The notes beneath the pieces were generated by a model, which worked only from the letters and a program-made list of their open reading frames with translations, was not told the origin of the DNA and made no database searches. A stretch of 64,000 nucleotides of DNA, from assembly GCF_029023865.1 (NCBI RefSeq), contig NZ_CP118969.1, forward strand, positions 2,356,001 to 2,420,000. Direction: 5' to 3'. The position numbers and the translations under genes are program-made. Below are positions 1-64,000 of this stretch, one piece after another (the stretch's first letter is position 1; every line of letters starts with the position of its first letter). Origin of the DNA: Lactococcus lactis (lineage in GTDB: Bacteria > Bacillota > Bacilli > Lactobacillales > Streptococcaceae).

Positions 1-515
1 GAAAGTAATTCTAAATCTGTTTGATTTTTAAAGCTTAATTGACAGTCAATTGCAATTCGTCGAACCCAACAATTTTCGGCTTGAGCCCATTCTTTTACGA
101 GAGTCTTGACCTGTTCATAAGCAGTTGAGTCATTTTCGGTCGCTTGTTTACGACCTGTCAGTAAAAGATGACCAACTAATTCATCTAAAGCATCAACCGT
201 ATCCCACCATGATTTACTGACAGTCAATTTTTTTATCTTTTCCATGTCATCAAAAATAAGCCATTTCTTCATTTGATGAAGATAATCTAAAGCCAGATAT
301 TGAAATTCACGCTCAGGCAAATTCCAAAATTCAAAAACAAGCTCCCAATCAATTTGCTTATCTCCCTTCTTTTCCTTTAGAAAATCTTTTGCCAAAAGAC
401 GTCTTTCTGGCGTTTTTAAACCAATAAATTCAAACTGGTGACGCAAATATGCTGCTTGTTTTTCAGCATTTTCTTCATTCTTATATTGGCGAAACTCTTC
501 TATAATATTAATCAT
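1..515 (-). CDS. DNA alkylation repair protein, AlkD-like (partial, C-terminus outside window)
   Basis: The frame reads leftward from an ATG at 513-515 and is still open at base 1, so about 171 residues are visible and the C-terminus is missing. The start is supported by a GAAAGGA ribosome binding site a few bases upstream. The visible part is rich in Trp, Leu and charged helices (for example FEFWNLPEREFQYLALDYL and KSWWDTVDALDE), as in the HEAT-like repeat fold of AlkC/AlkD glycosylases, which excise alkylated bases from DNA. This family assignment is from recognition of the motif pattern, not a search. Two copies of the TTACTGACAG 10-mer lie inside the coding sequence (155-164 and 214-223), read as Leu-Leu-Thr and Val-Ser-Lys. 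Confidence 0.75.
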   Translation of the reverse strand, partial: MINIIEEFRQYKNEENAEKQAAYLRHQFEFIGLKTPERRLLAKDFLKEKKGDKQIDWELVFEFWNLPEREFQYLALDYLHQMKKWLIFDDMEKIKKLTVSKSWWDTVDALDELVGHLLLTGRKQATENDSTAYEQVKTLVKEWAQAENCWVRRIAIDCQLSFKNQTDLELL

Positions 516-533
516 TTCATTCCTTTCAAATTT

Positions 534-1013
534 TTACTTATGATAAGCCGAACCTCGATTAATCATTTGTGCCCGATAAATTTGTTCTACTAAAACCAGA
601 CGCATCAGTTGATGAGGAAGTGTCATTCGCCCAAAAGAAATTTGCAAATCACTTCGTTGATAGACTTCCTTTGAAAGTCCTAAAGAACCTCCAATTACAA
701 AAACAAGATTTCCTGTTCCGTAAACTTCAGCTTTCTTCACAAAATCAGCCACTTCCTCTGATGACATTAATTTTCCTTGAATGGCTAAAATAGCTAACTG
801 ATCTCCTGCTTGAATCCGTGATAAAATTTTCTCACCTTCACGTTTTTTCAATGCCTCTGCTTCTTTTTCGGAAGCATTATCTGGAATTTTTTCATCTGCT
901 AGCTCAATAATTTCAAGTGGCAGCATCCTTCCCATTCGTTTAACATATTCAGCAATTCCATCTTTTAAATACTTTTCTTTAAGTTTTCCAACAACTACTA
1001 ATTTAATCTTCAT
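534..1013 (-). CDS. rlmH: 23S rRNA (pseudouridine1915-N3)-methyltransferase RlmH
   Basis: This is a 159-residue SPOUT-class methyltransferase, the normal length for RlmH. It methylates pseudouridine 1915 in helix 69 of 23S rRNA on assembled 70S ribosomes, using SAM. The knotted SAM-binding segment VIGGSLGLS is at residues 106-114, followed by [17 protein letters not shown] around 132-148. The family's C-terminal signature, here NRGSAYHK, closes the protein. A GAGAGA-type ribosome binding site precedes the ATG. The gene is divergent from htrA across a gap rich in DnaA boxes. The rlmH-htrA neighbourhood is the one seen next to dnaA in streptococci, but here no parB or dnaA follows htrA. Confidence 0.95.
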
Positions 1014-1179
1014 TTTTATTTTTCTCTCTAAATTAAAACTTTATTACTTAAAAATTAACAACTTTTCCCCAGTTTTTTGATTACTTTTACACTTTCAAGA
1101 ATAAAAACATTTATAAATTCTTAAATTTATTTTATAATTTTACCCTTTTCCCCCATTGAAAACAAGATGAAAACATGAT

Positions 1180-1282
1180 TTATCAACATTTTTTTACTTT
1201 TTTCCACTTTTCTGTGGAAAACTTTATTAAAATATCCACTTATCCTCATTAATTTTTAGATTATCCACAAAAATGTGGAGAA
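1180..1282. promoter_or_regulatory. Cluster of DnaA boxes in the rlmH-htrA gap
   Basis: The 375-base gap holds no gene. It has one perfect DnaA box, TTATCCACA (1261-1269). Near matches are TTATCAACA (1180-1188), TTTTCCACT (1200-1208), TGTGGAAAA (1213-1221, reverse strand), ATATCCACT (1232-1240), TTATCCTCA (1240-1248) and TGTGGAGAA (1274-1282, reverse strand). The box consensus is established. Whether DnaA binds here, or whether this is an origin-linked relic, is inference. Confidence 0.6.
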
Positions 1283-1335
1283 ACTATATTAGTTTGATTT
1301 TTGTTACTATTAAGGTATTATTAAGTTAGAGTAGA

Positions 1336-1341
1336 TATAAT
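1336..1341 (+). promoter_or_regulatory. Probable -10 box of htrA
   Basis: TATAAT lies 47 bases before the htrA start codon; the -35 region is poor. The weak -35 fits a promoter needing an activator. In L. lactis htrA is reported to be an envelope-stress gene (CesSR), but I did not recognise a specific operator here. Confidence 0.5.
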
Positions 1342-1388
1342 TACATCATAGAAATGCTACAAAGAGTAATAATTGAAAGGAATTATTT

Positions 1389-2615
1389 ATGGCAAAAGCT
1401 AATATAGGAAAATTGCTATTAACAGGTGTCGTGGGCGGAGCCATCGCACTTGGAGGAAGTGCAATCTATCAAAGCACTACAAATCAATCGGCAAATAATA
1501 GTCGTTCAAATACAACTAGTACAAAGGTTAGTAACGTTTCGGTAAATGTCAATACCGATGTTACCTCTGCAATTAAAAAAGTTTCAAATTCTGTCGTTTC
1601 TGTTATGAATTATCAAAAAGATAACTCACAAAGTAGTGACTTCAGTTCAATTTTTGGTGGAAATAGCGGTTCAAGTTCATCGACTGATGGCTTACAGCTT
1701 TCTAGTGAAGGCTCTGGTGTCATCTACAAAAAATCTGGTGGAGATGCCTACGTTGTAACTAACTACCACGTTATTGCTGGTAATAGCTCACTTGATGTTC
1801 TGTTTTCTGGTGGACAAAAAGTCAAAGCTTCTGTGGTTGGTTATGATGAATACACAGACCTTGCTGTTCTTAAAATCAGTTCTGAACATGTCAAAGATGT
1901 GGCGACATTCGCTGATTCTAGTAAATTAACAATTGGTGAACCTGCCATTGCCGTTGGCTCACCTTTAGGTAGTCAATTTGCTAACACCGCAACTGAGGGA
2001 ATTTTATCTGCAACAAGCCGTCAAGTGACTTTGACCCAAGAAAATGGTCAAACAACTAATATCAATGCAATTCAAACAGATGCTGCCATTAACCCTGGTA
2101 ACTCTGGAGGGGCTTTGATTAATATTGAAGGACAAGTTATTGGAATTACTCAAAGTAAAATTACAACAACTGAAGATGGTTCTACTTCTGTCGAAGGTTT
2201 AGGATTTGCGATTCCTTCTAATGATGTCGTAAATATCATTAATAAACTTGAAGCTGATGGTAAGATTTCACGCCCTGCTTTAGGTATCCGAATGGTTGAC
2301 CTTTCACAATTATCAACAAATGACAGTTCTCAATTGAAATTACCAAGCAGTGTAACAGGTGGAGTTGTTGTTTACTCCGTCCAATCTGGACTTCCTGCTG
2401 CCTCAGCTGGTTTGAAAGCTGGAGATGTAATTACAAAGGTTGGCGATACAGCAGTAACTTCTTCAACAGACTTGCAAAGTGCTCTTTACTCACACAATAT
2501 CAATGATACAGTAAAAGTTACTTATTATCGTGATGGTAAATCAAATACAGCAGATGTTAAACTTTCTAAATCAACCAGTGACTTAGAAACAAGCAGTTCA
2601 TCTTCTTCTAATTAA
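1389..2615 (+). CDS. htrA: Surface serine protease HtrA
   Basis: This 408-residue protein is a membrane-anchored DegP/HtrA-type housekeeping protease that degrades misfolded exported proteins and processes surface proteins at the cell surface. Residues 8-27 form a single N-terminal membrane segment, followed by a Ser/Asn/Thr-rich linker. The trypsin-like domain carries the triad His127 (TNYHVIAG), Asp157 (YTDLAVL) and Ser239 (NPGNSGGAL). One PDZ domain occupies roughly residues 295-390, and a Ser-rich tail ends the protein. The start is supported by an AAAGGA site. The single PDZ domain is typical of Firmicutes. The gene is monocistronic with a strong terminator. Confidence 0.97.
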
Positions 2616-2633
2616 TAACTTAATAATTTAATG

Positions 2634-2662
2634 AAAGTCTTCTGTAAATAGAAGGCTTTTTT
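2634..2662 (+). terminator. htrA terminator
   Basis: The stem AAGTCTTCT/AGAAGGCTT (2635-2643 with 2650-2658) is followed by six T. Confidence 0.85.
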
Positions 2663-2724
2663 CATACTAAAGTCTGAAATTTTTAAAAATAATAAATTTC
2701 CATTTTTCTTTTATTGATTTATGG

Positions 2725-2730
2725 TAAAAT
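2725..2730 (+). promoter_or_regulatory. Extended -10 promoter of the first glycosyltransferase
   Basis: TG-G-TAAAAT gives an extended -10 box whose expected start site is only three or four bases before the ATG at 2741, leaving almost no leader. Confidence 0.55.
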
Positions 2731-2740
2731 AAAGTTAAGC

Positions 2741-3739
2741 ATGAAAATTTTACTTTACTTAGAAGCCGAACAATTTTTGAGTCATTCAGGAATTGGTCGT
2801 GCAATGAAACATCAACAACGCGCCCTTGATTTAATGGGCATTGACTGGACAAAAAATCCTGAGGATGATTATGATATCCTCCATTTAAATACTTATGGCT
2901 TTAGCAGTTGGAAAATGTTAAAGAAAGCAAAAAAAGCTGGAAAAAAAATAATCTTCCATGGTCATTCGACCAAAGAAGATTTTCAAAATTCCTTTATTGG
3001 CTCAAATATTGCTGCTCCTTTCTTTAAACAATATTTAATGCACTTTTATCGTGCTGCTGATTTAGTCATTACACCAACTGATTATTCTGCTAGTTTGCTC
3101 CGTTCTTACGGAATTAAATGTCCAATCTTACCTATTTCAAACGGAATTGATTTGACTAAATATTCTCGAAGTGAAGCCAAAGAGCAAGCCTTCCGTGAAT
3201 ATTTTTCACTAAAATCTGACCAAAAAGTTGTCGTGACAGCTGCCCTTTATTTTAAACGTAAAGGGATAGATGATTTTATTAAAGTGGCTGAAAGAATGCC
3301 CGATGTGACTTTCATTTGGTTTGGTTATCAAAATCTTTGGACTATTCCTGGTTGGATTCGTCGAATTGTTAAGAAAAATCATCCGAAAAATGTTCTTTTC
3401 CCAGGTTATATCAAGGGAGATATTTTTGAAGGAGCCATGTCATCTGCAGATGCCTTCTTTTTCCCTTCTCGAGAAGAAACTGAAGGAATCGTTGTTCTTG
3501 AAGCACTTGCTAGTCACCAAAAAACTGTCGTTCGAGACATCCCAGTTTATCATGGCTGGCTTGATTCAACTTGTGTAAGTATGGCAACAGATGTTGAAGG
3601 TTTTGTCAATCAACTTCAGGATGTTTTAGATGGAAAGGTTGACAAGACAAAAGAGGCTTATCAAGTAGCTGAAAGTCGGACAATTGAAAAAGTTGCCCAA
3701 CAATTAGCTGATGCTTATCAGCAAACTTTAGAACTTTAA
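2741..3739 (+). CDS. Family 4 glycosyltransferase, CpoA/LafB-like (glycolipid second sugar)
   Basis: The protein is 332 residues from the ATG at 2741. An upstream ATG at 2714 would place the -10 box inside the gene and is not chosen. The fold is GT-B, family GT4: an N-terminal acceptor domain with DILHLNTYG and HGHSTKEDF, and the family 4 E-x7-E signature (ETEGIVVLE) in the C-terminal nucleotide-sugar domain. Size and order with the next gene match the streptococcal cpoA/lafB-lafA pair. In that pair this enzyme adds the second hexose to monoglucosyl-diacylglycerol, giving the membrane glycolipid that anchors lipoteichoic acid. The family is clear; the exact sugar is inference. A short gap full of CTGTCAGTAA-type repeats separates it from its partner. 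Confidence 0.75.
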   Translation: MKILLYLEAEQFLSHSGIGRAMKHQQRALDLMGIDWTKNPEDDYDILHLNTYGFSSWKMLKKAKKAGKKIIFHGHSTKEDFQNSFIGSNIAAPFFKQYLMHFYRAADLVITPTDYSASLLRSYGIKCPILPISNGIDLTKYSRSEAKEQAFREYFSLKSDQKVVVTAALYFKRKGIDDFIKVAERMPDVTFIWFGYQNLWTIPGWIRRIVKKNHPKNVLFPGYIKGDIFEGAMSSADAFFFPSREETEGIVVLEALASHQKTVVRDIPVYHGWLDSTCVSMATDVEGFVNQLQDVLDGKVDKTKEAYQVAESRTIEKVAQQLADAYQQTLEL

Positions 3740-3864
3740 TTTTTAAAAATTACTGACAGAAAGAAAAAGTAGTTGCTGACCAAGCTGTCAGTAAAATTTT
3801 CTTACTAAAATTCTTGTCAGTAAAAAAATAAAAAATTTACAGAAATATAAACGGGAATTTATTT

Positions 3865-5205
3865 ATGAGAGTTGGACTTTTTACAGATAGTTACTTTCCA
3901 CAAATCAGTGGAGTAGCAACAAGTATTCGCACTTTGGCCCTAGAGCTTGAAAAATTAGGGCATGAGGTTTTCATTTTTACAACAACAGATCCAAATGCTG
4001 ATGTGGACCACGAACGAAATATTATTCGGCTGCAATCCATTCCTTTTGTGAGCTTAGCAGAACGTAAAATTGTCCTCAAAGGTGTTTTTGCTGCTTATTT
4101 AATTGCTAAAGAATATGATTTAGATATCATCCATACGCAAACTGAATTTGGAATGGGAATTTTAGGTAAAATGGTTGCTGCTCAATTACGCATCCCTGTC
4201 ATTCATACCTTACATACTAAGTATGAAGATTATGTTTACTACATCGCCAAAGGACGCTTAATCCGTCCAAGTATGGTTAAATACATTATTCGTAATTTCC
4301 TGCGTGGAACTGAAGCGATTATTTGTCCAAGCGAAATGGTTTTGGAAACTGTCAATAGTTACGGTGTCACTCTTCCTAAACGTGTCATTCCAACAGGAAT
4401 TGAAATTGACCGTTTTAAACGTGATGACATTGAACCTGAAGAAACAGCAAAATTAAGAGTCGAGCTTGGTCTTGCAGAAAATGAAATCATGTTGCTCAGT
4501 CTCTCACGGATTGCGGCTGAAAAAAATATCCAAGCAGTGATTCATGCATTACCAGATATTTTAGAAGAGTTTCCCGTGAAACTTGTAATCGTTGGTCATG
4601 GTCCATATGCCGAAAATCTAAAAGAATTAGTTAAAGAACTTAAACTTACTGATAAAGTTGTCTTCACAGGCCCAGTTGAAAATGAGAAAACAGCCTATTA
4701 TTATAAAGCTGCTGACTTCTTCATTTCTGCTTCTACTTCAGAAACCCAAGGCTTGACTTATCTTGAAGCAATGGCAGCAGGGACAAGAGTCCTAGCTGCT
4801 AAAAATCCTTATTTGTCTGAATTAATTAATGACGATGAATTCGGACAACTCTTCATTGGTGATGATGATTTAGCTGAAGTTACCAAAAAGGCAATTCGTG
4901 ATTTACATCCCATTGATAAAGATAAATTTGAAAAGAAACTTTATGAAATTTCAGCGGAAAATTTTGCTAAAAAAGTTTATCTCTTCTATATTGACACCAT
5001 TATTGAATACAATAACCTTAAGTCTATTGAGGCGGAACGTTTTCCAATGAAAATGGAAGATACCATTCGTCAAATGCCAGTTACTGTTAAACGTTCACTT
5101 AAAAGAGAACAAATTCGAGCAAAATATTTTGCCAGAAAAGCCAGTAAACTTGCCAAAAATCTACAAAGTTATGTTAAAATAGATAAGGACAAAGAACAGG
5201 ACTAA
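3865..5205 (+). CDS. 1,2-diacylglycerol 3-glucosyltransferase, LafA/DgdA-like
   Basis: This 446-residue GT4 enzyme begins with MRVGLFTDSYFPQISGVATS, the classic start of processive or monoglucosyl-diacylglycerol synthases. The donor-binding signature is SETQGLTYLEAMAAG around residues 292-306. The C-terminal 70 residues are strongly basic (KRSLKREQIRAKYFARKASK), suitable for sitting on acidic membrane lipid. Such enzymes move glucose from UDP-glucose to diacylglycerol at the inner face of the membrane, the first step in making the lipoteichoic acid anchor. A GGGA ribosome binding site precedes the ATG. The upstream glycosyltransferase probably performs the next step. Confidence 0.85.
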   Translation: MRVGLFTDSYFPQISGVATSIRTLALELEKLGHEVFIFTTTDPNADVDHERNIIRLQSIPFVSLAERKIVLKGVFAAYLIAKEYDLDIIHTQTEFGMGILGKMVAAQLRIPVIHTLHTKYEDYVYYIAKGRLIRPSMVKYIIRNFLRGTEAIICPSEMVLETVNSYGVTLPKRVIPTGIEIDRFKRDDIEPEETAKLRVELGLAENEIMLLSLSRIAAEKNIQAVIHALPDILEEFPVKLVIVGHGPYAENLKELVKELKLTDKVVFTGPVENEKTAYYYKAADFFISASTSETQGLTYLEAMAAGTRVLAAKNPYLSELINDDEFGQLFIGDDDLAEVTKKAIRDLHPIDKDKFEKKLYEISAENFAKKVYLFYIDTIIEYNNLKSIEAERFPMKMEDTIRQMPVTVKRSLKREQIRAKYFARKASKLAKNLQSYVKIDKDKEQD

Positions 5206-5312
5206 TGGGGTCAATCCTAAGAACTGTCCCTTTGAAAAACAATTGGAAGTAAAAAACAATTTTATAAAAACAGAGTTTTGCTTTGCAGAACACCGAAAGG
5301 AATTTTTAAGAA

Positions 5313-5537
5313 ATGAAATCACATTTGTTAGCAATTATGAATCGCTTAAACCGTTTGGTTGAAGGTGGTGACCCAAAAGAAACTTATAATTTTGAACGTG
5401 AAGGCGAAGTAATGCTTACTGTAAGTTACAGTCCAGAAGATGAAGCTTTTGCTTTGCGTTATCCTAAACAAAAAGATGCTTCATTGTTCGATGATATCGA
5501 CCTTGTTGCCATTGAAATTTATGATATGATTTATTAA
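5313..5537 (+). CDS. YkuJ/DUF1797 family small protein
   Basis: This 74-residue acidic protein has the DUF1797 (YkuJ) pattern: an N-terminal helix (LLAIMNRLNRLVEG), central beta strands and the conserved ending DDIDLVAIEIYDMIY. Its molecular function is not known. An AAAGGA site lies 13 bases before the ATG and a terminator follows, so it is the last gene of the glycosyltransferase unit. A gene of this family lies near the glycolipid glycosyltransferases in streptococci too, which suggests a shared unit but does not give a function. Confidence 0.8.
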   Translation: MKSHLLAIMNRLNRLVEGGDPKETYNFEREGEVMLTVSYSPEDEAFALRYPKQKDASLFDDIDLVAIEIYDMIY

Positions 5538-5540
5538 AAA

Positions 5541-5594
5541 GTTACTGATGAAAAGATTAGGATAAACCTAAGAGCTTTCATCAGTATTTTTTTA
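5541..5594 (+). terminator. Terminator after the YkuJ-like gene
   Basis: The long stem pairs TTACTGATGAAA (5542-5553) with TTTCATCAGTA (5577-5587) and is followed by T-rich sequence. The stem uses a diverged TTACTGACAG-type motif. Confidence 0.8.
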
Positions 5595-5622
5595 TCCTAA
5601 TTCTAACATTTCTTAAATGTTG

Positions 5623-5651
5623 TTGAACTTTTACATTTTTTATAGTAGAAT
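5623..5651 (+). promoter_or_regulatory. Lipoprotein gene promoter
   Basis: TTGAAC (5623-5628), a 17-base spacer, then TAGAAT (5646-5651). Confidence 0.75.
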
Positions 5652-5678
5652 ATCAATACAATACAATTGGAGATGTTT

Positions 5679-6683
5679 ATGAAAAAGAAAATTTGGATGT
5701 CCTTGGGACTTGCTGCACTTGCAGTTTTTTCCCTTTCTGCTTGCTCAACTAAAAACTCTGATGAGGCCAAAAAGGCCTTTATTTCAGATACAGTTGCCTT
5801 GAATAATTCTAAAGACTATAATGCTCAAAAAGTAAAAGTTGATGTTAATGAATTCAAAATTCATGGTGGTGGAGATAATTCTGAATTCAACAAGATTTTT
5901 AACAAGGGTGCTGGACTCGATTTTAATATTGGACTTGATAAGACTAACCAACTTGCAGTTCTTGATGGAAAATTGACAGTCGCTAAAAAAGATTATGATT
6001 TAGGATTTATGATGTCACAAAAAGGGCTTTATATTAGTAGTTCAGACATTAAATCACTTTATGATAACAATAAAGATTTAATTCCAAGTTCTGCCGAGGA
6101 TACGGCTACAATTTACGGAGCTATGATTGATAGTCTCAATAAATCATATTTACTGATTGATTCGCAAACGCTTGATTCAAATGTTCAATCTTCTAAAGAT
6201 AACTGGGAATCAACGCTTAAGCAACTTTTTGAATCAAATTCAAAAATGAGTGAAGCTGATTTAGAGAAACAATATAAAGAGATTCCAAATTCTGATTTCA
6301 CCAAATCTGGAAATAAAGTGACTGTGGAATTTTCTGGTAAAGATATTGACCTCAATGATTTAATCAATAATTTGAGTGCTACTTATTCTATTCCTAAAGA
6401 ACAAACAGAGCGATTAATCAAAGAAAGTAAAAATATTGATATCAGCAAACTTTCTGTTAAATTAACTGTAGAAAAAAAATCTCATGAAATGACTGGAAAA
6501 CTGACTGGTAGTATTTCTAATACAAAAGAAAAAACAAGTGCTGACCTTGATATTTCTTTAGCCTCAACGCGTAGCAAACTAAAAGAAACACTTAAAGAGC
6601 CTGCTGCTACAGACACTAATACACTCGAAGAAGTGCAAAATGCAGCCATTGAAAAATTAATGGCGCAAGCAAGTGCGATTTAA
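5679..6683 (+). CDS. Exported lipoprotein of unknown function
   Basis: The ATG at 5679 is chosen because TTGGAGATG, an excellent ribosome binding site, lies just before it; the TTG at 5667 is part of that site. The 334-residue product has a lipoprotein signal: KKK, a hydrophobic stretch, and the lipobox LSAC with Cys22 as the lipidated residue. The rest is hydrophilic and Lys/Ser/Asp-rich (DFNIGLDKTNQLAVLDGKL, SVKLTVEKKSHEMTGKLTG), repeating a beta-strand pattern that resembles large periplasmic-type lipid-handling or DUF6612-like lipoproteins. That resemblance is weak. It has its own promoter and terminator and no functional neighbours. Confidence 0.85.
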   Translation: MKKKIWMSLGLAALAVFSLSACSTKNSDEAKKAFISDTVALNNSKDYNAQKVKVDVNEFKIHGGGDNSEFNKIFNKGAGLDFNIGLDKTNQLAVLDGKLTVAKKDYDLGFMMSQKGLYISSSDIKSLYDNNKDLIPSSAEDTATIYGAMIDSLNKSYLLIDSQTLDSNVQSSKDNWESTLKQLFESNSKMSEADLEKQYKEIPNSDFTKSGNKVTVEFSGKDIDLNDLINNLSATYSIPKEQTERLIKESKNIDISKLSVKLTVEKKSHEMTGKLTGSISNTKEKTSADLDISLASTRSKLKETLKEPAATDTNTLEEVQNAAIEKLMAQASAI

Positions 6684-6686
6684 TAA

Positions 6687-6724
6687 AAAAGTTACTGACA
6701 GAAATTTCTGTCAGTAACTTTTTT
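6687..6724. terminator. Bidirectional terminator built from two TTACTGACAG copies
   Basis: A perfect inverted repeat pairs AGTTACTGACAGAAA with TTTCTGTCAGTAACT. It is flanked by A and T runs, so it serves both the lipoprotein gene and the convergent trmN6. Confidence 0.9.
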
Positions 6725-7476
6725 TAATGTTTTCCATAATAAATTTCATCAATTTCATCAGTGTAAGTTCCGTCATCATTATGAACAATCAAAGGCGGTA
6801 AGAAAATTTCGCCCCCTTCTTTGCCGTCTTTAATCGCATCAATCAATAAAATATTTGCTGGTTGATTTGCCTTAGGATAAACAAATTGAATCCATTTAGG
6901 TTGCAAATTATTAGCACGCATTTTGTCTACAATTTCTAAAAGACGCTCTGGTCTATGAACCATGGCAATGTGTCCGTTTGTTTTGAGTAATTTTTTACTG
7001 ACAGAAAAAATTTCATCCAGATTTGTCGTCAATTCATGACGGGCCAAAGTATAATGCTTACTTTCATTTAAATGACTTTCATCTGAATCCACTTTAAAAT
7101 AAGGTGGATTACAAAAAATCAAATCTGCACTTGAAGTATGAAGATGGTCAAGCGCCCGATTAAGATTATCATTAATGACAGACATTCTGTCAGTAAGTCC
7201 ATTGAGTTCAATTGAGCGAGTTGCCATATCAGCCAAACGTTCTTGAATCTCTAATTCAATAATTTGAGCATTTGTTTTAGAACTCGCAAAAAGTCCGACA
7301 GCTCCATTTCCCGCACATAAATCTACAATTTTACCCCGTTTTGGTAAGCGCGGAAAACGAGCTAACAAAATCGCATCAATGCTAAAAGAAAAAACCTCTC
7401 GGCTTTGAATAATTTTTACCCCACTGCTGGCGATTTCATCAATTCTCTCATCCATGTTCAATTCGATATTTTCCAT
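6724..7476 (-). CDS. trmN6: tRNA1(Val) (adenine37-N6)-methyltransferase, TrmN6/YfiC-like
   Basis: This 250-residue class I SAM-dependent methyltransferase carries motif I VDLCAGNGAVGLF (residues 51-63) and the amino-methyltransferase motif NPPY at 123-126 (IFCNPPYFKVDS). Enzymes of this family methylate N6 of A37 in tRNA1(Val). There is no ribosome binding site; a TATAAT ends six bases before the ATG, so the mRNA is probably leaderless. The frame contains two TTACTGACAG copies (6995-7004 and 7187-7196). The gene is convergent with the lipoprotein gene and shares its terminator. Confidence 0.85.
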   Translation of the reverse strand: MENIELNMDERIDEIASSGVKIIQSREVFSFSIDAILLARFPRLPKRGKIVDLCAGNGAVGLFASSKTNAQIIELEIQERLADMATRSIELNGLTDRMSVINDNLNRALDHLHTSSADLIFCNPPYFKVDSDESHLNESKHYTLARHELTTNLDEIFSVSKKLLKTNGHIAMVHRPERLLEIVDKMRANNLQPKWIQFVYPKANQPANILLIDAIKDGKEGGEIFLPPLIVHNDDGTYTDEIDEIYYGKH

Positions 7477-7482
7477 AATTTT

Positions 7483-7511
7483 ATTATAACACAGCCAGTA
7501 AGGCGAAACAA
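7483..7511 (-). promoter_or_regulatory. Leaderless promoter of trmN6
   Basis: On the minus strand, TTGTTT, a 17-base spacer and TATAAT (7483-7488) put the expected start of transcription at the ATG itself (7476). Confidence 0.65.
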
Positions 7512-7768
7512 AATTTCGTGCTGTTGACTCTCCGTCTAATTACTATTTCGCTCCCTTCGTCAGCTGAATTGTCCATACTCTCTACGGCAGTAAACTGCCA
7601 AGTTCTAGTGGCAATCAAGTCCCATCGGCCTTAGCGGGTTGCCTTTCTACTAATCGGAAAAAGGGTGAAGATACGGGCAATGAGTATTTTAACATAGCCC
7701 CTAACCTTTCTTCTAACAGTACCCGTTAAAAAACGATAATCAGCCCCAGCTAATTATCGTTTTTATTT
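7510..7768 (+). ncRNA. Structured RNA, probable 6S RNA
   Basis: The gap between polA and trmN6 has no gene but folds well as plus-strand RNA. The ends pair: GTGCTGTTG (7518-7526) with TAACAGTAC (7714-7722), nine pairs including G-U. Inside, TGGCAATC pairs with GGGTTGCC, CGCTCCCTT/AAGGG-type segments align on opposite sides, and GGGCAATG/CATAGCCC makes a side hairpin near the 3' side. The wobble pairs work only on the plus strand; the minus strand would have A-C mismatches. The span between closing stems is about 205 bases, the size of 6S RNA, which binds housekeeping RNA polymerase. A terminator hairpin (7731-7764) ends it. That it is an RNA gene is well supported; the 6S identity is inference from size and rod shape. 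Confidence 0.55.
7731..7768. terminator. Terminator shared by the structured RNA (+) and polA (-)
   Basis: ACGATAAT pairs with ATTATCGT around a GC-rich loop, with T-rich tracts on both sides. Confidence 0.75.
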
Positions 7769-7822
7769 ATTTTGTCAATAAACGTGAAGAAGTGAGCAGT
7801 TTAATTCTATCAATAATCTTTA

Positions 7823-10456
7823 TTATTTAGCTTCATACCAAGTCTTACCAGTATTTTCATCCACTTTTAATGGGACAGCAAGTTCAATCGCTTCTTCCAT
7901 CGTTTGTTTTACCAAGGCCTTAATTTCATCTAATTCCTCTAAAGGAACATCAAGGATAATTTCATCGTGTACTTGCAATAATAATTTTGATTTAAAATCA
8001 CGAGCACTCAAAGCTTTATCCAAATTAATCATCGCAATTTTCAAGATATCAGCTGCCGAACCTTGAATTGGTGAATTAATAGCCGTCCGTTCTGCAAAAC
8101 CACGAACATTAAAATTACGAGCATTAATATCTGGAATCTTACGACGACGGTGACTCATTGTTTCAACAAAACCTTTGTCTCGTGCCTCGCGAACAATATT
8201 TTCCATATAGGTTTTAATCCCAGGATAACGTTCAAAATAAGTTTCAATGTAATTTTTAGCATCTTTTCTGGTAATTCCAAGATTTCTTGCTAAACCAAAA
8301 TCGGAAATTCCATAGACTACTCCAAAATTGACTGCTTTAGCATTTCTACGATCATTAGCAGTCACATCTTCTGCTTTTTCAATGCCGAAAACACGCATAG
8401 CCGTTGAAGTATGGATATCAGCTCCATGTTTAAAGGCATCAATCAAATGTTCATCCCCGGAAATATGTGCCAAAACCCGCAATTCAATTTGTGAATAGTC
8501 AGAACTCAATAAAAGCGAATCCTTGCTTGGGACAAATGCTTTACGAATTTTTCGTCCCTCCTCAAGTCGAACAGGAATATTTTGTAAATTCGGGTCAACT
8601 GAGCTCAAACGTCCAGTTTGAGTCAAATCTTGAACATAACGTGTATGAATTTTTCCATCATCAGCAATTTGAGGAATCAGACCTTTCACATAAGTTGATT
8701 GTACTTTATTGATTTGACGATATTCCAAAATTTTTGCTACAACCGGAGATAAAGCAGCTAAGTCTTCTAAAACATCCACTGCCGTTGAATAGCCTGTTTT
8801 TGTTTTCTTTCCAACCGGTAGCTGTAATTTTTCAAATAAAATCACACCCAACTGTTTTGGTGAATTAATATTAAATTCTTCACCAGCCAAGTCGTAAATT
8901 TCACGCGTCAAAGAAGCCAATTTTTCTTCATTTTCCGCACCAATTTCTTCCAGTGTATTTTGGCTGACAGCAATCCCTGTAATTTCCATTTTTGCTAAAA
9001 CTTCTGCTAATGGTAATTCCATATCAGATAAAAGATGCTCTTGTTCATTTTCAAGCAATTCAGCCATCATTTTTTCTTTGGCCAAGGCAAGCACTTTAAT
9101 TTTACGAGCTAAATGTTCAAATAAAACCGCATCATCAGGTAAAGCAATTTTTGTCCCTTTGCCAAAAATTTCTTCATCCGTTGCCAAATGTCCGCTATTG
9201 AAAAGTCTTGCAATCGTCGAAATTTTATTATCTTCTGTTGTTGAAATTAGATATTTTGCAAGCATTGCATCAAATTTGACCAAAGGTAATTCGATATCCA
9301 AGTGACTTAAAAGTACCCGATTTTTCTTGAAATCATAAGTATTTTTAGGGAACTTCATTTTTGTCAGTAAATCTATATTTTTAGAAACATAAATTTTCTC
9401 AGCATTTCCCCAGGCAAAAGCCACAATTTGCTCACGATGATAATTTTCCCCTAAAGTTTCCAAATAGAAGAAATCATCAGCATTTACCTTTTCACTGATA
9501 GAGCCATCATTAACTATTTCAAAATCAATTTCGTCAACAACTTTTTCGTCAGTAACTTCTCCACCAGCCTCAGCCAATAATTTACTTTTGAATTGAGCAA
9601 ATCCCATTTCATCATAAAATTGACTAAGTTCATCAACCTTTTTACCTTTTAAAAGCGTATCATCTAAGCCAATTTCAATTGGAGCTTTCGTATTTATCGT
9701 TGCCAATTGTTGTGACAAAAAAGCCATTTCTTTGTCAGCAATTAGATTTTCTTTCATTTTGCTGGCTTTCAAAGAATCAACATTTTCATAAAGATTTTCA
9801 AGCGACCCAAACTCTTGTAAAAGTTTAAGGCCAGTTTTTTCGCCAACTTTTGTCACGCCAGGGTAATTATCAGAAGAATCGCCCATTAATGCTTTTAAAT
9901 CAATAAATTGGGCTGGAGTCAATCCCATTTTTTCTAAAAGATAATCAGGTGTAAACTCCTCAAACTCAGCAACACCCTTCTTAGAAATTTCAACTCGCGT
10001 ATTCCCATCCACAAGCTGAATCATATCCTTATCACCCGTCACAATAGTAACATCAAAATTAACATTTGGGGCTTCCGCCATTTTGTCCAAAGTCCCAATA
10101 ATATCATCAGCCTCATAGTTAGCTAACTCATAATGACGAATTCCCAATTTCTCAATCATTTCCTTGATAAAAGGTAATTGCTCACGAAATTCATCTGGTG
10201 TTTTTGAACGTCCACCTTTATAGTCAGCAAACATTTCCGTACGAAAAGTTGTTTTTCCTGCATCAAATGCAATCAAAACATGTGTGGGCTCAATCCGTTC
10301 CATCAATGAAGAAAGCATTGTATGAAATGCAAAAATAGCATTAGTATGTAACCCATTTGGCGCTTTAAAGCGATCTATCTGATTATATAGCGCAAAAAAG
10401 GCCCGAAAGGCAACCGATGACCCATCAATTAGTAAAAGTCTGTCCTTGTTCTCCAT
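7823..10456 (-). CDS. polA: DNA polymerase I
   Basis: The 877-residue start at 10456 is chosen over one seven codons upstream because GATAGGAAATAAA places an AGGA site at correct spacing. The N-terminal 290 residues form the 5'-3' exonuclease that removes RNA primers (LLIDGSSVAFRAFFAL, DADD-type acidic clusters, LMGDSSDNYPGV). The middle domain is a degenerate 3'-5' exonuclease: the expected DTET motif reads YLETLG, so proofreading is probably absent, as in Bacillus Pol I. The polymerase domain has motif A DYSQIELR (from residue 653), motif B RRNAKAVNFGVVYGIS and motif C QVHDEI (about 830). It functions in Okazaki fragment maturation and repair. Confidence 0.97.
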   Translation of the reverse strand: MENKDRLLLIDGSSVAFRAFFALYNQIDRFKAPNGLHTNAIFAFHTMLSSLMERIEPTHVLIAFDAGKTTFRTEMFADYKGGRSKTPDEFREQLPFIKEMIEKLGIRHYELANYEADDIIGTLDKMAEAPNVNFDVTIVTGDKDMIQLVDGNTRVEISKKGVAEFEEFTPDYLLEKMGLTPAQFIDLKALMGDSSDNYPGVTKVGEKTGLKLLQEFGSLENLYENVDSLKASKMKENLIADKEMAFLSQQLATINTKAPIEIGLDDTLLKGKKVDELSQFYDEMGFAQFKSKLLAEAGGEVTDEKVVDEIDFEIVNDGSISEKVNADDFFYLETLGENYHREQIVAFAWGNAEKIYVSKNIDLLTKMKFPKNTYDFKKNRVLLSHLDIELPLVKFDAMLAKYLISTTEDNKISTIARLFNSGHLATDEEIFGKGTKIALPDDAVLFEHLARKIKVLALAKEKMMAELLENEQEHLLSDMELPLAEVLAKMEITGIAVSQNTLEEIGAENEEKLASLTREIYDLAGEEFNINSPKQLGVILFEKLQLPVGKKTKTGYSTAVDVLEDLAALSPVVAKILEYRQINKVQSTYVKGLIPQIADDGKIHTRYVQDLTQTGRLSSVDPNLQNIPVRLEEGRKIRKAFVPSKDSLLLSSDYSQIELRVLAHISGDEHLIDAFKHGADIHTSTAMRVFGIEKAEDVTANDRRNAKAVNFGVVYGISDFGLARNLGITRKDAKNYIETYFERYPGIKTYMENIVREARDKGFVETMSHRRRKIPDINARNFNVRGFAERTAINSPIQGSAADILKIAMINLDKALSARDFKSKLLLQVHDEIILDVPLEELDEIKALVKQTMEEAIELAVPLKVDENTGKTWYEAK

Positions 10457-10632
10457 TTTATTTCCTATCTCTTCCATATTTCTATACTTTTATCCATTCA
10501 TCTAAGTAAATATTATCTTAAAACACATAAAAACGAGCTTTACTAAATTATAACATTTTCACCACTTCTTTTGGAACTGCTCAACTTTAAGCATGGTCAT
10601 TCAATTATTTTAAAAAAAATAATCAATAATCC

Positions 10633-10663
10633 TTGACATGGAACGCGTTCCATAATTTAAAAT
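10633..10663 (+). promoter_or_regulatory. Promoter with LacI-family operator in its spacer
   Basis: TTGACA (10633-10638) is followed at once by the perfect palindrome TGGAACGCGTTCCA (10639-10652), then a TAAAAT-type -10 (10658-10663). The CG-centred palindrome is typical of LacI-family operators, and a LacI-family gene is second in the operon, so autoregulation is likely. Confidence 0.75.
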
Positions 10664-10693
10664 AGACTTAATCAAACAAAGGAGCTTAATCAC

Positions 10694-11503
10694 ATGAAAA
10701 TTAAACACATTTTTACAGATATGGATGGAACATTACTTGACTCACACGGAAGTGTATCAGACACGAACCACTGGTCTATTTATTACAGTGACCTTCCAAT
10801 CACATTAGTTTCAGCCCGCAGTCCCTTAGAAATGAGCAATATTGTAGAAAAATTACAACTCACAACCCCTCAAATCGCCTTTAACGGGAACCTAACCTTC
10901 ACCCAAAATCAATTTGGACTACAAATTATTGATAAAAATCCCCTAGCTTCAGAAACCGTCTCACAACTATTAAATTACATCTCAACAGAATTTCCCAATG
11001 TCAGCTTAAATTGGTATAGTCTTGCTCACTGGTACATTAACAAACAAGACAAAGGAACCTTTATCCAAAAAGCAATAACAGGTATAGAACCTAAAATCAA
11101 AGCCTTTGATGGTCAATCAGAAATATATAAAATAATGATGATTGTCTTTGATTCTCAAGAACTCTTACAACTTCAAGCTCAACTAAATAATCTAAACATC
11201 CCCAATATTTCAGTTCAACAAAGCGGACAATGGTATTTAGAAATTACATCTGATAATAAAACAAAAGCCGACGCTGTACAATCAATACTTGATAATAAAA
11301 ATTTAGACTTTCAGGAAATTGCCGCTATTGGTGATGGTCATAATGATATTCCACTTCTCCAATCAGCTGGACTCTCTATTGCCGTAGATAATGCTAACTC
11401 CGAGGTCAAAAAACATGTTAAAATGGTTGTAGCAAAAAATACTGACCATGGTGTCGCTGAAGCAATATCAGCTATTAATACCATTAACGAACAGGTGATA
11501 TAA
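10694..11503 (+). CDS. HAD-superfamily sugar phosphatase, Cof type
   Basis: The protein has 269 residues. Motif I, DMDGTLLD, is at the N-terminus, with Asp nucleophile and acid/base. SARSP provides motif II, and the Mg-binding motif IV GDGHNDIPLL lies near residue 217. The large alpha/beta cap between motifs places it in the Cof/YidA type (IIB), which dephosphorylates sugar phosphates and similar metabolites in the cytoplasm. AAAGGAG precedes the ATG. Its stop codon overlaps the start of the LacI-family gene by one base, so the two are translationally coupled. The substrate is unknown; the regulator's ligand is probably related to it. Confidence 0.85.
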   Translation: MKIKHIFTDMDGTLLDSHGSVSDTNHWSIYYSDLPITLVSARSPLEMSNIVEKLQLTTPQIAFNGNLTFTQNQFGLQIIDKNPLASETVSQLLNYISTEFPNVSLNWYSLAHWYINKQDKGTFIQKAITGIEPKIKAFDGQSEIYKIMMIVFDSQELLQLQAQLNNLNIPNISVQQSGQWYLEITSDNKTKADAVQSILDNKNLDFQEIAAIGDGHNDIPLLQSAGLSIAVDNANSEVKKHVKMVVAKNTDHGVAEAISAINTINEQVI

Positions 11504-12426
11504 TGACCTCTTTATCCGATTTATCGAAACTTAGCGGCTATTCAAAAGCTACCATCTCTCGTGCCCTTTCTGGGAATGGCTATGTTTCAAAAGAAGCACG
11601 TAAAATTATTTTGGACTTAGCTAAAGAACTTGACTATACTCCCAATGCAATCGCACAGGATTTATCGGCTGGTACAACAAAAAATATCGGAGTTGTCCTC
11701 CCCTACGTCAAGCATCCGTTTTTTTGGCAAATATTAGAAGGAATTCTGGATAAAAGTTTTGAAACCGGTTATAAAATCGTCATCCTCCCTTCAAATTATG
11801 ACCAAAATCTAGAAATTCAATACTTAGAACAACTCCGAAAAAAAGCATTTGAAGCATTAATTTTTACCTCAAGAGAAGTTTCTGAACAAACCGTTCATAA
11901 ATACCAAAAATATGGCCCAATTATTTTATGCCATAAACCTAAAAGTAAAAAAATAGCCGCCAGTTATGCAGAAAGAAAAATTGGATATCGAAACGCTCTA
12001 GAATGGCTTCAAGAACAAAATTGTAATAATATTGGGTTTCTCTTTGCACGTTATAAAAGTCCAACTACATCTGTTACTCTCCAAACCTATAAAGAAATAT
12101 ACGAAGAAAAAGTAAGAGATGAACAAATAAAAACGGGTGCAGTATCTTCAGCAGACGGTTACAAATTGGGGCCCCAACTTACACAATTTGATGCAATATT
12201 TGCAAATTCTGATGATATTGCTGCTAATGTTTGGCGTTGGTTTGAACAACAAAAAATACCTAAACCTGTTATTATTGGCCAAGAATCATTAATATCTGGT
12301 CAGGTTCTCAATATTCCAACCGTAAATAATCACTTTCAACAAGTAGGACGTTGCGCATTTGAATTGGCTATTTCCAAAGAAATTCAGCAACTAGCAATTA
12401 AATCAGAGTTTATTCTAAATCGTTAA
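11503..12426 (+). CDS. LacI-family transcriptional regulator
   Basis: The protein has 307 residues. An N-terminal helix-turn-helix (SDLSKLSGYSKATISRALSG) and hinge helix (TPNAIAQDLSAG) are followed by a periplasmic-binding-type effector domain starting TKNIGVVLPYVKHPFFW. This is the standard LacI layout, slightly shorter than the usual 330 residues. The palindrome at 10639-10652 upstream of the operon is the obvious operator. The effector is probably a sugar or sugar phosphate related to the HAD enzyme. The stop codon TAA (12424-12426) is the first triplet of the sequence shared with the second rRNA copy. Confidence 0.9.
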   Translation: MTSLSDLSKLSGYSKATISRALSGNGYVSKEARKIILDLAKELDYTPNAIAQDLSAGTTKNIGVVLPYVKHPFFWQILEGILDKSFETGYKIVILPSNYDQNLEIQYLEQLRKKAFEALIFTSREVSEQTVHKYQKYGPIILCHKPKSKKIAASYAERKIGYRNALEWLQEQNCNNIGFLFARYKSPTTSVTLQTYKEIYEEKVRDEQIKTGAVSSADGYKLGPQLTQFDAIFANSDDIAANVWRWFEQQKIPKPVIIGQESLISGQVLNIPTVNNHFQQVGRCAFELAISKEIQQLAIKSEFILNR

Positions 12427-12430
12427 ATAA

Positions 12431-12455
12431 AAAAAGGCCCGAGAGGTCTTTTTTA
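12431..12455 (+). terminator. Terminator of the LacI-family gene
   Basis: AAAGGCC pairs with GGTCTTT (one G-U) and a T run follows. The identical element lies after recX at 50553-50577. Confidence 0.75.
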
Positions 12456-12494
12456 TTTATTCATACATCCTATCTCTTGAATCTCGTTAGCGAG

Positions 12495-12522
12495 CTAAAA
12501 AAAGAGGAGCCATAGCTCCTCC
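12495..12522 (-). terminator. rRNA operon terminator, copy 1
   Basis: On the minus strand GAGGAGC pairs with GCTCCTC and is followed by seven T. Confidence 0.9.
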
Positions 12523-12528
12523 AGTTCA

Positions 12529-12642
12529 CTTGGCCACTCGCCTATCTCCCAGGGGGCAACCCCCAAGTACTTCCGCCGTAGATGGACTTAACTTCTGTGT
12601 TCGACATGGGAACAGGTGTATCTCCATCGCAATGATGACCAA
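12529..12642 (-). rRNA. rrf: 5S ribosomal RNA, copy 1
   Basis: The minus strand gives the 5S sequence with paired ends (TTGGTCA with TGGCCAA) and the conserved CCATGTCGAACACAGAAGTT region. It lies between 23S and the operon terminator. Ends are set by the pairing and may be off by a base or two. Confidence 0.93.
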
Positions 12643-12726
12643 ATCATTAAATGTTACCTTGAACATTCAAAACTAAATAACAATTCTTCTAACTTTTAAA
12701 CCATAAGCATATTATATTTGACTCTT

Positions 12727-15627
<2,901 letters not shown>

Positions 15628-15765
15628 ATGATGATTTATAATCATCGTTTTTCAAGTATAAGTTTGTAAATTCTTTAAAATTCACAGCTTTTGGTTTATT
15701 TATCGTTATTAGATATTGTTATTTAGTTTTCAATGTTCAAGTGATTTTAACGTCTTGTCTGACAA

Positions 15766-15838
15766 TGGAGCCTAGCGGGATCGAACCGCTGACCTCCTGC
15801 GTGCAAAGCAGGCGCTCTCCCAGCTGAGCTAAGGCCCC
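15766..15838 (-). tRNA. tRNA-Ala (anticodon TGC), copy 1
   Basis: It is a 73-base cloverleaf on the minus strand: acceptor GGGGCCT/AGGCTCC, D arm AGCTCAGCTGGGAGAGC, anticodon loop CTTTGCACG with TGC, T arm GCGGTTCGATCCCGC. CCA is not encoded. It sits in the 16S-23S spacer, as usual in lactococci and streptococci. Confidence 0.97.
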
Positions 15839-15925
15839 ACAATCAAGAATTTGATTCTTGCTTAGGTTTATGACTAAACCCCTCAAAACTGAATAAAGTT
15901 GAATGCTCACGTCTTTGTATATATT

Positions 15926-17478
<1,553 letters not shown>

Positions 17479-17634
17479 AGTATTTAAGTCACCTTAGTGA
17501 CTGGCTTGTCTTTCATTATTGATTGACAGATTTTTGATGTATCTTACTACATCACATGAGTCATTCTTCTTTATTCAGTTTTCAATGGTCTAGCTTATCG
17601 CTTCAAGACCCTCGTCTCTTGCGACAACTATTAT

Positions 17635-17663
17635 ATTCTATCAAACCTAACTAAACTTGTCAA
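17635..17663 (-). promoter_or_regulatory. rRNA operon promoter, copy 1
   Basis: On the minus strand TTGACA (17658-17663), 17 bases, TAGAAT (17635-17640), with AT-rich sequence upstream. The 17479-17634 stretch is the 16S leader. Confidence 0.8.
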
Positions 17664-17802
17664 GAATTAACTGTGACTTTTATACCTTTTTTTATCTTAC
17701 GTTCGCTTTTTCCCTCCACTGTATTCGCTTTATTTCATGCCACCACTAGCTTTGACAAATTAAAAAAATTAGTCTTTTTTAACTTGCTTTTTTCTTTTCT
17801 TA

Positions 17803-17835
17803 TCAAAAAACTCCCTATTTTTATTAAAATAGGGA
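17803..17835 (-). terminator. comX terminator
   Basis: On the minus strand CCCTATTTT pairs with AAAATAGGG and is followed by six T. Confidence 0.85.
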
Positions 17836-17843
17836 ATTCCTCT

Positions 17844-18335
17844 TCACTCTTCGTCTTCTGAAAATAAGATGGCCTTTATTTTTTCACGAAGGCGATACCG
17901 TTGCATTCGAGTTAGTTCTTCTCCTCGCATTTGTCGAAGTAGTAAGTCTTGATAATGTGCGCTCAAACCTTCATATACTTCTGCCAGCAAATGATTGAAG
18001 ACCACTTCATTATCTGGACTAGTATCACCTGAATTTATCCAGTCTGAGCATTCATAAACATCTAAACCTATAAAATGGTCATGGCTTCGTTTCTTTGCAT
18101 AACTTCGTCTTAATTCATCTATTAATCTTTGATGATACTTTACCTTAAATTTTGTATGCAGCTTTTGACCATCGCTCTGCTCTTCTAATAGAAGATGTAA
18201 AATAATCATTCCCTCTTGAAGATAATCCTCTATTTTCCATGTTCTAATGCGAATTTGTTTCATTAATTTCATGACTATAGGTTTCATTTCTGAAAATAGA
18301 ATTTCAAAACCCTCTTCTTCCAAGTAATATGTCAT
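17844..18335 (-). CDS. comX: Competence sigma factor ComX
   Basis: The 163-residue protein has the streptococcal/lactococcal SigX layout: a region 2-like core (WKIEDYLQEGMIILHLLLEE, then KFKVKYHQRLIDELRRSYAKKRSHD) and a C-terminal region 4-like part ending LTRMQRYRLREKIKAIL. ComX directs RNA polymerase to late competence genes for DNA uptake and recombination. AAAGGAGAA lies ten bases before the ATG, and a -10-like GATAATAT lies just upstream. It is next to the rRNA operon, as the comX genes of streptococci are. The frame looks intact. In L. lactis competence has been reported on comX overexpression; whether the native gene is induced cannot be read from sequence. Confidence 0.9.
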   Translation of the reverse strand: MTYYLEEEGFEILFSEMKPIVMKLMKQIRIRTWKIEDYLQEGMIILHLLLEEQSDGQKLHTKFKVKYHQRLIDELRRSYAKKRSHDHFIGLDVYECSDWINSGDTSPDNEVVFNHLLAEVYEGLSAHYQDLLLRQMRGEELTRMQRYRLREKIKAILFSEDEE

Positions 18336-18590
18336 TGGAAAGTTCTCCTTTTATATTATCTTTATTTGATTTATTAGTAAGAAGATAGGGGTGGAGAATG
18401 TATATCTAATAAACAGTCAGGGAGCATCTTATTATAATGAGCTATTTTCATATCTATCCTTCCAAGACATTTTTATGGCTTTTATTACATTATAATAATT
18501 TTTACGTGTTTTACCTAACGATATTATGCGAATATTCAGAATTTATAACCCAATAAATAAAAGCAAGGCTATTTACCTTGCTTTTTTATT
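18336..18590. other. Intergenic region between ezrA and comX
   Basis: It holds the comX promoter region and, at 18562-18590, the ezrA terminator. Nothing else was recognised. Confidence 0.5.
18562..18590 (-). terminator. ezrA terminator
   Basis: On the minus strand GCAAGG pairs with CCTTGC around a seven-base loop, with a T-rich tail. Confidence 0.8.
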
Positions 18591-20321
18591 TTATAAGTAA
18601 TCAGGAGTAGGTTTATTTTTAAAATAAACTCCTGAAATTCTAGAAGCTGCACCTGGTTCTACAAGTTCTAGCGTTTTTGAAATTTCATCAAATGAACCAT
18701 CATAGTCACGGCTGTTTTCAAATAATTGAAGCGCTCTTGAGATCCCTTGTGCTACTTGTTCATTTGCAGCTTTATACCGATTAGCATATTGAATCAATTG
18801 TTCAGCTAATACCGCATGGTCAGTCAAATTAGTCGTTGCTTCTTTTAAAACGTGCATATCTTCAGTGCTTACGTCAACAAGATGATTAATTGTATCAATG
18901 TTGATTCTAACTCGTCCTAATTCTTTGAAAAGATTTTGTACTCGATCTCCTGTTGTGAAGAACAAGTCGAGATAATCTTTAGGAAGACCAGGGAGATTAC
19001 ATTTTTCAACATAACGTTTTATTGTACGGAGTTCAGAATCAAAGCGTTCTGCAATTTCTTGAGCTGCTCTTTCTTCATCTCTGAGTCCTGTAAGGGTATC
19101 ACTAATCTTAATTTGGTTCTTCTCAATATCTTCAAGCGCATTGACTACTGAATTTACTCTACGAGAAAGAATTGAGTAAGGCATTGTTTTAGCTTGAATA
19201 TTTCCTAGAATTTCATCAACATCTGAGTCAAGAGATTCTAAATGTTCTTGATAACCTCTAACATATCCTTTTTCGTTTCCAGAAAGGATATAGGCTTGTG
19301 TAACATGGTCAATTTCAAGGAGAAGATTTTTATTATTTGCTCTGATATGTTCAATATATTCTTTGAGAACTGATGAACGTTTTTCAACATTTCGACGTGC
19401 GCTATATTCTCTTTCAAAAATAGCATAAAGTTCTTCAACTTTTTCTTGAATTAAACCAAGTTCAGCTTCTACTCGATCTAGTTCAAATTGTTCTAATAAT
19501 GAACTACTTTCAACGAGATGATCATGTAAATCATCCATTCTTTCTTTAATGTTGACATTATCGGGAAGAATGTATTCTTCTGCAACGAATTTATCACTCG
19601 CTTCTTGCAATTCTTCAAGTCGTTTAGGAACATCTTTTTCAATTGTTTTAATAAATGATGGAATTTGCTCTGTAATTGCACGTAAAGCAATCGTATGTTC
19701 TTCAGCAGTCTCCAAAACTTCAGCCGCTTCAATCGGATCTCCTGTTGAGTTTAGCGTTACAAACTGAGAAAATTCTGTTTCGATATTGGCTAAATGTTTT
19801 TCAAGTTCAGTAATAACTGTTCCATACAAATCTGCATTGTCAGCAATATCGCTACGTAAGTTATCATATAAATCAAGGGACTCTTGAATTTTATTTGAAT
19901 TACGCTTTTCTTGTTCAACAAGTTGAGCAACACCTTGACGAATTCCTTCGACATCACCTTCCATTAATTCAATTTGGGCCTCACTATCCGCTACAGATTC
20001 ACGAGCACGGAAAAAATGGAATGAATCGTTTAATTGTTCAGCTTCAAAAATATGTTCTTCCAAATCAGCAAAAGAATTTGATGATAAGTCAAGCCATTTT
20101 TGGTTCCATTCACGGAAAATCGTTTGCGATTGTCCGACGAGATGCATTTTTTTAACAGAATCAATTTCTTCTTGAACAGGCAAATCGAAAAGCGATTCCT
20201 TTCGCTCTTCTAAGGCTAGTATACGGTCTTCTGTTTTCTTTCGCATTAATATTGCAAAAGCATAAAAGGCAACGAGAATAACTAATAAGACAACAATGAG
20301 GATAATGACAGTACTTGACAT
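18591..20321 (-). CDS. ezrA: Septation ring formation regulator EzrA
   Basis: The 576-residue protein has one N-terminal membrane segment (residues 4-26, [20 protein letters not shown]) followed by about 540 residues of acidic coiled coil with spectrin-like heptads and no enzymatic motif. This is the EzrA layout and length. EzrA binds FtsZ at the membrane, prevents extra Z-rings at the poles and helps bring cell wall enzymes to the septum. A GGAG site precedes the ATG. It lies downstream of tsf on the same strand but behind the tsf terminator, with a tandem TTTAATTACTTA repeat near its promoter region (about 20340-20372). Confidence 0.95.
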
Positions 20322-20487
20322 GCTTTACTCCATAAAATGATTTAATTACTTAAAAATAGTTTAATTACTTAGGTTAGATAGATTTTAAATAGATAGAAAA
20401 TCTCAAATATAATTATAGCATAATGCGTCAAAGAAATACACTATTTTCTTAGTTTTCTAACCGAAAAGCCCTTTTTTATTTTCAAAA

Positions 20488-20518
20488 TAAAAAAAGCAAC
20501 CTCTAGAGGCTGCTTTTT
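20488..20518 (-). terminator. tsf terminator
   Basis: On the minus strand AGCAGCCTC pairs with GAGGTTGCT and is followed by a run of T. Confidence 0.88.
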
Positions 20519-20525
20519 AATTAAA

Positions 20526-21554
20526 TTAAAGTCCTGCTTTTGCTGCTTCAACTTCTGCTGCGAAGTCTGTTTCAGCTTTTTCAATTCCTTCACCAACTTC
20601 AAAACGTGTGAATGCAATTGCTTTAGCTCCTTTTGATTCAAGGAAAGCTTCGACTGTTTTGCTGTCATCCATGATGTAAAGTTGTGCAAGAAGAGCAAAT
20701 TGTTGGTCAACTTTTGTATTGTCAACGATGAATTTAGCCATTTTACCTGGAAGAATTTTGTCCCAGATTTTTTCTGGTTTTCCTTCAGCTTTGAGTTCTT
20801 CTTCAAATGAAGCTTTCGCTGCTGCAAGAACTTCTTCTGTTAATTGGCTCTTAGAACCAAATTCATGGTGTGGAAGTTCTGGTTTGTTAACAAGTACACG
20901 GCTAGCGTTGTCTTCATCAATTTTGTGGTTCATTTGTGCTAATTCAGCTTTTACAAATTCTGAATCAAGTTCATCAGCTGAAAGAACAGTAGGGTTCATT
21001 GCAGCGATATGCATTGATAGTTGTTTAGCAAGTGTTTCATCTGCACCTTCAACGACAGAAACAACCCCAATTTTACCACCGTTATGTTGGTAAGCTCCAA
21101 AGTGTTGAGCATCAGTTTTTTCAATTACTGCAAAACGACGGAAAGTAATTTTTTCTCCGATCGTAGCAGTCGCTTGAACAAGTTCTGCTTCAAGAGTAAT
21201 ACCTGAAGCTGTTTCAAGTGCAAATGCTTCTTCGTTAGTTGCTGGTTTTTTAGACGCAATAAGTTCTGCTGTTTCTTTAACCAAGGCAACAAATTGATCA
21301 TTTTTAGCTACGAAGTCTGTTTCTGAGTTCAATTCAACAATCGCTGCAACATTTCCGTTTACGGCAATTCCTGTAAGTCCTTCAGCGGCTACACGATCAG
21401 CTTTTTTAGCTGCTTTCGCAATCCCTTTTTCACGAAGAAGTTCTGCTGCTGCTTCCATATTTCCGTCAGTTTCAACAAGAGCGCGTTTAGCGTCCATGAT
21501 TCCTGCACCAGTTTTTTCACGTAATTCTTTTACTTGAGCTGCTGTTACTGCCAT
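20526..21554 (-). CDS. tsf: Translation elongation factor Ts
   Basis: The 342-residue protein begins with the EF-Ts UBA-like domain ([21 protein letters not shown]-type start) and contains the core TDFVAKND motif that inserts between EF-Tu helices, near residue 80. EF-Ts exchanges GDP for GTP on EF-Tu. The length is the streptococcal/lactococcal one, longer than the 283 residues of E. coli. AGGAGAT precedes the ATG. It follows rpsB on the same strand with a hairpin terminator between them, so it is probably expressed by partial read-through. Confidence 0.97.
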
Positions 21555-21606
21555 TTTGTAAATCTCCTATGTGTTTTTTTCTGTCAGTATTGACAGTAGT
21601 TTTATT

Positions 21607-21643
21607 TAAAAAAAACAGGCGAGGCGTAAGGCCTCGCCTGTTG
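21607..21643 (-). terminator. Attenuating terminator between rpsB and tsf
   Basis: On the minus strand ACAGGCGAGGCC pairs with GGC(C)TCGCCTGT-type sequence and is followed by eight T. It would limit tsf relative to rpsB. Confidence 0.85.
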
Positions 21644-21676
21644 TAGTTACTTAATTAGTATAAGTTGAAGTTAAAA

Positions 21677-22444
21677 TTATTTACCTTCAACGATTTCAGC
21701 AAGTTCTTCAAGTGATTCTTCTGAAGCTGCTTCTTCTGCTACGAAATCATCCGCTGCATCTTCACCTTGACGTCCTTCAATGATAGCGTCTGCCATTTTA
21801 GCTGTAATCAATTTAACAGCACGGATAGCATCATCATTTGCAGGGATAACTACGTCGATTGGTTCTGGATCTGCGTTTGTGTCAACCATTGCTACAACTG
21901 GGATTCCCAAAGTTTTAGCTTCTTTAACTGCGATTTGTTCAGCATGTGGGTCAACGATGTACATAACATCTGGAATACGAGGCATATCAGCGATACCACC
22001 GATGAATTTTTCAAGGCGTTCGCGTTCTTTGTTAAGAAGAACTACTTCTTTCTTAGGTAAAACTTCGAAAGTTCCTTCTTCTTCCATTTTGTTGATTTCT
22101 TTAAGGCGTGCCACACGTGTTTGGATAGTGTTCCAGTTAGTGAGCATACCACCCAACCAACGGTGGTTTACGTAGTATTGACCAGCGCGGAGAGCTTCTT
22201 CTTTAACTGCTTCTGCAGCTTGTTTTTTAGTACCAACAAAAAGAACTACTGCACCTTCTTGTGAAGCGTTTTTTACATAGTTGTAAGCATCGTCAACAAG
22301 TTTTACAGTTTTTTGAAGGTCGATAACGTGAATACCATTACGTTCTGTGAAGATGTATGGTTTCATTTTTGGGTTCCAACGACGAGTTTGGTGACCGAAG
22401 TGAACACCAGCTTCAAGAAGTTGTTTCATTGAAATAACTGACAT
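21677..22444 (-). CDS. rpsB: 30S ribosomal protein S2
   Basis: The ATG at 22444 is chosen because AAAAGGAGAC precedes it and it gives the family start [20 protein letters not shown]. The frame is open 19 codons further upstream, but that part is leader. The product is 255 residues, with [23 protein letters not shown] and the C-terminal [20 protein letters not shown] signatures of uS2. It binds the 30S head/body junction. The rpsB-tsf order is universal in bacteria. Confidence 0.97.
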
Positions 22445-22592
22445 GTTAATGTCTCCTTTTAAAATAGTTTTTCCTCTTTCATCTGTCATCCGCAGCCGCA
22501 ATACTTGCGTACACTACGACTTTGTCGAGACGAAATGCGAGATGGTTGCATAGCAACTCTATCATTATACATTGTTTGACCTATTTTTGCAA
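22445..22592 (-). promoter_or_regulatory. rpsB promoter and structured leader
   Basis: The promoter is TTGCAA (22587-22592), 17 bases, TATAAT (22564-22569). The leader of about 115 bases contains several hairpins (GTTGC/GCAAC, CGAC/GTCG, CCGCAATAC/TTGCG type). Ribosomal protein S2 leaders often bind S2 for feedback; that role is inferred. Confidence 0.65.
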
Positions 22593-22734
22593 GTATCTAT
22601 TCATGCTTCTATTGTTCAGTAAATCTATTTTTCTAACCACTCCTATTATCTGACAAATTTAATTGTTAATTTAGGCGCTATAATCACTAAAAGAGTAAGT
22701 TTTTAAATTTTTTTCTAAGAAAAAATTAATATTT

Positions 22735-22764
22735 TTGCTGAAACCGCTTTTTTTGTGATAAAAT
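22735..22764 (+). promoter_or_regulatory. Promoter of the lactonase gene
   Basis: TTGCTG (22735-22740), 18 bases, extended -10 TG-A-TAAAAT (22759-22764). Confidence 0.6.
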
Positions 22765-22801
22765 AATTATAGTAAATAAATTAGTTTGTGAGGAGAGAAA
22801 T

Positions 22802-23827
22802 ATGAAAGAAAAAATCCTTTTAGGCGGCTATACAAAACGTGTATCTAAAGGCGTATATAGTGTTCTTTTGGACACTAAAGCTGCTGAATTATCATCATTA
22901 AATGAAGTCTCTGCGGTTCAAAACCCTACTTATATCACTCTCGATGAAAAGGGACACCTCTATACTTGTGCAGCAGATAGTAATGGTGGAGGAATCGCCG
23001 CCTTTGATTTTGATGGCGAAACTGCTACTCATCTCGGAAATGTCACAACCACGGGAGCTCCACTCTGCTATGTTGCCGTGGACGAAGCGCGACAATTAGT
23101 TTACGGAGCGAACTATCATCTTGGAGAAGTTCGTGTTTATAAGATTCAAGCTAATGGCTCACTCAGATTAACGGATACAGTAAAACATACCGGTTCTGGA
23201 CCACGTCCTGAACAAGCTAGCTCACACGTTCATTATTCTGATTTGACTCCTGACGGACGACTTGTCACCTGTGATTTGGGAACAGATGAAGTCACTGTTT
23301 ATGATGTCATTGGTGAAGGTAAACTCAATATTGCTACAATTTATCGGGCAGAAAAAGGAATGGGTGCTCGTCATATTACTTTCCATCCAAATGGTAAAAT
23401 CGCTTATTTGGTTGGAGAGTTAAATTCAACAATTGAAGTTTTAAGTTACAATGAAGAAAAAGGACGCTTTGCTCGTCTTCAAACAATTAGCACCCTACCT
23501 GAAGATTATCATGGAGCAAATGGTGTTGCTGCCATCCGTATTTCATCTGACGGTAAATTCCTCTATACTTCTAATCGTGGACATGATTCTTTGACAACTT
23601 ACAAAGTAAGTCCTCTTGGTACAAAACTTGAAACTATTGGCTGGACAAATACTGAAGGTCATATCCCTCGCGATTTTAATTTCAACAAAACTGAAGATTA
23701 TATCATTGTCGCTCATCAAGAATCTGATAATTTATCTCTTTTCTTGCGAGATAAAAAAACCGGTACTTTAACTTTGGAACAAAAAGATTTTTACGCTCCT
23801 GAAATCACTTGTGTTTTACCACTATAA
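22802..23827 (+). CDS. pgl: 6-phosphogluconolactonase, beta-propeller (YkgB/Pgl) type
   Basis: The 341-residue protein has the seven-bladed beta-propeller pattern of the lactonase family: MKEKILLGGYTKRVSKGVY at the start, then repeated strands such as PTYITLDEKGHLYT, GARHITFHPNGKIAYLV, AIRISSDGKFLYTSNRG. It hydrolyses 6-phosphogluconolactone to 6-phosphogluconate in the oxidative pentose phosphate pathway, which links it to gnd at 59 kb. GAGGAGAG precedes the ATG. It is monocistronic with a strong terminator. The family assignment is good; other lactonases of the fold exist. Confidence 0.85.
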   Translation: MKEKILLGGYTKRVSKGVYSVLLDTKAAELSSLNEVSAVQNPTYITLDEKGHLYTCAADSNGGGIAAFDFDGETATHLGNVTTTGAPLCYVAVDEARQLVYGANYHLGEVRVYKIQANGSLRLTDTVKHTGSGPRPEQASSHVHYSDLTPDGRLVTCDLGTDEVTVYDVIGEGKLNIATIYRAEKGMGARHITFHPNGKIAYLVGELNSTIEVLSYNEEKGRFARLQTISTLPEDYHGANGVAAIRISSDGKFLYTSNRGHDSLTTYKVSPLGTKLETIGWTNTEGHIPRDFNFNKTEDYIIVAHQESDNLSLFLRDKKTGTLTLEQKDFYAPEITCVLPL

Positions 23828-23862
23828 AAATTTATTTTTTCACAAAGTTTGACTGATAAACT

Positions 23863-23907
23863 AAAAAAGATTGCTAATTTCTCTCAAAGAATTAGCAATC
23901 TTTTTTT
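23863..23907 (+). terminator. pgl terminator
   Basis: GATTGCTAATT pairs with AATTAGCAATC, with A and T runs on either side. Confidence 0.9.
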
Positions 23908-23957
23908 CTTCAGTAAAGCTTGTTATAAACCGTTTTCTAAACTTTTGATGAGTGTTT

Positions 23958-24042
23958 TTGTAAAAACCATCACAATATCGCTTGACATCTATAAAAAACT
24001 TTGTTAAACTATTCACGTAAAAGAAAGTGAATGAAATCACAA
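23958..24042 (+). promoter_or_regulatory. adhE promoter with two Rex-like operators
   Basis: TTGACA (23982-23987), 17 bases, TAAACT (24005-24010). Two 18-base sites resemble the Rex consensus TTGTGAAATATTTCACAA: TTGTAAAAACCATCACAA (23958-23975) and the reverse complement of AAGTGAATGAAATCACAA (24025-24042). One flanks the -35, the other lies between the -10 and the ribosome binding site. Rex senses NADH/NAD and represses fermentative genes. Confidence 0.7.
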
Positions 24043-24058
24043 AGGAGAACCTACAAAT

Positions 24059-26770
24059 ATGGCAACTAAAAAAGCCGCTCCAGCTGCAAAGAAAGTTTTA
24101 AGCGCTGAAGAAAAAGCCGCAAAATTCCAAGAAGCTGTTGCTTATACTGACAAATTAGTCAAAAAAGCACAAGCTGCTGTTCTTAAATTTGAAGGATATA
24201 CACAAACTCAAGTCGATACTATTGTCGCTGCAATGGCTCTTGCAGCAAGCAAACATTCTCTAGAACTCGCTCATGAAGCCGTTAACGAAACTGGTCGTGG
24301 TGTTGTCGAAGACAAAGATACCAAAAACCACTTTGCTTCTGAATCTGTTTATAACGCAATTAAAAATGACAAAACTGTTGGTGTCATTTCTGAAAACAAG
24401 GTTGCTGGATCTGTTGAAATCGCAAGCCCTCTCGGTGTACTTGCTGGTATCGTTCCAACAACTAATCCAACATCAACAGCAATCTTTAAATCTTTATTGA
24501 CTGCAAAAACACGTAATGCTATTGTTTTCGCTTTCCACCCTCAAGCTCAAAAATGTTCAAGCCATGCAGCAAAAATTGTTTACGATGCTGCAATTGAAGC
24601 TGGTGCACCGGAAGACTTTATTCAATGGATTGAAGTACCAAGCCTTGACATGACTACCGCCTTGATTCAAAACCGTGGACTTGCAACAATCCTTGCAACT
24701 GGTGGCCCAGGAATGGTAAACGCCGCACTCAAATCTGGTAACCCTTCACTTGGTGTTGGAGCTGGTAATGGTGCTGTTTATGTTGATGCTACTGCAAATA
24801 TTGAACGTGCCGTTGAAGACCTTTTGCTTTCAAAACGTTTTGATAATGGGATGATTTGTGCCACTGAAAATTCAGCTGTTATTGATGCTTCAGTTTATGA
24901 TGAATTTATTGCTAAAATGCAAGAACAAGGCGCTTATATGGTTCCTAAAAAAGACTACAAAGCTATTGAAAGTTTCGTTTTTGTTGAACGTGCTGGTGAA
25001 GGTTTTGGAGTAACTGGTCCTGTTGCCGGTCGTTCTGGTCAATGGATTGCTGAACAAGCTGGTGTCAAAGTTCCTAAAGATAAAGATGTCCTTCTTTTTG
25101 AACTTGATAAGAAAAATATTGGTGAAGCACTTTCTTCTGAAAAACTTTCTCCTTTGCTTTCAATCTACAAAGCTGAAACACGTGAAGAAGGAATTGAGAT
25201 TGTACGTAGCTTACTTGCTTATCAAGGTGCTGGACATAATGCTGCAATTCAAATCGGTGCAATGGATGATCCATTCGTTAAAGAATATGGCGAAAAAGTT
25301 GAAGCTTCTCGTATCCTCGTTAACCAACCAGATTCTATTGGTGGGGTCGGAGATATCTATACTGATGCAATGCGTCCATCACTTACACTTGGAACTGGTT
25401 CATGGGGGAAAAATTCACTTTCACACAATTTGAGTACATACGATCTATTGAATGTTAAAACAGTGGCTAAACGTCGTAATCGCCCACAATGGGTTCGTTT
25501 GCCAAAAGAAATTTACTACGAAAAAAATGCAATTTCTTACTTACAAGAATTGCCACACGTTCACAAAGCTTTCATCGTTGCTGACCCTGGTATGGTTAAA
25601 TTTGGTTTCGTTGATAAAGTTTTGGAACAACTTGCTATCCGCCCAACTCAAGTTGAAACAAGCATTTATGGCTCTGTTCAACCTGACCCAACTTTGAGCG
25701 AAGCAATTGCAATCGCTCGTCAAATGAAACAATTTGAACCTGACACTGTCATCTGTCTTGGTGGTGGTTCTGCTCTCGATGCTGGTAAGATTGGTCGTTT
25801 GATTTATGAATATGATGCTCGTGGTGAAGCTGACCTTTCTGATGATGCAAGTTTGAAAGAACTTTTCCAAGAATTAGCTCAAAAATTTGTCGATATTCGT
25901 AAACGTATTATTAAATTCTACCATCCACATAAAGCACAAATGGTTGCAATTCCTACTACTTCTGGTACTGGTTCTGAAGTGACTCCATTTGCAGTTATCA
26001 CTGATGATGAAACTCATGTTAAGTACCCACTTGCTGACTACCAATTAACACCACAAGTTGCCATTGTTGACCCTGAGTTTGTTATGACTGTACCAAAACG
26101 TACTGTTTCTTGGTCTGGTATTGATGCGATGTCACACGCGCTTGAATCTTACGTTTCTGTTATGTCTTCTGACTATACAAAACCAATTTCACTTCAAGCG
26201 ATCAAACTTATCTTTGAAAACTTGACTGAGTCTTATCATTATGACCCAGCGCATCCAACTAAAGAAGGACAAAAAGCCCGCGAAAATATGCACAATGCTG
26301 CAACACTCGCTGGTATGGCCTTCGCTAATGCTTTCCTTGGAATTAACCACTCACTTGCTCATAAAATTGGTGGTGAATTTGGACTTCCTCATGGTCTTGC
26401 CATTGCCATCGCTATGCCACATGTCATTAAATTTAACGCTGTAACAGGAAACGTTAAACGTACCCCTTACCCACGTTATGAAACATATCGTGCTCAAGAG
26501 GACTACGCTGAAATTTCACGCTTCATGGGATTTGCTGGTAAAGATGATTCAGATGAAAAAGCTGTGCAAGCTCTGGTTGCTGAACTTAAGAAACTGACTG
26601 ATAGCATTGATATTAATATCACCCTTTCAGGAAATGGTGTCGATAAAGCTCACCTTGAACGTGAACTTGATAAATTGGCTGACCTTGTTTATGATGATCA
26701 ATGTACTCCTGCTAATCCTCGTCAACCACGTATTGAAGAGATTAAACAACTCTTGTTAGACCAATACTAA
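24059..26770 (+). CDS. adhE: Bifunctional acetaldehyde-CoA/alcohol dehydrogenase AdhE
   Basis: The 903-residue fusion has an N-terminal aldehyde dehydrogenase domain with catalytic Cys267 (GMICATENS). The C-terminal iron alcohol dehydrogenase domain has GGGSALDAGK from residue 568 and the metal ligands around GINHSLAHKIGGEFGLPHG. It reduces acetyl-CoA to ethanol with two NADH during mixed-acid fermentation, and members assemble into spirosome filaments. Unusually the first 17 residues are Lys/Ala-rich (ATKKAAPAAKKVLSAEEKAA). AAAGGAG precedes the ATG. Two Rex-like sites suggest redox control. Confidence 0.97.
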   Translation: MATKKAAPAAKKVLSAEEKAAKFQEAVAYTDKLVKKAQAAVLKFEGYTQTQVDTIVAAMALAASKHSLELAHEAVNETGRGVVEDKDTKNHFASESVYNAIKNDKTVGVISENKVAGSVEIASPLGVLAGIVPTTNPTSTAIFKSLLTAKTRNAIVFAFHPQAQKCSSHAAKIVYDAAIEAGAPEDFIQWIEVPSLDMTTALIQNRGLATILATGGPGMVNAALKSGNPSLGVGAGNGAVYVDATANIERAVEDLLLSKRFDNGMICATENSAVIDASVYDEFIAKMQEQGAYMVPKKDYKAIESFVFVERAGEGFGVTGPVAGRSGQWIAEQAGVKVPKDKDVLLFELDKKNIGEALSSEKLSPLLSIYKAETREEGIEIVRSLLAYQGAGHNAAIQIGAMDDPFVKEYGEKVEASRILVNQPDSIGGVGDIYTDAMRPSLTLGTGSWGKNSLSHNLSTYDLLNVKTVAKRRNRPQWVRLPKEIYYEKNAISYLQELPHVHKAFIVADPGMVKFGFVDKVLEQLAIRPTQVETSIYGSVQPDPTLSEAIAIARQMKQFEPDTVICLGGGSALDAGKIGRLIYEYDARGEADLSDDASLKELFQELAQKFVDIRKRIIKFYHPHKAQMVAIPTTSGTGSEVTPFAVITDDETHVKYPLADYQLTPQVAIVDPEFVMTVPKRTVSWSGIDAMSHALESYVSVMSSDYTKPISLQAIKLIFENLTESYHYDPAHPTKEGQKARENMHNAATLAGMAFANAFLGINHSLAHKIGGEFGLPHGLAIAIAMPHVIKFNAVTGNVKRTPYPRYETYRAQEDYAEISRFMGFAGKDDSDEKAVQALVAELKKLTDSIDINITLSGNGVDKAHLERELDKLADLVYDDQCTPANPRQPRIEEIKQLLLDQY

Positions 26771-26793
26771 TAATCTATTGATGAAAGTAATTA

Positions 26794-26827
26794 AAACGCC
26801 CATATAAATTTATCTGGGCGCTTTTTT
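26794..26827 (+). terminator. adhE terminator
   Basis: CGCCCATATAAATT folds on AATTTATCTGGGCG with a following T run. Confidence 0.88.
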
Positions 26828-26854
26828 AATAGAATATAAATTAATGTCAAAGGA

Positions 26855-27712
26855 TTATAATTTTTCAATTTCTTCAAAAAGAGCTTTTGCTTCTACTGAG
26901 TAACCGTAATCTCCCAAGGTTTGCGCGTGTTCTTTCATTTCTTCAATCGCTCCGTTTTGTTTTTGCAATACTTTATAATGAGCTTCATGATATTTTAAAA
27001 TAATTTTTTCATAGAAAAAATTGATACTTATTCCTATTTCATTTAAGTGATTGATATATTTAAAAGCTTGCATCAAATTTTCTCGACGTAACCAAGTATC
27101 AATAAGATTTAAAAATGTTCTTATTACGATCTGCTGATTGAGATGAATTGAGTGATAATAATTTGCTTTTCCTAAAATTTGCATTCCATAATACTCTAAA
27201 GCATTATCATCAAAATGTCGAAGACAATTCCCAAAAATCCATAGTTCATAGCGTCCCCATTCGCTGATAGATTCAAGGTAGTTCATCAAAAAGTCAGTAT
27301 CTTCCTTAAAAACAGTAGAACCTTTTGCCATTGCTAAGTTGATTTTAACCACTATTTTATTAATCTGATAAAATTTATTATCAGGTTTCTGTTGGCATTT
27401 TTCTTCCCAAAAATTTTGAATTTCCTTTATTACTTTGATATTTTTTTGCGCATAAGCCACAGCCAACTCGTGACGGTAGTTGTATTCATCTGATTGTTCA
27501 TATTCGTTATAAAGGTTTTGAAATTCATCTAAATAGACATTTGAGTTTTCTAAAACGGTAAATAGTTTACCCACCGTAATCTCTGTTTCTCCTTTTTCAA
27601 ATTTTGCGAGCTGAGATTCTGAAAAATCGCCACCAGTCATTTCTTTTAATTTCAGATGCTTCGTTTCTCTGATAAAAGCAATTATTATTCCGGTTTTTAA
27701 ATTTTTTTCCAT
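26855..27712 (-). CDS. Rgg/GadR/MutR-family regulator of the str island
   Basis: The 285-residue protein has an N-terminal XRE-type helix-turn-helix (IRETKHLKLKEMTGGDFSESQLAKFEKGE), then a helical-repeat peptide-binding domain with the Rgg pattern (EYEQSDEYNYRHELAVAYA, WGRYELWIFGN). Rgg proteins bind short exported peptides that are taken back into the cell and then switch target promoters. The promoter is TTTACA, 17 bases, TATAAT (27763-27768). An 18-base inverted repeat almost identical to one at the strA promoter lies in its leader (27724-27741). It sits downstream of the biosynthetic genes on the same strand, behind a terminator. Its signalling peptide was not found with confidence. Confidence 0.88.
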   Translation of the reverse strand: MEKNLKTGIIIAFIRETKHLKLKEMTGGDFSESQLAKFEKGETEITVGKLFTVLENSNVYLDEFQNLYNEYEQSDEYNYRHELAVAYAQKNIKVIKEIQNFWEEKCQQKPDNKFYQINKIVVKINLAMAKGSTVFKEDTDFLMNYLESISEWGRYELWIFGNCLRHFDDNALEYYGMQILGKANYYHSIHLNQQIVIRTFLNLIDTWLRRENLMQAFKYINHLNEIGISINFFYEKIILKYHEAHYKVLQKQNGAIEEMKEHAQTLGDYGYSVEAKALFEEIEKL

Positions 27713-27723
27713 TTCATTTTCCC

Positions 27724-27741
27724 TTTGTCATATATTCCAAA
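27724..27741 (-). promoter_or_regulatory. Candidate Rgg box at rgg
   Basis: The minus strand reads TTTGGAATATATGACAAA, one base different from the palindrome at strA. It lies between the rgg -10 box and its start codon, so autoregulation is likely. Confidence 0.55.
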
Positions 27742-27797
27742 TTTATTAAATTATTTGAAATTATTATACAACTTTGCTTTTAGCTTGTAAACTAGAT

Positions 27798-27833
27798 AAA
27801 AAAACTACTGACAGCTTTTCTGTCAGTAGTTTT
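27798..27833. terminator. Terminator at the strC end (ACTGACAG type)
   Basis: AAACTACTGACAG pairs with CTGTCAGTAGTTT. The strC stop codon TGA is inside the motif. Nearly the same element ends sepM at 30746-30785. Confidence 0.85.
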
Positions 27834-28962
27834 TTATTTTTCTAAAATAAATATTTTTTCTAGCTAAAAGATAAATTAGGAGAATAAGTAAGGAAATCAG
27901 ACCAAATATTAAATAAATAAATTCTACAGTTAAATTTTGGGCAATTAGACCGCTTGATAAATCAGCAAAAATATAAAACAGAGATAAAAATGTATCATAT
28001 ATTGACCAGAAAACTACTCGATTATTTTTTATTAGTTTATTAAATTCCCCAATGAAAAAGTTATTATAGCCACCATTTATTAATCTAAAAATAGAAAATA
28101 AAACAATAGTAGTAAATACCGATTTTGTAAAAAATAAAAGAATTGATATTAATGGTAATAGCATAACTATCGATAATTTTTTCCACTTTATTCGACTCCC
28201 AATTGCCATACATACATTAAAAGTAAACAAAACAAGCCCTAAATACTTAAGTAGAAAATAATGATATTTCAATAAAATACTACTCCAACTATTGACAGAC
28301 ATGATGAGTGTTGTGACAGTTATTCCTAATAAAATGAATAAGTTTAGCTTAGACGATACTTTTAATCCCTTTCGTAATGTCCTTATATTAATAGTTATTT
28401 TTTCTTCTTGTTTTTCTTCTCTTTTTTCTAATTTTATAAAACATAAAAAAATGGTTGAAAAAACAATAAATGCTACTGATATTATGATTGGTAAAAAACG
28501 ATTGAAATGTAGTATGGCTGGTGTGATAATTGTCATCACTGATATTGCAAGATATTGTATTGAACTGCTGCCTTCAAGATATTTGCGATATGTAACATCA
28601 TCTGGAAGTTGTTCATAAGAAAAAGTTTGCATTACTCCAGAAGATAGAGCTTCTGATATCCCAAGTATGACCGCTGCTAAGATTGCTAAATAAAATTTTT
28701 CAAATAAAAATAGGGTAAAAGCAATAATTGACAAAATATTATTAAGTAATAATACTTTTTTTCTATTTTTTTGTTCAGCATAAATACCTAGCGGTAGATT
28801 TAAAATCACTCCTATTATTTGCGTCATTGCACTAATAATCATAATCTCAGAATATCTATAACCCAAAGCATTCATAATTAATATGCTAATAAAAAAATAG
28901 GGAAGGAGGGACAAAAAGAGTTTAAATAGAAAAAGTTGTTTATATTTGATTATGATTTTCAT
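27823..28962 (-). CDS. MFS-type transporter of the streptide-like cluster (StrC position)
   Basis: The start at 28962 is an ATG overlapping the strB stop (ATGA), which gives 379 residues; a TTG three codons upstream is less likely. There are about ten to twelve strongly hydrophobic segments, with an MFS-type loop between segments 2 and 3 (GIYAEQKNRKKVLLLNN). It probably exports the modified peptide or its leader-cleaved form. The sequence is very AT-rich like strB and unlike the flanking housekeeping genes. Function is inferred from position; MFS proteins of this size have many substrates. Confidence 0.75.
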   Translation of the reverse strand: MKIIIKYKQLFLFKLFLSLLPYFFISILIMNALGYRYSEIMIISAMTQIIGVILNLPLGIYAEQKNRKKVLLLNNILSIIAFTLFLFEKFYLAILAAVILGISEALSSGVMQTFSYEQLPDDVTYRKYLEGSSSIQYLAISVMTIITPAILHFNRFLPIIISVAFIVFSTIFLCFIKLEKREEKQEEKITINIRTLRKGLKVSSKLNLFILLGITVTTLIMSVNSWSSILLKYHYFLLKYLGLVLFTFNVCMAIGSRIKWKKLSIVMLLPLISILLFFTKSVFTTIVLFSIFRLINGGYNNFFIGEFNKLIKNNRVVFWSIYDTFLSLFYIFADLSSGLIAQNLTVEFIYLIFGLISLLILLIYLLARKNIYFRKIKNY

Positions 28963-30278
28963 AGCTGACAAGTTTTATCTTTCGTAAAGTTAGGATTTAA
29001 TGTTCTTTGTAATTTGGGATAGCATCCCCCCTCGCAAATTCTTAACATTGAGCACTTTAAACAATCTTTATTTTCTGTTTTAAATTCTCTAACTTCTGTA
29101 TAATTTGAATCGTTTTTCCATATTTCAGCCAATGTTTGATGAAAAGCATTGGAAGTATGCTTTTCACCTAAAAATGCAATACAAGGTAAGACATCCCCGT
29201 TAGATAAAATCTCCATTTTCGTATGCTTCGCTCTACAACCAAAATACATATTTTCAAATTCCGATAGATTTTTTCCCTCCTCAATTAACTCTGGAAAAGC
29301 CGTAAAATAAAAACATCCTTCAACTGAAAAATTGAAATTATCTATTTTATTATCTAGTAGATATCTTCTAACTTTTTCTTCTAATTTTCTCAGGTCTGAT
29401 ATATTGTATATTTTTGTTATTTTTGTAAAACCAGTCACTTCGGAGTAGTCCGCAATAGAAAAACGGTCAATTTCGTTTTTAATCGCAAACTTCAAGAGCT
29501 CCATAATATCCTCTTCACTTTGATTAGAATAAACCGTATTTAATCTGACTTTCTTTTTTCTTTCATGAAAAAGCTTTATTAATTCTATTCCTCTTTTTGC
29601 CCTTGTACCCATGAGTTCAAAATTTTTAAAATCATCTATTGATTCAAGAGATATAACTGGGGTAATATAATCAGATTGGCAAATAATATCTATTGTTGAT
29701 TTTTTTATCTCTTGACCATTTGTTGTTATTGTTGTCACTACTTTCAATGAATCAATAATTTTTAAAAGATTATCTATGTCTTTATATTTCGTTGGCTCCC
29801 CACCTAATATAGAAAATGATAAAATTCCATTTTCTTTTGCTTGACTTAAAATATTTTTCCAATCATCTGCAAGATGAACATTTTCGTCTTCTCTGTTTGC
29901 AAGAAAGCAAAAGCCACAATGAAGATTGCAATACATACTAGGATAAATCACTAACTCTAGCGGAAAACTCATTTGATTTAATTTTTTCAGCTCTTTAATC
30001 TTACTTTGTATTTTATTAATAATTGAGAAAGAAGATACCTCTTTTTCTTCTATCTCTCCTTTTTTATAAATTTTTTCTCGTAAAATTTTTGTTAGAGAAT
30101 CAGCATTAAAATATTTTATGTATTCGTTAAATGCTTTTTCTTTTCCCATTTCTTTTACTAAAGATAAAAAAATAGACTCACTTTCTGACAATTCTAATCT
30201 GCTAAAATTATTTTTATTTATTAAAATTCCGCCGTTTTTCTCAACTCTAAATAATAATTCATCTGATAAAACGTACAT
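28959..30278 (-). CDS. strB: Radical SAM/SPASM peptide maturase, streptide KxxxW-cyclase type (StrB)
   Basis: The protein has 439 residues. The radical SAM cluster motif CX3CX2C is Cys117, Cys121 and Cys124 (MYCNLHCGFC), and GGEP (159-162) binds SAM. The N-terminal 100 residues form a RiPP-recognition-like domain. The C-terminal SPASM domain has Cys348, Cys366, Cys406, Cys409, Cys415, Cys419 and Cys437 for two auxiliary 4Fe-4S clusters. StrB from Streptococcus thermophilus joins the beta-carbon of Lys to C7 of Trp in the core KGDGW. The adjacent precursor carries exactly that core, so the same reaction is expected. AGAAAGGATG precedes the ATG. It overlaps the transporter by four bases. Confidence 0.9.
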   Translation of the reverse strand: MYVLSDELLFRVEKNGGILINKNNFSRLELSESESIFLSLVKEMGKEKAFNEYIKYFNADSLTKILREKIYKKGEIEEKEVSSFSIINKIQSKIKELKKLNQMSFPLELVIYPSMYCNLHCGFCFLANREDENVHLADDWKNILSQAKENGILSFSILGGEPTKYKDIDNLLKIIDSLKVVTTITTNGQEIKKSTIDIICQSDYITPVISLESIDDFKNFELMGTRAKRGIELIKLFHERKKKVRLNTVYSNQSEEDIMELLKFAIKNEIDRFSIADYSEVTGFTKITKIYNISDLRKLEEKVRRYLLDNKIDNFNFSVEGCFYFTAFPELIEEGKNLSEFENMYFGCRAKHTKMEILSNGDVLPCIAFLGEKHTSNAFHQTLAEIWKNDSNYTEVREFKTENKDCLKCSMLRICEGGCYPKLQRTLNPNFTKDKTCQL

Positions 30279-30302
30279 ATTAACATCCTTTCTAAATATT
30301 AC

Positions 30303-30331
30303 TCAAAAAAAGGCGACTAAACGTCGCCAAT
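30303..30331 (-). terminator. Attenuator between strA and strB
   Basis: On the minus strand GGCGAC pairs with GTCGCC and is followed by seven T. Partial termination would make the precursor in excess over the maturase, as is common in RiPP operons. Confidence 0.85.
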
Positions 30332-30345
30332 TCTGCTATCAAATT

Positions 30346-30459
30346 TTATTTGCTAGCAGCCCATCCATCTCCCTTAGCCATTGAACTATTTTCCAATACA
30401 TTTTTAAGCATTGCCAAAAGCTCTGGTTTGGTTGATTGTTCTTTAAGTTCTTTTTGCAT
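30346..30459 (-). CDS. strA: Streptide-type precursor peptide (StrA)
   Basis: This 37-residue frame starts at an ATG with AAAAGGAG spaced six bases upstream. It begins MQKELKEQ and ends SSMAKGDGWAASK. Residues 28-33 read AKGDGW, identical to the first six residues of streptide from S. thermophilus (AKGDGWKVM). The leader also resembles the known one near VLE-SSM. The Lys29-Trp33 pair has the i to i+4 spacing that StrB cross-links. The four residues after Trp (AASK) differ from streptide, so the product would be a new analogue. It is directly upstream of strB with an attenuator between. The cleavage sites are not known. Confidence 0.92.
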   Translation of the reverse strand: MQKELKEQSTKPELLAMLKNVLENSSMAKGDGWAASK

Positions 30460-30482
30460 AATAAATCTCCTTTTAATATAGA

Positions 30483-30513
30483 CAGATACCAATTTTGATT
30501 CAATTGGTATCTG
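30483..30513 (-). promoter_or_regulatory. Hairpin in the strA leader
   Basis: A perfect 12-base inverted repeat, CAGATACCAATT with AATTGGTATCTG and a seven-base loop, lies between the predicted start of transcription and the strA ribosome binding site. No T run follows. It may stabilise the mRNA or be an operator. Confidence 0.7.
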
Positions 30514-30535
30514 TTATTTTATCAAAATTATTGAT

Positions 30536-30566
30536 AGTATAAATTTTATTTGGAATATATGCCAAA
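30536..30566 (-). promoter_or_regulatory. strA promoter overlapping a candidate Rgg box
   Basis: On the minus strand TTGGCA (30560-30565), 18 bases, TATACT (30536-30541). The palindrome TTTGGAATATATGCCAAA (30549-30566) covers the -35. The near-identical copy at rgg points to Rgg as its ligand. Confidence 0.65.
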
Positions 30567-30587
30567 ACTCTATTAATTGTTAAGTTC

Positions 30588-30815
30588 ATGAGAAAACCCA
30601 CGTTGTTACTATATTGGCTCTCTTTTTTTCTTCTTTATTTTTATTACTCTATCTCCAGTTTTTACTTTCAAAACCCCAATTCTAAACTTTTTATAAAAAA
30701 ATTTATTTTATTTATCTTTTGTCATATATTCCAAAAATATCCGATGAAAAAACTACTGACAGAAAAGCTGTCAGTAGTTTTTATTTTTCTAAATAATCTA
30801 AAGCGTCCTGAATAG
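30588..30815 (+). CDS. Doubtful hydrophobic small ORF divergent from strA
   Basis: The frame begins MRKPTLLLYWLSFFLLYFYY and is strongly hydrophobic at first, like a short hydrophobic signalling peptide, but runs on for 75 residues through the sepM terminator into sepM antisense. There is no clear ribosome binding site. Position (divergent from an Rgg-type promoter) makes a peptide gene conceivable, but the length is wrong for a known SHP and low-complexity AT-rich DNA often gives such frames. Confidence 0.15.
   Translation: MRKPTLLLYWLSFFLLYFYYSISSFYFQNPNSKLFIKKFILFIFCHIFQKYPMKKLLTEKLSVVFIFLNNLKRPE
30718..30735 (-). repeat. Third copy of the 18-base Rgg-box-like element
   Basis: The minus strand reads TTTGGAATATATGACAAA, identical to the rgg copy at 27724-27741. 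It lies just outside the str genes next to the sepM terminator, where it controls no visible promoter. Confidence 0.6.
30746..30785. terminator. sepM terminator (ACTGACAG type)
   Basis: AAACTACTGACAG pairs with CTGTCAGTAGTTT, with T runs on both sides. Confidence 0.85.
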
Positions 30816-31809
30816 TTTTGACGGGAACGATTTTCATCTTCGTTTTTAGTTTTTTAGCGGCGGCTTTGGCTCCAAGGTAATTGTTGCTACTTTCCTTTTT
30901 GGTGCCTGAATCAGGCACTAAGAAGACTTTTGCCCCTTCTTTACTCGCTGTGGCTACTTTTTTATCAACACCGCCGATTTGACCAATGCTTCCGTCGTGT
31001 TCAATCGTCCCAGTTCCAGCAATTTCGCAACCGTTTCGCAAATCTTTTCCTGTCAACTGACTGTAAATTTCTAGTGTAAACATCATCCCCGCAGAGGGAC
31101 CACCGATTGAACCCGCGTTGACAGTAACTTTCGGAGTCGTCACGACTTCAGTATGGTCAACTAGGCTAATCCCAATTCCTGTTTTACCATTAGCAATTTT
31201 GATGTATTTGCCAGTTGACTTGTGCTTTGTGCCGTCAATTCTCGTGTATTCAATCGTTACTGAATCACCGACTTTTTGTTTGGAAACATAAGCAATCATG
31301 TCGGCACTTGATGTAAACTGTTGACCATTGACTGCTGTAATCGTATCTGCAAGTTCTAGCTTATTTTTAAAGGTCGAATTTTTGGCAATATCAAGGACAT
31401 AAACGCCTTCATATTTAAGTTCATAAGGTTTATTAGCTAATTTAAAAGCTTGATAAATCGCTGTATTCTGTGCCGTTTCCATGTAAAACTGGTTGACACG
31501 GTTGAACTGTGCGTCGTTAAGTCCACCAGTCATTTCTTGCTCACTGTAAATGCTTGTAAAACTATTAAAATGGCTGTAAATCATTGTAGCAAGATTTGCT
31601 CGTGCAATTTGGACAGTCGTCAGGAAAAAATCACCTTTATGTTCATCTTTTTTGCCTTCAACTTTGACCATTTTCCCTAAAGGCTCGGTTGTTCCGGGCA
31701 TTTCCACATAGTAACTCGTTGGATAAAATAAAGCTAAAAGGGCAACAACAATTAGACCAATCGAGATTCCCCATTTTAATTTGGGATTAATTTTTTTATT
31801 TTTTTTCAT
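30781..31809 (-). CDS. PDZ/Lon-type membrane serine protease, SepM/YlbL family
   Basis: The 342-residue protein has one N-terminal membrane segment (residues 13-30), a PDZ domain about 135-205, and a Lon-type protease domain with Ser239 in GGPSAG and Lys284 in the GGVDKK segment as the dyad. This is the SepM/YlbL family. SepM of Streptococcus mutans trims competence-stimulating peptide outside the cell; in other Firmicutes the substrate is not known. The start overlaps the end of coaD by 14 bases, so the two are translationally coupled. It is the last gene of an rsmD-coaD-sepM unit, a common Firmicute order. Confidence 0.9.
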
Positions 31810-32293
31810 CTAATTTCCTTAATTCACGACTCACATTTTCTGGAACCCAAGCACTGACATCTTGACCAAAGGCATGTAATTCTCGCATCCGTGTTGAATT
31901 TAATGGTTCAAGTTCTGGTTTTGCTAAGAAAAAGATGGTTTCAATGCCTGTCATCTCCATATTAAAATAGAACATATTTTTTTCATATTCTAAATCTTGG
32001 CTATTACGCAAAGAACGAACCAGAGCTGTCACGCCAAGTTTTTTAGCAATATTCACTGTCAAATCACGTTCATGTTTGATGACTTTGACTTTATGAGTTA
32101 CTGACAGACTTGTCAGTGCTTCTTCTAGCATTTCCAATCGTTTATCAGTTGGAAAAAGTGGATTTTTTTGGTCATTTTTAAAAATTCCAACATAAAGTTG
32201 ATCAAAATGTTGACTGGCACGTTTGATAACGTCTAAATGACCATTTGTCAGTGGGTCAAAAGTTCCTGTAAAGAGTCCAATTTTTTCTGTCAT
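31796..32293 (-). CDS. coaD: Phosphopantetheine adenylyltransferase
   Basis: The start at 32293 gives [19 protein letters not shown], the normal CoaD N-terminus with the nucleotidyltransferase motif [11 protein letters not shown]. The open frame upstream is only read-through of the repeat hairpin. The 165-residue enzyme transfers AMP to 4'-phosphopantetheine, the fourth step of CoA synthesis, and works as a hexamer. The family motif ISSTxxR is here LNSTRMREL near residue 130. The ribosome binding site is weak (AAGAAAG). Between it and rsmD lies a hairpin of two TTACTGACAG copies (32313-32337). Confidence 0.95.
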
Positions 32294-32340
32294 TACTTTT
32301 TTCTTTCTTAATTTACTGACAGAATTTCTGTCAGTAAAAG

Positions 32341-32880
32341 TCAAAATTCATAAATTGAAATTTTAGAAATTCCGTAAGTTTTTTGTCTGGTCAGCTCTAA
32401 TTTTCCAATTTGGTCAGGGAGTTCAACTTCCTTGTCTGTTTCACAGACGACAATTATATTTTCTGTCAGTCGTTTTTTCTCTTGCAAAAGTTCTAAGTTT
32501 TCAACAATTTGTTCTTTAGCATAAGGTGGGTCTAAGAGGACTAAATCAAAAGTCTCTGACAAGTTTGATAAGACTCGTTCTGCTGACATTTTTAATAATT
32601 GAAATTTTTCAGGCTCTTTGGTCATCTTGATATTTTCCAAAATGACTTGTTGAGCTGCTCTGTCTTTTTCGACAAGAATGGCGTGATCCATTCCTCTTGA
32701 AATAGCTTCAATTGCCAAACTACCTGAGCCTGCAAATAAATCAAGAACACGTCCCCCTTCAAAATAAGGGCCAATCATATTAAAAATGGCTCCTTTAACT
32801 TTATCGGTGGTTGGTCTTGTTGTTTTTCCTGCCAATGTTTTTAGCGGTCTTCCGCCATAATTTCCTGAAACTACTCTCAT
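32341..32880 (-). CDS. rsmD: 16S rRNA (guanine966-N2)-methyltransferase
   Basis: The ATG at 32880 gives the family start [15 protein letters not shown] and 179 residues. An ATG nine codons upstream would include the promoter. SAM motif I is [15 protein letters not shown] (45-59) and the catalytic DPPY is at 117-120. RsmD methylates N2 of G966 in 16S rRNA during 30S assembly. There is no ribosome binding site. An extended -10 (TG-A-TATAAT, 32888-32893) lies seven bases before the ATG, so the transcript is probably leaderless. It is the first gene of the rsmD-coaD-sepM unit. Confidence 0.93.
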
Positions 32881-32887
32881 GAAAATA

Positions 32888-32896
32888 ATTATATCA
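32888..32896 (-). promoter_or_regulatory. Extended -10 promoter of rsmD, leaderless
   Basis: TG-A-TATAAT is seven bases from the ATG with no -35 match and no Shine-Dalgarno sequence. Confidence 0.6.
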
Positions 32897-32986
32897 CAAA
32901 ATTTCAAATGGAGAGCCGAATCTCCCTGTAAGCCTTGGTTTAAAGGTTCTGTCAGTAAAAATTTTCTTATTATTTTACTGACAAAA

Positions 32987-33038
32987 AAATAAGTTTCTCA
33001 AATCAGAATTTCATTCTAACTTTTGAAACTTATTTTTA
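32987..33038 (-). terminator. Terminator after the first MFS gene
   Basis: On the minus strand AAATAAGTTTC pairs with GAAACTTATTT and is followed by T. A second inverted repeat of CTGTCAGTAA type lies downstream (32949-32985). Confidence 0.8.
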
Positions 33039-33050
33039 CCTATATTTAAC

Positions 33051-34271
33051 TCATGAATGACTTTCATGCATCCGAATTGCTCGTAGTGAGGGCAGCACAC
33101 CTAATACAATAATGAAAAACATGAAGATGGTCATTCCAATATTTCCATAAAGACTTGAGAGAGACACAAGGATTCCTGACAAGACCGAAGCGATAGGCTG
33201 AGTCACTGAAAAAGCTCCTGTATAAGTTCCCACTTGGTCTCCATCCATTAAATCGGCTCGCAGAGCCTGTGAAAATGGAACCAAAATCATTTCACCGATT
33301 GTTGCTACCAATGCTGCAATCAGTTCCCAAGTTAAATCACGACCAAGAAATGCAATCATGAAGCCCAAACCTTGCAAAATAATTCCAATGGATATTCCAC
33401 TACTTCGTGACCAGTTTTTGGTTAGTTTGTTGACTCTCCCCATAAATAATACGATGACTAAGGTATTGACCATTAGGAAAATTGTCAGCATCCGTTGTCC
33501 ATAAACTTCAATTCCAAAAATCCTTGCTGTTCTAAAACTATCACTCAAATGGACTGGAAGATAATAATCAATTTGATTAAAAATCATCGCAATAAAGACC
33601 GAAGCAAATAAATAATACATGAAAATACGGTCTTTAGCAACTGTGAAATAGGCTTTAATAATGTTTGATTCTTGCTTATGCTGCTGAGTATCTGGATTGA
33701 AGGATTCATCAATCCAAAAAATTACAACCAAACAACTAACGATTTCTTCAATTGTGATAGCTAAAAGTAACCAAACCAAATAATCTCGGAAAAACCAGCC
33801 TGAAAGTCCTGAACCAATCATGATTGCAAAGTTGATAATCCAATATTGAATACTATAAACGACTCGCCGATTTTCACTTGTTGTCAAATCTACAATCATC
33901 GCTTGACTTGCGGTGTTAAAAAAGCCAAAACCAAAATTAATAATAAGAAATCCTAAAAAAGTGACCCAAGGATTGAAGTAAAAAGATGAGTTTGCAAATG
34001 TTGCTAAAGCTCCACCAAAACCAGTAATGGCAGTTGAGAAAATCATCACAGGTCTTCGTCCCTGAACGTCGGACAAATGACCAGCATAAAGCCCAACCAA
34101 GAAAACCATGACTGAACTAATGACTAAAAGTAATCCCGTGATTCCCGCTCCCATATATTTATTGTAGTAAATTGTCATTGAGCCACCCACTGTACTAAAG
34201 CAAAGCGTCCCAAAAAAATTCATAATTAAACGAATTTTAAGTGTTGGATGTAATCCAAAAAAATCTTTCAT
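33051..34271 (-). CDS. MFS transporter, multidrug-efflux-like (paralogue 1)
   Basis: The start at 34271 (MKDFFGLHPTLKIRLIMNF) is chosen for its AGAAAG site; the 406-residue product has twelve predicted membrane segments. The MFS motif A loop between segments 2 and 3 reads GHLSDVQGRRPVMIF. It is similar along its length to the next gene, including RMLTIFLMVN and QALRADLMDGDQVGTY, so the pair arose by tandem duplication. Such proteins are usually proton-driven drug or metabolite exporters; the substrate is unknown. It shares a strand with its paralogue and lies 81 bases after it. Confidence 0.8.
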   Translation of the reverse strand: MKDFFGLHPTLKIRLIMNFFGTLCFSTVGGSMTIYYNKYMGAGITGLLLVISSVMVFLVGLYAGHLSDVQGRRPVMIFSTAITGFGGALATFANSSFYFNPWVTFLGFLIINFGFGFFNTASQAMIVDLTTSENRRVVYSIQYWIINFAIMIGSGLSGWFFRDYLVWLLLAITIEEIVSCLVVIFWIDESFNPDTQQHKQESNIIKAYFTVAKDRIFMYYLFASVFIAMIFNQIDYYLPVHLSDSFRTARIFGIEVYGQRMLTIFLMVNTLVIVLFMGRVNKLTKNWSRSSGISIGIILQGLGFMIAFLGRDLTWELIAALVATIGEMILVPFSQALRADLMDGDQVGTYTGAFSVTQPIASVLSGILVSLSSLYGNIGMTIFMFFIIVLGVLPSLRAIRMHESHS

Positions 34272-34352
34272 TTTATTTCTTTCTGTTTTTTTCAATAAAA
34301 AATCTATCTTGACTCCTTTTCAAGATAAATTCCTGTTTTTTGAGGTCATTTT

Positions 34353-35579
34353 TTAATTAATTTTTGTTTTCTGGTGTCTATTTACAGCAATAAGCACTAA
34401 AATAATCGCTAGAACTTCAGTTAATGCTAAGACTAAAGAAACTCCTGTTGCTTTAATCATTGGTGAAATCGAAACAAGTAAACCGGCAAGAATGGAGGCA
34501 ATCGGCATCTTAATTGCGGCAACGCCATTGTAAGAACCAATTTTTTCTGGATTCATCAAATCTGCACCTAAAGTTTGAACACTTGGTGTATAAACAATTT
34601 CACCTAAAGTATAAACAATACCGGCAATGAAAATAGGCGTAAACGTCGTTGTCAAAAATGAAAAAATCATCCCAATTGCCATAAATAAACTTCCCCAAAT
34701 AAATCCTTTTTGGTGTGACCAGTCTTTGGTCAATCGATTTAGGGTGGTCATTAATAGGACCACTAATACACAAGCTAAAATCAAATAAATCGTAAGCATC
34801 CGTTGTCCATAGATTTCAAAACCAAAAAAAGTGATTGTTTTAAAACTATTTGATAAATGAACAGGCAAAAAATTATCAAATTGCATGATAATAAAAGTGG
34901 TCGCAATATTAGCACCCATAAAAATCATGTAAGTTTTGTCTTGTAGCACTGTCTTATAGGCCTGAAAAATATTTTCTGCTTCTTCTTTGGCCTTTACAAT
35001 CGGTCTAAAAGTCTCAGTCATTACAAAAGTGGTTAAGAAAAATGAGACTAAGACAGTTAAAAGTAATATCACTAAAAGTGCTTCAAATGCTGGTCTAAAA
35101 AGCCAAGCACCTAATGCTGCTCCTAAAATAACTGACAAGTTTTGCGCCCAATAATCCAACATAAAAACAACTTTACGATTTTCAGCATTTGATGCAGCAA
35201 TAATCATGGCATTTCCTGCAGTAATCACAAGATTATAACCAAAACTAATCAGCAAAAAAGCAATAAAAGTCGACCAAGGATTCACGTGACCTGGTAAGTT
35301 TGAGGCAATGGCTAAAAGAGCTCCCAAAAGTTGAATCACTGTCCCAAAAACCATCACTGGTTTTCGACCATTTCGGTCAGCAAAAAAACCTGCAAGAATT
35401 CCTGCGACAAAAGTGGCTACTGCAGATAAGGCAAGCAAAATCCCTGTAATTGCACTTCCCAAATGTTGATTATAATAAATGGTCATTGAAGAAAAAACGG
35501 TGCCATATGAAAAGGCACCTAAAAAAACAATTCCTAAACGGAGTTGCAAATTTTTGTCTAAATTCCAAAACTCTTTCAT
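34353..35579 (-). CDS. MFS transporter, multidrug-efflux-like (paralogue 2)
   Basis: The start at 35579 (MKEFWNLDKNLQLRLG) has AAGGAATA seven bases upstream; the longer open frame is ignored. The 408-residue product has twelve membrane segments and motif A GFFADRNGRKPVMVF. Matching blocks with the neighbouring paralogue include YYNQHLGSAITGILL, YGQRMLTIYLI and LGADLMNPEKIGSYNG. It is probably an exporter with unknown substrate. A TACAAT extended -10 lies upstream. The two genes may be co-transcribed. Confidence 0.8.
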   Translation of the reverse strand: MKEFWNLDKNLQLRLGIVFLGAFSYGTVFSSMTIYYNQHLGSAITGILLALSAVATFVAGILAGFFADRNGRKPVMVFGTVIQLLGALLAIASNLPGHVNPWSTFIAFLLISFGYNLVITAGNAMIIAASNAENRKVVFMLDYWAQNLSVILGAALGAWLFRPAFEALLVILLLTVLVSFFLTTFVMTETFRPIVKAKEEAENIFQAYKTVLQDKTYMIFMGANIATTFIIMQFDNFLPVHLSNSFKTITFFGFEIYGQRMLTIYLILACVLVVLLMTTLNRLTKDWSHQKGFIWGSLFMAIGMIFSFLTTTFTPIFIAGIVYTLGEIVYTPSVQTLGADLMNPEKIGSYNGVAAIKMPIASILAGLLVSISPMIKATGVSLVLALTEVLAIILVLIAVNRHQKTKIN

Positions 35580-35704
35580 ATTATTCCTTAAATTTTCCGA
35601 TTTTTTTAATTTATCTATAATTGTAGCACAAATAATAAACAAAAACTAGGTGGATTTTTAAAAGTTGTTAATAAAATACAGAGATTGAAAACATAACTTA
35701 TGAA

Positions 35705-35750
35705 AATATACAAAAAATCACTGACAGAAATCTTGTCAGTGATTTTTATG
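35705..35750. terminator. pgi terminator (ACTGACAG variant)
   Basis: AAAAATCACTGACA pairs with TGTCAGTGATTTTT around AGAAATCT. Confidence 0.85.
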
Positions 35751-35767
35751 ACACTTTTAATCAAAGA

Positions 35768-37114
35768 TTAAAGGCGGTCATTCAATTCTTTGCTGAGTTC
35801 TTCAAATCCTGGTTTACCAAGAAGAGCGAACATATTTTTCTTGTAAGCTTCAACACCTGGTTGGTTGAATGGGTTAATTCCGTTCAAGTAACCAGAAACA
35901 CCGATAGCAAGTTCAAAGAAGTAAATTGCATATCCAAGTGTGAATTCGTCTTGTTCAGGCAATGTCACGATCATGTTTGGAACATTTCCGTCAGTGTGAG
36001 CAAGAAGCACGCCGTCAGCTGCTTTTTTGTTAACGAAGTCAACATCTTTACCTTGCAAGTATCCAAGTCCATCAAGGTCAGCGTCAAGTTCTGGAATGTT
36101 GATGTTTTTACGTGGTTTTTCAATACGGATTGCTGTTTCAAAAACAGTACGTGTTCCTTCTTGAATCCATTGTCCTAATGAGTGAAGGTCTGTTGAGAAG
36201 TTAGCTGAAGTTGGGTAAATTCCTTTTTGGTCTTTCCCTTCTGATTCACCAGCCAATTGTTTCCACCATTCTGAGAAATATTGAAGGCTTGGTTCGTAAT
36301 TGATCAAGATTTCTGAGAATTTACCTTTACGGTAAAGGATATTGCGAAGTGCAGCATAGGCGTAAGCATCATTTTCATGAACATTTGTAGAAGTGTATTC
36401 TTTACGCGCAGCGTTAGCACCTTCCATCAAAGCTGTGATATCAGCACCTGAAGCTGCAATTGGCAAAAGTCCAACAGCTGTCAATACTGAGAAGCGTCCA
36501 CCAACTGAATCTGGAACAACAAAAGTTTCCCAGTTGTTTGCGTCAGCATTAACTTTTACAGCACCTTTTTCTTTATCAGTTGTTGCGTAAATACGTTTGT
36601 TTGCTTCTTCACGACCGTATTTTTTAACTAACATTTCTTCGAAGACACGGAAAGCAATCGCTGGTTCTGTTGTTGTACCTGATTTAGAGATTACATTTAC
36701 AGAGAAATCTTTGTCAGCAACGTAATCTACAAGGTCAGCCAAGTATGATGAAGAAATTGAGTTACCAGCATAAAGAATACGTGGTGCTTTACGTTCTTCG
36801 GCAGTTTGCAAGTTAACAAAGCTGTTGCTCAAAAAGTCAATTGCTGCACGTGCACCGAGGTATGAACCACCGATACCGATAACAATAAGAACTTCTGAAT
36901 CAGATTGAATTTTTTTAGCTGCTTTTTGAATACGAGCAAATTCTTCTTTGTCGTAATCTTCAGGAAGGTCAAGCCATCCGATATAATCGCTCCCAGCACC
37001 TTTTCCTTCGTGGAGCAATTTAGCTGCCCCGTCGATTTGCCATTGGATTTCGTCTAATTCATTTTCAGCTACAAATGGAGTGAGTTTTGAATAGTCAAAT
37101 TTAATATGAGCCAT
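35768..37114 (-). CDS. pgi: Glucose-6-phosphate isomerase
   Basis: The start at 37114 ([14 protein letters not shown]) has AAAGGAATTAAA upstream; the product is 448 residues, the usual Firmicute length. Phosphosugar-isomerase signatures are visible: [24 protein letters not shown] and [16 protein letters not shown]. It interconverts glucose 6-phosphate and fructose 6-phosphate and so decides the split between glycolysis and the pentose phosphate pathway. A catabolite-response-like element lies about 130 bases upstream. Confidence 0.97.
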
Positions 37115-37457
37115 TTTAATTCCTTTCAATTTCTCGCTTTTTACGAGAATTTAGCTATTGAAGAACGACAACTTTTGCATTGTTTTATCTTCGAATTTTC
37201 TAGTTCATTTTATCACTTTTTCGGCTTTTTAACAATACTAAAGGTTATGTAAGCGCTTATTTGTTTAGCTTTCTATCTGTGAAACTTTTCCAGCTTTGGG
37301 ACAGCTTTTTTTATAAAAATTTAGTTTAAGATTTCAATGAATATTTATTGTTATTAAAAGATTTACTGATAAGCTAACTCCTAACACTTTTAAGGGTGTC
37401 AAATCTCTTTGACGACTGACAAATCAGTCTTTCATGTAAATTTTTGCTAAAATATTA
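37115..37457. other. Gap upstream of pgi and the YkgJ-like gene, with a cre-like site
   Basis: No gene was seen. ATGTAAGCGCTTATT (37247-37261) matches the CcpA site consensus at all but one fixed position and contains the perfect palindrome TAAGCGCTTA. The rest is AT-rich promoter DNA. Confidence 0.5.
37445..37453 (+). promoter_or_regulatory. Extended -10 promoter of the YkgJ-like gene
   Basis: TG-C-TAAAAT ends at 37453, seven bases before the ATG at 37461, again with no Shine-Dalgarno sequence. Confidence 0.55.
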
Positions 37458-37460
37458 ATG

Positions 37461-37964
37461 ATGAAATATACATTTGAAATTGACCTTGACCGTTATAAAA
37501 ATCTAGCCCAACAAAAACAAAAGACACATAAGAAATTTTTAGCTGGACTTGCCAAAAAACCACCAAAGCAATTAGATAAAATCGTTAAAGAAGTTCATGA
37601 AGAGGTTTTTTTAGAAATTGATTGCACCAAATGTGCTAATTGTTGCAAAACCTTAGGCCCTCTTTGGACAGAGGCCGATATTGAACGCGTCGCCAAACAT
37701 TTAAAAATGAAAGTGAGTGACTTTGAAGCCGCATATCTCCGAACTGACGAAGATGGTGACAAAGTTTTTCAAACCATGCCTTGTCAGTTTCTTGGTTCTG
37801 ACAATCTCTGTAGCATTTACGAAGTTCGTCCTAAAGCTTGTCGCGAATTTCCCCATACTGACCGTAAAAAGATTTATCAAATCAATAATTTAACGATAAA
37901 AAATACACTTTACTGTCCAGCAGCTTATGAATTTGTTGAGAAATTATCTTATAGACTCAAATAA
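37461..37964 (+). CDS. YkgJ-family cysteine-cluster protein
   Basis: The protein is 167 residues from the second of two adjacent ATGs, chosen because it matches a leaderless start. The metal-binding Cys cluster is C-x2-C-x2-CC (Cys55, 58, 61, 62 in DCTKCANCC), followed by further Cys in MPCQFLGSDNLCSIYEVRPKAC-type spacing and CPAAYEF. The family is thought to bind zinc or an iron-sulphur cluster; the function is not known. It stands alone with a terminator made of two TTACTGACAG copies. Confidence 0.85.
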   Translation: MKYTFEIDLDRYKNLAQQKQKTHKKFLAGLAKKPPKQLDKIVKEVHEEVFLEIDCTKCANCCKTLGPLWTEADIERVAKHLKMKVSDFEAAYLRTDEDGDKVFQTMPCQFLGSDNLCSIYEVRPKACREFPHTDRKKIYQINNLTIKNTLYCPAAYEFVEKLSYRLK

Positions 37965-37997
37965 AAATTACTGACAGGTCTGTCAGTAATTTTTTTA
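37963..37997. terminator. Convergent terminator of two TTACTGACAG copies
   Basis: AAAATTACTGACAG pairs with CTGTCAGTAATTTT. It serves the YkgJ-like gene and the opposing SDR gene. Confidence 0.9.
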
Positions 37998-38843
37998 TTA
38001 TGCCAAAAGTTCTTTCAAAGCTTCTTTTGTATCTGTCAGTGAATGTCCCAAGACTTTTTCAAAATCTTTAGATTCCACATCTAAATCTTTTGCTTCAATA
38101 TCTTTTTGGAAGCCGAGGAAAAGTTCCGCTACAAAATCTGGAAGTCCAGTTTCAACTAAATGACTGACAAAAGTTTTGTCATCAGCAGCGACTACTTCAA
38201 ATTCCTTATCAGAAACTGCTTTTAGTGCTTGAGCAAGTTCGGCGTAAGTCAATATTTTTCCTGAAAGCTCCAAAACTTCTGGAAAATCTGCTCCAGCAAG
38301 TGCTTTTGCTCCAACTTCTGCATATTCGCGTTTCAAAGCCCAGCCCACTTTACCTGTTGGTGCATTGTAAACAAATTTTCCAGTTGAAAGTGCAGCAGCA
38401 ATAATTGGCATTTCATTTTCAAAGTACCAATTATTACGTAAAAATGTGTGAGCAATTCCTGATTTTTCAATCGCCTTTTCAGTATAGATGTGGTCAGCAG
38501 CTAAGTCACTTGTTGCCCTTTCTGCTTGAGGAAAACTTGTATAAGCAATATAAGAAATTCCAGCACTTTTGGCTGCATCAACAACATTTTGATGCTCAGC
38601 TTGACGATTTCCCGGCGCTCCTGAAACAAAAAGCAAACGGTCAATTCCTGTAAATGCTTGTTCTAAAGCAGTTAAATCTGAATAATCTGCCAAACGTACA
38701 TCGAAACCTGCCGCTTTGAGTGGGGCTGCTTTTTCTTCTGTGCGAGCCAAAACTGCAATATCAGAAATTGGAACCAATTCTTTCAAAAATCCGAGTGCAT
38801 AAGTACCGTATCCACCTGTCGCACCTGTTACTAAATATTTCAT
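37998..38843 (-). CDS. NmrA-like NAD(P)-binding oxidoreductase (QorB type)
   Basis: The 281-residue protein is an atypical short-chain dehydrogenase with the nucleotide motif VTGATGGYGTYALGF at the N-terminus, ADYSDLTALEQAF, and FLRNNWYFENEMP near 137-149. This is the NmrA/QorB group of NADPH-sensing or quinone-reducing proteins. GGAGGA precedes the ATG. It is divergent from an HxlR-family gene, the typical arrangement in which the regulator senses an electrophile and controls the reductase. The substrate is unknown. Confidence 0.85.
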   Translation of the reverse strand: MKYLVTGATGGYGTYALGFLKELVPISDIAVLARTEEKAAPLKAAGFDVRLADYSDLTALEQAFTGIDRLLFVSGAPGNRQAEHQNVVDAAKSAGISYIAYTSFPQAERATSDLAADHIYTEKAIEKSGIAHTFLRNNWYFENEMPIIAAALSTGKFVYNAPTGKVGWALKREYAEVGAKALAGADFPEVLELSGKILTYAELAQALKAVSDKEFEVVAADDKTFVSHLVETGLPDFVAELFLGFQKDIEAKDLDVESKDFEKVLGHSLTDTKEALKELLA

Positions 38844-39015
38844 GTTAAATCCTCCATTTATTTATTATTTTTTATATTTTAAAGTAGCTTGCTTTTTTGA
38901 CTACCTAAGTGTATAATATCATTGTACCATCAATATGTAAAGTAAGCACTTGAAAGTTAGATACACCCCTTTTAGATACTATTGTATAATATCAACGATT
39001 TGAGGTAATAAAAAA
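38844..39015. promoter_or_regulatory. Divergent control region of the SDR and HxlR genes
   Basis: Two near-identical TGTATAATATCA segments (38911-38921 and 38984-38994) lie 73 bases apart. They could be -10 boxes or binding sites for the HxlR protein. Confidence 0.4.
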
Positions 39016-39348
39016 ATGAAAAAAATTTCTGAACTTCCAGATTGTCCTGTTGAAACAGCACTTGTTTTGATGGGCGACCGTTGGAAAATGCTCATTGTCC
39101 GTGATTTATTAGAGCGAACCATGCGCTTTGGCGAACTTCAACGTTCAGTTGGACATATTTCACAAAAAGTTTTGACCCAACATTTACGTGCCCTCGAAGA
39201 AAGCGGGCTGGTTCATCGTGAAGTCTATGCAGAAGTACCCCCTCGTGTTGAATATTCACTGACAGAACTTGGAAGAACCCTCAAACCAATCCATGATACG
39301 ATGGCAGCTTGGGGAAATCTTTATAAAAAAGAAATCAGCAAAGCTTAA
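39016..39348 (+). CDS. HxlR-family transcriptional regulator
   Basis: The 110-residue winged-helix protein has the HxlR signature: CPVETALVLMGDRWKMLIVRDLL near the N-terminus (Cys10, a possible redox or aldehyde sensor), the recognition helix SQKVLTQHLRALEESGLV, and the wing EVPPRVEYSLTELGRTL. Members with the N-terminal Cys (HypR, YodB, QorR) respond to quinones or oxidants. GAGGTAA precedes the ATG. The divergent oxidoreductase is its likely target. Confidence 0.92.
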   Translation: MKKISELPDCPVETALVLMGDRWKMLIVRDLLERTMRFGELQRSVGHISQKVLTQHLRALEESGLVHREVYAEVPPRVEYSLTELGRTLKPIHDTMAAWGNLYKKEISKA

Positions 39349-39352
39349 AGAT

Positions 39353-39390
39353 AAAAATTACTGACAGGAAATTCTGTCAGTAATTTTTGT
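39353..39390. terminator. HxlR-gene terminator of two TTACTGACAG copies
   Basis: AAATTACTGACAG pairs with CTGTCAGTAATTT around GAAATT. Confidence 0.9.
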
Positions 39391-39708
39391 TTAATTATTT
39401 ATAAATTTCGTCTTATCCTTAGTGTCTTCTTAGTGTTTTTAACTTTTGTCAGTACAATTATTTGCTCAATCCTATCTGTAAATTTCGTCAGAATTTCTGC
39501 TGCCTCAGAATGCTTTAGCGTTGTATTACTACTCTTCTTTTTTCAGAGATATGGTGAACAAACGGTCAGCAAAGAAACTGATTTCTGGATTCCTCGAAAA
39601 TTTGGTTTAGGTATGAGTATCAATCCTCATACAAATGCAAGTAAAAAAGGGACTACCCTTCTGAATTCCCTTCTTATTCTCGGTGGTATTTTATTAATAA
39701 TTTTGTAG
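39391..39708 (+). pseudogene. Truncated membrane protein, DUF5808-like C-terminus
   Basis: The frame is open from 39355, directly inside the preceding terminator, with no ATG and no ribosome binding site; the first possible start is a GTG at 39433. It encodes two membrane segments and ends with FWIPRKFGLGMSINPHTNASKK and a hydrophobic tail. That part resembles the DUF5808 C-terminal region of larger membrane proteins. The simplest reading is a gene whose 5' part was lost by recombination at the repeat hairpin. A short real protein from the GTG is possible. Confidence 0.55.
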
Positions 39709-39715
39709 AAATAAA

Positions 39716-39748
39716 AAATCCAGTAGCTTTTGAGCTACTGGGTTTTTA
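39716..39748. terminator. Convergent terminator before valS
   Basis: CCAGTAGC pairs with GCTACTGG, with A and T runs. Confidence 0.88.
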
Positions 39749-39750
39749 TA

Positions 39751-42405
39751 TTAGTTTTCTTTCAATTCTGCGATACGAGCTTTCACAGTATCAAATTTTT
39801 CTTGATAATCGGCTAATTTATCTTTTTCTTTTTGAACAACTTCTACTTTAGCATTCGCAACAAAACGTTCATTACCCAATTTTTTATTCACTAAATCTAA
39901 CTCTTTTTGCCATTTAGCAAGTTCTTTTTCAAGTCGAGCAATTTCTTCTTCGATGTTAATCAGACCTTTGAGTGGTAAGAAGAGCTCAGCCCCTGTGATA
40001 ACAGCAGTCATCGCTTGCTCATCAAGCACGACTTCTTCTGCAATAACAAGCTCTGACGGGTTAGCAAAACGTGTGATATAAGGAGCAACAGAGTTCAAAA
40101 ATTCAGCTTGTTCAGACTTGATGAAGATTGGCACTTGCTTAGACAATGGAGTATTAACCTCAGCACGAATATTACGAACGGCTGTAATTAATTCGATTAA
40201 CATCGCCACACCTTCGCTTGCCTTGTCATCATTAAATTCTGGACGTACTTTTGGATATTCGGCAACAACAATTGAACCAGAAGTATTTGGTAATTTTTCA
40301 AAGATTTCTTCAGTGAAGAAAGGCATAATTGGGTGTAATAGACGTAAAACTTGATCTAAAACATGGAGCAATACTGCACGTGTAATGTCTTTTTCAGCTT
40401 CATCCTCACCAAACATAACTTCTTTTGTTAATTCCAAATACCAGTTTGCAAACTCATCCCAAATGAAATTGTAAAGAATATGACCAGCGACACCAAATTC
40501 AAATTTATCCATTTGTTCAGTCACGCGCTCAACAGTATCATTCAAACGTGTTAAAATCCAACGGTCAGTGACATTACCAGCAGTTTTATTTGCAACTTTT
40601 GTCAAAGCCGAAGAAACAGCATCAGCGCTGACATCTTCTGCATTCATCAAAATATAACGTGAAACATTCCAAATTTTATTGATGAAATTCCAAGCGGCAT
40701 CCATTTTATCATAAGAAAAACGTACATCTTGTCCTGGTGCAGAACCATTTGATAGGAACCAACGGAGTGCATCTGTTCCATATTTTTCAATCACATCCAT
40801 TGGGTCAATTCCGTTACCAAGCGATTTAGACATTTTACGTCCTTCTTCGTCACGAATCAAACCATGAATTAAAGCACGTTTAAATGGTGATTTACCTGTA
40901 AATTCCAAACCTTGAAAAATCATACGTGAAACCCAGAAAGGAATAATATCATAACCGGTTACTAAAGTTGATGTTGGATAGTAGCGTTTGAAGTCTTCTG
41001 CATTTTCATCCGGCCACCCCATCGTGCTAAAAGGCCACAAAGCTGAACTAAACCAAGTATCAAGTACATCAGCATCTTGTGTCCAACCTTCTCCCTCAGG
41101 TGCTTCTTCACCAACATACATTTCACCCGCTTCATTATACCAAGCTGGAATTTGATGCCCCCACCAAAGTTGACGTGAAATAACCCAATCATGAACATTT
41201 TCCATCCATTGCAAGTAAGCATCACCAAAACGTGGTGGATAGAAAGCGACCACATCATCCGTTCCATCTTTTTTTCGTTGATGAGCAATTGCATTCTTAG
41301 CTAATTCGTCCATTTTGACAAACCATTGTGTTGATAAACGTGGTTCAACAACCACTCCTGTTCGCTCTGAGTGCCCAACTTCATGGCGGACTGGTTTTAT
41401 ATCAACCAACTGCCCCAATTCCTTGAGGTCAGCAACAATTTGTTTGCGGGCTTCAAAACGGTCAAGTCCTTCATATTTTCCACCATTTTCATTGATGGTT
41501 CCGTCATTGTTCATCATGTTAATCATTGGCAAATCATGACGCATCGCAACTTCAAAGTCATTAGGATCATGAGCAGGTGTAATTTTTACAACCCCAGTTC
41601 CTTTTTCCATATCAGCATGATCGTCTGTCAAAATCGGAATGACACGATTAATGATTGGGAGGATAACATTTTTGCCCACTAAATGTTTATAGCGTTCATC
41701 TTTTTCATTGACGATAACAGCTGTATCACCAAGGAAAGTTTCTGGACGTGTTGTGGCGATTTCAACAAACTCATCACTTCCTTCAATTTGGTAAGTGATG
41801 TGGTAAAAAGCCCCATCAATTTCTTTGTGAATGACTTCAATGTCTGACAAAGCAGTCATCGCTTTTGGATCCCAGTTGATGAGTTTTTCACCACGGTAAA
41901 TCCAACCTTTATTGTAAAGTTGAACAAAAACTTTACGAACCGCTTGTGAAAGCCCTTCATCAAGAGTAAAACGTTCACGAGAATAATCCACTGAGATTCC
42001 CATTTTACCCCATTGTTCCTTGATTGTTGTGGCATATTCATCTTTCCACTCCCAAACTTTATCAAGGAATTTTTCACGTCCAAGGTCTTGTGGCAAAATA
42101 CCATCTTCAGCAAGGCGGGCAGCAACTTTTGCTTGAGTGGCAATCCCCGCATGGTCCATTCCTGGCAACCAAAGCGTATCAAAACCTTGCATCCGTTTTT
42201 GACGGATGATGATGTCTTGCAAAGTTGTATCCCAAGCATGACCCAAGTGGAGTTTTCCTGTCACATTTGGTGGTGGAATAACGATGCTATAAGGCTCTGC
42301 ATCGGGATTTCCAGAAGGTTTGAAAACATCAGCTTCAAGCCATTTTTCGTAGCGTCCTGCTTCAACCTCTGTCGGGTTGAATTTTGGGGTTAGTTCGTTT
42401 GTCAT
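39751..42405 (-). CDS. valS: Valyl-tRNA synthetase
   Basis: The start at 42405 ([15 protein letters not shown]) has AAAGGAG upstream; the product is 884 residues. Class I signatures are [15 protein letters not shown] (HIGH type) and [11 protein letters not shown] (KMSKS). The editing domain contains [12 protein letters not shown]. The C-terminal coiled-coil arm (about 815-884) that grips tRNA-Val is present. A T-box leader precedes it. Confidence 0.97.
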
Positions 42406-42424
42406 GTTTTTCTCCTTTGGGTAC

Positions 42425-42645
42425 AAAAAAAGCACCCTGATTTATTCTCCAGGGTGCTTCCGCACGGTACCACCTGATTTTCGTCAATTGACGACACTCA
42501 TTTTATGCCATAATTTTCTTGAAATGACGCAACCTTCATAAAGTTTGACTGAACACTTTCACCAACCGTGTTCTCTCTATAAGTCTTGCTTTATTACTCC
42601 TCGTCAACTTGTTTTTATTTTAGCAGAATTCTTGTTTTTTTACAA
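42425..42645 (-). promoter_or_regulatory. valS T-box riboswitch with promoter
   Basis: The promoter is TTGTAA (42640-42645), 17 bases, TAAAAT (42617-42622). The leader has the T-box core GGTGGTACCGTGCGG (rc of about 42461-42475) and an AG-box region (AGAGAGAACACGGTTGGTG). The terminator is GCACCCTG/CAGGGTGC plus seven T (about 42425-42456). Uncharged tRNA-Val pairing with the core would block the terminator. Confidence 0.92.
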
Positions 42646-42660
42646 GATACTTCTAAATTT

Positions 42661-43317
42661 TTATTTTTCTTTAATGATTTCTAAAAAATGCTCCAAGCCT
42701 TCTTTGGCTTGAATTTGCTGATTACATTGTTCAGAATCTAAGCAAATATAGGTGCCATTTTTAGTATAGGTCCCGTCAGCGCCTCTTTTTGTTGTCGCTA
42801 GAAATTGAGTGACAATACTTGTTTTTTGGCAAATGGCACAGATATTTTTCATACTACCAGAGATACTGCCATAGAAACCACGCCCGTCAACGGTCAAAAG
42901 ATATTTTCGGCCGCTTGAAACTTCATTCCAAGCAAAGTAAGTGACATCACGTAAGTCCCATTGACTTGTCGCTGGAATTTTTAACTTTTTAACTTTTTTG
43001 AAAGCTTTTTTCATTTGAGCTTCACTCGGTAAATGAAAAGCTTCGACTAAAGTTTTAAGTTCTGTCAGTAATTTTTCAGCTTGTTCTCTTGATAATTTAG
43101 GATTATCAATGGCTGATAAGTATTCTTGGATAGCAACTTTTACTGACAGATTATTTTCACTGACAAGGCTGTCAGCATTTTCAGCGATTTGCAAAATTTC
43201 TGTGGCGACTTGGGCGTAAACTGCCTCAACTGTCGATTTATCATTGACAGAGTGATAGACATTGACGAGGTCAAAGGTCAGGTATTTAATTCGATTATAT
43301 TCATATGGTTTTAACAT
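42661..43317 (-). CDS. FusB/FusC-family EF-G-binding protein
   Basis: The 218-residue protein has an N-terminal helical bundle and a C-terminal zinc-finger domain with Cys160, Cys163, Cys192 and Cys198 (CAICQKTS and CLDSEQC). This is the FusB family. In staphylococci FusB and FusC bind EF-G and free it from the ribosome, giving fusidic acid resistance; chromosomal homologues are probably general EF-G rescue factors. AAGGAAT precedes the ATG. Upstream lies a short leader ORF with hairpins, which resembles the attenuation control of staphylococcal fusB. Two TTACTGACAG copies lie in the frame. Confidence 0.88.
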   Translation of the reverse strand: MLKPYEYNRIKYLTFDLVNVYHSVNDKSTVEAVYAQVATEILQIAENADSLVSENNLSVKVAIQEYLSAIDNPKLSREQAEKLLTELKTLVEAFHLPSEAQMKKAFKKVKKLKIPATSQWDLRDVTYFAWNEVSSGRKYLLTVDGRGFYGSISGSMKNICAICQKTSIVTQFLATTKRGADGTYTKNGTYICLDSEQCNQQIQAKEGLEHFLEIIKEK

Positions 43318-43535
43318 TTTCTTATTCCTTAAGATGTGAACCCGACTGCTTTGAAGTTATGAAAATTGAGAAAATATGGTTCTGTGCAAGGCACAAGTTC
43401 CATTTTGTCCATTTTCATCCACTTCAAGGAAGGTGAACTCAATTTGTTCTTATCCGCAAAGAAATAAGACTTTGCGGTAATCTAAGCGAGAGCTCTTACT
43501 CGCACTTGATTACCAACCATCTTCTTAAAATTCAT
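43318..43535 (-). promoter_or_regulatory. Putative attenuation leader of the FusB-like gene
   Basis: The leader RNA contains the 17-codon ORF at 43482-43535 and then hairpins. These are GGTAATC/GATTACC around the ORF end, CCGCAAAG/CTTTGCGG (about 43454-43477) and a long arm ATGAAAAT/ATTTTCAT. The segment TTCCTTGA (rc of 43424-43431) can pair with the downstream AAGGAAT ribosome binding site (43324-43330). Confidence 0.5.
43482..43535 (-). CDS. 17-residue leader peptide upstream of the FusB-like gene
   Basis: The ATG has AAAAGGAGATTC just upstream, one of the best ribosome binding sites in the region, and reads MNFKKMVGNQVRVRALA then stop. Its 3' half lies in a hairpin stem. Position and strong translation signal suggest a regulatory leader peptide whose translation senses the state of EF-G or the ribosome. 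The staphylococcal fusB precedent supports this; the mechanism here is inferred. Confidence 0.6.
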   Translation of the reverse strand: MNFKKMVGNQVRVRALA

Positions 43536-43593
43536 TTGAATCTCCTTTTATCTAATGGTTAGAAGTCACTTCTCTAAAAATAGAAGTCACTCA

Positions 43594-43842
43594 TTAAAAT
43601 GTTTTTGTTCCAAAATCTGGAACGTCATGGAAATCTTTACCATTTTTGTAGTTTTCAAATTTTCCTTGCAAAAATTGGTATGCGTCTAAACGACTTTCAT
43701 AACGAATAGCTGCTTCTTTCGCTTCTTTTTTACCGTCTTCTGTGGCAATTTTTTTAGCTGCTTTCATGGCAAGTTCAGAAATTTGAACTTGTTGGTCCAC
43801 CCATTCTTGAAAATCTTTTAAAAAATTTTGTTCGTAAGTCAT
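43594..43842 (-). CDS. DUF1912-family small protein
   Basis: This 82-residue, charged, mainly helical protein (YEQNFLKDFQEWVDQQVQIS, then KKEAKEAAIRYESRLDAYQFLQG) matches the DUF1912 pattern of streptococci and lactococci. Function unknown. An AGGAGAAAA site precedes the ATG. It is the last gene of a GNAT-MmcQ-DUF1912 unit on this strand, 38 bases after the MmcQ gene. Confidence 0.75.
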   Translation of the reverse strand: MTYEQNFLKDFQEWVDQQVQISELAMKAAKKIATEDGKKEAKEAAIRYESRLDAYQFLQGKFENYKNGKDFHDVPDFGTKTF

Positions 43843-43880
43843 TTTTTCTCCTATTAAAATTCAGAGCTGTTGGCTCATCA

Positions 43881-44225
43881 TTATCTTTTGGGTTTGATTA
43901 AATCATAGCTTTGCTCAACCATTTTGCAAACTTGCTCATCAGCAACATCTCCACCAAGTAAAACATCGTTCCAATGCGCTTTATTCATGTGAAATGCTGG
44001 ATTAATATCCACAAAGAAATCTCGCAATTCGATTGCAATTTCTGGCTTCTGCTTGATTGCGATATTGACTCGGCCTTCTCGCTCAGAAATATAAGCAAAT
44101 GATTTTTTATTCTTTAAATGTCGCATCACTACCGTCGGCTGACCCTTCTCCATTTTGGCAAAGGGAGTATCTGCAAAAGTCGGCCCAAGAGACAAGCAAA
44201 AATCAATAAGTTCTTTTTTATTCAT
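43881..44225 (-). CDS. MmcQ/YjbR-family DNA-binding-like protein
   Basis: The 114-residue protein has the CyaY-like fold pattern of MmcQ/YjbR proteins: LIDFCLSLGPTFADTPF at the start, then FAYISEREGRVNIAIK, and NKAHWNDVLLGGDV near the end. Some members bind DNA, but their job is not known. The start codon follows the stop codon of the acetyltransferase gene without a gap, so the two are coupled. Confidence 0.88.
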   Translation of the reverse strand: MNKKELIDFCLSLGPTFADTPFAKMEKGQPTVVMRHLKNKKSFAYISEREGRVNIAIKQKPEIAIELRDFFVDINPAFHMNKAHWNDVLLGGDVADEQVCKMVEQSYDLIKPKR

Positions 44226-44735
44226 CTATTTATTAAGCTCCAATTGATAAGCAAAACGGTCACCTTCAAATTGAACAAGTCCTCGTTTTACAAAGCCTTC
44301 ACGTTCAAAGACATGTTGCATCAATTTATTGACCGGGTGGGTATCTAGGCGAAAATCAGAGTATCCTTTAGATAACATCAAGGTAAAAATATTTGAAAAT
44401 AGATATCTTGTCAAAGATTGTCCACGAAATTCGTTAGACAAAGCAATTCGATGAATGGTCACATAATCAAAATTTTGATTTGACCAAGCGCCGTCAGTAA
44501 TTTGAGTATAAGCTGGTTCTTCACCTGTAATAATTGCACAATAACCGGCTATTTTATCATCAACTAACAAGACATAGGCCTGTTCTTTCGCAAAATCCTC
44601 TTCAATATCAAAAACTGCTGGATAAGCATTTTGCCATTGTTCACTCCCAGAATCAGCCAAAAAAGTTCTTGCTTCTTCAATAATTTTCATAATTGAAAGC
44701 AAATCTTTCGGGCCTGCTTTTCTCATATAAATCAT
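44226..44735 (-). CDS. GNAT-family N-acetyltransferase
   Basis: The 169-residue protein shows the GNAT fold: MIYMRKAGPKDLLSIMKIIEEAR at the start, the central strand YVLLVDDKIAGYCAIITG, and the acetyl-CoA loop NEFRGQSLTRYLFSNIF near residues 101-117 (Q/RxxGxG/A type, here RGQSLTR). It transfers an acetyl group from acetyl-CoA to an unknown amine. It is the first gene of the three-gene unit, and its sole TATAAT-like signal is weak. Confidence 0.85.
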   Translation of the reverse strand: MIYMRKAGPKDLLSIMKIIEEARTFLADSGSEQWQNAYPAVFDIEEDFAKEQAYVLLVDDKIAGYCAIITGEEPAYTQITDGAWSNQNFDYVTIHRIALSNEFRGQSLTRYLFSNIFTLMLSKGYSDFRLDTHPVNKLMQHVFEREGFVKRGLVQFEGDRFAYQLELNK

Positions 44736-44889
44736 ATAAAACCTCGGATTTTTTCCATTTTATCATAAAAATAATTAATGACAGAACCGTCAGATTTACT
44801 GACGGCTCTTTTTATTGACAGTATCATCAACTTTCCTATCAAATCTCTTATCTGTCAGTAAATCTAATTTTTTTAGATGTCACAAAACG

Positions 44890-45597
44890 CTAGTCTAAAG
44901 AAATTTCTGGATTTTCTTTAGTGACTAGGAGTACCTGTGCCGTTCCCCCTAAATACTTTTCACTCAATTCAGCTAATTTTTGAGTTGCAGTATCTAGAAC
45001 TTCACCGCGTTCAGGGTCAACAGATTCAATAATCAAAAAAGCATTTTTGGTTTGTTCTGTCAGCATCGTTCTTTGACCATCACGCCAATTCCATGAGCGA
45101 CAAACTGCCCCTTCATCATCAAGATAGCAGATTTCACCAGGCAAAGCATTATCAGCTTCATCATCACCCAAAGCCAAGAAATGTTCGCCACCAACAGCTT
45201 TTGTCAAACGTAGATTTCCTGCAAAAGTATCAATATCCTCACCACCAGCAGGTAGCCCATAGTTCAAGCTAATACTATTGTAAATATCAACCAAAGGATT
45301 AATCGAACCCACAGCTTTACCTTTATCTACTCGTTTAAGCAGATTTTCAATCGAACTTCTAGCCCCTTTTTTTGTTTTAAATTTTTGATAAGCCTTGCGC
45401 CAAACAGAGACTACAGGATTTTCACTAAAAACAGCCGCTTCTAAAAATTGCTCTGCATTTTCATTCGCCTCATCAAGATTTTTTTTGATTTCAGCACTTG
45501 ATTCCATACTATTATCAATATTTTTAGCTAAAACAATTCCGATTTTTGTCTCAGGAAAAAGTTCCCAAAATTCAGGTTCAACAATAAATTTTTTCAT
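44890..45597 (-). CDS. B3/B4 tRNA-binding-domain protein
   Basis: The 235-residue protein carries the B3/B4 domain found in the beta subunit of phenylalanyl-tRNA synthetase: SVWRKAYQKFKTKKGARSSIENLLKR, NPLVDIYNSISLNYGLPAGGEDID, and CRSWNWRDGQRTML. Free-standing versions are thought to edit mischarged tRNA or amino acids. The gene stands alone. The exact substrate is not known. Confidence 0.88.
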   Translation of the reverse strand: MKKFIVEPEFWELFPETKIGIVLAKNIDNSMESSAEIKKNLDEANENAEQFLEAAVFSENPVVSVWRKAYQKFKTKKGARSSIENLLKRVDKGKAVGSINPLVDIYNSISLNYGLPAGGEDIDTFAGNLRLTKAVGGEHFLALGDDEADNALPGEICYLDDEGAVCRSWNWRDGQRTMLTEQTKNAFLIIESVDPERGEVLDTATQKLAELSEKYLGGTAQVLLVTKENPEISLD

Positions 45598-45672
45598 AAT
45601 TTTTCTTACTTTTCTAATTTTAACTATAAAATTTACTGACGAAAATCTTGTCAGTAAAATACGACTGAATAA

Positions 45673-45850
45673 GGAGTATTTTATCTGTGGATAAAGAATG
45701 AACAGCGGAGCTGGTCATCCTATCATTCGTCAGCGAGTGAATCGAGCATTTTAGTTGTGGATAAAAGAATGAACAGCAAAGCTGAGCGTTCTATCCATCG
45801 TCAGCGATTGAACAACGAGCAGGTAAATCGTAATTAAAAGAATGAACAAC
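45673..45850. repeat. Degenerate tandem repeats of about 70 bases, two with perfect DnaA boxes
   Basis: The gap between the B3/B4 gene and rlmD has no gene. It contains three diverging units, each with a GAATGAACA core and, in the first two, ATTCGTCAGCGA-type or ATCGTCAGCGA sequence. The first two contain TGTGGATAA (45686-45694 and 45756-45764), the reverse complement of the perfect DnaA box, spaced 70 bases apart. Confidence 0.65.
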
Positions 45851-45927
45851 TAAAATATCCATTCTGTCAGTAAATTTTCACTTAAACTTTAGCTACTAGC
45901 AACTAATAATTCTGTCAGCAAAATTTC

Positions 45928-47469
45928 TCAATATTTACCATATTTTTGCGGACGACGTCCACGTTTTTTACCCTTAGCAAAAGCTTCAGCTTTACGTTCT
46001 TCTTCCAAATGTTCAAATTTAACAATTTTCAAAGGTTCATCACGTTTTGTCAATTTAACAACGGCTTCAGTTCTTGCTGTATGTGGGAACATGTCCACTG
46101 ATTGGATGTATTCTACTTTGTAATAATTGGCCAAAACGACTAAATCTTTTGCCAAAGTTGAAACGTTACAGCTGACATAAACCATTTTTTCCGGTGGGAA
46201 TTTAGTAATTGTTTCAAGCAATGCATCATCAAGCCCCGTACGTGGTGGGTCAACAATCATTGCAGTTGCTCTATGACCAGATTTGTTCCAATTTGGAATA
46301 ATTCGCTCAGCTTTACCAATTTCATAGTGGCAATTTTTAAGCCCCAAACGTTTGGCATTTTCACGCGCATCAAAAATTGATTCTGGTGTAATATCCATTC
46401 CATGAACCGATTTTACTTTTTTAGCCACCGCAAAACCAATCGTACCTACACCACAATATGCATCAATGACACGGTCATCTTTTTTAGGATTCAAAGCCTT
46501 AACTGCTTCACCATAAAGTACATTGGCTTGCTCAGAGTTCAATTGGTAGAAAGCACGAGGACTTAATTCAAATTCATAATCCAAAACGCCTTCGGTAATT
46601 GTTTCTTTTTCATTGAATAAAATTTGTGTGCGTTCGCCATAGATTTCACTGGTTTTTCTTGGGTGGAAATTGACCGCAACCGTCACAATTTCTTCAAATT
46701 CTTCTGTCAGTGCTGACAACATTTTATCAAATTTAACAAAAGAATTTTTTTGACGTTTTGAAGGTTCTTCACGTAATTCAGGCCAAACTTGTCCGTCCAA
46801 AATAATTGGTGTTGAAGTCACAAAAATAATTTGTACTTCACCTGTTTTTTGTGAACGACGAACCATGACCGTACGAATTCCGCCGATTTTACGTTCATCA
46901 TATACAGGTAAATCAAATTTTTCAATCAAACGGCAAATGTGATTGATAATTTCTTGGGTTTTGGGATCTTGAACCAAACAGTTATCTAGGTTAACCAAAT
47001 GATGTGTTCCTTCTTGATAAAGTCCCGCAATCACTGTTCCGTCATTCAAACGACGCACTTGGAACTGCAATTTGTTACGATAACCAAGTGTATTTTCCAT
47101 TCCCAAAGTTGCACGCAATTCATAATTACGCCAACCTGCTGGTTTATATTTTTCTAAGGCCTGACGCATAACATCACGCTTAAATTCCAATTGCATTGGA
47201 TAAGAAAGATGCATGATGTGAGATTGACTCATTTCATGATAAGCTCTATCCTGTGGTTTCACACGGTTTGGTGATTTTTCAATAATCTTAACCAATTTTG
47301 CACGACTAAAATTTCTAGCATTTTCAGTAATTTCAACTAAAACTTCTTCACCTGGAAGTGCATAAGGAATAAAAACAAGTCGTCCTGAAATGACGCCAAT
47401 TCCTTCCCCATTTATTCCCATTCGCTCGATTTCGAGTTGAAGTTTCTGTCCTATTTTTAAATTTATCAT
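45928..47469 (-). CDS. rlmD: 23S rRNA (uracil-C5)-methyltransferase, RlmD/TrmA family
   Basis: The 513-residue protein has an N-terminal TRAM domain (about 5-62), SAM motif [11 protein letters not shown] (336-346), DPPRTGLD (407-414) and catalytic Cys434 (YVSCNVSTL). It methylates C5 of uracil in 23S rRNA, U1939 and/or U747 depending on the paralogue. The iron-sulphur motif after the TRAM domain is abnormal: where relatives have C-x5-C-x2-C, this reads [15 protein letters not shown] with no Cys, while the fourth Cys (Cys164, NCLV) remains. The C-terminus has an extra basic tail ([15 protein letters not shown]). AGGGAAAA precedes the ATG. Confidence 0.88.
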
Positions 47470-47657
47470 TTGTTAATTATTTTCCCTCTAGTTCGTCAAT
47501 TAAATGACCATTTTCAATCCATTATAAAAAAATCACTAATAAAGGATTGTGTGATACACTATTATAACATTTCACAATTTCTTTTTGTAGTCTTTTTCTA
47601 CTTGAATCCTAAAAGATTTGAACTTATTTTTTCATCTATGAATATTACTCTCCAAAT

Positions 47658-47686
47658 AAAAAGCCTGACACTGTCAGACCTTTTAT
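47658..47686 (-). terminator. Terminator of the LPXTG lectin gene
   Basis: On the minus strand GGTCTGACAGTGTCAGGC-type stem is followed by T-rich sequence. Confidence 0.85.
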
Positions 47687-47697
47687 TTTTTCTTTAA

Positions 47698-49452
47698 TTA
47701 TTGTTTTCTACGTCTAAGTAAAAGAGCAAGTGGCGAAATAATCACTGCCATAATTCCTAGCAGAGTCAAAACAATTTGTGATTTTTGACTATCACCAGTA
47801 CTTGGAAGAACATCTGTTGGCTTACTATCTTTTACAGCCTTAGCCGTAGGTGTTTTTGATTGATTATTAGATGGTTGACTTGGTTTATCTGGGTGAACTG
47901 GAGGAACGATAATTCCTGCAGGCACCTTATGATAAACGACAATTCTTTCAATGTCCGCTGTATCTACCGTAATTCCTGTCATTTCATCAATCTTAAGTTG
48001 ACTTGCGATGTAATCTTTAATGATTGGCGAAAGAACTGCAGCAAATCTTCCACCATTATCAGCTGTCCAGTCACTATAAGTTTTCTCACCCGTCACTTTG
48101 TCAGTAGTGATTGTCCGACTAAAGACAATTGTTGCCTTATAGTTGTCAGCAGCCTTATCCCCATTATCATAAACATAATGAATGACTTCATTAACTGATT
48201 TATTTTCCGTCTCAACTACTGTGCCATGTTTTAGTCTCACAATATAATGTTGAGGGTCATCAGCAAATTTAGTTCCATCTTTTGGATAATCATCAGAAAT
48301 TAATTCGTAGCCCTTATCTGTATAAGATTTAATCGTATCAGTCGTTGTATAACCTGAATCATCTCCAGTTCCACCAGACAAATCTTTTTTACTTAAAGTC
48401 TGTCCCGTTGTTTGGTCAATATAAGTAATATCAATAGTTCCTTGATTTCGAGTATAAACATAGTTTACAGTTTGGTCATTGACAGCATAATTTCCCGAAG
48501 TTGTTGCTCCATTTGAAGCCTTAAAGGTATAGCCTGGAATAGTTTTTTGACTTGTCGTATACGGAGTGTTAATATCACCACTTGTTGTTTCTGACGGAGC
48601 AATCGTGTTTCCTTGTTCATCCACATAATTAGCAATAACAGTACCTTGAGCTACCGTATAAGTAAAATTAACATTACGCAGTTGTTGCAAATTCATTTGG
48701 GCACCAGTTGAGGCAGCAATTGAGAAAGACATCGCCTGATTTGTTCCAATGAAAGAAGAAACATCTTCCGTCCAAGTTTGACCACCATAAGTAATTGACA
48801 TTACTTTCGTCTCACCATTATAGCTCATTTTAAAGTCCACAAAATTATTATTAAACGGATCAGAAATTTTCTTACCAGTGGCAGCAATTGTCTTAGCTTG
48901 TCCATTCAAGCCATCAACAAATGCCCCAAAAGACTGACCTGAAAAATCTTTCGGGTCAGGTGTAAAGCTTGCTTCACCATCCTTATTGAAGTAAGTATCA
49001 AGCTTAAAGCCAAAGGCCCCCGGAACCCCACCAATACCCGCTGCACCACCAGGCGCACCTACAACGTTCGTATCTCCTGGGTGGAAAAGGAAACCGACAC
49101 CATCAGCACCACCGCTTCCCTGTGATTTATCTCCTAAATTAATTTTCCCAGTAAAAGTAAAGTTTTGTGACATATCAACCTTAGTCATCAAGGTTACATT
49201 ACACGCCTTACTTCCCTCGTTAGAGGTCAAAGTTTGCGTAAAAGTATCTGTATCATAAGGAAAGTTAGCGGCCGATCCGTTTCTTTGGAAATAATTTAAG
49301 AAGTTGGTTGGTAAAACTGTAACCTCTCTGGAAGTAGCGGCATAAACCCTCTGTATTTTAAAAGAGTTGGGGACGTTTGTTAAAACAACACCGCCACCCG
49401 CCAGAAGCGTTAAAGTTCCCATAGTTAAAAGAGCACTCGATTTTTTATTCAT
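47698..49452 (-). CDS. LPXTG-anchored surface protein with L-type lectin and MucBP domains
   Basis: The 584-residue protein has a signal peptide (1-39, ending RVYA). It then has a legume-type lectin domain about 40-262 (GADGVGFLFHPGDTN, GVPGAFGFKLDTYFNKDG, YNGETKVMSITYGGQTW). MucBP repeats follow (GTVIANYVDEQGNTIAP and GTIDITYIDQTTGQTL). A Pro/Ser-rich stretch leads to the sortase signal LPSTG at 549-553, a hydrophobic segment and RRRKQ. It probably binds sugars on host, plant or other microbial surfaces. GGAGATGAAG precedes the ATG. It lies between recX and rlmD, which are often neighbours in streptococci, so it may be an insertion. Confidence 0.92.
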   Translation of the reverse strand: MNKKSSALLTMGTLTLLAGGGVVLTNVPNSFKIQRVYAATSREVTVLPTNFLNYFQRNGSAANFPYDTDTFTQTLTSNEGSKACNVTLMTKVDMSQNFTFTGKINLGDKSQGSGGADGVGFLFHPGDTNVVGAPGGAAGIGGVPGAFGFKLDTYFNKDGEASFTPDPKDFSGQSFGAFVDGLNGQAKTIAATGKKISDPFNNNFVDFKMSYNGETKVMSITYGGQTWTEDVSSFIGTNQAMSFSIAASTGAQMNLQQLRNVNFTYTVAQGTVIANYVDEQGNTIAPSETTSGDINTPYTTSQKTIPGYTFKASNGATTSGNYAVNDQTVNYVYTRNQGTIDITYIDQTTGQTLSKKDLSGGTGDDSGYTTTDTIKSYTDKGYELISDDYPKDGTKFADDPQHYIVRLKHGTVVETENKSVNEVIHYVYDNGDKAADNYKATIVFSRTITTDKVTGEKTYSDWTADNGGRFAAVLSPIIKDYIASQLKIDEMTGITVDTADIERIVVYHKVPAGIIVPPVHPDKPSQPSNNQSKTPTAKAVKDSKPTDVLPSTGDSQKSQIVLTLLGIMAVIISPLALLLRRRKQ

Positions 49453-49738
49453 TTCTTCATCTCCGTCATATTTGTAGATTGTTTGTTATATTTTTACTAC
49501 AAAAAGTGGAATATGTATGATATTTTGTATTTTAAATATTACATCATTTAAATCCTATTATTTTTAAAAATAATACAAACTGTATAATACCAACGTTTAA
49601 ACGGTATTTTTCTATAAGTTTACAAAAATAATCATCTTTTACAAACAGGTTTATAAACTACACTTTCATTTCACGTAATTGTTTTACTACACGATTTATA
49701 AGTGACAATTTTTAATTAATTTCGTATATAATATAGAC
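49453..49738. other. Intergenic region between the lectin gene and recX
   Basis: The 286 AT-rich bases hold the divergent promoters. I saw no gene or strong hairpin in them. Confidence 0.5.
49727..49732 (+). promoter_or_regulatory. -10 box of recX, leaderless
   Basis: TATAAT ends six bases before the ATG at 49739; there is no Shine-Dalgarno sequence. Confidence 0.65.
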
Positions 49739-50548
49739 ATGGGAAAAATCACTGCAATAAAAAAATTAAAACGACTTTACCGCGTCGATTTATCTGGATT
49801 TGATGAAGAAAAAATATATCTTTCTGAGGATACAATTGTTCACTTTTTTCTAAATGTCGATAAAAAGCTCGCTGATGCAGATTTAGAAGAGATCCAATCT
49901 TATGACCAATTTGCTCAAGGAAAATCGCTAGCACTCTACTACATTTCCTTTAAAATGAGGACAAGTTCGGAAGTAAGAAAATATCTTAGTGAACACGAAA
50001 TTGACAATACTGACCAAATTGACGAGGTCATAAATGTTCTTACAAAAAACAATCTAATTAATGATAAAGCCTACGCTGAAAATTTTATTGAAGGAAAAAT
50101 TTCAATGGGAAGCGCTGGCCCCTATCAAATTAAACAGAAATTAATAACGAAGGGTATTGATCCCCTTATCATTGACCAAGCGCTTTCTAACATTTATGAT
50201 GAGGAAAAACAAATAGATGTTGCCTACAAACTTGCCGAAAAAACAAACAGAACTTATGGGCAAAGATTGACCCTAAAACAGCTGAAAGATAAAATTATTC
50301 AAAACCTAATGAATAAAGGTTTTACGTATTCTATCTCTTCAATTGCTTTAGAATCACTTGAATTAGAAACAGATGAAGAAAATGAGACCCAACTTCTCTA
50401 CACAGCACTAGAAAAAGTTGCCAAACGCTACAATAAAAACTATGAAGGATACGAGCGAAAGCAAAAAGTAACACAGGCTTTGGCTAGAAAAGGCTTTTCA
50501 TATGATGATATTAGCAGTGCATTGCGTGATTATACATTTCCAGAATAA
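49739..50548 (+). CDS. recX: Regulatory protein RecX
   Basis: The 269-residue protein is made of three-helix repeats typical of Firmicute RecX: ALYYISFKMRTSSEVRKYLSEHEI, NFIEGKISMGSAGPYQIKQKLITKGI, and at the end KVTQALARKGFSYDDISSALRDY. RecX binds RecA filaments and limits or tunes recombination and the SOS response. Transcription appears leaderless. The stop codon TAA (50546-50548) is the first triplet of the sequence shared with the first rRNA unit, and the two genes use the same terminator sequence. Confidence 0.93.
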   Translation: MGKITAIKKLKRLYRVDLSGFDEEKIYLSEDTIVHFFLNVDKKLADADLEEIQSYDQFAQGKSLALYYISFKMRTSSEVRKYLSEHEIDNTDQIDEVINVLTKNNLINDKAYAENFIEGKISMGSAGPYQIKQKLITKGIDPLIIDQALSNIYDEEKQIDVAYKLAEKTNRTYGQRLTLKQLKDKIIQNLMNKGFTYSISSIALESLELETDEENETQLLYTALEKVAKRYNKNYEGYERKQKVTQALARKGFSYDDISSALRDYTFPE

Positions 50549-50552
50549 ATAA

Positions 50553-50577
50553 AAAAAGGCCCGAGAGGTCTTTTTTA
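50553..50577 (+). terminator. recX terminator
   Basis: The same AAAGGCC/GGTCTTT hairpin and T run as at 12431-12455. Confidence 0.75.
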
Positions 50578-50616
50578 TTTATTCATACATCCTATCTCTT
50601 GAATCTCGTTAGCGAG

Positions 50617-50644
50617 CTAAAAAAAGAGGAGCCATAGCTCCTCC
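50617..50644 (-). terminator. rRNA operon terminator, copy 2
   Basis: GAGGAGC/GCTCCTC stem and seven T on the minus strand, identical to copy 1. Confidence 0.9.
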
Positions 50645-50650
50645 AGTTCA

Positions 50651-50764
50651 CTTGGCCACTCGCCTATCTCCCAGGGGGCAACCCCCAAGTACTTCCGCCG
50701 TAGATGGACTTAACTTCTGTGTTCGACATGGGAACAGGTGTATCTCCATCGCAATGATGACCAA
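50651..50764 (-). rRNA. rrf: 5S ribosomal RNA, copy 2
   Basis: Identical to copy 1 as far as read; the same paired ends set the limits. Confidence 0.93.
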
Positions 50765-50848
50765 ATCATTAAATGTTACCTTGAACATTCAAAACTAAAT
50801 AACAATTCTTCTAACTTTTAAACCATAAGCATATTATATTTGACTCTT

Positions 50849-53749
<2,901 letters not shown>

Positions 53750-53887
53750 ATGATGATTTATAATCATCGTTTTTCAAGTATAAGTTTGTAAATTCTTTAA
53801 AATTCACAGCTTTTGGTTTATTTATCGTTATTAGATATTGTTATTTAGTTTTCAATGTTCAAGTGATTTTAACGTCTTGTCTGACAA

Positions 53888-53960
53888 TGGAGCCTAGCGG
53901 GATCGAACCGCTGACCTCCTGCGTGCAAAGCAGGCGCTCTCCCAGCTGAGCTAAGGCCCC
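53888..53960 (-). tRNA. tRNA-Ala (anticodon TGC), copy 2
   Basis: Same 73-base cloverleaf as copy 1, in the 16S-23S spacer. Confidence 0.97.
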
Positions 53961-54047
53961 ACAATCAAGAATTTGATTCTTGCTTAGGTTTATGACTAAA
54001 CCCCTCAAAACTGAATAAAGTTGAATGCTCACGTCTTTGTATATATT

Positions 54048-55600
<1,553 letters not shown>

Positions 55601-55756
55601 AGTATTTAAGTCACCTTAGTGACTGGCTTGTCTTTCATTATTGATTGACAGATTTTTGATGTATCTTACTACATCACATGAGTCATTCTTCTTTATTCAG
55701 TTTTCAATGGTCTAGCTTATCGCTTCAAGACCCTCGTCTCTTGCGACAACTATTAT

Positions 55757-55785
55757 ATTCTATCAAACCTAACTAAACTTGTCAA
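55757..55785 (-). promoter_or_regulatory. rRNA operon promoter, copy 2
   Basis: TTGACA, 17 bases, TAGAAT on the minus strand, identical to copy 1. Confidence 0.8.
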
Positions 55786-55880
55786 GAATTAACTGTGACT
55801 TTTATACCTTTTTTTATCTTACGTTCGCTTTTTCCCTCCACTGTATTCGCTTTATTTCATGCCACCACTAGCTTTGACAA

Positions 55881-55912
55881 ATTAAAAAAATTAGTCAAAA
55901 TTGACTTATTTT
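55881..55912 (-). terminator. gntP terminator, spanning the edge of the duplicated unit
   Basis: On the minus strand AGTCAA pairs with TTGACT and is followed by a T run. The T run and part of the stem belong to the shared rRNA block, which ends at 55896. Confidence 0.7.
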
Positions 55913-55916
55913 TTTA

Positions 55917-57332
55917 TTAATGTACCCAGATACTCATTAACATGACCATTCCTAAACCTACAACTGCGATAATCGTTTCTAGTACTGTCCAAGTTTTTAA
56001 TGTTTGCTTGACATCTAAATCAAAGTATTCTTTAAACATCCAGAATCCTGCATCGTTAACATGAGATGCGGCAATTGAACCTGCCCCTATTGCCAAGACC
56101 ATTAGTGCGGCTGTATTTGGAGAAGCTGATGCAAGCATTGGTTGAACTAAACCTGCTGCTGTTAAAGCGGCCACGGTTGCAGAACCTAAGGCTACACGTA
56201 AAATTACTGTGATGATCCAAGCAAGTAACAATGGCGAAAGTGGTGAATCTTTAAACATATTGGCGATTTGGACTGAAATCCCTCCATCAATAAGAATTTG
56301 TTTAAGAGCTGCTCCACCACCGATAACTAACAATAGCATCGCAATTGATTTAACTGAATCTGCAATCGATACTGCAATTTCAGAATTTTTCTTACGTTGC
56401 ATCCAACCCATAGTAACTAAGGCAAAGAGTAGTGAAATAATCATTGCAGATACGGGATTACCAATAAACATCATCACATTTTCAACACAACTTGATGGGT
56501 AAGTGGTGGTCGTTACTACCTTTCCTGCTTTCATTGCACTTGTTGTTACTGCGGCAAAGGGTTTCCCATCATTAGTCGCGATAGAATAAATGGTGCTGAT
56601 TGCCATTAAGATTACTGGCATTAATGCTGTCAAGATGGAAATTCCAAATCCTGGAGTTTCTTCTAATTTCCATTCTTTGATTTCACCAAAGGCGGATAGT
56701 TTATTTTTTACAACAAAGGCTTCTGGAACCCATTTTTTAGCAATTTTTGTGAAAACTGGACCTGCGATAATGACTGTTGGAATTGCTGCAATAATTCCGT
56801 AAAGGAGAACAGTTCCAGGATTTGCGCCTAGTACACCGGCAATTGCAATTGGTGCTGGATGAGGAGGTAAGAATCCGTGAGTTACTGAAAGTCCGGCTGC
56901 CATTGGAATTCCGAGATAAATCAAGGGAACACTTGCTTCTAAGGCGACGGCAAAGACAATCGGAATCAAGAGAACCATCCCAACTTCAAAGAAGAGGGCA
57001 ATCCCAATAATGAAACTGGCAACCATAATTGCCCATTGAATTCTTTTTTTACCAAAACTGTTAATAAGCGTTTTTGAGATACGATAGGCTCCACCAGCAT
57101 CAGCAATTAGTCTTCCAAGCATTGCTCCAAAACCAAAAACGATTGCTAACTCTCCTAATGAGCCTCCGATTCCGTTTTGGATTGAAACAGGGATTTGACC
57201 GAGTGGCATTCCAAGTCCTAACCCAACAAAAACCGCTACGACAATCAAGGACACAAAAGTGTTAATTTTAAATTTGATAATCATCAGGAGGAGGATTAAG
57301 ACCCCAATTAAAAGTACAAGTAAATCAATCAT
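55917..57332 (-). CDS. gntP: Gluconate permease, GntP family
   Basis: The 471-residue protein has about twelve to fourteen membrane segments and the GntP-family motifs: GFGAMLGRLIADAGGAYRIS, PLIYLGIPMAAGLSVTHGFLPPHPAP and ASHVNDAGFWMFKEYF. It brings gluconate into the cell with protons. GAAAGGAAAA precedes the ATG. It is the last gene of the gnd-gntK-gntP series on the minus strand, separated from gntK by a hairpin, and has a catabolite-response-like site upstream. It looks intact although the kinase beside it is broken. Confidence 0.93.
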   Translation of the reverse strand: MIDLLVLLIGVLILLLMIIKFKINTFVSLIVVAVFVGLGLGMPLGQIPVSIQNGIGGSLGELAIVFGFGAMLGRLIADAGGAYRISKTLINSFGKKRIQWAIMVASFIIGIALFFEVGMVLLIPIVFAVALEASVPLIYLGIPMAAGLSVTHGFLPPHPAPIAIAGVLGANPGTVLLYGIIAAIPTVIIAGPVFTKIAKKWVPEAFVVKNKLSAFGEIKEWKLEETPGFGISILTALMPVILMAISTIYSIATNDGKPFAAVTTSAMKAGKVVTTTTYPSSCVENVMMFIGNPVSAMIISLLFALVTMGWMQRKKNSEIAVSIADSVKSIAMLLLVIGGGAALKQILIDGGISVQIANMFKDSPLSPLLLAWIITVILRVALGSATVAALTAAGLVQPMLASASPNTAALMVLAIGAGSIAASHVNDAGFWMFKEYFDLDVKQTLKTWTVLETIIAVVGLGMVMLMSIWVH

Positions 57333-57370
57333 ATATTTTTTCCTTTCAAAAAATATTGAATATACTGTGT

Positions 57371-57394
57371 AAGCACGATTGCTGGCGCTTACAA
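57371..57394 (-). promoter_or_regulatory. cre-like site and inverted repeat upstream of gntP
   Basis: TTGTAAGCGCCAGCA (rc of 57380-57394) fits the CcpA site at all fixed positions except one. TGTAAGC and GCTTACA also form an inverted repeat 12 bases apart, a possible site for the local RpiR regulator. Confidence 0.6.
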
Positions 57395-57413
57395 TTTGCT
57401 TTTAAAAATTAAC

Positions 57414-57448
57414 TCAATACTTTTTTGTGATATATGGAAGTATTGAGT
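57414..57448 (-). terminator. Hairpin between gntK and gntP
   Basis: CTCAATACTT pairs with AAGTATTGAG; T-rich sequence follows on the minus strand. Confidence 0.7.
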
Positions 57449-57465
57449 CTTTAAAGAATACAAGT

Positions 57466-58977
57466 TTATTTTTCTTCTTCAAATTTTCTTTGGAAATTGG
57501 CAATATTTTCATATTCTGCCAAGAGAGAGCGAGAAAGTCGGATAAATATTGGACTAATTTCTCGGTAAATTTCGAAATTTTTTGGATTGGGTTGGTAGGT
57601 TTCGTTTGTTCCTACCATCGTTTCGATTTCGCTGATATCTTCAATTAAGCCAAGGGCTTTTTCAGCCATAATAATGGCGGCTAAACAGCCAGCTTCTCGG
57701 CTCTCTGGCACATTGATTGGTTGTTCAAAAATATCTGCTAGAATTTGTGTCCAGAGTTCAGAGCTTGTAAATCCTCCTGTCGCTTGAATCATATTTAGGT
57801 CACCTACTACTTCAACAAGGCTAAGCGCAACCATATAAATATTGAAGATAACCCCTTCAAGAACAGATCTTGCCATATGACTACGATTATGTCCGTAGTT
57901 TAGGCCAAAAAATGAACCTCTGGCATTGGCATCCCAAATCGGTGCTCGCTCGCCTCCAAGATAGGGGTGGAAAAGCAATCCATCAGCGCCCGAGGAAATG
58001 TTTGCTGCAAGTTCCGTGACTTCATCAAAAGAAATTTTTCCATCAAAAATTTGGTCACGAGCTCAACGGAAAACATCTCCACCAGAGTTTACGGGACCAC
58101 CGACTACCCAATGCTCTTTGTCTAATGCATAGGTAAATGTGCGTCCTTTTTCATCTGTTTTAGGTTTGTCAGTAACTACTCGAATCGCACCAGATGTTCC
58201 AATTGTGATGGCTGCAACACCCGGTTTAATCGCATTTACTCCCAGATTTGACAACGGACCATCGGCTGCACCCCAAATAAATTTGGTGCTGCTTTGAATT
58301 CCCATTTTCTTGGCATATTCGTGAGGAAGGTTTTCTTCTATCTCATAGGGTTCAACTACTTTAGGCAATTGACTTTCTTTGATTCCAGTCATCTCTAGCG
58401 CTTCTTTATCCCAATGAAGTTCAAATATATTGAAGATACCTGTACCTGTTGCGGTTGATAAATCCATTTTATTTGTTCCAAAAAGTCTTTGGAAAATGTA
58501 TCCTTTAAGTTCCAAATAGTGGGCTGCTTTTTGATAAATATCTGGATGTTCAGCTTCTAACCAGATAAATTTAGATAAAGGAGCCATTGGATGAAGAGGC
58601 GTTCCGGTTCTTCGATAAATATCAAAACCATTTTTAGAGGCCTTAATTTGTTCGGTGTATTTTACTGCTCTTGTATCAGCCCAAGTGATTAATCTTGTAA
58701 GCGGCTGCCAATTTTCGTCAAAAGCAATTAGCGAGTGCATTTGTGTACTAAATGAAACGGCTAAAAGTTCATCTTCATCTTCTAAATTAATTGAAACTTC
58801 CCTGATTGTCACTAAAACTGCTTCAAAAATTTCTTCAAGAGATTCTTCTGCCATCCCACTAGCATCACGATAAAGGGGATAGGCTTGGCTACTACTTGCA
58901 ACTATTTTTCCATTTTTCTCAAAAAGCACTGCCTTAGTTGCTGTGGTTCCTAAATCGACGCCTATTAAATATTGCAT
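57466..58977 (-). pseudogene. gntK: Gluconate kinase gene interrupted by an in-frame TGA
   Basis: The frame from 58977 encodes a FGGY-family kinase for 304 residues (IGVDLGTTATKAVLFEKNGK, STQMHSLIAFD, WADTRA, GAADGPLSNLGVNAIKPG). It stops at TGA (58063-58065) after GGDVFR and continues in the same frame for 198 more residues to 57466 (ARDQIFDGKISF, LLFHPYLGGERAPIW, QATGGFTSSELW). Homologues have Trp at the stop, and TGG to TGA needs one base change. Together the 503 codons equal a full-length gluconokinase. The reaction would be gluconate plus ATP to 6-phosphogluconate. The lesion looks recent because nothing else is damaged; a sequencing error is possible. Confidence 0.88.
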
Positions 58978-59097
58978 TTAGGCTCCTTTTCTTCTATATA
59001 TTTACTGACAGACTTTAAAATTCTTTCATCATCAGTAGTTTTTTACTGACAGAAGTTTTTTGTCCTAGTTAGCTTACGCTTCTCATCTGTCAGTAAA

Positions 59098-60006
59098 TTA
59101 TTTTTGTTCTACGTCATGTCCGCCAAAGCCATTGCGCAAAGCGGCAACTACTTTTCCGGTCATGGTATCTTCTTGTAATGAGCGTTGACGCATCATTAGT
59201 GACAAGGCAATAACTGGGGCAGGAACGCCTAAGTCCAAGCTTTCTTCAACGGTCCATTTTCCTTCTCCTGAAGATTGAACATGACCGATAATTTGGTCTA
59301 GTTTAGGGTCTTTTGAAAATTGTTCTTGAGCAAGCTCCATCAACCAGCTTCGGATTACTGAACCATGATTCCATAATTTTGCAACGGCTTCATAGTCATA
59401 ATCAAATGGTGACTCTTCTAAAATTTCAAATCCTTCAGCAATCGCTTGCATCATCCCATATTCAATTCCATTATGAATCATTTTCAAGTAATGACCACTG
59501 CCAAGTTTCCCTGTATAGAGGTAGCCATCTTCCATTGAGATTGCTTTGAAGATTGGTTCTATGATTGTCCAAGATTTTTCATCATCTCCACCAATCATAA
59601 AATTTCCGCCTTGACGAGCTCCAGCCATTCCACCAGAGGTTCCAACATCAAAAAATTTAATTCCTTTTTCTGTCAGTAATTTATTTTGTTCTAAATTATC
59701 TTTGTAATTAGAATTTCCACCGTCTATCAGAATATCTCCAGCTGACAACTTTTCAGAAAGCATTTCAATCGTTGAATTTGTAGGAGTTCCTGCCGGAAGC
59801 ATCAACCAAACAATTTTGCTTGCTGGCAATTCTGTCAGTAAATTTTCAAGTGTGCTGACAGCGGTAATTTTGTCTGAGTAATCCTTAGCTTCCTCTACCG
59901 CTTTTGTATTTAGATCGTAAGCAACAACTTCAATCTCATGGTCAACGGCATTTTTCACAAGATTCATTCCCATTTTCCCTAAACCAATCATACCAAATTT
60001 CATCAT
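59098..60006 (-). CDS. gnd: 6-phosphogluconate dehydrogenase, short GntZ/YqeC form
   Basis: The 302-residue protein has the Rossmann motif GMIGLGKMG (5-13), DGGNSNYKD, the substrate signature GTSGGMAGARQGGNF and catalytic K-x2-HN (YLKMIHNGIEYG). It oxidatively decarboxylates 6-phosphogluconate to ribulose 5-phosphate. At about 300 residues it is the short form, often NAD-linked, and not the 470-residue form of the main pathway. GGAGGAAAAA precedes two adjacent ATGs; the first is used. It leads the gnd-gntK-gntP series and contains two CTGTCAGTAA copies. Confidence 0.93.
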   Translation of the reverse strand: MMKFGMIGLGKMGMNLVKNAVDHEIEVVAYDLNTKAVEEAKDYSDKITAVSTLENLLTELPASKIVWLMLPAGTPTNSTIEMLSEKLSAGDILIDGGNSNYKDNLEQNKLLTEKGIKFFDVGTSGGMAGARQGGNFMIGGDDEKSWTIIEPIFKAISMEDGYLYTGKLGSGHYLKMIHNGIEYGMMQAIAEGFEILEESPFDYDYEAVAKLWNHGSVIRSWLMELAQEQFSKDPKLDQIIGHVQSSGEGKWTVEESLDLGVPAPVIALSLMMRQRSLQEDTMTGKVVAALRNGFGGHDVEQK

Positions 60007-60043
60007 TTTTTCCTCCGTGGCATCGCTTTCATTTTATAACTTT

Positions 60044-60072
60044 AGTATAAGTAATTTTTTTTCATTTGTCAA
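60044..60072 (-). promoter_or_regulatory. gnd promoter
   Basis: On the minus strand TTGACA (60067-60072), 17 bases, TATACT (60044-60049): a near-consensus promoter. Confidence 0.85.
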
Positions 60073-60295
60073 CAATATTTTTTGTAAAATATTTTCTGAT
60101 TTGTCAAAAAAATTTCAAGTTAGGAGTTTGGAATTTTTGAGAAATCGAGAAATCTTGAGTATCACTACTTATAACACGCTATAGTGAACTCCCTAGATAC
60201 CTTATTACTCCGCTCTAGGTGTAACAACTAGCATATCTGTAAGTCAGTAAACTGACAACAGCTATCCTACGCATCGTTCGGTCCCAATAAAATGA

Positions 60296-60342
60296 TAGTC
60301 AGTACATGAAACATTGTTTCGTGTTACTGGCTATGATATAAT
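60296..60342 (+). promoter_or_regulatory. Inverted repeat and promoter of the RpiR gene
   Basis: Arms TAGTCAGTACATGAAAC and GTTTCGTGTTACTGGCTA pair over 17 positions with one bulge and two G-U. The extended -10 TG-A-TATAAT (60334-60342) follows at once, so the repeat overlaps the -35 and is a good operator candidate. Confidence 0.65.
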
Positions 60343-60367
60343 GTAGTCAATTAGAAGGAGGCTTGAT

Positions 60368-61216
60368 ATGTCGCGTACTTTAATCAGCCGAATCCGAAGT
60401 TATTATGATAACCTCAGTAAATCAGATCAGGCAATTTCTGACTATTTAATTGCGAATATTGATAGTGCAGCGAGGCTTTCAATTCAGGAATTTGCTCAAA
60501 AAACTCATGTCTCTACGGCTACAATTTCCAGATTTTCTAAAAAAATTGGCTTTAATTCCTTCCAAGAATTAAAACTCGCCATTCATGCCACTGACTCGAC
60601 ACGAAACGATGAATTTTTTAGCGAACTTTCACCAACTGACGATTACAAAGAAATACTGACAAAAAACTTCAACGGCAATATTTCATCATTAAATTCTACA
60701 TTAAACCTTATCACTAACAGACAACTTGACCAAACCATGGAAATTTTGCTCAATGCCAGCACTTGCGGTTTTTTTGGTTTGGGTGGTTCAAACGCTGTTG
60801 CATTGATTGCTTTTCATAAATTTTTGAGAATGCCTTTGCACTGCGTTTATCATCAGGATTTTCATTTTCAACAAATGCAAGCTGCAAAATTAACGAGCGA
60901 CGATTGTGCTTTTGTTATTTCACATACAGGAAAAAACAGAGATACAATGCACTTGGTTGAAATTTTGAAGAGTCGCGGGGTTCCAATTATTGCATTGACT
61001 TCTTTTGCGAGTTCACCTTTAGCTAAAGCGGCCGATGTCGCGCTAATTTCAATTTCTGAAGAAATTTCATTTCGACCTGAAGCTGTCGCTTCCACTGTTT
61101 CTCAAATTAGTTTGCTTGATGCCTTGTTTATGATGTACGGAATGAAAATGAAAAATGTTTCTGAAGGGACTTTATCTGAAATCCGAAAAGTCATTCGAGA
61201 TTCCCGTATTTCCTAG
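60368..61216 (+). CDS. RpiR/MurR-family regulator of the gluconate locus
   Basis: The 282-residue protein has an N-terminal HTH-6 domain (residues 1-78; SIQEFAQKTHVSTATISRFSKKIGF) and a C-terminal SIS domain (about 120-255; GFFGLGGSNAVALIAFHKFL, VISHTGKNRDTMHLVEIL) that binds phosphosugars. AGAAGGAGG precedes the ATG. It is divergent from gnd-gntK-gntP, so it probably controls these genes in response to 6-phosphogluconate or a related phosphosugar. Its own promoter has an inverted repeat that suggests autoregulation. Confidence 0.9.
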   Translation: MSRTLISRIRSYYDNLSKSDQAISDYLIANIDSAARLSIQEFAQKTHVSTATISRFSKKIGFNSFQELKLAIHATDSTRNDEFFSELSPTDDYKEILTKNFNGNISSLNSTLNLITNRQLDQTMEILLNASTCGFFGLGGSNAVALIAFHKFLRMPLHCVYHQDFHFQQMQAAKLTSDDCAFVISHTGKNRDTMHLVEILKSRGVPIIALTSFASSPLAKAADVALISISEEISFRPEAVASTVSQISLLDALFMMYGMKMKNVSEGTLSEIRKVIRDSRIS

Positions 61217-61253
61217 AATTTATCCATTTATCTTATAGAAAGGATGTGATTTT

Positions 61254-61562
61254 ATGGCATTTTCTAACACTAGACGACGCTACGCAAGTTTTGATACCGT
61301 TGCGTCAATTCCTGGAGAAGTCATTGATGCCTTTTGGTTTATTATTGACCATCACCTCAAGGGTGTTTTTCCACTAGAAACAATTATCAATTTTGACTTG
61401 GTTAATTCGGATAATTTACTTTCTATTCGTTTTTCTCAAGACAATAGTCCAACAACCATCCTCGTTGATTTTGGCTACCCTTTTAATCCTGAATGGCCTC
61501 TACACTACCGAGCCGTTGATAATATGGGACGCGAAACGATCATGACTGCAAGAGAAATGTAA
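61254..61562 (+). CDS. DUF960-family protein
   Basis: The 102-residue protein has the DUF960 pattern: RRYASFDTVASIPGEVIDAFW at the start, a central LPLQVFEL-like segment (GVFPLETIINFDL), and LSIRFSQDNSP. Function unknown. AGAAAGGATG precedes the ATG. It lies 37 bases after the RpiR gene and could be co-transcribed with it. Confidence 0.75.
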   Translation: MAFSNTRRRYASFDTVASIPGEVIDAFWFIIDHHLKGVFPLETIINFDLVNSDNLLSIRFSQDNSPTTILVDFGYPFNPEWPLHYRAVDNMGRETIMTAREM

Positions 61563-61599
61563 TGACAGAATTTTTAACAAAGCTGTCAGTAAATTTTTA

Positions 61600-61640
61600 A
61601 ATAAAAAAATCTGTCAAAATTACTGACAGATTTTTTTAGA
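61600..61640. terminator. Convergent terminator containing TTACTGACAG
   Basis: AAAAAAATCTGTCA pairs with TGACAGATTTTTTT. A further CTGTCAGTAA copy at 61583-61592 can pair with the same arm. Confidence 0.88.
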
Positions 61641-62409
61641 TGTAGTAATACACAATTTCTGGAGGCACCCCAAAACGAATAGGTAAGAAAGTCAAACCAA
61701 TTCCACGATTAACATACAATTTTGTTCGGTCATTGAGCTGATACAAACCAGCATCAGCACTACTTGACCCCTTATTGCGTAAACGCCAATTTCCTATCCG
61801 AATTTGCCCTCCGTGACTATGACCAGAAAGAATTAAATCAAATTCCTTAATTGTTTCCATGTCTAAAATAGTATCCGGTTCGTGAAGGGCTAAAAGCGAA
61901 AATGTTGCATCAATAGGCTCAAGTTCAAAATCAGGCCGTCCCTCACGCCAGTCATCAACCCCAGAAATAGATAAATTATCTTTGACAACTGATGAATTTT
62001 TCAACAGAACAAAACCAGCTTTTTCTAGAAACTCTTCAACAAACCTTGACGATTTTTCATCATCAAAATCATGATTACCAAGTATCGCAAATTTCCCAAG
62101 AGGAGCTTTAAGTTCTGACAATATCGTCAGTAAATCAGTCCAATCTCGATTTTTTGCCCAAGCAACCTTGTCAAATAAATCTCCAGAAAAAATAATTAAA
62201 TCTGGCTGTTCATTAGCAATATTTCGAGCAAATTTTTTAAAACGACGACTAGTCGTGTGCCAAGCAAAGTGGGTATCGGTAAAATGAGCAATTTTTAAAT
62301 TTTGTTTTTGAGCGATTTTTACATGTCTCACTTTCATCAAATGAGGCTCTATAAAAATTCCATAAATTAACAAACTTAAGAGCACTGCTCCTATTATCAA
62401 TTCAATCAT
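61636..62409 (-). CDS. Membrane-anchored metallophosphoesterase, YkuE/YaeI-like
   Basis: The 257-residue protein has an N-terminal membrane segment (1-20) and the calcineurin-like metal-ligand motifs in order: FTDTHF, FSGDLFD, LGNHDF and SGHSHGGQ. Members hydrolyse phosphodiesters at the membrane; YaeI cleaves lipid A pyrophosphate and YkuE acts at the Bacillus cell surface. The substrate here is unknown. It is monocistronic and convergent with the DUF960 gene. Confidence 0.9.
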   Translation of the reverse strand: MIELIIGAVLLSLLIYGIFIEPHLMKVRHVKIAQKQNLKIAHFTDTHFAWHTTSRRFKKFARNIANEQPDLIIFSGDLFDKVAWAKNRDWTDLLTILSELKAPLGKFAILGNHDFDDEKSSRFVEEFLEKAGFVLLKNSSVVKDNLSISGVDDWREGRPDFELEPIDATFSLLALHEPDTILDMETIKEFDLILSGHSHGGQIRIGNWRLRNKGSSSADAGLYQLNDRTKLYVNRGIGLTFLPIRFGVPPEIVYYYI

Positions 62410-62575
62410 TTGTCCATTTTATCATAAATTCACTGACAAAAACATAGTATTAATCAAAAATACTTGATGAAGTTATCAATCTATTCTCTTTTTCTGACAA
62501 ATTTCTGGTCAGTAAATTCGGACGGAACCGAGCTTTCTGTCAGTAAATATCAACTCTAATTATCAAATTTTTATA

Positions 62576-62603
62576 CAAAAAAAGACCACCGAAGCAGCCT
62601 TTC
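62576..62603 (-). terminator. rpsR operon terminator
   Basis: On the minus strand GGCTGC-TTCG-GTGGTC, with a UUCG-type loop, is followed by seven T. Confidence 0.75.
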
Positions 62604-62608
62604 ATTTA

Positions 62609-62854
62609 TTAGTTTTGGTCTTCAGCTACGAATGGAAGCAAAGCCATTATGCGCGCGCGTTTGATTGCGTTAACCACTTTACGTTGGTTTTTAGCAGATG
62701 TACCAGTCACGCGACGTGGCAAGATTTTACCACGTTCTGAGATGAAACGTTTCAAAAGTTCAGTGTCTTTGTAGTCAACGACTTCGATTTTGTTTGCAGC
62801 GATGAAGTCAACTTTTTTACGGCGTTTGAAGCCGCCACGACGTTGTTGTGCCAT
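62609..62854 (-). CDS. rpsR: 30S ribosomal protein S18
   Basis: The 81-residue basic protein starts [17 protein letters not shown] and contains [25 protein letters not shown] and [17 protein letters not shown], the bS18 signature. It binds S6 on the 30S platform. AAGGAGAAAT precedes the ATG. It is the last gene of rpsF-ssb-rpsR, after an unusual gap with three hairpins. Confidence 0.97.
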
Positions 62855-62912
62855 TTTATTTCTCCTTATATTATTTTTAGATGTCTGTTTAAAGCTTTCT
62901 TAGGATTACGAC

Positions 62913-63023
62913 GTTATTATGAAAAGCCGATTCTGCTTTTCATAATAACTAGTAAGAGGGTTAGGAAATCCGCCATAGCGGTTTCCGTGAAATAATTAGG
63001 CGCTTTAGCGTCAATTATTTCAC
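62913..63023 (-). repeat. Three successive hairpins between ssb and rpsR
   Basis: The hairpins are GTTATTATGAAAAGC with its perfect complement (62913-62949), GGAAATCCGC with GCGGTTTCC (62964-62986), and GTGAAATAATT with AATTATTTCAC plus inner CGC/GCG (62987-63023). None has a T run. They may be RNA processing or stabilising elements. Confidence 0.75.
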
Positions 63024-63027
63024 CCTA

Positions 63028-63528
63028 TTAGAATGGAAGGTCATCATCCGAAATTTCCATCGGTGAGCTACCAAACGGATCAGCATCACGACCGAAATTC
63101 GGTGTTGCATTATTGTTATTCGTTTGTGGACGTGGAGTATTATTTGTAGATTGGCTAGGTGCAGAATATGAACCAGCAGAAGTTCCGCCTCCCATACCTT
63201 CACGAGCAGATCTACTTTCCAACATTTGGAAACTGTCAGCCACAACCTCAGTCACATAAACGCGTTGACCTTGTTGATTTTCATAGTTACGTGTTTGAAT
63301 TCGACCAGTTACCCCAATCAAAGCTCCTTTTTTAGCCCAATTCGCCAAATTCTCAGCTTGTTGGCGCCAAATAACGCAGTTAATGAAATCAGCCTCACGT
63401 TCGCCATTCGCATTTTTAAATTGACGGTTTACAGCCAATGAAAATGTTGCGACAGCTTGATTTTGAGGGGTGTATCGAAGTTCAGGATCGCGAGTAATGC
63501 GTCCTACTAATACAACATTGTTAATCAT
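63028..63528 (-). CDS. ssb: Single-stranded DNA-binding protein
   Basis: The 166-residue protein has an N-terminal OB fold (1-105; [69 protein letters not shown] split over two strands), a flexible Gly/Ser/Asn-rich linker and the acidic tip DDDLPF that recruits replication and repair proteins. Its place between rpsF and rpsR marks it as the essential housekeeping SSB. AAGGAGAAG precedes the ATG. Confidence 0.96.
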
Positions 63529-63557
63529 GATGAACTTCTCCTTAGAAATGAAAGCTC

Positions 63558-63851
63558 TTAAGCTTCAACTTTAACGATCATATGACGAAGAATGTCAAGG
63601 TTGATCTTAGCAAGACGGTCAAATTCGCTCAAAGCTTCTGAAGTTGTTTCAGCTTCAAAAGTTGCGATGTGGTAGATACCTTCGCGGAAATCATTGATTT
63701 CGTAAGCAAGTTTACGTTTTTCCCAGTCTTTAGACTCAAGATTTGCAGCACCGTTGTCAGTCAAGATTCCATCGAAACGTTCAACGAGGGCAGCTTTTGC
63801 TTCTTCATCAATGTTTGGGCGAATAATATAAAGAATTTCGTATTTAGTCAT
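63558..63851 (-). CDS. rpsF: 30S ribosomal protein S6
   Basis: The start at 63851 ([19 protein letters not shown]) has AAAGGAGGAAAAA upstream; the open frame before it is leader. The 97-residue product contains [21 protein letters not shown] and ends [11 protein letters not shown], the bS6 pattern. It binds S18 and 16S rRNA. It is the first gene of the operon. Confidence 0.97.
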
Positions 63852-63877
63852 TGATTTTTCCTCCTTTTGGACTAATG

Positions 63878-63954
63878 ACGCAGGTTGAGTCCTGCGTAAG
63901 TTGTGAGTTTTTCCCACAGAGTTATATTCTATCACTTTTTTCTATTTTTAGCAA
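63878..63954 (-). promoter_or_regulatory. rpsF promoter and S6:S18-type leader hairpin
   Basis: TTGCTA (63949-63954), 17 bases, TAGAAT (63926-63931). The leader hairpin ACGCAGG/CCTGCGT (63878-63897) sits where the S6:S18 autoregulatory RNA motif is expected; binding of that complex is inferred. Confidence 0.65.
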
Positions 63955-64000
63955 GAATACATTTAAACTTTCCCTCAGCAAAGAGAACTATTTTAAAATA

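Follow-up and report, generated by a model that had tools for sequence, protein, structure and literature searches.

The window, that is, the whole 64-kb stretch of Lactococcus lactis DNA that was analysed, carries four uninterrupted open reading frames on its minus strand, in the order precursor peptide, radical SAM/SPASM cyclase, MFS protein and then rgg (Table 1). The initial annotation, which named neither a strand nor the regulator and its surroundings, had claimed a 37-residue gene with an AKGDGW core and an AASK tail, placed before a radical SAM/SPASM enzyme and an exporter, and had suggested a comparison of the peptide with RaS-RiPP precursors. The minus-strand translation from 30459 to 30346, MQKELKEQSTKPELLAMLKNVLENSSMAKGDGWAASK (37 aa and a stop), bears out the peptide; the cyclase starts 67 nt downstream, with the MFS gene next, and the precursor passes the NCBI model TIGR04079 (KxxxW-cyclized peptide pheromone) with 52.8 bits for a cut-off of 35. 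The plus strand across the gene is interrupted by stops, a ribosome-site-like AAGGAG is found a short way 5' of the ATG, and a degenerate pattern for KGDGW at the DNA level has a single match in the 64 kb and none in 100 shuffles. The reading of the 37 codons as a chance ORF was rejected, the family model, the ribosome site and the operon setting speaking against it. No second precursor copy was detected in the source genome at E <= 10. Streptide is printed as AKGDGWKVM in the accessible text of PMC12445099 and PMC7564271; its first six residues are identical to those of the core, and the AASK tail differs. The leader motif VLENSS is the counterpart of VLESSS, and 27 residues precede the core, 13 more than the 14 of the streptococcal precursors.

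Table 1. Features of the locus and of the two distant peptide genes
Feature	Position	Strand	Basis or remarks
Rgg regulator, 285 aa	26855..27712	minus	TIGR01716 101.7 bits (cut-off 36.9), Rgg_C 96 bits
Left direct-repeat copy flanking the cassette (dyad region and terminator)	27711..27840		D1 and D3
Dyad copy 11 nt before the rgg start codon	27724..27741		
MFS protein, probable exporter	27823..28962	minus	MFS_1 57.9 bits; homologues at streptococcal loci
Radical SAM/SPASM KxxxW cyclase, 439 aa	28959..30278	minus	TIGR04080, solved homologue 5v1q, conserved Cys
Terminator-like hairpin between precursor and cyclase	30312..30328	minus	fold
KxxxW precursor gene	30346..30459	minus	TIGR04079 match; leader 1-27, core AKGDGWAASK 28-37
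Hairpin in the precursor's leader, 13-bp stem	30481..30515	minus	fold of 30460-30530: -20 kcal/mol, z -5.28
Sigma-70-like promoter TTGGCA-18-TATACT	30536..30565	minus	consensus match only
18-bp dyad over the -35-like hexamer of the precursor promoter-like site	30549..30566		
Right direct-repeat copy flanking the cassette	30705..30788		D1 and D3
Second upstream dyad copy	30718..30735		
G457 peptide MFKNNKKIVKSEINNISENQASKEKNGVFDRAVFSKGDGWKIKS	L089 7382-7516		44 aa, end SKGDGWKIKS; ribosome site; TIGR04079 19.2 bits
pB8 peptide MSIKLSIKKVDLGMVMCCNAFAKGDGWSDSL	L088 1425-1520		31 codons, core AKGDGWSDSL; ribosome site; TIGR04079 18.7 bits

The cyclase scored 878.2 bits against TIGR04080 (KxxxW cyclic peptide radical SAM maturase, an equivalog model with a cut-off of 500). 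Over residues 2-439 it was aligned with the solved homologue 5v1q/5v1s/5v1t (E 9.7e-152), which has the same cysteine motifs and which we take to be SuiB of S. suis. All ten intact cyclases compared share ten invariant cysteines, namely C117, C121 and C124 of the radical SAM CxxxCxxC motif and seven further ones, and the same ten are also invariant in a diverse set of six cyclases including both distant ones described below. The start codon of the MFS gene was picked by its overlap with the cyclase stop, the ATG (28962) overlapping it by 4 nt. MFS homologues are present at all 12 streptococcal loci fetched, and the order precursor-cyclase-MFS is the same at the intact streptococcal loci and in the distant relative G457, where the MFS gene was judged by eye. 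Judged from its sequence, the locus is a streptide-type (KxxxW) RaS-RiPP cluster of Lactococcus, and a Lys-Trp ring in its product is strongly expected.

We looked at the distribution of the family among 335 Streptococcaceae species genomes. A cyclase match at E <= 1e-40 was found in 13 of them, 11 being over the cut-off, and a precursor in 12, all over the cut-off, these belonging to 2 of the 10 genera. In G158 and G231 the precursor is still present next to a broken cyclase; G299 lacks a precursor match, and its cyclase is cut and contains one stop. When these three were left out, the remaining 10 of the 13 genomes gave an identity matrix in which the window cyclase was 53.2-54.6% identical to the nine intact streptococcal cyclases. 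A recent transfer of the cassette from Streptococcus was considered and rejected, an old divergence fitting as well, since the cyclase values compare with 47-52% for coaD and 79-81% for pgi in four of the genomes carrying intact streptococcal cyclases. Among 14 named control genomes, only L. lactis passes either family cut-off. The rarity outside streptococci claimed in the initial annotation stands insofar as 1 of 18 Lactococcus species genomes passes the cyclase cut-off and has the precursor, but its novelty there is weakened, because the accessible text of PMC5491770 (Benjdia 2017) already reports a cyclase and KGDGW peptides in L. lactis and the NCBI models catch both genes. The cluster is new neither in kind nor for L. 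lactis.

AKGDGW is invariant in the 12 Streptococcaceae precursors and is followed by KVMAKGDGWK (one), K (five), HV (three), R (one), KL (one) and, in the L. lactis window, AASK. Directly after Trp, all 11 streptococcal precursors have a basic residue and the L. lactis one has Ala, the only non-basic residue of the 12. KGDGW was found in all 14 precursor rows compared (these 12 and two distant ones), and the leader motif reads VLENSS in L. lactis and VLESS or ILESS in the 11 streptococcal rows and is absent from the two distant rows. These two rows come from distant KGDGW clusters that our comparison adds, both below the family cut-offs. The first, G457, is the one further relative in a sample of 395 Lactobacillales genomes, and its distant KxxxW-type cluster (L089:7382-10080) holds genes for the peptide, a cyclase and an MFS-like protein, arranged as at the streptide loci. 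The second lies on plasmid pB8 of Macrococcoides canis, the best of 85 matching plasmid records among 72,556 (32.2% identity over 77% of the query, E 1e-44), while the other 14 of the best 15 of these 85 reached 23-27% identity. The pB8 peptide gene, which precedes the MFS gene and the cyclase, is missing from the PLSDB gene table, this table being incomplete. Against TIGR04080, the pB8 cyclase scored 218.6 bits and that of G457 282.7 bits (about 283), both under the cut-off of 500, and the residue after Trp is K in G457 and S in pB8. A search of viral contigs gave no match, and a profile of six cyclases run over 398 class-level and 398 phylum-level sampled genomes found only the own cyclase at E <= 1e-45. 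A tblastn search of the plasmids with the 37-mer gave no match though pB8 carries a relative, this search being blind to such short diverged peptides, and a genome-contig scan gave one 22% match and missed the streptococcal relatives, so that its silence is uninformative.

Over the -35 of the precursor's promoter-like site and at two further places, the DNA carries the 18-bp near-palindrome TTTGG(A/C)ATATAT(G/T)(A/C)CAAA. With up to two mismatches, this dyad was matched six times strand-wise, corresponding to three places in the window, for a mean of 0.10 and a maximum of 2 in shuffled sequences. The direct repeats on either side of the cassette are 83% identical. Near-identical intergenic hairpins, ACTGACAG...CTGTCAGT, recur at 27799-27835, 30747-30782 and 32314-32336, and two of them are perfectly complementary 36-mers flanking the cassette. 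There is also a hint, by eye, of a dyad-like string broken by a few bases directly after the stop of the window rgg. A search for an rgg remnant within the 151 bp that separate the two upstream dyads gave at best short matches with E 0.025 or worse, and the idea was discarded.

The window rgg is placed downstream of the cassette; at the streptococcal loci, it lies upstream in 11 of the 12, those where an rgg was found. In a tree of Rgg proteins, the nine streptococcal streptide-locus Rggs fell on one side of a branch with a support of 100/100, and the window Rgg fell outside and grouped with the Rgg of another Lactococcus species, G006 (100/99). These nine were drawn from the 11 streptococcal loci with an rgg match, leaving out G158 (rgg in two pieces) and G313 (taken as a near-copy of G307); G299, with no rgg match, is absent. 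The lactococcal resident Rggs did not form one clade (3 changes for 8 rows), 4 of the 18 inner branches were open, and of the tandem pair in G003, the first copy grouped with paralogues. In S. thermophilus, Rgg is driven by an SHP. No SHP-like gene passed our filter between 26500 and 31000, though the filter may miss atypical SHPs. A hydrophobic plus-strand ORF at 30588-30815 was rejected as an SHP, having 75 codons and, by eye, no ribosome site. Elsewhere in the source genome, a relative of the SHP-like peptide of G013 was not detected at E <= 10 in a search run without positive control. The same genome carries two other rgg loci of note. At L083:7332-12033, a paralogous rgg precedes three genes, one for a 752-aa radical SAM protein that weakly resembles RiPP C-methyltransferases, one for a peptide (34 codons) and one that is MFS-like, and this locus is possibly a second RiPP system. 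At L090:2921-8757, another rgg is accompanied by a divergent 25-codon hydrophobic peptide gene, MKKYKFIYFLTVITVAILSYPIIIW, adjoining a radical SAM gene and biosynthetic-looking genes.

We then compared the chromosomal site with that of other Lactococcus species. Relatives of rgg adjoin sepM in six of them, with identities of 86% in G006, 63% in G009, 61% in G011 and G001 and 56% in G013, while G003 has two rgg in tandem, a 41% identical copy next to sepM and then a 51% identical one. The interval between rgg and adhE carries differing cargo across the six species (ABC and MFS genes judged by eye). In G009 (L078), it consists of an SSH-type RaS-RiPP peptide (NF050043, 49.9 bits, cut-off 45), two radical SAM enzymes and an ABC and an MFS gene; in G006, of another radical SAM/SPASM protein with ABC transporter genes; and in G011, G001, G013 and G003, of peptides of 91-106 residues that look secreted, accompanied by hydrophobic proteins, three of these cargo proteins having no Pfam or NCBIfam family match when tested. 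Secreted-looking peptides of 91-100 residues at the rgg site (L079:8082-8360, L081:5398-5700 and L082:10623-10898) have ASA(D/A)T and TP(V/M)..PL.QVM-like stretches, and the two of them that were tested had no Pfam or NCBIfam match. The window cassette sits between sepM and rgg, on the opposite side from the cargo of the other species. A divergent 30-31-codon gene with an SHP-like acidic-hydrophobic motif is present at four of the six loci (G009, G011, G001 and G013; e.g. MKKSKLKWIIFLAFDIIIISKFAAILPTLLK), and none passed the filter beside rgg in G006 or G003; four further ORFs that the filter let through resemble chance.

Each of the six species has dyad-like sites at two places, one 3-4 nt past the stop codon of the last rgg and the other 8-12 nt ahead of the rgg start codons. 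Both stretches of G006 had 0 of 500 shuffles as good, and so strong a signal or nearly so (at most 1 of 500) was seen for 7 of the 11 stretches outside G006, which come from five species. The weak ones, namely both of G009, the upstream one of G011 and the downstream one of G003 (7, 3, 12 and 17 of 500 shuffles, respectively), are identified mainly by their position. G011 and G001 are near-copies, and therefore their dyad stretches are not independent. The window sepM and pgi are closer to those of G011 and G001 (83-84% and 97%) than to those of G006 (72% and 84%); since the window Rgg nevertheless groups with that of G006, these sequences suggest recombination at the sepM-rgg site.

Altogether, we consider it highly probable that the locus is a streptide-type cluster working through a Lys29-Trp33 ring, leader cleavage, MFS export, a leaky terminator and Rgg control. 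The genes, their order, their family membership, the conserved cysteines and the dyads are seen directly in the sequence; the ring, cleavage sites, export, regulation and peptide function are what we infer, along the following lines. The precursor would be bound via its leader motif VLENSS, and the radical SAM/SPASM enzyme would link Lys29 to Trp33, the expected bond joining Lys C-beta to Trp C7 with loss of 2 H. According to the accessible text of PMC5491770, the S. thermophilus enzyme joins these two atoms and works well on a 21-residue peptide. Next, a protease, for which no gene is seen in the cluster, would remove the leader by cutting before Ala28, after which export of AKGDGWAASK or a trimmed form of it would fall to the MFS protein. 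The terminator after the precursor is presumably leaky and would keep the precursor above the enzyme, and the adjacent Rgg, of lactococcal lineage, would control the cluster through the dyad over the precursor -35. Provided that cleavage takes place before Ala, as it does for streptide, the computed m/z of cyclic AKGDGWAASK is 494.746 for [M+2H]2+, or 430.699 without the last Lys, and the linear peptide is calculated to be 2.016 Da heavier than the cyclic form. The same arithmetic applied to streptide gives 495.247, in agreement with the value printed in the accessible text of PMC7564271.

Against this model count the Ala after Trp, which the cyclase may not accept, the leader longer by 13 residues, the lack of an SHP-like gene passing the filter, the position of rgg downstream of the cassette, and the dyads of G009 and one each of G011 and G003, which are weak by themselves. 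One might suppose that, owing to the changed tail and the longer leader, both unlike those of the 11 streptococcal precursors, the enzyme makes another cross-link or none on this peptide. We find this very improbable, since the cyclase is an over-cut-off equivalog that keeps all ten shared cysteines, the Lys-Gly-Asp-Gly-Trp core is the same, and enzyme and precursor have diverged side by side. As for regulation, control of the cluster by the local Rgg through the -35 dyad is likely from the arrangement of the sites. The streptococcal streptide clusters use an Rgg of a different clade, in keeping with the idea that the dyads belong to another regulator and that the cassette is controlled independently of rgg; this is nonetheless quite unlikely, as in six other species the dyad keeps fixed distances to the rgg orthologue regardless of the cargo, and a paralogous rgg of the source genome is flanked by weaker dyads (matched by 5 and 21 of 500 shuffles).

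The cluster could also be intact but silent or decaying, with an Rgg that has lost its SHP and a cassette rarely or never induced. This would agree with the lack of an SHP-like gene passing the filter at the L. lactis locus, against its presence at four of six loci of other species, and with the broken cyclases of G158 and G231, where the precursor persists. We regard it as unlikely, given that all four genes are uninterrupted, that the dyads and the promoter-like site are well preserved, and that an SHP may act in trans. Beyond the preferred reading of an Rgg-controlled streptide-type cluster, we propose, as a speculative and rather doubtful extension, that the sepM-rgg-adhE site of Lactococcus serves as a dock for interchangeable peptide cassettes, all driven by a single Rgg lineage together with its operator dyad. 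The streptide cassette would have been captured on the sepM side and rewired to an Rgg without an SHP of its own, the inducer being perhaps a foreign SHP or the cyclic peptide itself. The cassettes in question are KxxxW in the window, SSH-type and another radical SAM system in two species, and the secreted-looking peptides of 91-106 residues in four, a pattern that covers seven genomes, one per species. Against such a docking place speak the window locus, where no SHP was found, the weak dyads of G009 and parts of G011 and G003, the position of the cargo on opposite sides of rgg, and the resident Rggs, which are not a single clade. The comparison points to a chromosomal site at which a single regulator lineage is paired with varying peptide cargoes.

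In open-access text, as far as it was accessible and with figures and most subscription papers outside this scope, AKGDGW was found only in S. thermophilus papers (PMC12445099, PMC7564271) and the AASK tail was not found; literature titles combining streptide, KxxxW, RaS-RiPP or Rgg with Lactococcus included none on this regulator or site. In the accessible text of PMC10889254, BAGEL4 lists streptide for four S. thermophilus strains and not for four L. lactis strains, which may mean that only some L. lactis strains carry the cluster or that it was overlooked. Where we could consult them, reports mention antiSMASH RaS-RiPP regions for L. lactis UTNCys6-1 (streptide being named) and D1_2, not tied to this locus. 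The role of streptide is still given as 'Function not characterized' in the accessible part of a 2026 review (PMC13361665).

Like the window cluster, the L. lactis KW cyclase of PMC5491770 has an upstream KGDGW peptide, and it is plausibly this very cluster as far as the accessible text tells; that text mentions a downstream protease and ABC transporter, in contrast to the single MFS gene of the window locus, and contains no mention of Rgg or of the dyads. The SSH-motif locus of G009 resembles the window in its coaD, sepM, rgg and adhE neighbourhood, with an rgg 63% identical, dyad-like sites and radical SAM RiPP cargo, but differs in having another precursor, two other radical SAM enzymes, cargo on the adhE side of rgg and an SHP-like gene. 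The cyclase of structures 5v1q/5v1s/5v1t has the same cysteine motifs as the window enzyme. With the streptide (str) cluster of S. thermophilus, the window cluster shares the AKGDGW core, the VLE-SS leader motif, a KxxxW cyclase, a transporter gene and an Rgg nearby. It differs in that streptide has KVM and a second KGDGW in place of AASK, that the window leader is longer, and that the window Rgg, for which no SHP was found, is of another clade and on the other side of the cassette. The interest lies in the tail variant and the regulatory site, the peptide tail and the apparent switch both differing from the streptococcal ones. A natural variant in what is probably a tractable food bacterium, with what should be the same ring and another tail, would help tell whether the ring or the tail of these peptides carries activity.
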